Shown here: positions 1 through 34,511 of the stretch, piece after piece
Layout: every line of letters starts with the position of its first letter
How positions within the stretch are numbered: the first letter of the stretch is position 1
Assembly (NCBI GenBank): GCA_019347945.1
Contig: JAHWKK010000030.1
Location: 1 to 34,511 of the forward strand
Source of the DNA: Acidobacteriota bacterium
GTDB taxonomy: Bacteria > Acidobacteriota > Thermoanaerobaculia > Gp7-AA8 > JAHWKK01
Direction: 5' to 3'
DNA: 34,511 bases
Position numbers and translations under genes: made by a program
Notes under the pieces: generated by a model
Told to the model about the DNA's origin: nothing
Databases searched by the model: none
What the model saw: the letters and a program-made list of their open reading frames with translations, nothing else

Positions 1-8
1 GAAACAAC

Positions 9-273
9 CGAACTCGCGTACTCAAACCAACGTCATCCTGAGCGGGCGGTCGGGCGGGCAGGCGAAGGACCTCGCAGGTTGGGACATCAGATCAAGCGAA
101 GCGCTGCAAAGGGTCGAAGTCCAACAATTTCATGGTTGTTTCATTAGGAGCCGCCGAAGGACGGCGAAGGATCTGGTGGCGGCTCGTGAAAGAGAGTGAC
201 GAGACCGGCAACGGTGACTCACGATCCCCCCGCCCAGATTCTTCGCCCGCGCTCCGCCGGGCTCAGAATGACG
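9..273 (-). repeat. Long dispersed repeat, copy A (inverted relative to copy B at 31010)
   Basis: Read on the minus strand, this segment aligns almost end to end with 31010-31272 on the plus strand. Shared blocks include CGTCATTCTGAGCCCGGCG at one end, GTCCTTCGGCGG and TTGCAGCGCTTCGCTTG in the middle, and GGTTTGAG at the other end. Identity looks like roughly 80-85% by eye with small gaps. The open frames across it are short and unlike known proteins, so I treat the whole 1-335 stretch as non-coding. The two copies face each other across 31 kb. Confidence 0.8.
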
Positions 274-300
274 AGTGTTTCGATGTCGCGAGATCAACCC

Positions 301-330
301 TGATCCCTGATCCCTGATCCCTGATCCCTG
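301..330. repeat. Heptamer tandem repeat (TGATCCC, about 4.3 copies)
   Basis: Four perfect copies of TGATCCC plus two bases, lying immediately downstream of the E1 fusion gene stop codon, which is on the minus strand. It is one of four 7-bp tandem arrays in the window, each with a different or inverted unit. Confidence 0.9.
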
Positions 331-335
331 CTTTT

Positions 336-2747
336 TCACCACCACACCGGCTCGAACTCCGACGGCTTGGCTTCCACCATCAGTTCCCAGGCGGCGCGGA
401 AGATGTCCTCACGATTCGGCTTCGCCCAGTAGTCGCCGTCGGAGCCGTAGGGCGGCCTGTGTGGTTGCGCAGACAGACAGACGGGCCGGGAGTCGAGCCA
501 CTCGAAGCCTCCGTCGCGGTCGAGAACCTGCTGCATCATGAATGCGCTCGCACCACCAGGGACGTCCTCGTCGACGAAAATCACGCGGTTGGTCTTTCGC
601 ACCGAGTCGAGAATGACCTTTTCGCGATCGAACGGAAGAAGCGTCTGGACGTCGACGATCTCCGCTTCCACTCCGCGACTGGCGAGAAGCTCGGCTGCTT
701 CCATCGAGATCCTGCACAACGGCCCGTAGGTGACGATCGTCACGTCGGTTCCCGCACGAATCACCTCGGGCACACCGAGCGGAACGGTGAACTCGCCGAT
801 GTTGTCCGGCAGGCGCTCCTTTACGCGGTATCCGTTGAGGACCTCGATCACGAGCGCGGGGTCGTTCGACTGGAACAGCGTGTTGTACATCCCCGCGGCC
901 TGGGTCATGTTTCGCGGCACGCACACCCACATCCCCCGAACCAGGTTGATGATCCCCGCCATCGGAGAGCCGCTGTGCCAGATCCCCTCGAGGCGATGAC
1001 CCCTCGTCCTGATGATGGCCGGCGCCATCTGAATTCCGGCCGATCGCCACCGTACCGTCGCCAGATCGTCCGACATCAGCTGAAGTCCGTAGAGAACGTA
1101 GTCGAGATACTGCATCTCGGCGACCGGGCGAAGCCCCCTCATCGCCATACCGATCGCCTGACCGATGATCGTCGTCTCGCGGATGCCGGTATCGGTGACC
1201 CTGAGCGCTCCGTATTTCTCCTGAAGACCGGCACAGCCCTGGTTCACGTCACCGAGAAACCCGACATCCTCCCCCATGAACGACAGCGTCGGGATTCGCG
1301 CGAGCGCTGCATCGAAACAGGCGTTGAGGATCTCGAAGCCGTTGACCGTCTTCAGGTCGTCGCCGAAGCGAGGCTCGACGACCTCGACGTTCAGCGCGGA
1401 CTGTTCACCCTCCGCATGAAGGTGCCGTCCGTACACCTCGCACATTTCCTCGCGCTGGGCCGTCATCCACACCGAAAGCTCGAGTACGGCGGGCCGATCG
1501 CCTGAGGTCGCCACGAGGACGTCGGCAGCCGCCTTCTGGAGATCGCGGCGGAAGATATCCTGCTGCTTCTCGACCGCGGCGACGATTCGACCGACTTCAT
1601 CGTTCTCGGACTCCGCCTCGATCCGCTTCGCGATCGACAAAAAGTGCTTCTTCGCCTGGTCGATCGGTTCCCGATAGCGATCCCACGCCTTCCGTCTCGC
1701 GTCGCGCACGTGTGCCGCTTCTTCCTTCTCGATCTCGTCGAGCTGCTCCCGCGTCGCGATCTCCTGTTCCACGATCCAGTCGCGCATCCGGACGAGGCAG
1801 TCGAACTGCTTCTCCCAGTCGAGACGTTCCGGCGTCTTGTATCGCTCGTGACTTCCGGAGGTGGAATGTCCCTGCGGCTGGGTCACCTCGTCCACGTGAA
1901 TGATCGAGGGGACGTGCTTCCGCCGCGCGATCTCCGCGGCCCCCAGATACGTCTCGCAGAGAACCGGATAATCCCATCCGCGGACCGTGTAGAGATCGAA
2001 ACCCGCCCTGCTTCCCTTTGCCCGTTGGAAGCCGGAGAGAACCTCGCTCAGGTTCTCCTTGGTGATCTGATAGCGGTTGGGTACCGAGATCCCGTAACCG
2101 TCGTCCCAGATCGAGATGATCGTCGGGATGCCGAGAACGCCGGCCGCGTTGACCGACTCCCAGAACATCCCCTCGGCGCAGCTCGCGTTGCCGATCGTTC
2201 CCCAGGCGATCTCGTTGCCGTTCCTGGAGAACTGATCCATCCCCTTCAGAGCGTCGACCTCACGATACAGCTTCGAGGCGTATCCCAGCCCGACGAGCCG
2301 GGGCATCTGCGAGCCGGTTGGCGACAAATCCGCCGAGGAATTGTACGTCTTCGAGATCGGAAGCCACTGTCCGTTCCCGTCGACCGTCGGAGTCGCAAAG
2401 TGCGCGTTCATCTGCCGGCCCGCCGAGAAGGGGTCGTGCTCCGGATCGGTATCGGCATAAAGCTGGCCGAAATACTGCTCGACGTCACTGATCCCGAGGG
2501 CAAACATCAGGGTCTGGTCCCTGTAGTAGCCGGACCGGAAATCCCCCTTGCGGAACGCTCGCGCCAAAGCCAGCTGGGCGACCTCCTTGCCGTCACCGAA
2601 GATCCCGAATTTCGCCTTTCCGGTCAGCACCTCGCGCCGGCCGATCAGGCTGACGTGCCGGCTCCGCCAGCCGATCCGGTAGTCGTTCAGAATCGACTGC
2701 GCCGAGGTCTGCTTGATCTCTTTACCGGTCGGTTCGGTGGTGGTCAT
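336..2747 (-). CDS. Fused 2-oxoacid dehydrogenase E1 (alpha + beta), thiamine-diphosphate dependent
   Basis: An 803-residue cytoplasmic E1 that should decarboxylate a 2-oxoacid and pass the acyl group to a lipoyl E2. The alpha-like half covers about residues 15-430 (GYYRDQ at 73-78, thiamine-site region 182-222, PQGHSTSGSH at 291-300). The beta-like half covers about 455-803 (GEDVGFLGD at 492-500, GIRETTIIGQA at 521-531, QYLDY at 546-550). These are separate chains in most pyruvate and branched-chain complexes, so this is a natural fusion. The usual GDG of the alpha-subunit thiamine motif reads GNA (186-188) and the NNGYAIS segment reads DDGYGIS (215-221). I recall the same wording in fused E1 proteins of other phyla, so this is probably a subfamily trait. 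No E2 or E3 gene is nearby. Substrate unresolved; branched-chain oxoacids are plausible. Start is ATG. Confidence 0.9.
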   Translation of the reverse strand: MTTTEPTGKEIKQTSAQSILNDYRIGWRSRHVSLIGRREVLTGKAKFGIFGDGKEVAQLALARAFRKGDFRSGYYRDQTLMFALGISDVEQYFGQLYADTDPEHDPFSAGRQMNAHFATPTVDGNGQWLPISKTYNSSADLSPTGSQMPRLVGLGYASKLYREVDALKGMDQFSRNGNEIAWGTIGNASCAEGMFWESVNAAGVLGIPTIISIWDDGYGISVPNRYQITKENLSEVLSGFQRAKGSRAGFDLYTVRGWDYPVLCETYLGAAEIARRKHVPSIIHVDEVTQPQGHSTSGSHERYKTPERLDWEKQFDCLVRMRDWIVEQEIATREQLDEIEKEEAAHVRDARRKAWDRYREPIDQAKKHFLSIAKRIEAESENDEVGRIVAAVEKQQDIFRRDLQKAAADVLVATSGDRPAVLELSVWMTAQREEMCEVYGRHLHAEGEQSALNVEVVEPRFGDDLKTVNGFEILNACFDAALARIPTLSFMGEDVGFLGDVNQGCAGLQEKYGALRVTDTGIRETTIIGQAIGMAMRGLRPVAEMQYLDYVLYGLQLMSDDLATVRWRSAGIQMAPAIIRTRGHRLEGIWHSGSPMAGIINLVRGMWVCVPRNMTQAAGMYNTLFQSNDPALVIEVLNGYRVKERLPDNIGEFTVPLGVPEVIRAGTDVTIVTYGPLCRISMEAAELLASRGVEAEIVDVQTLLPFDREKVILDSVRKTNRVIFVDEDVPGGASAFMMQQVLDRDGGFEWLDSRPVCLSAQPHRPPYGSDGDYWAKPNREDIFRAAWELMVEAKPSEFEPVWW

Positions 2748-2822
2748 CGATGGGCTCCCGAGCTCAGGATCACGAAGCTCATCGTATCAGGCTTGGACCG
2801 ATTTCAGAGCAGTCCGGATGGG

Positions 2823-3347
2823 TTAGAAACGGAAACGTCCGCCGATCCCGAGGTTCAGCGTTCGCAGCTCCGCATCGAAATCGATCCAGTGATAGGTGAG
2901 CTCGGCGACGATTCCGAGTTGTCTCGTGAGCGGAAAGTCGGCACCCACACCGAGAACGAAGCCGAATTCCGAGTCATCCTTCTCACCGTTTCGCTCGAGC
3001 TCGTAAGCGCCCGGACCGGCAAAGAGGTAGGTCGTCCCGAAGATCTCGTCGAACTCGTACCCGACGAGCAACTGGACGTAGCGAAGGTCCGTTTCGGCCT
3101 CGGGGGGGAGACCCTCGTCGAGCGACTCGCCGCTCAGATCCGCCTCGCCGGCCTTCAATCTGAGCCACGTGCCGCTCTCGATCACTTTCGAGAAGTAAAT
3201 TTCGCGAACGTCCATATCGGTGTCGATGCCGAGCTCGTCATTGATGGGCTCGATCGAGCCGATCAGAACACCGAGCTCATTGCTCTGGGCGAGCAGCGCC
3301 GGCGCGACGACCGTGAGGGCTAAGACAACCAGAGATTTCCGGATCAT
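2823..3347 (-). CDS. Outer-membrane beta-barrel protein, OmpA/OmpW-like size
   Basis: A 174-residue exported protein. The chosen ATG gives a clean signal peptide (MIRKSLVVLALTVVAPALLA, cleavage after ALA-Q); the longer frame from 3392 adds a charged stretch ahead of the signal and is less likely. The mature part alternates hydrophobic and polar residues in short strands (LRYVQLLVGYEF, GIVAELTYHWIDF) and ends in GIGGRFRF. A terminal Phe with alternating aromatic residues is the usual recognition signal for outer-membrane barrel assembly. Length fits an eight-stranded barrel. No specific ligand or function can be assigned. It is divergent from comF across about 80 bp and lies 75 bp upstream of the E1 fusion on the same strand. 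Confidence 0.7.
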   Translation of the reverse strand: MIRKSLVVLALTVVAPALLAQSNELGVLIGSIEPINDELGIDTDMDVREIYFSKVIESGTWLRLKAGEADLSGESLDEGLPPEAETDLRYVQLLVGYEFDEIFGTTYLFAGPGAYELERNGEKDDSEFGFVLGVGADFPLTRQLGIVAELTYHWIDFDAELRTLNLGIGGRFRF

Positions 3348-3429
3348 CGCGGGGACTTTAATCAAATCATCCATTGCGTGTCGAGACTCCATAGTGGCGC
3401 TGAGGGCTTCATCCGAGGTAGAAAAGGTC

Positions 3430-4164
3430 GTGCTTCATCAGGCGATCCATCGAGGGCTTCTGAATCTGGGACGTGAGAGTCTGCATCTGGTTCTGCCATC
3501 GCTCTGTATCGTCTGCGACGAACCGCTCCCGTTGCGGCGGCGAATCGCCTCCTGCTGCCTCGAATGCTGGAGACGTCTCCCCGAGATCAGGACACCCGTA
3601 TGCAGACGTTGCGGCCGCGTCTGGCAGATCGAACAGATCGAGGGGCACAGTTGCCTCGACTGCGACGAAAAGTTCCCGGTCGATGGGGTCGTTTCCTGGG
3701 GCCGATACGAAGGCGGGCTCGAGAAGGTACTCTCGGCGTTCAAGTTCCGGCGTCACGAGTTTCTCGCCGCGCCCCTGGCGGTGTTGATGCGGCTGGCGCT
3801 CGCGAGACGGCACCGACCGGCTGCGGACTTCATCGTTCCGGTTCCTATGAGCCGGCGCCGCCGTCGCCAGCGCGGCTACAACCAGGCTGAGGAGCTCGCG
3901 ATCTCCCTCTCCGGAATGACCGGGATTCCGATGCGAACGCTGCTCGTCAAAGCGGCTGAAAACCGACGTCAATCGACCCTCCCCCGCAAGCAGCGCCGGA
4001 GGAACGTCGCGAACATCTTCGTCGCCCGGAAGGTACCGCGCAATGCTTCGATTCTGCTTGTCGACGACATCTGCACCACCGGCGAGACGCTTGCCGCCTG
4101 TGCGCGAGCGCTCAAGCGAGCAGGCGCGTCCCGGGTGTCGGCGGTCACGGTTGCCCGTGCCTGA
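3430..4164 (+). CDS. comF: ComF family phosphoribosyltransferase-like protein
   Basis: About 244 residues. The N-terminal third carries a four-pair cysteine cluster (CIVC, CCLEC, CRRCG, CLDC) typical of the ComF zinc-binding region. The C-terminal part carries a type I phosphoribosyltransferase signature, ILLVDDICTTGETL, the PRPP-binding loop. SRRRRRQRGYNQAEELA is the usual conserved central motif. ComF acts in DNA uptake in naturally competent bacteria; many genomes keep the gene without other competence genes nearby, as here. The frame is open upstream to 3220, but that would overlap the divergent barrel gene; the GTG at 3430 gives normal family length and has a GAGG about 11 nt upstream. 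Start uncertain (GTG at 3394 is an alternative). Convergent with the next gene across only 21 bp. Confidence 0.88.
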   Translation: MLHQAIHRGLLNLGRESLHLVLPSLCIVCDEPLPLRRRIASCCLECWRRLPEIRTPVCRRCGRVWQIEQIEGHSCLDCDEKFPVDGVVSWGRYEGGLEKVLSAFKFRRHEFLAAPLAVLMRLALARRHRPAADFIVPVPMSRRRRRQRGYNQAEELAISLSGMTGIPMRTLLVKAAENRRQSTLPRKQRRRNVANIFVARKVPRNASILLVDDICTTGETLAACARALKRAGASRVSAVTVARA

Positions 4165-4185
4165 GATCACGTTTCGAGCTCACCC

Positions 4186-6339
4186 TCATCGTCGCACCTC
4201 GCTCGAGGCCGTCGTCACGTTGAAATACGTATCGATCGCCCGCACGATCGTGAACCTGCCGCTCGCTCCGCCACCGGGGATCCGATACATCTCCTTCCGC
4301 GAATCGGTCAGGCCGTCTTCAGGAACGAGCACTTTCCAGGAGTCGACGTCGACGGAATACTCCACCCGGCCGAGAGGCGAGTCGTCCTCGACCTCCACGA
4401 TGAGGTCGTCACCCGATTTCCTGATTCGGATGACCGGGGCAGTGTTGTCGACAGTGAAGAATACATCCGCGCGTCGAGTCTCGAGAGCGCCGTTTGCATT
4501 GGAGGGCTCGTCGGAGACTTTCAACATCAGTTCGTATTCGCCGTCGGGCAACTGGGTGGTGTCGAAGTTGAGCTGATTCTGGTCGAGATTCTCCCGAAGC
4601 CTCATCCACTGCCCGGTACCGCGGGGGCGGAACGAGACGTCATGGCGAAGGCGATCCCCATTCGGATCGCTCGTCTTCCATGAGACGGTTCGGAAACCCT
4701 TCCTGAAGTACTTCTTGCCGCTATCGGGCGTCCGCGGAGCATCGACGCTGGTGAAGATTCCGTACTCGTCGGGAGAGGTCGCCTCGACCACGCCGGGCGC
4801 GGAGGGGTAGCCGCTGAGAAAGACGGCGCCGGGCTCGGCGACCCCGAGGTTCTCGATCACGGGCGCAACGTTCCGATTGATCCAGGCCACCGAGACTTCG
4901 TCGATCCGAAGCGCGGGAGCCGGCTTCTCGACATCGATTCGCCACTGGAGAAATCTCGCCGGCGGGGCTTCGACCGAGCCTTCTTCCCCCCGGGACTGTT
5001 TCCAAGCGCTCCAGGTTTCATCGGGCTTGCTGGAGTTGCCGCTGCGAAAGGAGACACGGGTCGATGATGGAATCGCGTTGCCCCGGACGCGATATTCGCC
5101 GAAATTCGAGAGGCGCTGGGTGTCGAGCACTTCGGACTGGACCGAGGCCGAGCCGTTCCGCCCGAGATCGAGCGCGTAGATCGCGCCGCTGTTGCTCGTC
5201 GTGGCGGTGGCTCTCGATCCGTTCCGCGTGAACGAAACGATCTGCTTTTCCGGAACGCTCGCGAGAAGCTCGACGCGCCCGTCGTCGCGGACGCGATAGA
5301 TCCGACCGTTGGGCCCTGTCGCGACGAATACGCCGCCGCCCTCGGCCGGAACGATGTCGTACGCGATCTCCCGGTCGAGCTTCCAGACCGTCTCGACATA
5401 ACCGTCGGACGCGACCCGGTAGATCTCGGAGCTCCCCGACGAGGTCAGAGCCGGGCTCGCATCGAACGAGAATAAAACCGAAACGGCGGAGGAAGACGCG
5501 CTGGCCGATTCTTCGGTGCCCTGCTGCTGCTCACCCTGTTCGTTGGAACGCTCCTGCCTTCGGGGCGCCGTCGTCGGCAGCGTACTCGTGACACCCGCGC
5601 CCCAGACGGCGTCGCCGGCCGTCGGAACCACGAGGCTCGAAATCTCGGTATAGCTCGAATCGAAGAGCGAGCGAGCCCCCCCTCCCTCGGTGGCGATCTC
5701 GTAAATCCGTCCTTCTCCGGAGCCTCCGGCGAGGAGCCGGCCGTTCGGAGCGAGGGCGAGCGCACGGAGATGTGTCTCGTTGGAGTCGAAGACGACCGAG
5801 CCCTCGTTGCGACGCTTCACCACGAACAGACGGCCTTCGACACCGGTCGCCACCGCAATCGAGCCATCCCGAAGAATCGCGAGATCCCAGATGTAGGCCT
5901 CTTCCGGATCGAACCACGCCTCCGCATCCCCTGATTCGGGATCGATGCGGTAGAGCTTCCCGTTGGGCGACGAGCCGGCCCAGAGTGAACCATCGTGCCA
6001 TGCGAGCGCGTAAACCTGCGGCTCCGAAAGCGTCGCCAGCAGCTCGAGCTCGGAGCCGCTCAGCTTGTAGATTCGGCCACTTCCACCCGTGCCGAAGAAT
6101 CGGACGCTCCGCCCATCGGAGACCTGGCTGAGAACGAACGTATCGGTCGGCGACGCGAGCTTGTCGACGAGCGGTCCCGGGAGGAGCGTGCCGTCCGCGG
6201 TCACGCTGAATCCGCTGACCTCCCCCTTCAGGATCTCCTCGGCGGACGAAATCGTCCAGAGCTGAGGCTCGACCGCTCCGCTTTGCGATGCAATCAGCAG
6301 GCAGAAAGCTGTCGCGAGACCTCTCATCAAACGGTGCAT
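4186..6339 (-). CDS. Exported seven-bladed beta-propeller protein with C-terminal Ig/Fn3-like region
   Basis: A 717-residue protein with signal peptide (residues 1-22). Seven blade-closing strands of the form G-x-[IL]-[YF] are visible: GRIYKL, GKLYRI, GRLFVV, GRIYEI, SEIYRV, GRIYRV, GAIYAL (about 88 to 390), matching a seven-bladed propeller. A hydrophilic Gln/Glu/Ser insert (about 257-287) sits between blades four and five. The remaining 300 residues look like extracellular beta-sandwich domains (YRVRGNAIPSSTRVSFRSG; DGEYELMLKVSDEPSNANG). No catalytic motif is seen, so binding or sensing is more likely than enzymatic activity. It starts 29 bp after the S55 protease gene ends and probably shares its transcript. 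GGAGGA lies 6 nt before the ATG. Function unknown. Confidence 0.8.
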   Translation of the reverse strand: MHRLMRGLATAFCLLIASQSGAVEPQLWTISSAEEILKGEVSGFSVTADGTLLPGPLVDKLASPTDTFVLSQVSDGRSVRFFGTGGSGRIYKLSGSELELLATLSEPQVYALAWHDGSLWAGSSPNGKLYRIDPESGDAEAWFDPEEAYIWDLAILRDGSIAVATGVEGRLFVVKRRNEGSVVFDSNETHLRALALAPNGRLLAGGSGEGRIYEIATEGGGARSLFDSSYTEISSLVVPTAGDAVWGAGVTSTLPTTAPRRQERSNEQGEQQQGTEESASASSSAVSVLFSFDASPALTSSGSSEIYRVASDGYVETVWKLDREIAYDIVPAEGGGVFVATGPNGRIYRVRDDGRVELLASVPEKQIVSFTRNGSRATATTSNSGAIYALDLGRNGSASVQSEVLDTQRLSNFGEYRVRGNAIPSSTRVSFRSGNSSKPDETWSAWKQSRGEEGSVEAPPARFLQWRIDVEKPAPALRIDEVSVAWINRNVAPVIENLGVAEPGAVFLSGYPSAPGVVEATSPDEYGIFTSVDAPRTPDSGKKYFRKGFRTVSWKTSDPNGDRLRHDVSFRPRGTGQWMRLRENLDQNQLNFDTTQLPDGEYELMLKVSDEPSNANGALETRRADVFFTVDNTAPVIRIRKSGDDLIVEVEDDSPLGRVEYSVDVDSWKVLVPEDGLTDSRKEMYRIPGGGASGRFTIVRAIDTYFNVTTASSEVRR

Positions 6340-6368
6340 CAGCGGTCCTCCAGATTCCGGATCGGTGT

Positions 6369-8174
6369 TCAGCGCGCCGTTTCGATCTTGAGGTCGATCC
6401 GGTGAGCACCGATCAGGACTTCGTCGAACGAACGTACGAACTGACGGGCGGGATGATACTGAACGAGCGCACCAGGGGTCCCGGATCGCTCCGAAACTGT
6501 GACCGCCTGCATCGAAGGCGGAAGGTTCGGCAGATATGCTCCCGAGGAGACCAGTCCGGCCGCCGGCGTGTAGAGCCTTATCGAGAGGTCCGTCGAGGGC
6601 TCCAGCCGTTCCAGCACGCGCACGACCTGCTCGAGCGAGCGGGGATCAGGCGGAACGAGTGAGAAGTCGAGCCGCGTCAGCGCCGAGCCACTACCGATGA
6701 AAAGATAAGCCGGGCCGGGCACTGTCGACTCCGGAATGTCGATCTCGAACGTCTCCAGGCGCGCTTCCCCCCGATACGGCTTGAGCAGCGCCCGCAGTCG
6801 CACCACGTCGCCCGGGTTGATCGCGCCATCCGGGGGCGTCTCGATCGAGGCTTCGACGATGCGCGTCATCCGCGGCGTCGTATCGTGATGCAACGTCACG
6901 TCGATCCCTTCGATCTCGACATTCTGAAACTCGTTCGAAAGGAGATAGCCGGAGACCACCGCGAGATAGAGCGGAATCCCCTGCCGCGCAGTCATCCCGG
7001 CCCACCCCTCTCGGATACGAATCGGCTCGCGACCGCTGACGTGAAAGACCGAGTCCATGAAAACGCTCTGTTCTCCCGAGCCCTGCTGCGCGCTCGTCAG
7101 AATGTTGTCAGCAGTCATCGCGAGGAGAACTGGAAAGAGCTGCGGCTGCCGAACCGCGCGAACAGCGAAGTCTCGATCGCCGGCCGGGCTCTGGATCCTG
7201 AAGTTGACCGGAATCAGATCGGATGTCTCACCGATCGTCCCATAGACACCTGCATATCGGTCCTGGGAAAGGCTCCCGATCACATTGCCGGTATTCGAAA
7301 GCTTGAACGAGCTTGCCAGACTCGGCATGACCGTCACGATCTCCGACTGCGCCATCGGAAAATCGATGTCGCCCATGTGGAGGAACGGATGGCCGAATCC
7401 GTAGACCCGGTTGCCATCGACCGCGGTGACCGTTCCGGTGGCGGCGATCGAAAAGTCCCCCTCGATCAGGACGGCGGCCAGCGGATCACCCGGTTCGAGG
7501 CGGTCATCCGTCGCGCCGGCAGTCGTGCCGCTCGACGCCGAACCGGTCGGAACCGGCAGGAAACCGCCGGACCGAAAGACGCTCGAAAATCGGTCGACAG
7601 TCGCGCCCGAGAAGCTGGAGACGTTCAGCGGAGTCGCGATCGGCGCCCCGCCAGCCCACGGCGATTCGATCGCCGGAATCATTCGATCGAAGATGCTCTG
7701 CAGCTGCGCGACCTCGCCGGACGCGAGCGCGGAAAGGATTTCCTTGCTGTTTGCCCATGGCGACAGCCGGGCTCCCGCCCCCTGTGCATGCTCCTCGATC
7801 GCGATCATCTCGTCGATCGGCGTGATTCCGGCGATCGGCGCCGAGGAGAACATCCAGGAGTAGGCGAGCGCGCCGATGAGCTTTCCATCGATGTAGATCG
7901 GTGATCCGCTCATCCCGGCGATCACCCCACTCTTGTCGGTCACCTCCGAGTCGACGGAGGCGAGGATCACGTTGCGGCCGGGACCGATGTTGCGAAGGAT
8001 CCCGGTGATCTCGACGTCGAATCTCTCGATGTCGCTTCCCTCGAAGACGGTGAGCCCGTAGCCCTTCATCCCCTTCCGGACCTCATCGATCGACATCGTC
8101 GGTGTGGTTTCCCCGCCGATGGCGAGCGGTGCGAATGCGAGTGCGAGCAATGCCGTGACCAGAGGGATTTTCAC
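6369..8174 (-). CDS. SpoIVB-type (S55) serine protease domain protein, exported
   Basis: A 601-residue protein with a signal peptide (MKIPLVTALLALAFAPLAIG). The region 25-110 matches the SpoIVB peptidase S55 domain: MSIDEVRKGMKGYGLTVF near the N-terminus, then GVIAGMSGSPIYIDGKLIGA, where the serine of GMSGSP (residues 87-92) is the expected nucleophile. GFGHPFLHMGDIDFPM follows and may supply a histidine. In Bacillus SpoIVB activates sigma-K; in non-sporulating phyla this domain occurs in exported proteins of unknown role, so no sporulation function is implied. The second half (about 350-601) is beta-rich without a recognised domain. The start codon is GTG with only a weak ribosome site. Downstream is the propeller gene (29 bp), likely co-transcribed; upstream lies a repeat-filled 677-bp gap. 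Confidence 0.85.
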   Translation of the reverse strand: MKIPLVTALLALAFAPLAIGGETTPTMSIDEVRKGMKGYGLTVFEGSDIERFDVEITGILRNIGPGRNVILASVDSEVTDKSGVIAGMSGSPIYIDGKLIGALAYSWMFSSAPIAGITPIDEMIAIEEHAQGAGARLSPWANSKEILSALASGEVAQLQSIFDRMIPAIESPWAGGAPIATPLNVSSFSGATVDRFSSVFRSGGFLPVPTGSASSGTTAGATDDRLEPGDPLAAVLIEGDFSIAATGTVTAVDGNRVYGFGHPFLHMGDIDFPMAQSEIVTVMPSLASSFKLSNTGNVIGSLSQDRYAGVYGTIGETSDLIPVNFRIQSPAGDRDFAVRAVRQPQLFPVLLAMTADNILTSAQQGSGEQSVFMDSVFHVSGREPIRIREGWAGMTARQGIPLYLAVVSGYLLSNEFQNVEIEGIDVTLHHDTTPRMTRIVEASIETPPDGAINPGDVVRLRALLKPYRGEARLETFEIDIPESTVPGPAYLFIGSGSALTRLDFSLVPPDPRSLEQVVRVLERLEPSTDLSIRLYTPAAGLVSSGAYLPNLPPSMQAVTVSERSGTPGALVQYHPARQFVRSFDEVLIGAHRIDLKIETAR

Positions 8175-8221
8175 GTTTTCACCAACATCGGCTCAGCTGG
8201 ATGCATTTCGCCACCCAGATG

Positions 8222-8323
8222 CCGGTTGCCAGTGGCCGGTTGCCGGTTGCCGGTTGCCGGTTGCCGGTTGCCGGTTGCCGGTTGCCGGTTGCCGGTTGCC
8301 GGTTGCCGGTTGCCGGTTGCCGG
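8222..8323. repeat. Heptamer tandem array (CCGGTTG, 14 units)
   Basis: One CCGGTTG unit, one degenerate unit (CCAGTGG), twelve perfect CCGGTTG units, then four further bases. It lies 47 bp upstream of the S55 protease start. With the inverted degenerate array at 8787-8849 it brackets a palindrome cluster. The frames crossing it read as repetitive QPATGNR-type peptides on one strand, an artefact of the repeat rather than a gene. Confidence 0.95.
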
Positions 8324-8434
8324 CGAGGGATGGTCTCGCATCCTCCAGGAAGTGTCGAACCCACATCGCGGGCGTAAGAACCAACGCCAAGCGCTAACCG
8401 TTGCAGGCTCGCGCAAAACAGATATATCGACGAA

Positions 8435-8716
8435 GCCGCCAAAGGCGGCGACAGTTCTTAGCCCCCGGCTTCAGCCGGGGGACAGGGGCTCGTTCGCAAA
8501 ATCAGTGTCGAGCCCGCTTCAGCGGGCGACAGAGCCAATGCCAAGGCTGATCGATGCAAGCTTAAGCTAGACGAACTTTGTCGGCCACAGATCTCAGCTT
8601 CGAGCGTTGTCGACGTTCTGTCGCCCGCTCAAGCGGGCTCCGCATTCTCTCTTGGAAAGCCTAACCATCCCCCGGCTGAAGCCGGGGGCTAAGCGCTTTC
8701 GCCCGCTGGCGCGGGC
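8435..8716. repeat. Cluster of six perfect palindromes (REP-like)
   Basis: Six hairpin-forming sequences in 280 bp: GCCGCC-AAA-GGCGGC (8435), CCCCCGGCT-TC-AGCCGGGGG (8462), GCCCGCT-TC-AGCGGGC (8512), GCCCGCT-CAA-GCGGGC (8623), CCCCCGGCT-GA-AGCCGGGGG (8669) and GCCCGC-TGGC-GCGGGC (8701). Two stem families (CCCCCGGCT and GCCCGCT) alternate. No T-run follows, so classical terminators are unlikely. I found no credible gene between 8175 and 8851; this cluster and the two heptamer arrays account for most of that gap. Confidence 0.9.
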
Positions 8717-8786
8717 TAATCAAAGGTGAGCGTTCTCTCCGAGATTCACCCTAGAAGACGGGCCGACCTCATGCCGAGCCCGCATC

Positions 8787-8849
8787 GCCAACTGGCAACC
8801 GACTACCGCCAACCGGCAACCGACGACCGGCAACCGGCCACCGGTTGCC
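8787..8849. repeat. Degenerate heptamer array, inverted relative to 8222-8323
   Basis: Nine 7-bp units. Three read GGCAACC and the others (GCCAACT, GACTACC, GCCAACC, GACGACC, GGCCACC, GGTTGCC) differ from it by one or more bases. GGCAACC is the reverse complement of GGTTGCC, a phase of the upstream array, so the two arrays face each other. It ends 2 bp from the stop of the PBP4-type peptidase gene. Confidence 0.8.
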
Positions 8850-8851
8850 GC

Positions 8852-10303
8852 CTACCCCCGGTCGACGATCGTCTCGAGGATCTGGTTCTGCAGGTTGTAG
8901 ACGTGCCCCGCCGCAGTCCGGTAGTCATTGAAGAGCATCGAGAAGGCGTAGACCCTTCCGCTGCCTCCCTGCACGTAACCGCTCAGGCCGATGGCTCCTT
9001 CGAGATACCCCGTCTTGGCGAAGACCGCTCCCCTGTACGGCGCCCGGTTCATCCTCCGTCGCATACGGGTCGACTGTTCCCCCGAGTAAGGCATCGACGC
9101 AAGAAACTCGGCTCGTGCCGGGCTGTTCCACATGTGCTGAAGCAGGGTGACGAACGCCGTAGCCGAGGCACGGTTGTCGGCCGACATACCGGAGCCGTCG
9201 GACTGGTGGAACTGGTTGGCAGCGACTCCCAGCTCGTTGACCATCCAGTCAGTCACGATCCTCGAGCCCTCCCCCCACGATCCTTCGGTTCCCTTCTCCG
9301 CTCCGATCGTCTTCAGAAGCTGCTCGGCGTAGTGGTTCTGACTCTGCTTGTTGATGACAAAAAGCGCGACGGCGAGCGGTGTGTCGAATTGCCCGATCTT
9401 CGTCCAACCGGCGTCCTCAACCGTTCGAGCGAGAATCGTCTGCCCGGAGATCGAGATGTTCCGCGCCCTCAGCGCCGTCTCCATCACGTTTCCGAAGTAT
9501 TGAACCGGATACATGACCGGCACGGGGATCGAAGTCGGACCGTAGCCGGGATGGGCGTTTCCCTTCACGATGATCGTATTGGTTCCCTGTTTCCGTCCCA
9601 CGAAGGCGCCGCGCCCGCGTCGTGTCGTCACGCAGGTATTCTCGATCGTGACGTAATCATTCGGAGGCTCGAGCTCGACGCGCGCGCGGGCTCCCGGTGA
9701 GGTCGGATGAACCCGGACGATGACGGTGCCCTCCTGGATCGCAGGCGAAGAAATGGGAGCTTCGTACCAGTAGACGAGCTGATCTTTCGGCCAGCTCGGG
9801 TGCACCCATTCCGAATCGAAGTAACCGTACTCGACGATCAGATTTCCATCGATCGCGTCGATCCCCGCCCGCTTGAGCATGATCACGACCTCGTCGAAGA
9901 GCCGGCCTCCATCGTCATCGTTGAAGCGGGTTCCGAGCGTCGGATCACCGCTCCCCACGATCCGCAGATCGCCCTCGAGGACGCCGTTGCGGACTTCTCC
10001 TCTCGTCCAGAGCGTCGTGGCGAACTGAAAGTTCCGTCCGAGCTTCTCCATTGCGGTGGCCGTCGTGAAGAGCTTCATGTTCGAGGCAGGCACGATCGAA
10101 TTGTCCGGCGTATGAGCGGCGACGACGCGCCCGGTCTCGAGATCGATGATCTTGATGCTGCTCTTCGCTCTGGTCGCCAGATCACCGTTGACGAGCGGTC
10201 GCAGCGCGTTCTCCAGGGTCTGGCTGCTCCCTGCAGGAGCGAGCCCGATGAGCGCCAGGATCGCGACGAGGATCAGGAACGGGCGACGCGAAAAGTGGGT
10301 CAT
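8852..10303 (-). CDS. dacB: D-alanyl-D-alanine carboxypeptidase/endopeptidase, PBP4 type (peptidase S13)
   Basis: A 483-residue periplasmic penicillin-binding enzyme that trims or cleaves peptidoglycan cross-links. N-terminal hydrophobic export segment (residues 9-27). All three active-site motifs of the serine PBP fold are present: SNMK at 74-77 (nucleophile serine and lysine), SQN at 321-323 inside NKQSQNHYAEQLL, and KTG at 430-432. DGSGMSADN (369-377) is also typical of family S13. The large insert between the first two motifs (about 100-300) is the usual S13 extra domain, and the length is normal for PBP4. It starts 43 bp after the metallo-hydrolase gene on the same strand, so the two probably form an operon. 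ATG start; no obvious Shine-Dalgarno. Confidence 0.93.
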   Translation of the reverse strand: MTHFSRRPFLILVAILALIGLAPAGSSQTLENALRPLVNGDLATRAKSSIKIIDLETGRVVAAHTPDNSIVPASNMKLFTTATAMEKLGRNFQFATTLWTRGEVRNGVLEGDLRIVGSGDPTLGTRFNDDDGGRLFDEVVIMLKRAGIDAIDGNLIVEYGYFDSEWVHPSWPKDQLVYWYEAPISSPAIQEGTVIVRVHPTSPGARARVELEPPNDYVTIENTCVTTRRGRGAFVGRKQGTNTIIVKGNAHPGYGPTSIPVPVMYPVQYFGNVMETALRARNISISGQTILARTVEDAGWTKIGQFDTPLAVALFVINKQSQNHYAEQLLKTIGAEKGTEGSWGEGSRIVTDWMVNELGVAANQFHQSDGSGMSADNRASATAFVTLLQHMWNSPARAEFLASMPYSGEQSTRMRRRMNRAPYRGAVFAKTGYLEGAIGLSGYVQGGSGRVYAFSMLFNDYRTAAGHVYNLQNQILETIVDRG

Positions 10304-10346
10304 CGAGGAGCGGCGGGCTGCAATCGATATTCCATCTTCGAGGGCT

Positions 10347-11195
10347 TCACAGAACCGGGATCACCCGTTCCCGAAGAGAATCGGGGATCGCCGCCAGAGC
10401 TCGTTCGATCTCCTCGCGACGATGGCGCCTGGTGAAGTGCGTCAGGACGAGAACCTCATTCATGAAGTGGCCCGCACGCCGGATGATGTCGTCCAGATGG
10501 ATGTGACGATACCGAACCGCGCGCTCGCGCTCGTCCTCAGCGATGAAGGAACACTCGATCATCGCGACCTTCGCGGTGAAGATCTCGGGAACCTCTTCGA
10601 AGATCGTCGCGTCGGTATCCCCGGAATAGAAGAGGATCGATTCGACAGTCTCGTCGCTCACGACCTCCCCTTCCGCCACGCGCTTCCGGATCGCCACTTC
10701 CTCCTCTCCCTTCAGATCGCCGCGAAGCTCGCGTCGCCGCCGTTTCAGCTCCCACGATCGCCCCGGTATCGAATGAAAGGCATCGTGCACGCGAACCACA
10801 TGGTTGCGGCCCACTTCGATCTCGTCTCCCGGCAGGACTCCCCTGAGCGACAATTGGAGAGGGCTCCCCTGAAGCTCGCTCTGCACGGCGACCAGCCGCG
10901 TCCACGCGCCCAGCGATTCTGCCGGAACCCACACGTCCGCGGGCTCGAGGTTTCTGAGCCGCCGTTGCGCCGCGTGGTACGCGACCCCGGCCGCATGATC
11001 GAGGTGCGAGTGACTCACCAGCACGCGCGGAACCGGGATCGCCCATCCCGGACAGCGACCGAGATCGAGCGCGATTCCGGCGGGGTCCACACGGAAGCAG
11101 GTTTCGATCCCGGCTGCGCTCAGACCCCTGATCCGCATCTCGTCTCTGACCAGCTCGAAGGGCGGAGATTTCTGCACGACGCTGCCGACGTGCAA
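10347..11195 (-). CDS. Metallo-beta-lactamase-fold hydrolase, ribonuclease Z-like
   Basis: A 282-residue cytoplasmic protein. HSHLDH at 62-67 is the metal-binding HxHxDH motif; YSGDTD (about 189) supplies the downstream bridging aspartate; the histidine in YRHIHLDD and that in VLTHFTRRH fit the remaining ligands. The order and the C-terminal LTHF segment resemble ribonuclease Z and related phosphodiesterases. The long flexible arm that bacterial RNase Z uses on tRNA is not clearly present, so tRNA 3'-end processing is possible but unproven. The start codon is TTG at 11195 and not well supported by a ribosome site; a GTG at 11175 is an alternative. Divergent from acpP; likely co-transcribed with the PBP4-type gene. 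Confidence 0.75.
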
Positions 11196-11232
11196 GATTC
11201 CGGCTCGGTGAATGCTGGTTCAGAATCCGCAA

Positions 11233-11261
11233 TGGACGCACGCACCTGCTTGTGTTACAAA
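11233..11261 (+). promoter_or_regulatory. Candidate sigma-70-type promoter for acpP-fabF
   Basis: TGGACG (11233-11238) and TACAAA (11256-11261) are separated by 17 bp; each matches four of six consensus positions. It lies in the divergent gap between the metallo-hydrolase gene and acpP, 38 bp before the acpP start. Supported only by spacing and position. Confidence 0.35.
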
Positions 11262-11299
11262 TCTCGGGCTACCGACCCCTGAATGGAGGCTTCTGGAAA

Positions 11300-11539
11300 A
11301 TGTCAGTTGCGGAGAAAGTAAAAGCCATCATCGTCGACCAGCTCGGCGTCGACGCGGATAAGGTCAAGCCGGACGCGTCGTTCGTCGAAGATCTCGGTGC
11401 CGACTCACTCGACACGGTCGATCTTTTCATCGCCATCGAGGACGAATTTCGAGTCACGATCGGTGACGAGGATGCCGAGAAAATCGTGACCGTACAGGAC
11501 GCGGTCAACTACATCGAAGCAAACGCGCCCGCCGAGTAA
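11300..11539 (+). CDS. acpP: Acyl carrier protein
   Basis: A 79-residue acidic protein that carries growing acyl chains on a phosphopantetheine arm in type II fatty-acid synthesis. The attachment motif is GADSLD, with Ser36 as the modified residue; length and sequence ([20 protein letters not shown]) are typical. The frame is open upstream to 11252, but the ATG at 11300 is preceded by GGAGG and gives the normal N-terminus [10 protein letters not shown]. fabF follows 76 bp downstream on the same strand, with a terminator-like hairpin in between. Confidence 0.97.
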
Positions 11540-11563
11540 GCGAATCTTCTCGAGACAATTTCC

Positions 11564-11597
11564 GGCTCATCGCTTTCTGGCGGTGAGCCGTTCTTTT
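11564..11597 (+). terminator. Terminator or attenuator hairpin between acpP and fabF
   Basis: GGCTCATCGC (11564-11573) pairs with GCGGTGAGCC (11580-11589): ten base pairs including one G-U, with a six-base loop, followed by TTCTTTT (11591-11597). It ends about 18 nt before the fabF start codon and overlaps the approach to its ribosome site. It could terminate part of the transcription after acpP. Confidence 0.6.
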
Positions 11598-11615
11598 CAT
11601 TGAGGACCGAAACTA

Positions 11616-12854
11616 TTGGATAAGCGTCGCGTCGTGATCACCGGAATCGGAATGGTCTCCCCTCTGGCCGTCGGCACCGAGGAGACGTGGAAAGGTTTGC
11701 TCGCCGGGACACCGGGAGTGGGCCCGATCACCCGATTCGACGCGTCGGAGTACGGCTGCAGAATCGCCGGCGAGGTGCGGGGATTCGAGCCGCTCGACTG
11801 GCTCGATCGGAAGGACGTGAAGAAGTCCGATACGTTCATCCACTACGCGATCGCTGCCGCCCAGATGGCGTGGGACGACTCCGGAATCGAGGGAAAGATC
11901 GAGCCGACCCGGCTCGGCACGATCATCGGCTCCGGAATCGGCGGCCTTCCGCTCATCGAAACGACGCACAAAATCCTTCTCGAGCGTGGCCCGTCACGGA
12001 TCACGCCGTTCTTCATTCCCGGTCTCATCGTCAATCTCGCAGCCGGTCAGGTGTCGATCCGCTTCAATGCGAAAGGCCCGAACTCAGCGCCGTGTACCGC
12101 GTGCGCCACCGGAGCACATGCGACCGGTGACGCGATGCGACTGATTCAGCGAGGCGATGCAGACGCCATCTTTGCCGGCGGCGCCGAAGCGGTCATCGCG
12201 CCGCTCTCGGTCGGTGGATTCGCGGCGATGAAAGCGCTCTCGACCCGCAACGATGATCCGGCCACCGCCTCCCGACCGTGGGATGCGGGCCGTGACGGTT
12301 TCGTCATGGGCGAAGGTGCCGGGATTCTCATGCTCGAAGAACGGGAGCACGCCCTCGCACGCGGCGCGAGAATCTACAGCGAGCTGACCGGATACGGCAT
12401 GTCGAGCGACGCCTACCACATCACCTCCCCCTGCGCGGACGGCGAGGGCTCGGCGCGCGTGATGGAGGTCACCCTCGAGGACGCCGGGTTGAAGCCGGAG
12501 GACATCGACTACATCAACGCCCACGGAACGTCGACGCCTGTCGGTGACAAGGCCGAGACCGACGCGGTCAAGCGAGTCTTCGGCGAGCACGCACGGAAGC
12601 TCGCGATGAGCTCGACCAAATCGATGACCGGCCACCTCCTCGGTGCCGCCGGAGGTCTCGAAGCCGCGATCACCGCGCTGGCCATCTACCACGGGATCAT
12701 GCCGCCGACGATCAACTACGAGACACCCGATCCGGAGTGCGACCTCGATTATGTTCCGAACGAAGCGCGGCCGGCAGAGATCCGCCACGCGATGTCGAAC
12801 TCGTTCGGCTTCGGTGGCACGAACGCATCCCTCGTCTTCTCGAAACACGAGTAA
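11616..12854 (+). CDS. fabF: 3-oxoacyl-ACP synthase II (beta-ketoacyl-ACP synthase)
   Basis: A 412-residue condensing enzyme that elongates acyl-ACP with malonyl-ACP. The catalytic triad sits at the same numbers as in E. coli FabF: Cys163 (in [11 protein letters not shown]), His303 (in [11 protein letters not shown]) and His340 (in GHLLGAAGG). [15 protein letters not shown] near the C-terminus is the usual end motif. The start is TTG, chosen because TGAGGA lies about 10 nt upstream and the N-terminus [13 protein letters not shown] matches the family. Partner of acpP just upstream. The stop codon lies 1 bp before a perfect inverted-repeat element. Confidence 0.97.
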
Positions 12855-12855
12855 A

Positions 12856-12949
12856 ACGGGGTCGGGTCTGAACTTGGAACTTAACTCCGAAATCGTTCAA
12901 AACAAGCTGAAGTTTCAGGGTTAAGTTCCAAGTTCAGACCCGACCCCGT
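12856..12949. repeat. Palindromic mobile-type element, copy 1
   Basis: A perfect 30-bp inverted repeat (arms 12856-12885 and 12920-12949) around a 34-bp spacer. The arm contains GGGTCGGGTCTGAACTTGG. The same arm sequence occurs at 22173-22274, but the spacers of the two copies are unrelated. The element fills nearly the whole gap between the fabF stop (12854) and the next start (12956). The layout resembles paired REP sequences or a small non-autonomous element; no transposase is in the window. Confidence 0.9.
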
Positions 12950-12955
12950 CCCGCC

Positions 12956-13477
12956 ATGGAAAATCCGATCGATCGCGCTGTCCGCCGCCTCGCCGCGACC
13001 GGATCGGCCATCCAGCAGATCTGCCGCGATCTGACTCCGGACGAAGCCCGATTCCGCGAATCCGGGGAGAAGTGGTCGATCCTCGAGATCGTGAATCATC
13101 TGCTCGACGAGGAGATCCTCGATTTTCGCGCGCGGCTGCAGTCGACGATCTTCCGTCCCGACGTGCCCTGGCCGCGAATCGACCCACCCGGCTGGGCGAT
13201 CGAAAAGGATTACCAGAGCCGCGATCTCGCGGAATCGCTCGTGAGCCTGGCGGCGGAACGGGCGAGCTCTCTCGAATTCCTCCCGACGGTCTCCGAGGAC
13301 GAGCTCGCAACGGTCCACCACCACCCCACGCTCGGAGAGATCACGGCCGGCGATCTCCTCCACTCCTGGGTGGCGCACGATCTTCTCCACCTGCGTCAGA
13401 TCGCGCGCGTTCGCTACCGGATGCTCGAGGCGGACGCCGCGCCTTACCGCGCCGAGTACGCCGGCCCGCTGACCTGA
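12956..13477 (+). CDS. DinB-family protein (putative metal-dependent four-helix bundle)
   Basis: A 173-residue cytoplasmic helical protein. WSILEIVNHLLDEE (40-53) and HSWVAHDLLHLRQI (135-148) are the two signature helices of the DinB/DUF664 superfamily; His48, His140 and His144 are the expected metal ligands. Members include bacillithiol or mycothiol transferases and many uncharacterised stress proteins, so the substrate cannot be named. The ATG begins 6 bp after the palindromic element, with no Shine-Dalgarno visible, so translation may depend on read-through from fabF or on the element's structure. Confidence 0.8.
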   Translation: MENPIDRAVRRLAATGSAIQQICRDLTPDEARFRESGEKWSILEIVNHLLDEEILDFRARLQSTIFRPDVPWPRIDPPGWAIEKDYQSRDLAESLVSLAAERASSLEFLPTVSEDELATVHHHPTLGEITAGDLLHSWVAHDLLHLRQIARVRYRMLEADAAPYRAEYAGPLT

Positions 13478-13507
13478 AGATGCAGCGGGCCCGGCTAACG
13501 CCGTGAC

Positions 13508-13539
13508 GGCCCTTCGGGCCTCCGAGTCGGCACGGACTC
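13508..13539. other. Two small hairpins downstream of the DinB-family gene
   Basis: GGCCC-TTC-GGGCC (13508-13520) and GAGTC-GGCACG-GACTC (13524-13539) lie between the DinB-family gene and the convergent 65-aa gene. Neither has a T-run, so they are only weak terminator candidates. Confidence 0.35.
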
Positions 13540-13556
13540 GCGCGATCACACCCACC

Positions 13557-13587
13557 ACGGGAGGGCGAGGCTCCTGCCGAGCCGCAC
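13557..13587 (+). repeat. Dispersed short repeat (can read REGEAPAEP on the other strand's family member), copy 1
   Basis: GGGAGGGCGAGGCTCCTGCC followed by GAGCCGC. Three related copies occur at 27491, 27561 and (inverted) 27685. All lie outside genes. Confidence 0.8.
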
Positions 13588-13633
13588 CGTTACGAGCTTG
13601 CGTTTCAGTGGATGACCGGAGGGACCGCGTCCT

Positions 13634-13831
13634 TCACTTCTTCTCCTTCTCCTGCTCCTTCTGATCCTCCTGCTCCTTCCGATCCTCGGCTTCCTCCCGG
13701 AACTCCTGCCGGTTCTTCTTCACTTCCTCGCGCAGCTGCTGTTTGTGAATTTTCTGAACGACGTCTTCCCCCTGCCGCTCGCGTCCGTGCGCGCCAATGT
13801 AATGATCTTTGTTGACGTTGCTCTTTCCCAT
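13634..13831 (-). CDS. Small highly charged protein, 65 aa
   Basis: The ATG at 13831 is preceded by a perfect AAGGAGG with 9-nt spacing, strong evidence for a translated gene. The longer open frame to 14257 runs antisense through the LD-carboxypeptidase gene and should be ignored. The product starts MGKSNVNKDHYIGAHGRERQ and becomes a Lys/Glu/Gln/Arg-rich helix (about 23-65) ending in EKEKK. It has no membrane segment or signal peptide. It could be a nucleic-acid-associated or stress-related small protein; no family is recognised. It is divergent from the LD-carboxypeptidase gene across about 150 bp. Confidence 0.7.
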   Translation of the reverse strand: MGKSNVNKDHYIGAHGRERQGEDVVQKIHKQQLREEVKKNRQEFREEAEDRKEQEDQKEQEKEKK

Positions 13832-13984
13832 TCGTCGTTGCCTCCTTCTGATCAGAGAGTGCGAGACTCCTGCCGATCGGCCGAACCAGCGAATCGACAT
13901 TCGCGCATCCGTAAACGCAGTTCGCGCGACGCGCGCACCTCCCCTCGTCCCTCGCCTCTCGTCCCTCGCCCCGCCTTCTCTATA

Positions 13985-15055
13985 ATGCGCGCCATGCATC
14001 GACGAGACTTCGGAAAACTCCTCGCCTTCGGAACCGCCGCCGCCGCACTTCCCGCGCCCGCACTCGCGCTGCACGATCCGCGACCGATGCGACCGAAGCA
14101 AATCGTCAAACCGAAAGTACTGCGGCCGGGCGACACGGTCGGTGTCACCTCCCCCGCGACTCAGGCGTTCGACTACGACCGGATCCGCGTCACGCAGGAG
14201 CAGATCGAAGCGCTCGGATTCCGGCCGAAGCTCGGCGCGCACGTCGCTGACAAGCACGGATACTTCGCCGGAACCGACGAGAACCGCGCCGCCGACATCA
14301 ACGCGATGTTCGCCGACGACGAGGTCGATGCGATCTTCTTCTTCTCCGGCGGCTGGGGATCCCCCCGGCTACTCCCCCATCTCGACTACGACCTCATCCG
14401 GCGCAACCCGAAGATCATCCTCGGGTACAGCGACATCACGGCGCTCCTGAACGGAATCCATCAGCGCACCGGGATCGTGACCTTTCATGGGCCAAACGGC
14501 TCGTCCCGACTGCCAAAGTACACATTAGAACACCTGAAACGTACACTGATGTCGACCGAGCCGATCGGCATCCTCGCAAATCCCCCGAAACCGGAGGACG
14601 AGCTCGTCCGGCGCGACTATCGGATCATCACAATCCGTCCGGGCGTGGCGAGCGGTCCGCTGGTGGGAGGGAACCTCTCGCTGGTTGCCGCACTCATGGG
14701 AACACCGTGGGAGGTCGACACGCGTGGCGCGATACTTCTTCTCGAGGACGTCAACGAGGAGCTCTATCGCGTCGACCGGATGCTGAGCACGCTGCGCCTC
14801 GGCGGCAAGCTCGCCGACGCGGCAGCGATCGTCTTCGGAACCTGCTCGCGCTGTCCTGTCGAGGGCCCGTCGTTCAGTCTGGAGGAGATCATGCGCGACC
14901 ACTTCGAGGATCTCGGCGTCCCGGTGATGGCGGGTTATGCGTTCGGCCACATCAGCGAGCAGCTCACCCTGCCGATCGGCATGCCGGGGACCGTCGACAC
15001 GACCGCCGGAACGATCACGATCGACGAACCGGCTGTCCGCCCCTCCGGAGAATGA
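13985..15055 (+). CDS. Murein LD-carboxypeptidase family protein (peptidase S66), Tat-exported
   Basis: A 356-residue protein expected to remove the terminal D-alanine from the tetrapeptide of peptidoglycan or a related substrate. The N-terminus MRAMHRRDFGKLLAFGTAAAA is a twin-arginine signal (RRDF then a hydrophobic stretch, cleavage near ALA). SGGWGSPRLL (121-130) matches the family motif with Ser126 as nucleophile; GYSDITALLN follows; EDVNEELYRVDRML and GHISEQLTLPIG supply the expected Glu and His. Cytoplasmic LdcA lacks a signal, so export is a notable variant. ATG at 13985 or 13994; neither has a ribosome site, and TATAAT overlaps the first. Confidence 0.87.
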   Translation: MRAMHRRDFGKLLAFGTAAAALPAPALALHDPRPMRPKQIVKPKVLRPGDTVGVTSPATQAFDYDRIRVTQEQIEALGFRPKLGAHVADKHGYFAGTDENRAADINAMFADDEVDAIFFFSGGWGSPRLLPHLDYDLIRRNPKIILGYSDITALLNGIHQRTGIVTFHGPNGSSRLPKYTLEHLKRTLMSTEPIGILANPPKPEDELVRRDYRIITIRPGVASGPLVGGNLSLVAALMGTPWEVDTRGAILLLEDVNEELYRVDRMLSTLRLGGKLADAAAIVFGTCSRCPVEGPSFSLEEIMRDHFEDLGVPVMAGYAFGHISEQLTLPIGMPGTVDTTAGTITIDEPAVRPSGE

Positions 15056-15093
15056 GGCACCAGCTCGCTCGACCGAATCGTTAGCCGGCTCGT

Positions 15094-15189
15094 TCAGGCG
15101 AACAGAAGGTCGGGCCCGGCGTGAGCCACGATCTGGCGGGGTGTCATCGAGGGATCGAGCACCATCAGCTCGCCCAGCAAACCGGGCAT
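15094..15189 (-). other. Possible remnant coding fragment (31 codons)
   Basis: On the minus strand an ATG at 15189 opens a frame ending at a TGA at 15094-15096. It reads MPGLLGELMVLDPSMTPRQI and then VAHAGPDLLFA. The wording looks protein-like (codon third positions mostly G or C) but no ribosome site is seen and no family is recognised. It may be the end of a decayed gene. The rest of the 15056-15408 gap holds nothing I can name. Confidence 0.2.
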
Positions 15190-15408
15190 CGATCTCGACT
15201 GCTTCTTCTTGCTGTGTAGAACTGGACACACTACCTCCAGGGACTGTCTGGTTTCTGAACAGGTATCCAGATTCCGGACGCCGCGCGCGCACCCATTCTT
15301 TCCCTAAGTAACAGCCATGGTCGGGGTTTGCCTCAGATCTCACCCCTAGCACACCGCTTGTACTTGTGGTGGCAGGAACATCGAGTTTACATAAAAGGAG
15401 GCAAGACG

Positions 15409-15855
15409 ATGGAACGAGGGAGTGCACCGAGGGGGCAGGAACAGGACAACTCCGCCGATGTGGCTGAGCGGTCGGTGCTCGTGGTGGAGGATCACCAGAA
15501 GCAGCTCGACGCGCTCTTGACTGAGCTCGCGTCGATCGGAGTCTCACCGGCGGTCGCGAAGAGCGGGGTCGAGGCGATTCGTATGGCCGCTACGCAGCGC
15601 CCGGACATCATTCTTCTTGATGGCCTTCTACCGAACATGCATGGATTCGAGGTGGCGCGCTTCATCCGACACAGTGATCGCGATTATCGCCCGTTCATCG
15701 TGATGACGACCGCCATCTACAAGGGTGTGCGCTACGAAAACGAAGCCCGCCTGAGGTTCGGCGTCGACAGGTACGTGGAGAAGCCGATCACGCGCGAGAA
15801 GTTGCTGTCGATTTTCAAGCACGCTGCGCGCGAGCGCTACAAGGGGGCAGCATGA
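15409..15855 (+). CDS. Orphan response regulator, receiver domain only
   Basis: A 148-residue protein: about 20 residues of polar N-terminal tail, then a single receiver domain (22-142). Phosphoacceptor Asp71 lies in IILLDGLLPNMHGFE; acidic pair Glu27-Asp28 in VVEDHQ; Thr100/Thr101 in VMTTAI; Lys125 in VEKPIT. All are intact, so it should be phosphorylatable. There is no output domain and no histidine kinase nearby, so it probably acts by protein contact or in a phosphorelay. The start is fixed by AAAGGAGG 7 nt upstream; the longer frame to 15328 is rejected. An ATGA overlap at the stop leads only to a 22-codon frame. Confidence 0.9.
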   Translation: MERGSAPRGQEQDNSADVAERSVLVVEDHQKQLDALLTELASIGVSPAVAKSGVEAIRMAATQRPDIILLDGLLPNMHGFEVARFIRHSDRDYRPFIVMTTAIYKGVRYENEARLRFGVDRYVEKPITREKLLSIFKHAARERYKGAA

Positions 15856-15960
15856 AGACAGGGGAATGGCGAAAATGGGGGTCACACCTTCGAGGTAAAC
15901 AATTCGATGCTCCTGCGTGAGACGACGCGACCACGCGCCCGCAACACGGCAGACTGGAAG

Positions 15961-15982
15961 CCTGCGCTACGGGCGGCGCAGG
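15961..15982. terminator. Weak bidirectional hairpin between convergent genes
   Basis: CCTGCGC (15961-15967) pairs with GCGCAGG (15976-15982) around an 8-base loop, between the response regulator (plus) and the antiporter (minus). There is no T-run on either side. Confidence 0.25.
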
Positions 15983-16028
15983 ACCTTCTCGGGAGCGCTG
16001 AAGGCGCGATGCTGCGTCGAGTCCGGCG

Positions 16029-17954
16029 TCAGAGCTCGGCGGGCGCCGTCACTGGAACCGGCTCGACCTTCTTTCCGACAAAGCGCACGATCAGGATCAC
16101 GATCACGGTCCCCACGGCGAGCGAGATCCAAGGCGATACGCCGAATCCGGTGGGGATGTCCCCGATGATCATCCCGAGAACGCCGACGGTCAGGGCGTAG
16201 GGAATCTGAGTGCGGACGTGAGCGACGTGATCGCATCCCGAAGCCATGCTCGAAAGAATCGTCGTATCCGAGATCGGAGAACAGTGGTCGCCCCAGACGC
16301 TTCCGGCGAGAACCGACGAGATCGCTCCCAGCATGAACGTCATGTAGAAGTCGTCTCCGGGAGCATACCCCGCGGCGACCGACAGCCCGTGTGCGATCGG
16401 AATGACGAGCGGCATCAGAATCGCCATCGTCCCCCATGAGGTTCCGGTTGCGAAGGCGATCGCCGCGGCTGTCAGGAACACGACGACTCCCACGAGGTGG
16501 GGCGACAGGAAGGACTCGGTGATTCCGACGACGTAGTCCGCCGTGTGCAGGTCCGCGGCAACGGCGCCGATCGACCAGGCGAGGACCAGGACGACGAGCG
16601 CCAGCAGCATCGCCTTGAATCCCTCGACCATTCCGCTCAGCAAGCTCGTCAGCGGCATGAGCCGCTGCGCTGCCGGAAGCGCAAGCGCCACGATGACCCC
16701 CGCGAGACTCGCCCACATCAGCGCCTGATAGCTGTTCGCCGACTCGAAGACCGAGCGGACATACTCGGTTCCGGAGCCAGCCGTCGCGGCGTCGAGACTC
16801 TGCACCCCCGTGATCCACAGCCCGGCGATCGTGACGACGATCACCGTCAGAATCGGAGCGATCGCATTGATCGCATGGCGGGGCGTATCGGCCGGCGGCA
16901 TCATTCCGGACTGCGCGTAGTCGGCAAGCGGAACATCTCCCGCCGCAAGGACCTCTCCGGTGCCTTCGGCGCGTCGCTCGGCGCGAAGCATCGAACCAAA
17001 ATCGCGATTCATCGAGGCGATCGCAAACACCATCACGAGCGCGAGGATCGGATAGAAGCGGTAGGGAATCGACGCGATGAACGTCGAGTAGCCGTCGTAC
17101 GGCAACCCGAGAGAGGTGAACGCCGCCGCGATGAGCCCGACCTCGAACCCGATCCATGTCGAGATCGGAACGAGGCTCGACACTGGCGCCGCAGTCGAAT
17201 CGACGATGTAGGCGAGCTTCTCTCTGCTGATCCTCAGTCCGTCGGTGATCGGCCTCATCGTCGAGCCGACGATCAGGCTGTTGGCGTAGTCGTCGAAAAA
17301 GATGAAGAGGCCCATCATCCCCGTTGCGAGCTGCCCTTTCGGACGACTGCGCGCCCATTTCCGGACGATGTCGACGATCCCCTCACTCCCTCCGCTCTTC
17401 GTAATCAGCCCCACCATCCCCCCGAGGAGCGTCGTGAAGACGATGATCGCGGCGTGGTCGGCGTCGGCAATCGCGTCGACCATGTAGTGATCGATCGAGC
17501 GAGCGAACGCGAGGAACGGGTTCCAGTCGAAGAGAATCAGAGCGCCCGCAAAAACACCGAGAAACAGCGAGATCAGGACATCCTTGAAGATGAGTGCCAG
17601 GACGATCGCCAGCACCGGCGGGACGATCGAGAGCCAGCCGGGAATCGGATCGATCACCGCTTCCGCCATCACTCTTCCGGCAATGACCTGAACCGTGCGC
17701 GGCGCGCCGGGTCCCGCCCCATCCGCGATCACGACTTCGTTGCCCCCCTCGTAAAGCATCACGTCGAGCGCCTTGCGGCCATCGACGAGTACGGAGCCCT
17801 CCATCCCCTCCTCCGGAGCTTCCTCGACATTGATGACGAACTCGAGGTCGTGACCGGCGAGAACGCCTCCCGGACTCTCGATCGACAGCACCTGGGCGGA
17901 GAGATTCGTGGCGAGAAAGAGAGCGACGGGAACCAGCAGCGCGAGTCTTTTCAT
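16029..17954 (-). CDS. NhaC-family Na+/H+ antiporter with exported N-terminal domain
   Basis: A 641-residue inner-membrane antiporter, probably exchanging sodium for protons. Residues 1-21 form a signal peptide (MKRLALLVPVALFLATNLSAQ). About 22-105 is a hydrophilic beta-rich domain outside the membrane (LSIESPGGVLAGHDLEFVIN). From about 110 many hydrophobic helices follow. MGLFIFFDDYANSLIVGSTM, STAAPVSSLVPISTWIGFE and AISSVLAGSVWGDHCSPISD are hallmark NhaC stretches, with charged residues inside the membrane. The ATG at 17954 starts the signal peptide; the longer frame to 18017 adds 21 unlikely residues. The upstream gene ends 75 bp away on the same strand. The exact ion cannot be told. Confidence 0.87.
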   Translation of the reverse strand: MKRLALLVPVALFLATNLSAQVLSIESPGGVLAGHDLEFVINVEEAPEEGMEGSVLVDGRKALDVMLYEGGNEVVIADGAGPGAPRTVQVIAGRVMAEAVIDPIPGWLSIVPPVLAIVLALIFKDVLISLFLGVFAGALILFDWNPFLAFARSIDHYMVDAIADADHAAIIVFTTLLGGMVGLITKSGGSEGIVDIVRKWARSRPKGQLATGMMGLFIFFDDYANSLIVGSTMRPITDGLRISREKLAYIVDSTAAPVSSLVPISTWIGFEVGLIAAAFTSLGLPYDGYSTFIASIPYRFYPILALVMVFAIASMNRDFGSMLRAERRAEGTGEVLAAGDVPLADYAQSGMMPPADTPRHAINAIAPILTVIVVTIAGLWITGVQSLDAATAGSGTEYVRSVFESANSYQALMWASLAGVIVALALPAAQRLMPLTSLLSGMVEGFKAMLLALVVLVLAWSIGAVAADLHTADYVVGITESFLSPHLVGVVVFLTAAAIAFATGTSWGTMAILMPLVIPIAHGLSVAAGYAPGDDFYMTFMLGAISSVLAGSVWGDHCSPISDTTILSSMASGCDHVAHVRTQIPYALTVGVLGMIIGDIPTGFGVSPWISLAVGTVIVILIVRFVGKKVEPVPVTAPAEL

Positions 17955-18029
17955 CGGACGGCGGACACTATCACCGCATGTCCCGCGATCGTCAAGGGCG
18001 GCCGGGGCTGATCTCATTGCCGAAGATCG

Positions 18030-18617
18030 TCAGCGCGTCGTCGAATCTTCCGGTGCGGGATTCTCCGGCTCGGGCTCGGACGGTTCGGGCTCGGCCGTTT
18101 CGTCCGCGAACAGCGACTCGACGGAGATGTCGTAAGGGTCGGAGCTCGACACCGAAACGACGCTTCCCGCTTCGCGCTCGAAGACGATTTGAATGATGTC
18201 GTACTCCGCGACTTCCGGGTAGAGATCGAGTGACGTGCGGGCAATCTCCCGGGCCTTCGACTCTTCGATCCCGTCGATCTCGAACTTCGGATTGGTGATC
18301 GTGATCCGGAGAGTCCTCGTGCCCCCGGCCTCGACATTCGATGCCGTCCCGATCGACGTTGCGGGATAGCGTGCGCTGAGCTCCCGGCTCAGATTGACCA
18401 GCGCGGCCATCTCCGAGCCGATCTCGGTCGCCTGATCCCTCGCCGAGCGGAACCACGAGCTCTCGAGGATTGCGTCGCGGTTCACGATGACGGCAACGCC
18501 GGCGGCAATGAGAATGAGGAAAAGGGTGATGCAGCCGATTCCCGCCCACTTCAGGCAGCCAATCCCTGAGACTGCGGGGCGTTGCGCGGGCGGATTGAGC
18601 GGTGTCTCGCCGTTCAT
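18030..18617 (-). CDS. Membrane-anchored protein of unknown function
   Basis: A 195-residue protein. After a short cytoplasmic tail with prolines, residues about 22-46 form one transmembrane segment (KWAGIGCITLFLILIAAGVA). The remaining part (about 47-170) is soluble and mixed alpha/beta (TRTLRITITNPKFEIDGIEE; EIARTSLDLYPEVAEYDIIQ). A Glu/Pro-rich tail follows (AEPEPSEPEPENPAPED). No domain is recognised. It sits at the end of the ribosomal-protein gene string, 81 bp after the methyltransferase and 75 bp before the antiporter. Confidence 0.7.
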   Translation of the reverse strand: MNGETPLNPPAQRPAVSGIGCLKWAGIGCITLFLILIAAGVAVIVNRDAILESSWFRSARDQATEIGSEMAALVNLSRELSARYPATSIGTASNVEAGGTRTLRITITNPKFEIDGIEESKAREIARTSLDLYPEVAEYDIIQIVFEREAGSVVSVSSSDPYDISVESLFADETAEPEPSEPEPENPAPEDSTTR

Positions 18618-18698
18618 GAGGAGAGTTTAACCCGGATCATTCATGAGGCGACGTCGCAGAGTTCGGAAGAAGCTGCCCTGCTCCAATCCGTCAGAACC

Positions 18699-19760
18699 TC
18701 AGCCGTCGTTCGAGAGAACCAGCCGAAAATCCTGCGGAGAATAAAGGATCTCGTTCAGCCGCTCGACCAGTGAGGCGATCTCCGGGGCGCCTTCGGGGAG
18801 AGAGATCATCTGGTCGGCCGGCCACGGGTGAACTTCATCCATCAGCGCGACCCCGAAGCCGTACTCCCGCCCGAGCGTCACGAGCGCGGCGGGATGCCGC
18901 GGAGCGAGATGCGAGGGATCCTTCCAGAAATCGGAGCCGGTCATCGCGAGCGACGAGGCATTCGGCGTTTCGATCACCAGCCGTCCTCCCCTCTGGAGAA
19001 CCCTCGCCGCCTCGGCGAACAGACCGAAGAGCGCTTCGGTCGGGAGATGCTCGACGACGTGGATCGCCGCGACTGTGGAGACCGCATCGTCCTCGACAGA
19101 GGCGAGACACTCCGGAAGCCGTCCGATCTCTGCCGCCAGACCCTTTTCCTGAAGCTCGGCCACCGACCGCTCGTTCATGTCGAATCCCCGCGCGTCGATT
19201 CCTTCCTCGCGACAGACCTCGAGGAGCTCTCCCCGGCCGCAGCCGACGTCGATCAGCGGTTCCGACAGATACGGAAGGAGCTCGCGCATCGCCCTTCGGA
19301 TCTCCGCGGGACTTCCGCGGAGGTGCTCCTCCAGCCGGCGGTAACTCCAGTCGTCTCGCAGTTGCTGCGACGCCTCCGGCCCGCTCAGTCGGGGCAGCGT
19401 CAGATCGCGGAAGCGGGAGAGGGCCGACTCGATCTTCTGGTCGAGCACCGCAAAAAGCGCGTCGTTCCGGTCGACGGCGATCGGCAGGATCGTATCGATC
19501 CGCTCGAGCGCGGCTGCGGCCTCTTCGACCCTGCGACGAATCGCTTCGACGTCCCGGTGGTGATCGGCGAGCATCTCGGTCAACGCGATGTTGTAGTTCC
19601 GCTGAACGGAGAGCTGCTCGCCGGCGATCAGTTTTCCGAAGAAGCGCCGGATGTCGTCGAGCAGGCCGCGGCGGGGCTTGGGAGAGAGATCTTCCTCCCA
19701 GACGCGCTTCCACCCTTCGATGCCGTCGGGCGGACCGTCGATGAACCTGCGCGAAGCCAT
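18699..19760 (-). CDS. Class I SAM-dependent methyltransferase with long helical N-terminal region
   Basis: A 353-residue protein. The N-terminal 130 residues are helical and charged (MLADHHRDVEAIRRRVEEAA), suggesting a coiled-coil or oligomerisation segment. Motif I is LIDVGCGRGELLEV (169-182), the acidic end of the second strand is GFDMN (192-196), and AAIHVVEHLP (231-240) follows. The fold and the RDDWSYRRLEEHLRG lead-in resemble methyltransferases linked to polysaccharide synthesis, but the substrate is unknown. Start: ATG at 19760, 22 bp after the L9 stop; the longer frame to 19874 lies inside rplI. Probably co-transcribed with rpsF-rpsR-rplI. Confidence 0.82.
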   Translation of the reverse strand: MASRRFIDGPPDGIEGWKRVWEEDLSPKPRRGLLDDIRRFFGKLIAGEQLSVQRNYNIALTEMLADHHRDVEAIRRRVEEAAAALERIDTILPIAVDRNDALFAVLDQKIESALSRFRDLTLPRLSGPEASQQLRDDWSYRRLEEHLRGSPAEIRRAMRELLPYLSEPLIDVGCGRGELLEVCREEGIDARGFDMNERSVAELQEKGLAAEIGRLPECLASVEDDAVSTVAAIHVVEHLPTEALFGLFAEAARVLQRGGRLVIETPNASSLAMTGSDFWKDPSHLAPRHPAALVTLGREYGFGVALMDEVHPWPADQMISLPEGAPEIASLVERLNEILYSPQDFRLVLSNDG

Positions 19761-19782
19761 TGATGCGCGGCCCGCGCCCCGC

Positions 19783-20244
19783 TCAGGCGCTCGCCTCTTC
19801 GGTCTCCGCCACGACCTCGATCTCGAGCGTCGCCTCGACACCGTGGTAGACCCGGACGTTCGCCTGGTGCACACCCGGCGTCTTGATCGCTTCGGCAGTC
19901 TCGATTCTTCTCTTGTCGATCTCGATCCCCTGCGCCGCGAGCGCTTCCGCGATCTCGACGTTGGTCACCGAGCCGTACAGGGTTCCTGTATCGCCGACCT
20001 TCTTGGTGATCTGGAGCTTCGTTTCGGAAATCCGCTCCGCCAGCTTCTCCGCCTCGGAGCGCTCCTTCTTCGTCAGCTCTTCCCACTTCTGCTTCTGTTG
20101 CTCGACGACCTTCAGGTTTCCTTCGGTCGCGACCTTCGCGAAGTTCTTCGGGAGAAGATAGTTTCGAGCGTAGCCATCGCGAACGTTGACGATGTCGCCG
20201 CGCTCTCCGAGTCCGTGAATCTCTTCAGTCAGTATCACTTTCAT
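19783..20244 (-). CDS. rplI: 50S ribosomal protein L9
   Basis: A 153-residue ribosomal protein that binds 23S rRNA. MKVILTEEIHGLGERGDIVN, then VRDGYARNYLLPKNFA, is the conserved N-terminal domain; a long charged central helix (QQKQKWEELTKKERSEAEKL) and a compact C-terminal domain (GTLYGSVTNVEIAEAL) follow. The ATG at 20244 matches the family; the frame open to 20292 overlaps the upstream gene. It overlaps the end of the DUF2232 gene by 20 bp, consistent with translational coupling. Confidence 0.97.
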   Translation of the reverse strand: MKVILTEEIHGLGERGDIVNVRDGYARNYLLPKNFAKVATEGNLKVVEQQKQKWEELTKKERSEAEKLAERISETKLQITKKVGDTGTLYGSVTNVEIAEALAAQGIEIDKRRIETAEAIKTPGVHQANVRVYHGVEATLEIEVVAETEEASA

Positions 20245-21211
20245 CGTCTTCACCTTTTTTCTTTGGTGTTCTGAAATCAAAGAATGAGTCAAACAGTCCG
20301 GTCAATGCCATCAGGAAGGGAACGATGCCGTTGATGAGCATCAGCGCCATCCCTCCCCAGATGAGCGTGGTCCCGACACGGCCGAGGGCAAGTCGAAGCG
20401 ACATCGCCCGGAAGACCGCGAGGCCCTGGAGGAAATAGAGAAATGCGACGACCACGAGCACGTTGTAGCCGATCAGCCTGGCCGGCTCGGGAAGCACCGG
20501 CGAAAGACAGCCGGCCACGAATGCCACCAGCAGCCAGTCGGGAAGGCGAAGCTCCCGGAATCGGAGGCCCTCCGACCCGACTCCGGCGAGCTGAGTCCGC
20601 GAGATCACCAGCAGGCTCGCGACGAACATCGCGGCACACAGAACGAGATACAGCGATGGTACGAGATACCGTGCGAGAGTCGTCCACATCCTGGTGAACC
20701 GAGCCCGCTCGTCGCCGCTGGCACTGAAGGTCTCGAGAGCTTTCTCGGCGCCGGTCTCGATCTCGGAGGCCGCCCAGGCGCTCGGGGAGAAGTCGCCGAC
20801 GACCCGGAAGCCTCCCTCCATGAGAGCGAGGCCGCCAGTCGCGACGACCACCGCGAGGGTAACCGCCGGCCCGAGCGAATACCCCCGCTGAATGGCCGCG
20901 ACGACCGCGAGCGACGGAATCACCACCGCCACGATCAGCCGGACCACCCAAGCGAGAACCACGACCGCCCCGATCTCCGAAGCGATCGCTGCACCGAGCG
21001 TGAACAGCAGCACGCTCGCGATCGCTGCCACGATCGCGATGCCGCGCCATCCCATTCGCAGCCCCGCGCTGATGAAGGGAAGCGGTGCGAGAAGCTCGAA
21101 GAGAACGTAGATTGCAGCCGCAGCGACTCCGTGCAGACCCGCCGTCCGCCATCCGTTCTCTCCCCTCTGGCCCACGCCGGGCCGGGGCAGCTCCTCGACC
21201 GAATCCTGCAT
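20225..21211 (-). CDS. DUF2232 (YybS-like) integral membrane protein
   Basis: A 328-residue protein with about eight hydrophobic helices (for example AAAIYVLFELLAPLPFISAG, AAIASVLLFTLGAAIASEIG, GTTLIWGGMALMLINGIVPF) and a charged C-terminal tail (KKKGEDDESDTD). A DUF2232 membrane protein between S18 and L9 is a common gene order (YybS in Bacillus). Its role is not established; a transport-like fold related to S-components has been proposed for the family. The ATG at 21211 starts 2 bp after the S18 stop. Confidence 0.8.
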   Translation of the reverse strand: MQDSVEELPRPGVGQRGENGWRTAGLHGVAAAAIYVLFELLAPLPFISAGLRMGWRGIAIVAAIASVLLFTLGAAIASEIGAVVVLAWVVRLIVAVVIPSLAVVAAIQRGYSLGPAVTLAVVVATGGLALMEGGFRVVGDFSPSAWAASEIETGAEKALETFSASGDERARFTRMWTTLARYLVPSLYLVLCAAMFVASLLVISRTQLAGVGSEGLRFRELRLPDWLLVAFVAGCLSPVLPEPARLIGYNVLVVVAFLYFLQGLAVFRAMSLRLALGRVGTTLIWGGMALMLINGIVPFLMALTGLFDSFFDFRTPKKKGEDDESDTD

Positions 21212-21213
21212 CG

Positions 21214-21480
21214 TCAGTCCGTCGTGAACGGAAGAAGAGCCATGATTCTCGCTCTCTTGATCGCGCCTTCGAGCTTCCGCTGATGGAGCGCACAGGTTCC
21301 CGAGATCCGCCTCGGAAGAATTTTTCCTCTCTCGGGGATGAAACCCTGGAGAAGTTTGACGTCCTTGAAATCGACGTACTCGATCTTCTCGACGCAGAAC
21401 TTGCACACTCGCTTGCGGCGATAGAAGAACTTCTTTCCGCCTCCGCCGCCCCCACCTCTTTTTGGTCTTGGATTCGGCAT
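21214..21480 (-). CDS. rpsR: 30S ribosomal protein S18
   Basis: An 88-residue protein that pairs with S6 on the small-subunit platform. CKFC (25-28) and CALH (62-65) form the zinc-binding set of the cysteine-containing S18 type; [18 protein letters not shown] is highly conserved. The N-terminus has a run of seven glycines (9-15), a lineage feature. Start ATG, 3 bp after the S6 stop. No single-stranded-DNA-binding protein gene separates S6 and S18, unlike the order in many bacteria. Confidence 0.97.
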
Positions 21481-21483
21481 GGC

Positions 21484-22038
21484 TTACTCCTCCTCACTCC
21501 CCGCATCGGCTTTCGATGCGGTCTCGGGCGCGGGTTCCGGCTTTGCAGCCGCCGGCTCAGGCTTCGCCGCGGCACGCTCGGGTTTCGCAGCCGCAGGCTC
21601 GGACGCGGCGGATGGCTCCTTCCGGTCGTCGGATGCGCCGCGAGCGGCCCTCCGCTCCTCGTCCCGGGTCGCTCGCGCGGCGGCTCGTTCCGCCTCGCGC
21701 TCGTCGGTGGACTTGACCGGGTACACACCCTTCTTCCGCGCGCGCTGTGTTTCGAGATCCGTCCGGACGATCATGTGACGCATGATCTTGTCCGAGTTCT
21801 TCATGCGGCGATCGAAGTCGTCGAGACTTCCCGGTGCGCCCTCGAAGACGAAGAGGTGATAGATCCCGTCGTTCTTCTTCTGAATCGGATAGGCGAGCCG
21901 GCGACGACCCCATGCGTCTTCGCTGACGGTCTTGACGCCACCGGTCTCGGCGATGCCGCGAAACTCGTCGATCGTCGCGGTTACGTCTCCCTCCTCGAGA
22001 GTCGGAGGGAGGATGAACAACACTTCGTAAGTGCCCAA
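21484..22038 (-). CDS. rpsF: 30S ribosomal protein S6 with long Ala/Pro/Lys-rich tail
   Basis: A 184-residue S6. The core (about 1-95; GTYEVLFILPPTLEEGDV; RRLAYPIQKKNDGIYHLFVF) is normal. The last 90 residues are a disordered tail containing three AAAKPE-type repeats and an acidic end. Most S6 proteins have 95-135 residues, so the tail is long. Start: TTG at 22038, chosen because AAGGAGG lies only 5 nt upstream and the product then begins at the conserved GTYE; the frame open to 22155 has no such support. First gene of the ribosomal string; a leader hairpin lies just upstream. Confidence 0.95.
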   Translation of the reverse strand: MGTYEVLFILPPTLEEGDVTATIDEFRGIAETGGVKTVSEDAWGRRRLAYPIQKKNDGIYHLFVFEGAPGSLDDFDRRMKNSDKIMRHMIVRTDLETQRARKKGVYPVKSTDEREAERAAARATRDEERRAARGASDDRKEPSAASEPAAAKPERAAAKPEPAAAKPEPAPETASKADAGSEEE

Positions 22039-22061
22039 TGAGTCCTCCTTATGGCCTTCTG

Positions 22062-22083
22062 GAGCCCCGATCGGTCGGAGCCC
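22062..22083 (-). promoter_or_regulatory. Hairpin in the rpsF leader (candidate S6:S18 autoregulatory RNA)
   Basis: In the mRNA sense GGGCUCCGA pairs with UCGGGGCUC (nine pairs including two G-U) around a CCGA loop, 13 nt upstream of AAGGAGG. S6:S18 complexes are known to bind a leader hairpin with a conserved CCG in many bacteria. CCG triplets are present here, but I cannot confirm the required bulge geometry. Confidence 0.4.
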
Positions 22084-22172
22084 AAGGAAGTAATGAATTG
22101 TGTGTCGCGAACCGGGGTGGTCCGGACAGACGACCAAACGCCGATGCACCGGCAAAATTCCGTCCAGCTCCC

Positions 22173-22274
22173 GGAGACGGGGTCGGGTCTGAACTTGGAA
22201 CTTAACTCTGGATCCGCCCTATTTTTCGCTTGATTCCGGAGTTAAGTTCCAAGTTCAGACCCGACCCCGTCTCC
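22173..22274. repeat. Palindromic mobile-type element, copy 2
   Basis: A perfect 36-bp inverted repeat (arms 22173-22208 and 22239-22274) around a 30-bp spacer. The inner 30 bp of each arm are identical to copy 1 at 12856-12949; the spacer is different. It overlaps the 3' end of mqnC, which reads through one arm as TGSGLNLELN, and lies between mqnC and rpsF. Confidence 0.92.
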
Positions 22275-23404
22275 GCCCCGGCAAGCTCGCGAACCCGATG
22301 ACCGGTTCCTTCTTCGACCCAGCCGTCGTAGAGAGTGAGCCGCTGCACCGGTTCGTAGCCGCTCTGCCTGATGAGACGCTTCATCTCTTCGGTCGTCACG
22401 TGATTCTCCGCACCCGCCGCCGCCACGACATTCTCCTCGATCATGATCGAGCCCATGTCGTTCGCTCCGAACTTCAGCGCGAGCTGGCCGATCCCGAGAC
22501 CTTGCGTCACCCACGACGACTGAATCGAGCGGATGTTGTCCATGTAGAGCCGTGCGAGTGCCTGATGCCGGAGGTACGACACGCCGTCTTCTTCCTCGAT
22601 CTCCTGCATCTCGGTGTTTTCGCGTTGAAAGGTCCACGCGATGAAAGCGGTGAATCCGCCCGTCTCATCCTGCAGGTCCCTGACCCGCCGCATGTGCTCG
22701 ATCCGGTGCTCCGGCTTTTCGCCCTGCCCATACATCATCGTCGCGGTCGTCCTGAGGCCGAGCTCGTGACCGGTTCTCATGACGTCGAGCCATCCGGCCG
22801 TCGATGCTTTCGGGTAGGAAAGGCTCGCGAGCCTGATCTCGTCGACCAGAATCTCCGCCCCTCCTCCGGGGATCGATTGCAGGCCCGCTTCGATCAGCGC
22901 CCCGATCACCTCGCGAAGCGGCTTCTTAGTCATTCTGGAAATGAAGAGGATCTCCGGCGGCGAGAACGCATGGCGATGGACCTCGGGAAACTCCTCGCGC
23001 ATCCAGCTCAGCAGATCGGTGTAGTACTCGAGCGGCAGATCCGGATGAACCCCACCCTGGAGAAGGACGCCCGTCCCGCCGAGCTCGACCGTCTCACGGA
23101 TCTTCTGCCGAAGCTCGTCTCTCGTGAGGAGATACGATTCCGGATCGCCCGGCTTGCGGTAGAACGCGCAGAAGCGGCACTTGTAGACGCAGACGTTGGT
23201 GTAGTTGATGTTCCGGTCGACGATGAAGGTGACCACCTTCGGATCGTTCAGCCGGTTGCGGACGATGTTCGCGGCCTGACCGAGCTCGAGCAGGTCGGCT
23301 TCCCGAAGCAGCGTCAACGCCTCGTCGTCGTCGATCCGTCCTCCGTCGATCGCCTTCCGGAGAATCTCGCGCGCGCGTCCCTCTGTCTTCATCAGCTCAG
23401 CCAT
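22202..23404 (-). CDS. mqnC: Cyclic dehypoxanthinyl futalosine synthase (radical SAM)
   Basis: A 400-residue enzyme of the futalosine route to menaquinone; it cyclises dehypoxanthine futalosine. The [4Fe-4S]-binding motif is CVYKCRFC (Cys72, Cys76, Cys79). IPGGGAEILVDEIR, FTAFIAWTFQRENTE and DNIRSIQSSWVTQGL distinguish MqnC from the related MqnE. Start ATG at 23404 has AGGAG 5 nt upstream and overlaps the mqnA stop by 13 bp. The last ~24 residues, from TGSGLNLELN on, come from the palindromic element, so the natural C-terminus has been replaced or extended; the catalytic core is untouched. Confidence 0.93.
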   Translation of the reverse strand: MAELMKTEGRAREILRKAIDGGRIDDDEALTLLREADLLELGQAANIVRNRLNDPKVVTFIVDRNINYTNVCVYKCRFCAFYRKPGDPESYLLTRDELRQKIRETVELGGTGVLLQGGVHPDLPLEYYTDLLSWMREEFPEVHRHAFSPPEILFISRMTKKPLREVIGALIEAGLQSIPGGGAEILVDEIRLASLSYPKASTAGWLDVMRTGHELGLRTTATMMYGQGEKPEHRIEHMRRVRDLQDETGGFTAFIAWTFQRENTEMQEIEEEDGVSYLRHQALARLYMDNIRSIQSSWVTQGLGIGQLALKFGANDMGSIMIEENVVAAAGAENHVTTEEMKRLIRQSGYEPVQRLTLYDGWVEEGTGHRVRELAGAETGSGLNLELNSGIKRKIGRIQS

Positions 23405-24201
23405 TCGATCTCCTGGGGATTTTCGACCAGACCGTACTCGATCGCAAGCGAATGAAATCTAGCGAGAGCCCGCCGCTCGTCCGCTCCAAGATCGTAATGC
23501 AGCGCCGAATCGAAATATTCAGCGAGCTCCGGTTCGGGAAGACCGAGCTCGGCAGCAGCCTCCGCGACGATCTCGGGCAGCGACGCCAGCCCCTTCGCGC
23601 GGCTCCGCATCAGCAGATCGATCAGATCCGTTCCGTTCTCCCCGATCCTGTCGGCGCGCCCTGCCCAGAGCGCGAACACGAACGGCTCGCCCACCATCCT
23701 GTTCCATTCGGCGGCGAGATCGATCGCAGTGACGCCCGACTCGGTCTGTCGAACCTTCAGCGCCGGGTCTCCGATCACGACCTCCGCATCATGACCTTCG
23801 AGAAAATTGCGAGGTCCATGCTCCGCGGGATCGAACCGGATCGCCTCGAGCCGGTCGCGACCGAGGCGCTCGCCGAGAAGGATTCGCGTGAGCGCGACTG
23901 AGGAACGCGAGGCCGGATCGAGCGCCACTGACTGGATCTCCTCGAACGGCACCCGCGTGACCAGCAGCACGCTTCGCACCTCCGCCCGGGACGCGATGCA
24001 GATCCCGGGTACCGCCATCAGACCCGGAATCCGTACGAGATCGATCGCCGGGACGAGCCCGACGTCGACCGATCCGTCGGCGACCAGATCGGAGCATCTC
24101 GCCGGTGAGGTGAACTGGTACTCGACGTCGCCGGCCGGTTCGCGGACGAGTCCCCACCACAGCGGTCGGGCATTCAGAAATCGGATCAATCCGTATCTCA
24201 C
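23392..24201 (-). CDS. mqnA: Chorismate dehydratase (menaquinone biosynthesis)
   Basis: A 269-residue enzyme that converts chorismate to 3-enolpyruvylbenzoate, the first step of the futalosine pathway. The periplasmic-binding-protein-like fold is recognisable from MRYGLIRFLNARPLWWGL, DVGLVPAIDL, VALDPASRSSVALTRILLGE and the late GEPFVFALWAG. The start is GTG (24199-24201) and has no clear ribosome site. It overlaps the mqnC start, so the two are coupled. Other futalosine genes (mqnB, mqnD, mqnE) are not in the window. Confidence 0.9.
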   Translation of the reverse strand: MRYGLIRFLNARPLWWGLVREPAGDVEYQFTSPARCSDLVADGSVDVGLVPAIDLVRIPGLMAVPGICIASRAEVRSVLLVTRVPFEEIQSVALDPASRSSVALTRILLGERLGRDRLEAIRFDPAEHGPRNFLEGHDAEVVIGDPALKVRQTESGVTAIDLAAEWNRMVGEPFVFALWAGRADRIGENGTDLIDLLMRSRAKGLASLPEIVAEAAAELGLPEPELAEYFDSALHYDLGADERRALARFHSLAIEYGLVENPQEIEWLS

Positions 24202-24267
24202 GGCGGGGAGTCTATTCGAGAGACGGTATTTCGAGCGTCGGTGTTCGACGCACGACCGGATCCGGCA

Positions 24268-25026
24268 TCAGTCTCCGGTCCAGGAAGGCTCGCGACGCTC
24301 CATGAACGCCTCGACGCCTTCTTTCGCGTCGTGCGTCTTCATCAGCTCTTCGAGATAGAGGTGCTCGATCTCGGCGAGGCGCTTTTCGAAGACGTCGTGC
24401 GCGGCCATCCGGGTTGCCCTCTTCGCGAACCACAGCGACGAGCGGCTGTGCCGGGAGATTCTCCGGAGCCACTCGTCGGCCGCCTCGTGGAACTCGTCGT
24501 CGGGAAAAACCGCGTTGACGAGGCCGCAGTCGTAGGCTCTGCGAGCCGTGATCGGCTCGCCGCTGACGAGCATTTCGAACCCGATCCTCGAGGGGATCTG
24601 ATGGGTCAGCTGAAACGATGCGACCGGAGGAAAGACCCCAAGCTTGATCTCGGGAAGCCCGAACGTCGCTTTTTCCGACGCGAGGACGAGGTCGCACGCC
24701 AGCGCGAGCTCGCAACCTCCGCCGAGAGCCGGACCGTCGACGAGCCCGACCGTCACGAGCCCGATCCTGTACATCCTGATGAAGCACTCGTGAAACGTTC
24801 GGAGCATCTTTGCGACGAGCTCTTCGGTGTGCTCCTGAACGCTTGCACCGGCGCTGAACGCCTTCCCCTCCTCAGAAGAGATGACGAGCAGTGCCTTGTC
24901 GTCACCCACACGATCCAGCTTCGAACGGAACTCTTCGAGAAGCTCGATGTCGAGGATGTGCAGCGGAGGGTTCGTCAGGGTGATTCGATAGGCGTTTTCA
25001 GTCTCCTCGAGACGGACCTTGCTCAT
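24268..25026 (-). CDS. Enoyl-CoA hydratase/isomerase family protein
   Basis: A 252-residue crotonase-fold enzyme. The oxyanion-hole segments FSAGAS (57-62) and GGGCELAL (102-109) are present, and the two acids used by true hydratases are kept as Glu106 and Glu126 (LPEIKLG). FSAGASVQEHTEELVAKMLR is reminiscent of cyclohexa-1,5-diene-1-carbonyl-CoA hydratases of aromatic degradation, but no other benzoyl-CoA pathway gene is near, so I keep a general call. It ends 66 bp before mqnA on the same strand and may lead that operon. ATG at 25038 is an equally possible start; neither has a ribosome site. Confidence 0.85.
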   Translation of the reverse strand: MSKVRLEETENAYRITLTNPPLHILDIELLEEFRSKLDRVGDDKALLVISSEEGKAFSAGASVQEHTEELVAKMLRTFHECFIRMYRIGLVTVGLVDGPALGGGCELALACDLVLASEKATFGLPEIKLGVFPPVASFQLTHQIPSRIGFEMLVSGEPITARRAYDCGLVNAVFPDDEFHEAADEWLRRISRHSRSSLWFAKRATRMAAHDVFEKRLAEIEHLYLEELMKTHDAKEGVEAFMERREPSWTGD

Positions 25027-25101
25027 CGAGGCGATCATTACAGAAACGAAGGCCTTTCACAACGTCCCGCGACGCCGCGCAGAGGCGGCTATGATTCCCG
25101 G

Positions 25102-26685
25102 ATGGTCTCGCTGCTGCGGCACCGGCTTCGTCACAATCGGGCTCTGCGAGGCCTGCTCGTTCAGGTGGCGGTTCTCCTTCTGGTCTCGGCCGCGATGGCA
25201 TGGGTCGCGTGGTTCACATCGCTCACCGGAGACAGCCCGGAGGAAACCGCCGCGAGACTCTCCGAACGCGGGCTCTACTCGAAGGCGGACGCCATCTATC
25301 GCGAGCTGCTCGTCTTGCCGGGAGCCGGAACGAGAGTGATGATCGCGTTCGTCGACAATCGCGCGACGGCTCTCGCTCACACCGGCACTCTTCCCGGATC
25401 CCACGCGAGCGCGATCGAGGTGCTTCAGCATCCGGACCTCAGCGAGGGAACGACGACGCTCGGAACCTTCTGGTACGGGGCGAGAGTTCTGCAGGTCGAC
25501 CCCGATCCGGCGCCCGTCGAAGCGCTTGCGTCGGCGAATCCCCCGCATCGATATGCGCACCGGCTCCTCGGTCGTGCCGCGTTCGCCGACGGCGATCTGG
25601 AGAGCGCGGCATCGCACTTCGAGCGGGAGGGGATGAGTTTTCAGGATCCCACCGACCTCCAAAACGCCCTTGCGATTCGTTTCGAGCTCGAGGACTGGGA
25701 TTGGATCCGTGCACGTCTGAACGATCCTCGCTGGGCTCCGGCCGTCGGAATGACCGAGCGTGTCCGCCTCGCCATACACGATCGAAACTGGCCCGCGGTT
25801 CTGCTTCTGATCTGGCCCTCGGGATTCGAGGGAACCCGTCTGTGGCCCGCGTTCCTCGCCCTCGTCGCGGCGGCCCTCTGGTTCACGATCGGAGCCCGGA
25901 TGGGGCTCGCGAGACAACGGGTCCCCGGCCGCACCCGCCTCTACGTGCTCGCCTTCATCCTCGGCATACTGAGCATCTACCCGACGCTGGTACTGATCCT
26001 CATCGAGGACGAGATTCTCGGTTTCACACGGACCGGCGCGCCCGTCCCCGACGCGATCTTTTTCGTATTCGGGGTGGGCCTTCGCGAGGAGCTGTGCAAG
26101 TTTCTGGCGTTTCTCGTTCTGATGCCGCTGCTGAGAAAGCGGCGATCACGGGTGGAGGCGCTGATCTGCGGAGCGATGGTCGGGCTCGGCTTCGCGGCCG
26201 AGGAGAATCTCGGCTACTTCCATGACTTCTCCCTCTCGATCGCCATCGCCCGATTCCTCACCGCCAACTTCCTCCACATGGCGCTCACCGGTCTGGTGGC
26301 GGTCGCGTACTGGGACGGAGCTCGCGCTCGTGAGCCGCTCGAGCGAATCGACGTGGTCTTCGCTCTCGCCGTTGTTCTTCACGGCGCATACGACTTCTTT
26401 CTCAGCACCGACGTGCTCGGTCCGAGCTCGCCACTCTTCGCAATCATCGTCTTCATCGTCGTCGCTCACCGATTCCTTCGGGAGCTGACGACGATGGTTG
26501 CAATGGAAGATCGCGGCGCGGTTCTCAGGGTGTTCGTCCTCTGCCTCACGATCCTCGCGGGCGTCTCGTACGTCTACGCCGCATCGTGGGTCGGACCACT
26601 GAGGGCCATTGCTCTGATTGCCGAGGGACTGCTGGGTGTGGCGATTCTGATCATCATGTTTTTCTACGAGCTCGCTCCCGACTGA
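25102..26685 (+). CDS. PrsW-family intramembrane metalloprotease with N-terminal extension
   Basis: A 527-residue membrane protein. Residues 1-40 include one membrane segment; about 45-220 is a soluble helical part with TPR-like pairs (RGLYSKADAIYRELLVLPG; LLGRAAFADGDLESAASHFE). The C-terminal half has about eight membrane helices carrying the PrsW motifs: REELCK (328-333), GFAAEENLGYF (about 362), His392 in NFLHMALTG and His427 in HGAYDFF. PrsW cleaves anti-sigma factor RsiW in Bacillus. An ECF sigma/anti-sigma pair lies 2 kb downstream, but a link is only a guess. The frame open upstream to 24241 is antisense to the hydratase gene and rejected. Confidence 0.88.
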   Translation: MVSLLRHRLRHNRALRGLLVQVAVLLLVSAAMAWVAWFTSLTGDSPEETAARLSERGLYSKADAIYRELLVLPGAGTRVMIAFVDNRATALAHTGTLPGSHASAIEVLQHPDLSEGTTTLGTFWYGARVLQVDPDPAPVEALASANPPHRYAHRLLGRAAFADGDLESAASHFEREGMSFQDPTDLQNALAIRFELEDWDWIRARLNDPRWAPAVGMTERVRLAIHDRNWPAVLLLIWPSGFEGTRLWPAFLALVAAALWFTIGARMGLARQRVPGRTRLYVLAFILGILSIYPTLVLILIEDEILGFTRTGAPVPDAIFFVFGVGLREELCKFLAFLVLMPLLRKRRSRVEALICGAMVGLGFAAEENLGYFHDFSLSIAIARFLTANFLHMALTGLVAVAYWDGARAREPLERIDVVFALAVVLHGAYDFFLSTDVLGPSSPLFAIIVFIVVAHRFLRELTTMVAMEDRGAVLRVFVLCLTILAGVSYVYAASWVGPLRAIALIAEGLLGVAILIIMFFYELAPD

Positions 26686-26723
26686 GCGGCGTCCCACCCG
26701 TCTCCGTGTAGCATGCCTTCCGG

Positions 26724-27422
26724 ATGCGCTCGACGGAACCAACGCTGAACCCACGATGGAACGAGCCGGAGCAGGTCGCCGACTTTGCGGCGCGTGAGCC
26801 GGATCTCCGGCTGGTGTCGATCGTCGACGCGATGGAGGATCCCGGCTCGGTTCGATTCCTTGATCTCGGATGCGCAGCGGGGCGGAACACGGTTTTTCTC
26901 GCCGAGCGTGGATGCGACGTTCACGCGACGGATCTCTCCCGCCCGATGGTCGAGGAGACGACGCGAAGGCTTGCAACGACCGTGGGAAAAGCCGAGGCGC
27001 TCAGGAGGGTCCATCTTCTTCCGATGACGGATCTTTCCCGGTTCACGGATCGCTCCTTCGATTTCATCATCGCGCTCGGTATCTACCAGCAGGCGACGAG
27101 TCTCGAGGAATGGGACCTCGCGATTGGCGAGACCGCGCGTGTTCTCCGCCCCGGAGGGCTGCTTCTCGTCGCTCACTTCGGAGTCGGAACCGACCTGACC
27201 GGACGTCACGGCCATCCCATCGAATCTCCGAACGTCTACGAGATTCGCGAAGGGCACCCCAGTGTTCTCTTCGATGCGGCGGAGCTCGACGCGAGGCTCG
27301 CAGACCATGGGTTCGACCCGCTCGAGCCAACCGAGACAGTGACGAAACCGCACGAGGGCGGCGGCCAGCGGGTCACCCTGAACGCTTTCCATGTGCGGCG
27401 GACGGATCGCGAGCACCGCTGA
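26724..27422 (+). CDS. Class I SAM-dependent methyltransferase
   Basis: A 232-residue cytoplasmic enzyme. Motif I is FLDLGCAAGRNTVFLAERG (45-63); HATDLSRPMVEE gives the acidic residue of the second strand; RFTDRSFDFIIALGIYQQ and ETARVLRPGGLLLVAHFG are the usual later motifs. The layout resembles TehB/UbiE-like small-molecule methyltransferases; the substrate cannot be named. Starts 38 bp after the PrsW-family gene on the same strand, so co-transcription is likely. Downstream is a 456-bp gap with repeats and no credible gene. Confidence 0.82.
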   Translation: MRSTEPTLNPRWNEPEQVADFAAREPDLRLVSIVDAMEDPGSVRFLDLGCAAGRNTVFLAERGCDVHATDLSRPMVEETTRRLATTVGKAEALRRVHLLPMTDLSRFTDRSFDFIIALGIYQQATSLEEWDLAIGETARVLRPGGLLLVAHFGVGTDLTGRHGHPIESPNVYEIREGHPSVLFDAAELDARLADHGFDPLEPTETVTKPHEGGGQRVTLNAFHVRRTDREHR

Positions 27423-27490
27423 TCGAAAGGATCCTCGATGTGCGAACCCGACCCGGACGTTCCTGAACCCGAGCTCGCGCTACCGTACCA

Positions 27491-27519
27491 CCGGGAGGGC
27501 GAGCCTCCGGCGAGCCGCG
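27491..27519 (+). repeat. Dispersed short repeat, copy 2
   Basis: CCGGGAGGGCGAGCCTCCGG followed by CGAGCCGCG; related to copies at 13557, 27561 and 27685. Part of the gene-free gap 27423-27878. Confidence 0.75.
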
Positions 27520-27560
27520 ATTCTTGAACAGGCCACCTGAAACCCGCGCCGTTCCCAAGC

Positions 27561-27595
27561 CCCGGGAGGGCGAGGCGCCTGCCGAGCCGCACGGG
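27561..27595 (+). repeat. Dispersed short repeat, copy 3
   Basis: CCCGGGAGGGCGAGGCGCCT followed by GCCGAGCCGCACGGG. Same family as the copies at 13557 and 27491. Confidence 0.8.
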
Positions 27596-27684
27596 AGAAC
27601 GCCACCGTAAAGTCGCCTTAAACCGATCTTCCATCAGCCAACTCTCGATCTCTTCCCTGAACGAACATTCTGCCATCTCGCGAC

Positions 27685-27717
27685 GGTGCGGCTCAGCAGG
27701 AGCTTCGCCCTCCCGGT
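27685..27717 (-). repeat. Dispersed short repeat, copy 4 (inverted)
   Basis: Read on the minus strand: ACCGGGAGGGCGAAGCTCCT followed by GCTGAGCCGCACC, so it faces copies 2 and 3. In one frame it encodes REGEAPAEPHR. Confidence 0.8.
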
Positions 27718-27878
27718 GAAATGTTGCATCGCGCAAGCTCGTCCCGCGCCCCTGACGCCGTGAGAGCAAAGGACTGCCGGGCCGCACAATCCAAAGAGGT
27801 CGCTTGGCTGATCTTCCGTTGTTTCGTCCACCATGCGGGACCCGGTGCGTATTAGCGGGTAACGGAGGCCACACAGCC

Positions 27879-28757
27879 ATGAACGGCAAGCTCAAAATCC
27901 TTCTGACGACGTCACTTCTGCTCTTCTCATTCGGACTCTTCGCGCAGGAGACCGAGACCCCCGCTCCCGAGACGACGACCACAACCGCGCCGGAGAGCCA
28001 GGACGCCCCGGCCCCCGAACAGCCCGAGCTTCGCAGCAGCTACGACATTCGGACCGAGCTCCACCAGATCCTGCGACGGAGTCCCCCGGCGCTGACCACC
28101 GTTCTCCAGCTCGATCCGACGCTGCTCTCGAATCCCGACTATCTTTCGACCTACCCACAGCTCGGAGCATTTCTCGAGCAGCACCCGGAGATCCGGCACG
28201 ATCCGAAGTTCTACCTCGGCGACCCCACCCCCCCCCGCCCGGAAAGTCTCCTCGGGGAAGTGGTCGAGAGTCTGGCGATCATGGCGACGTTTCTCATCGT
28301 GGCACTCGCGATCGTGTGGCTGATCCGGACGATCATCGAGCAGCGGCGGTGGTCGCGGCTTTCCCGCACGCAGAGCGAGGTTCACAACAAGATCCTGGAC
28401 CGGTTCACGACGAACGAGGAGCTGATCGCCTACGTCGGAACCCCGGCGGGACGAAAGTTTCTCGAGTCGGCACCCATCAACGTCCAATCGCAGGCGCCTA
28501 AGAATCTGCCGGTGACGCGCATTCTCTGGTCGGTTCAGCTCGGAGTCGTCATCGTCGCGGGCGCGATCGGACTGTCGGTCGTGAGCGGGCTCGGATTCGC
28601 CGCCGAGGAATCGCAGTCGCTTCTCGCAATGGGCGTCATTGCAGCCTGCCTCGGCGCTGGATTCATCGGCTCAGGCTTCCTCTCCCTCTATCTGTCGCGA
28701 AGGCTGGGCCTGTGGGAATCTACAGAGCCTTCCCCCGCGTCCTCGGAGCTCCTTTGA
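27879..28757 (+). CDS. Exported/membrane protein of unknown function upstream of an ECF sigma gene
   Basis: A 292-residue protein. A signal peptide (1-22, ending LFAQ) is followed by a Thr/Pro/Glu-rich linker (24-50). Residues 55-115 form a soluble part (LHQILRRSPPALTTVLQLDP; then YLSTYPQLGAFLEQHPEIRH). Three membrane segments follow, near 132-150, 219-238 and 248-272, with a cytoplasmic-looking loop (151-212) between the first two. Start: ATG at 27879 with GGAGG about 9 nt upstream. It ends 31 bp before the sigma factor gene, suggesting co-transcription. No family recognised; a link with the sigma system is inferred from position only. Confidence 0.75.
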   Translation: MNGKLKILLTTSLLLFSFGLFAQETETPAPETTTTTAPESQDAPAPEQPELRSSYDIRTELHQILRRSPPALTTVLQLDPTLLSNPDYLSTYPQLGAFLEQHPEIRHDPKFYLGDPTPPRPESLLGEVVESLAIMATFLIVALAIVWLIRTIIEQRRWSRLSRTQSEVHNKILDRFTTNEELIAYVGTPAGRKFLESAPINVQSQAPKNLPVTRILWSVQLGVVIVAGAIGLSVVSGLGFAAEESQSLLAMGVIAACLGAGFIGSGFLSLYLSRRLGLWESTEPSPASSELL

Positions 28758-28788
28758 CCCCGCAGCCCGACATGAGAAGATTCGAACG

Positions 28789-29391
28789 ATGAGCATCCAA
28801 CTGGCCTTGTCCGAACTCACTCTCTCCAGGGCGACCGACCGCGAAGAGACCGGCTTTGCCATGGATGAATCAGAATTCCGGGCGTTCTACGAACGAACCG
28901 CACGACCTCTCTGGGCATATCTGATGCGCACCACCGGAAGCCACGACCTCGCGGACGACCTGCTCCAGGAGGCCTACTTCCGATTCCTCCGGGCTGGTGC
29001 AACTCATCAGAATGAGTCGCACAGACGAAACTCTCTCTTCCAGATTGCGACGAACCTGATGCGTGATTCGGGACGCCGTTCGAGAAAGCGACAGCAGGTT
29101 TCGCTGTCGGATACCGCTGAATCGCAGGTGGAAGACCGGAAGACGGCTGACCTCGCCTCGAGCACCGAGTCCAGAACCGATCTCGCGCAGGCGATGGAGC
29201 AGCTCGATCCGATCCAGCGGCAGATTCTGTGGCTCGCCTACGTCCAGGGCGATTCGCACGACGAGATCGCCGCCGTGCTCGGGCTGCGAAGCATCAGCAT
29301 CCGAACACTCCTCCTCCGCGCCCGGCGAAAGCTCGCCGGAATCCTCGGTGAGGATTACCGAATCCGCCGTTCGCTGGAGAGTGGATCATGA
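28789..29391 (+). CDS. ECF-type RNA polymerase sigma factor
   Basis: A 200-residue sigma-70-family factor. Region 2 spans about 33-97 (FYERTARPLWAYLMRTTGSH, ADDLLQEAYFRFL, SLFQIATNLMRD) and region 4 about 136-187 (QLDPIQRQILWLAYVQGDSH, then the helix-turn-helix EIAAVLGLRSISIRTLLLRA). Region 3 is missing, as expected for the ECF class. The start could be ATG at 28789 or 28861; the first adds a 24-residue N-terminal extension and has only a weak ribosome site. Its stop overlaps the next start as ATGA. Likely controlled by the anti-sigma-like product downstream. Confidence 0.9.
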   Translation: MSIQLALSELTLSRATDREETGFAMDESEFRAFYERTARPLWAYLMRTTGSHDLADDLLQEAYFRFLRAGATHQNESHRRNSLFQIATNLMRDSGRRSRKRQQVSLSDTAESQVEDRKTADLASSTESRTDLAQAMEQLDPIQRQILWLAYVQGDSHDEIAAVLGLRSISIRTLLLRARRKLAGILGEDYRIRRSLESGS

Positions 29392-29834
29392 GCCGCCAGT
29401 GTGCGCGTGAAACGGATCTGCTGGACGCCCTGCAGGCGGGATACGTCACGACGGAGCTCTCGCATCATCTGGAGGAGTGCGCCGACTGCCGCGACCTCGA
29501 GGCGATCGCCGGCGCGCTTCTCGACGATCGGGCGACCACCCTGTCGGAAGCCCGGATCCCCTCCTCGGGAACGATGTGGTGGCGGATGCAGATCCGGCTT
29601 CGCGGCGATGCCGAGACCAGGACCCGCCGGGCACTCGTTTTCGGCCAGGGGATCACGCTTCTCGTCGCTGTAGGATTGATCGTGACCCTGCTCGGCGACT
29701 GGCTCCTCCCCGAGATCACCGCCATTTTCAGCGGGATCTCACTCACGACTCCGATCGTCACCCTCTCCGTGCTGGCCGTGCTCGCGCTGATCGCGGTGCC
29801 GGTCGCAGGCTGGATCGTCGTCCATCGGGACTGA
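29388..29834 (+). CDS. Anti-sigma-factor-like zinc-finger membrane protein
   Basis: A 148-residue protein. The N-terminus has SHHLEECADC (25-34), an H-x3-C-x2-C zinc-finger core like that of ZAS anti-sigma factors. Two membrane segments follow (about 83-107 and 119-145). It is coupled to the sigma factor by an ATGA overlap, the usual arrangement for a sigma/anti-sigma pair. There is almost no periplasmic sensor domain, so sensing could occur in the membrane or through a partner such as the upstream membrane protein. Inferred from architecture and context. Confidence 0.78.
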   Translation: MSRQCARETDLLDALQAGYVTTELSHHLEECADCRDLEAIAGALLDDRATTLSEARIPSSGTMWWRMQIRLRGDAETRTRRALVFGQGITLLVAVGLIVTLLGDWLLPEITAIFSGISLTTPIVTLSVLAVLALIAVPVAGWIVVHRD

Positions 29835-29988
29835 CGCCTTCCGCCGCCATACCAGGACTCCCAGCATCTCCGACGATATGATCTCCTTCGTCGCCGGTCT
29901 CGACAGCCGGTGGTCGATGCCCCGCTTGCAGTCGGGAGAGCGGTACCGCCATTGCAGAAGCGGGAAACTCGAAACTAAGGAGAAGAAA

Positions 29989-30984
29989 ATGTCACTGAGA
30001 TCCTCACTCGTGATTTCGATGATCGCCGTTCTGTCCATCGCGTGCGGCGAGAGCGAAGAAGTCGCTGATCCGATATCGTCGGTCATCCGGACGGAGCCGC
30101 CCGTCGATTTCGAGACGGCGGCAACGCTCTCCGAAGGATTCCAGACCCCCGAGTCGGTCCTGTACGACGCGGAACAGGATGTCTATTTCGTGAGCAACAT
30201 CAACGGCTCCCCGCTCGAGACCGATGGCAACGGTTACATTTCCCGGATCGATGGGGACGACCGCGAGGTCCGGTCGAAGTGGATCGACGGAACGGCGGAA
30301 GGAGTCGCTCTCGATGCTCCGAAGGGGATGGCCATCATCGGTGATGAGCTCTGGGTCACCGACATCACGCGCATTCGAAGATTCGATAGGAGGTCGGGCG
30401 TTCCGGCCGGAGCGATCGAGATTCCGGGCGCCACATTCATGAACGATCTCGCCGCCGGACCGGACGACACGGCCTACGCGTCCGACAGCGGTATGAAACT
30501 CGGGGCGTCGGGGTTCGAATCAACGGGAACTGATGCCATCTACCGGATCTCCCCCGAGGGTGAGGTGAGCCAGGTCGTCGCCAGCACCGATCTGAACGGA
30601 CCGAACGGTATCCTCGTGGACGGATCCAACGTCTGGGCAGTCAGCTTCAGCAGCAACGAGCTCTACCGCGTCGACGGAGGGTCGAAAGCGGACACCGTGA
30701 CGCTCCCCTCCGGCGGACTCGACGGCATCGCTGCCACCCGGGATGGCCGCATCTTCGTCTCCTCCTGGGAAGGAGAGACGATCTACGAGCGGACTGGAGA
30801 CGGAGAATTCGTCCCGCTGATCGAGAACCTGCAGTCACCCGCAGACATCGGATTCGACTCACGACGGGATCTGCTGCTGATTCCCCTCTTCGAGCTCAAT
30901 CAGGTCGAGATCCGCCCGGTTTCAAACGGCTCGAGCGGAGCCGCTACCGCGACGACCACCGATACCCCTTCCTCGACGCAGTAA
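29989..30984 (+). CDS. Lipoprotein with SMP-30/NHL-like beta-propeller
   Basis: A 331-residue protein. The signal peptide ends in a lipobox (LSIAC, Cys at 19), so it should be lipid-anchored. The rest is a propeller: repeated units such as TPESVLYDAEQDVYFVSNIN, GVALDAPKGMAIIGDELWVT, MNDLAAGPDDTAYASDSGMK and GLDGIAATRDGRIFVSSWEG, similar to SMP-30/gluconolactonase-type propellers. The C-terminus is a Ser/Thr/Ala-rich tail. Catalytic metal ligands are not obvious, so a binding role is possible. Start ATG with AAGGAGAAG upstream. It lies 154 bp after the anti-sigma-like gene and may be a target of that sigma factor. Confidence 0.82.
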   Translation: MSLRSSLVISMIAVLSIACGESEEVADPISSVIRTEPPVDFETAATLSEGFQTPESVLYDAEQDVYFVSNINGSPLETDGNGYISRIDGDDREVRSKWIDGTAEGVALDAPKGMAIIGDELWVTDITRIRRFDRRSGVPAGAIEIPGATFMNDLAAGPDDTAYASDSGMKLGASGFESTGTDAIYRISPEGEVSQVVASTDLNGPNGILVDGSNVWAVSFSSNELYRVDGGSKADTVTLPSGGLDGIAATRDGRIFVSSWEGETIYERTGDGEFVPLIENLQSPADIGFDSRRDLLLIPLFELNQVEIRPVSNGSSGAATATTTDTPSSTQ

Positions 30985-31009
30985 GCGCACAGCCGGCAGT
31001 TTGCGGCCA

Positions 31010-31272
31010 CGTCATTCTGAGCCCGGCGAAGCGCGGGCGAAGAATCTGGGCGGGGGTTCGTGAGTCACCACTGACAGGCACTGATCACGCTGGTTCACGA
31101 CCGCCCCCCAGATCCTTCACCGTCCTTCGGCGGTTCAGGATGAAACGACCACGAAATTGCGTGGACTTCGACCTTTTGCAGCGCTTCGCTTGGCCTGATG
31201 TCCCACCCTGCAAGGTCCCTCGCTTGCCCACCCGACCGCCCGCTCGGGACGACGTCGGTTTGAGCATGGGGT
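31010..31272 (+). repeat. Long dispersed repeat, copy B
   Basis: Plus-strand counterpart of 9-273. Begins CGTCATTCTGAGCCCGGCG and ends near GGTTTGAGCATGGGG. A third, short piece of the same family end (TTGCTCAGGATGACGTGGGT) lies at about 31331. Together these occupy much of the gene-free gap 30985-31553; nothing else is recognisable there. Confidence 0.8.
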
Positions 31273-31553
31273 GCGGACTTTTGCGGGCTCCATTTTTCAT
31301 TTCCGATCACCGGCGCGTAGCGTCGATCATTTGCTCAGGATGACGTGGGTTTGTTTGTGGCGAGAGCAAACGATCCGGCCCCACGTCACGTTGACTTACG
31401 ACACCCGCTCTCGCGGTTAACGTGAACGCGCCGCAGGAGCATGTCCACAGTGCCTATCAATCGGTAACCCGACCGCTCTCCCTCCGATGACTCCCCGACT
31501 GGAAGATTGCGATGTAGCTTGGACCTGCCTGCTTTTTGACATCGGAGGGCGCC

Positions 31554-31835
31554 ATGAAAAATTTTCTCGTAGCAGTCGTAGTCGTCGGTGCAATCGTCGG
31601 GTTCAAGGCCTACAGCTTCAATGAGTCCAGGAACGAGGTTCGAGAGCATCTGATCGAGATTTGCGAGGGCGACCGGCCATGCGAGGTCGTCGTCACCGAT
31701 CATTTCGACACCTGCTTCGCTCAGAGCTCCACGGCTCCCGGACGTCGCCATGCGGGTAGCCTCGACGGGCCGGCCCTGGCGAAATGTCTCAACGAAAAAG
31801 CCGGTCAGGAGCTGTTCGTCTTCGACGAAGAGTAG
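31554..31835 (+). CDS. Small exported or membrane-anchored protein with four cysteines
   Basis: A 93-residue protein. The N-terminus (MKNFLVAVVVVGAIVGFKAY) is an uncleaved anchor or signal. The rest contains four cysteines (CEGDRPCEV, DTCF, KCL) that could form two disulfides outside the cytoplasm, plus GRRHAGSLDGPALAKCLNEK. Start ATG with CGGAGGG about 6 nt upstream; the frame open to 31536 adds six residues and lacks this site. Function unknown; similar small proteins exist in other proteobacteria-like genomes by memory only. Confidence 0.65.
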   Translation: MKNFLVAVVVVGAIVGFKAYSFNESRNEVREHLIEICEGDRPCEVVVTDHFDTCFAQSSTAPGRRHAGSLDGPALAKCLNEKAGQELFVFDEE

Positions 31836-31967
31836 CGCGCGAAAGCCCGGGGCAGGATTCGGGCTTCAGGCGGGAGAACCTTCTGCCCCGAGCGGAACCG
31901 GATGAGCTCGCTCCGCCCCGTCTGAAGCCCGGACCATGCCTCAGCACACGTTCGTGCGGCCGACCCC

Positions 31968-33311
31968 TCAGCGTGTCGGCGTTGGAAAGACGACGACGCT
32001 CTCGTGACCCTTGTCCGAAACCGAGGCCACTCCGAAGTAGTAGTTGTCGACGACGAGGTTCGTCATCTCCTTGGACGTTGCTTTCCCGACCCACGTCCAG
32101 TGATCCCATGTGGGAGAAGTCGTCAGCCGCCAGTAGACCTTGTAACCCGCCAGTCCCTCCCCTTCGCTAGCACTCCAGGCGAGCCGCGCGGAGGGCTCCA
32201 CCGCGCCGGCGATCGTGACATTCGACGGAGGTGGCGGCGCCCAGGCGAGAGATGCCAGCGTGGCGACGTTGAGTGCGGTCAGCTTGCGCGCGTAATCGAA
32301 GTTGACGCCTTCGATCACGTCGCCGTACTCGATGCCATCCTCGGTTCTGAGATCCTGATGCTGCCGCGTGTAGTCCTCGTTGGTCTCCATGATCCGGACA
32401 CCCGGAAAGCCGGCGTCGTTGAACGGGCGATGGTGACCTCCGCGCCCGAAACGGTCGAGCCGGTAGATCATCATCGTGTCGAGATCCGGGAAGTGACGAT
32501 CCGCGATCGCGTCGACGTAGCGCGCGAGCTGTCGCGACGGGCTGTCCACTTCGCCGCCGAAGAATCGCATTCTCCGGAGCTCCTCTTCCGTGGTTCCCGC
32601 GGCGGGGCTTTCCGAGAAGACACGGGCGGTGGTGTTGTCGATGACTCCGTTGATGCCGGAGATGTTGCCGATCATGTCGTTGTTGAGTACAGCTTCGATC
32701 GTCCAACCCTCGGCTTTGGCGACCCGGGCCATCTCCCGTCCTCCGAAGAGTCCCTGTTCTTCGCCCGAGAGTCCGGCGAGGATGATCGACTTCGAGAAGC
32801 GATGCTTCGACAGCACTCGGGCAGCTTCGATCGCGCCCGCCATCCCGCTCGCGTTGTCGTTCGCTCCAGGGGAATCGGAAGTGCCGTCGAGCGGGTCGGT
32901 GACGCGCGAATCGATGTCGCCGCTCATGATCACGTAGCGGTCGGGAAATTCGGTGCCCCTCAGGATTGCGAAGACGTTCACGATCTCAGTCCGGTTGGGA
33001 ATCCGCGGCTCACCTTCGACGAACGAGCTCTGCACGACCATCTCGAGACATCCTCCGCAGTCATTCGAGATTCGCCGGAACTCCGCCTCGATCCAGCGGC
33101 GCGCCGCTCCGATGCCACGTGTATCCGACTCCGTCTCGGAGAGGGTGTGCCGGGTCCCGAAGCTGACGAGCTTTTCGATGTCGGCCTCGATGCGCTCGGC
33201 CGACACGGCGCTGATCAGCTGCGCGATACGAGGGTCGACCTGGTCGGGGACCGGCTGCGCGAGGGTTGGAACGGTGGCGAGGAGCAGGAACGACAGGAGT
33301 GCGTGTCTCAT
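31968..33311 (-). CDS. Secreted M28-family metallopeptidase with C-terminal Fn3-like domain
   Basis: A 447-residue zinc aminopeptidase-like protein. Signal peptide 1-19 (MRHALLSFLLLATVPTLAQ). The M28 ligand set is visible: Asp132 (GDIDS), Asp152 (GANDNASG), the GEEQG acids (183-184), Asp212 (NNDMIGN) and His293/294 (GGHHRPFND). The first ligand is normally a histidine (GHxDS); here it is aspartate. Two nearby cysteines (CGGC, 85-88) may form a disulfide. About 350-447 is a fibronectin type III-like domain (LAWSASEGEGLAGYKVYWRL). It probably degrades peptides outside the cell or in the periplasm. Confidence 0.87.
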   Translation of the reverse strand: MRHALLSFLLLATVPTLAQPVPDQVDPRIAQLISAVSAERIEADIEKLVSFGTRHTLSETESDTRGIGAARRWIEAEFRRISNDCGGCLEMVVQSSFVEGEPRIPNRTEIVNVFAILRGTEFPDRYVIMSGDIDSRVTDPLDGTSDSPGANDNASGMAGAIEAARVLSKHRFSKSIILAGLSGEEQGLFGGREMARVAKAEGWTIEAVLNNDMIGNISGINGVIDNTTARVFSESPAAGTTEEELRRMRFFGGEVDSPSRQLARYVDAIADRHFPDLDTMMIYRLDRFGRGGHHRPFNDAGFPGVRIMETNEDYTRQHQDLRTEDGIEYGDVIEGVNFDYARKLTALNVATLASLAWAPPPPSNVTIAGAVEPSARLAWSASEGEGLAGYKVYWRLTTSPTWDHWTWVGKATSKEMTNLVVDNYYFGVASVSDKGHESVVVFPTPTR

Positions 33312-33456
33312 CCCAACATCTTACCCCCGGCTTTCGCATTTCGGATGACCGTCGGGCGTCAGCCCTCGTCCGCTACGGCTAACCTTCGCGGCCTTGCCTG
33401 GCTCTCAGGACCGAAAGCCGAAATTCGCGGAGGGTTTTCCGGTTTGCTCGCGGGCA

Positions 33457-34380
33457 ATGAATACGCGCCACGACCCGGAATCCCGTCGCGGAGTCCTCTT
33501 TGCCGCCGGGGCCTACGTCCTCTGGGGACTCCTTCCGGTCTACTGGAAAGCGCTCATCGCGGCGAGCCCGACCGAGATCCTCGCCCACCGAATGGTGTGG
33601 TCGCTCGTCTTCGTCGTTCTCATCCTGGCGGTCCGGCAAAATCTCGCCTGGCTCGGACCCGCGCTCCAAGACCGGAGAACGCTGCTCACCTTTTCCGTGT
33701 CCTCGGTGCTCCTCTCGGTCAACTGGGGGATCTACATCTGGGCCGTCAATACCGGGCACATCGTCGAGACCAGTCTCGGTTACTTCATCTCTCCCCTTCT
33801 GATCTCGCTCCTCGGGATGCTCTTTCTGCGGGAACGGTTGCGCCCTCTCCAGATCGGAGCGTTCGCGCTCGCACTCGTCGGCGTGCTCTGGCTGACCTTT
33901 TCGCACGGCGAGTTTCCCTGGATCGCACTCTCGCTCGCGGGGACCTGGGGGGTGTACGGCCTGATCCGGAAGACCGCTTCGCTCGGCTCGCTTCAGGGAC
34001 TGACCGTCGAGACCCTCGTGGTACTCCCGTTCGCGATCCTCTATCTCCTCTACCTCGAATATGTCGGAGTCGGAACCTTCGGCCATCTGGGGGCCGGTTT
34101 CACGCTGCTTCTGGTGTCGGTCGGGATCGCCACCGCTACGCCGCTTCTCCTTTTCGCTTCGGCGGCCAGACGCGTCACCCTGACGACCGTCGGTCTGATG
34201 CAGTACATCGCACCGACGATCCAGTTTCTGATCGGCACGCTGGTGTACGGCGAGGTCGTATCGCAGTCGAAGCTGCTCGGATTCGTATTCGTCTGGACGG
34301 GACTCCTGATCTATTCAGTCGAAGCCGTCTATCAGTCGACCAGGATCGCGGGCGTGGGTCAGGCTACCCCGGCGGAGTGA
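33457..34380 (+). CDS. rarD: RarD/EamA-family transporter
   Basis: A 307-residue inner-membrane protein with about ten hydrophobic helices, the normal EamA/DMT layout. GVLFAAGAYVLWGLLPVYWK, ILAHRMVWSLVFV, NWGIYIWAVNTGHIVETSLG, YFISPLLISLLGMLFLRERL and GLMQYIAPTIQFLIGTLVYG are typical of RarD. RarD is named from a chloramphenicol-sensitivity report, but its substrate is not well established. Start ATG at 33457; the frame open to 33394 is not supported. A heptamer array starts 5 bp after the stop. Confidence 0.92.
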   Translation: MNTRHDPESRRGVLFAAGAYVLWGLLPVYWKALIAASPTEILAHRMVWSLVFVVLILAVRQNLAWLGPALQDRRTLLTFSVSSVLLSVNWGIYIWAVNTGHIVETSLGYFISPLLISLLGMLFLRERLRPLQIGAFALALVGVLWLTFSHGEFPWIALSLAGTWGVYGLIRKTASLGSLQGLTVETLVVLPFAILYLLYLEYVGVGTFGHLGAGFTLLLVSVGIATATPLLLFASAARRVTLTTVGLMQYIAPTIQFLIGTLVYGEVVSQSKLLGFVFVWTGLLIYSVEAVYQSTRIAGVGQATPAE

Positions 34381-34385
34381 GAAAA

Positions 34386-34511
34386 GAAGAGTGAAGAGTG
34401 AAGAGTGAAGAGTGAAGAGTGAAGAGTGAAGAGTGAAGAGTGAAGAGTGAAGAGTGAAGAGTGAAGAGTGAAGAGTGAAGAGTGAAGAGTGAAGAGTGAA
34501 GAGTGAAGAGT
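34386..34511. repeat. Heptamer tandem array (GAAGAGT, 18 perfect copies, continues past window)
   Basis: Eighteen perfect, uninterrupted copies of GAAGAGT fill the last 126 bases up to the window edge, so the true copy number is unknown. It begins 5 bp after the rarD stop. Confidence 0.97.

Follow-up and report, generated by a model that had tools for sequence, protein, structure and literature searches.

Paired hairpins in an acidobacterial genome belong to a REPIN-like family probably mobilised in trans by a TIRYT-type transposase

Two hairpins in a stretch of 34,511 nucleotides from an Acidobacteriota bacterium (contig JAHWKK010000030.1; hereafter the window) belong to a family of about twenty very small mobile DNA elements that code for nothing, lie scattered through the genome and are probably copied by a transposase that acts on single-strand DNA and has its gene at another place in it. 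We consider it very likely that both hairpins are copies of a REPIN-like non-autonomous element that is mobilised in trans by a RAYT of group 1, the TIRYT type. Elements of this kind are already known; what is new here is the presence of two covarying half-repeats seven bases apart in the arms and an arm sequence that appears to track the helix-turn-helix (HTH) segment of the transposase. The arm family and its seven-base pattern help to show how such elements are recognised, and the arms provide concrete substrates and a testable rule (a GGGGTC end together with half-repeats that covary at a distance of seven bases) for domesticated group 1 transposases.

Copy 1 (positions 12856-12949) forms a near-perfect hairpin with 30-bp arms. 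Its left arm (12856..12885, forward strand) reads ACGGGGTCGGGTCTGAACTTGGAACTTAAC, that is, a GGGGTC end followed by the half-repeats GAACTTG GAACTT; the right arm (12920..12949, reverse strand) is the reverse complement of the left, perfectly complementary over its 30 nt, and the variable 34-nt spacer between them (12886..12919) prolongs the stem imperfectly at its ends. In copy 2, complementary arms of 36 nt (left, 22173..22208, forward; right, 22239..22274, reverse) enclose a variable spacer of 30 nt (22209..22238), and the 30-bp arm core is exactly that of copy 1, which confirms the perfect inverted arms, common to both places, that an earlier note on this DNA had reported. The hairpins fold with z-scores of -13 to -15 on either strand, none of 200 shuffles being as stable, and a single arm alone folds no better than shuffles in this test. 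The arm carries no GTAG tag, is not self-complementary and contains no internal palindrome, and it thus falls outside the definition of a REP. As the earlier note had also described, copy 1 fills the gap between a fabF-like ketoacyl synthase gene (PF00109/PF02801; 11616..12854, forward), whose TAA stop at 12852-12854 lies one base before the element, and a DinB-superfamily gene (DinB_2, PF12867; 12956..13477, forward), which starts 6 bases past it. Copy 2 adjoins an MqnC/CofH-like radical SAM gene (22202..23404, reverse), and a ribosomal protein S6-like gene (21484..22155, reverse) lies downstream.

A search of the 3.72-Mb genome with the 21-mer arm core, allowing up to three mismatches, returned 21 forward and 21 reverse matches, and the reversed pattern used as a control returned none. 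In total, 19 full elements were reconstructed genome-wide, together with fragments, one element being split across contigs C49 and C19. Over 29 bp the arms are identical in 14 left and 15 right arms of the 19 copies, two copies carry an 'AACATGG' variant in which the change is present in both arms, and the arm cores are spaced 57-58 bp apart in nearly all copies. The spacers had been described in the earlier note as unrelated; this holds loosely, in that they have diverged, but they are homologous, as 77 of the 171 spacer pairs among the 19 copies, compared in either orientation, score above the 99th percentile of shuffled controls. Many of these matches emerge only when one spacer is reversed, which fits a palindromic element that can insert either way round. 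The spacer of copy 1 is nearest to those of the copies on C20 (28/38) and C15 (26/37), and that of copy 2 to those on C14 (25/36) and C40 (24/36). The first spacer bases pair more often within a copy than across copies (for example, 13/19 against 0.47 and 12/19 against 0.40), and this excess at the inner stem indicates that the stem is kept by compensating changes, just as the perfect arms, despite spacer differences of 15-40%, indicate that the arms are under constraint. The exact 21-mer core had no match in the public genome collection and none in 100 relatives; it is therefore specific to this family, and a looser end pattern was used for relatives. Contigs C19, C49 and C26 end inside element copies (L053:1-60, L054:4926-5029 and L050:5198-5266), so that the hairpin breaks the assembly; an overlap between C49 and C19 makes it probable that these two are neighbours in the genome.

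The copies lie predominantly where genes end. Among the 18 copies whose flanks were examined with the ORF table, 17 are faced by a neighbouring 3' end and the remaining one (C8) has genes on its two sides that run in the same direction; no copy sits between divergent genes. In about six copies the adjoining reading frame is ended by the arm's own TGA or TAA, or by a stop deeper in the element. Copy 2 is the clearest case: the MqnC-like frame runs through arm and spacer, so that the gene takes its last approximately 22 codons and its stop codon from the element. The MqnC-like orthologues in two genomes of the same taxonomic order (G017 and G003), which are 77-78% identical, end close to the place of insertion and are free of the element, which provides one orthologous empty site; the 22.2-kb copy has taken the place of the native stop of the gene. 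The earlier note had named conservation of the spacer at orthologous loci as evidence against its reading, and at the one comparable locus the whole element is absent. A corresponding empty site was not obtained for copy 1, for which no DinB orthologue was found in the taxonomic order (best identity 33%). Neither a polymorphic copy nor an intermediate of transposition was observed. The bases just outside the arms are purine-rich, with GAG at positions -4 to -2 in 10 of 38 flanks against a background of 2.6% (P 4e-8). The mqnC-rpsF gap, which holds copy 2 in this genome, contains in two relatives unrelated long palindromes of seven-base units (L341:1332-1449 and L342:1364-1455).

The earlier note had looked to many intergenic copies and a REP-associated Y1 transposase gene for support, and both are present, with eight Y1_Tnp genes in the genome. 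One of these, L033 on contig C31, encodes an intact RAYT of 318 aa with an HYH motif. It matches the PF01797 profile with an E-value of 9e-12 and NF047646, the NCBIfam REP-associated transposase, with an E-value of 3.5e-20 and 72.4 bits, below the 80-bit cut-off; the HTH matches at residues 265-301 are weak and sub-threshold. Its Y1_Tnp domain, HUH motif and C-terminal HTH place it in RAYT group 1 (subclass 2.1). L034 is a frameshifted relative of L033, and each of the two is framed by inverted repeats of about 33-37 nt. These terminal repeats are colinear with the arm of the element, aligning without gaps as GGGGTC, 17 bases and TTAAC (or TTACC), with 17-19 of 30 positions identical (P 0.002-0.02); beyond GGGGTC, the repeats of L033, L034 and L080 of a relative give 11-14 gap-free matches over 24 positions (P 0.0004-0.02), and the repeat of L305 in G002 ends in the same AACTTAAC as the arm. 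No RAYT gene of the assembly was found to carry the exact arm as its repeats, those of L033 and L034 being the closest, and we thus assign the element to the L033 RAYT lineage, which would have served it, rather than to a specific gene. The exact partner may have been lost, may be unassembled or may have diverged. A Y1 gene on C5 with a single arm 0.3 kb away was rejected as the partner, since it is ringed by a different, Acido-Lenti-1-like repeat, and the nearby arm is probably coincidental. Another Y1 gene of this genome has a different repeat, GGGCCAGACCTTCGTTATTCGG, on its flanks, several times in direct orientation and once inverted (L035:377-663 and 1968-1992).

The association between arms and RAYTs recurs in related genomes. 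When the class was searched with no more than the 12 outermost bases of each arm, analogous hairpins came to light in nine further genomes, and the inner arm is peculiar to each of these. Y1 genes are present in all nine, and in seven of them (G004, G033, G042, G060, G072, G121 and G147, the match being partial in G121 and on one side only in G042) a RAYT is bordered by the arm of its own genome; in these matching relatives the local RAYT terminal repeats are identical or nearly identical to the hairpin arms. Across the phylum, GGGGTC-type repeats stand on both sides of 48 of the 73 RAYT loci examined, and hairpins with this end pattern are present in many other phyla, in at least 119 stretches. 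The situation that the earlier note had weighed against its own reading, just two copies and no relatives elsewhere, is thus not the one encountered, either in this genome or outside it.

Although the arm sequences differ between genomes, many inner arms contain two similar half-repeats seven bases apart, as in GAACTTG GAACTT, GTGATCC GTGATC, CCACTTG CCACTT and TGACATT TGACATT. Matching at a lag of seven exceeds the same-column control both for the arms of hairpins (z 4.5) and for the terminal repeats of RAYTs (z 4.7); a smaller list, chosen by eye and with the arm of this element among its entries, gave a z of 5.4. A tandem-array origin of the arm heptamer was rejected: in samples of 220-400 kb from four genomes there were no arrays of GAACTTG or of the arm heptamers of relatives, and other heptamer arrays dominate in two of the genomes. 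When the share of the catalytic domain was removed, the distance between inner arms remained correlated with the distance between HTH segments among 47 RAYTs (partial r 0.29, P < 0.0005), and also in two thinned sets (0.18, P 0.0015; 0.23, P 0.001). The reverse partial correlation, with the Y1 catalytic domain, was weak (0.05-0.16), with some signal there too, and a first HTH-arm correlation over 19 loci was strong but was lost or became marginal once thinned. These comparisons are suggestive of an arm sequence that tracks the HTH more than the catalytic domain, with shared ancestry only partly controlled.

From these observations, a mechanism can be proposed. The inverted arms would be terminal repeats recognised by a RAYT of group 1 (subclass 2.1, 'TIRYT'), a protein with a Y1 domain and a C-terminal HTH. 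The catalytic domain presumably acts, with cleavage, at the conserved GGGGTC end on the single-stranded hairpin during replication, and the half-repeats of the inner arm (GAACTTG GAACTT) are presumably read as a sequence-specific site, for which the HTH domain is the best candidate reader. The spacer would serve as the loop, the sequence of which may drift while its length may not, and copies would persist mainly at the 3' ends of genes, where insertion would be tolerated. Whether this can be extended to group 1 RAYTs broadly is a matter on which we lean slightly towards doubt: they may mobilise or bind genome-specific hairpin families that combine a fixed GGGGTCAGGTCT-like end for the HUH domain with a rapidly evolving pair of half-repeats that are spaced by one heptad and recognised by the C-terminal HTH; the specificities of element and transposase would then co-evolve genome by genome.

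The 3'-end placement of nearly all examined copies could also reflect a host function, with the hairpins, whatever their origin, selected at each locus as RNA 3'-end structures for attenuation, mRNA stabilisation or insulation. Near-invariant arms beside spacers that have diverged by 15-40% go beyond the neutral decay of dead copies, and the different hairpins in the mqnC-rpsF gap of relatives, together with the 3'-end bias, leave some room for such a function. However, purifying selection against harmful insertions predicts the same placement, the arms keep their exact sequence and not pairing alone, and this sequence resembles the terminal repeats of RAYTs. Neither window copy has a U-tract; intrinsic terminators, defined by a GC-rich hairpin and a T-run, were called at neither copy 1 nor copy 2. 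On this evidence we regard selection for a host function as unlikely, though not negligibly so.

Inverted operators for a DNA-binding protein of the host that has no part in transposition would likewise be in keeping with the strict sequence and spacing of the arms and with the half-repeats that they contain. Such a regulon is very improbable, because the sites lie at gene ends and none between divergent genes, the arm and the RAYT repeats have their GGGGTC end and register in common, and the RAYTs of relatives bear the arms of their own genomes. A short non-coding element with inverted repeats might equally be a MITE of the usual sort, one that is moved by a DDE transposase and has terminal inverted repeats next to a target-site duplication. 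We give this reading hardly any credence: the flanking duplications for which the earlier note had suggested looking, at three or more bases, are found beside the arms of none of the 19 copies, and the partner genes with matching terminal repeats encode Y1/HUH transposases rather than DDE enzymes.

REPINs, which have RAYTs as partners, pair two REPs in inverted orientation around a spacer of diverse sequence (Bertels and Rainey 2011, PMC3116915; PMC8049555). Similar to these, the present element has two inverted conserved arms that form a hairpin at fixed spacing, is extragenic, is probably tied to RAYT genes and has a diverse spacer with compensatory changes. In contrast to REPINs, its arms are neither REP palindromes nor tagged by GTAG, its approximately 20 copies compare with hundreds of REP doublets in SBW25, and its RAYT type is group 1 and not group 2 or 3. 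Y1 genes flanked by terminal inverted repeats (TIRs) with a GGGGWSAS motif, together with small TIR families, were described by Di Nocera et al. 2013 (PMC3733652, in the portions drawn on here). The same portions report Y1-gene terminal repeats that start with GGGG, dimers in the genome and a well-defined acidobacterial transposase group among these TIRtrons/TIRYT, which the present element largely resembles; GGGGTCGG in its arm matches GGGGWSAS at 7 of 8 positions, and GGGGTCAC in the repeats of L034 and L305 matches it fully. Unlike for the TIRYT repeats in those portions, no exact partner gene was found for the element in the assembly, and seven-base half-repeats and genome-by-genome matching are not mentioned where they describe TIRYT repeats. 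In a later survey (PMC6006769), most TIR-flanked Y1 genes belonged to subclass 2.1, or RAYT group 1, the type to which the L033 protein corresponds in its Y1 HUH domain and C-terminal HTH. Its authors saw no REP-like sequences close to genes of subclass 2.1 and did not settle what the HTH targets, whereas we observed hairpin families with matching arms in several genomes. We therefore group the element with the TIRYT repeats and take it to behave as a REPIN does. Of the earlier note's proposal of paired REP-type units mobilised in trans, or of a non-autonomous element, the general idea is supported, the arms are of the TIR type rather than canonical REPs, and mobility in trans is what we infer.

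Other repeats were observed in the window and the genome. The Rfam family RF01687, 'Acido-Lenti-1 RNA', has 76 matches in the genome, 29 of them over the gathering score, often as inverted pairs 200-400 bp apart; one pair lies in the window (8434-8481, reverse, and 8669-8707, forward). Copies border two IS200-like Y1 genes (L031 and L032), and Acido-Lenti-1 may be a REP-like repeat of these transposases rather than an sRNA; it was absent at similar Y1 genes of two relatives. Arrays of seven-base units (CCCTGAT, TGCCGGT, CAACCGG and GAAGAGT) occupy 298-330, 8220-8323, 8789-8844 and 34386-34511 of the window. A period of seven is shared by 24 of the 27 short exact tandem runs counted over a sample of 400 kb, a bias also seen in G004 and in neither G060 nor G042. 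Inverted heptamer arrays at 8201-8337 and 8779-8856 enclose the Acido-Lenti-1 pair in a nested palindrome of about 650 bp. Finally, about 30.7 kb of the window is enclosed by an inverted repeat of about 250 bp (21-273 and 31010-31264), the pieces of which are 81-98% complementary.
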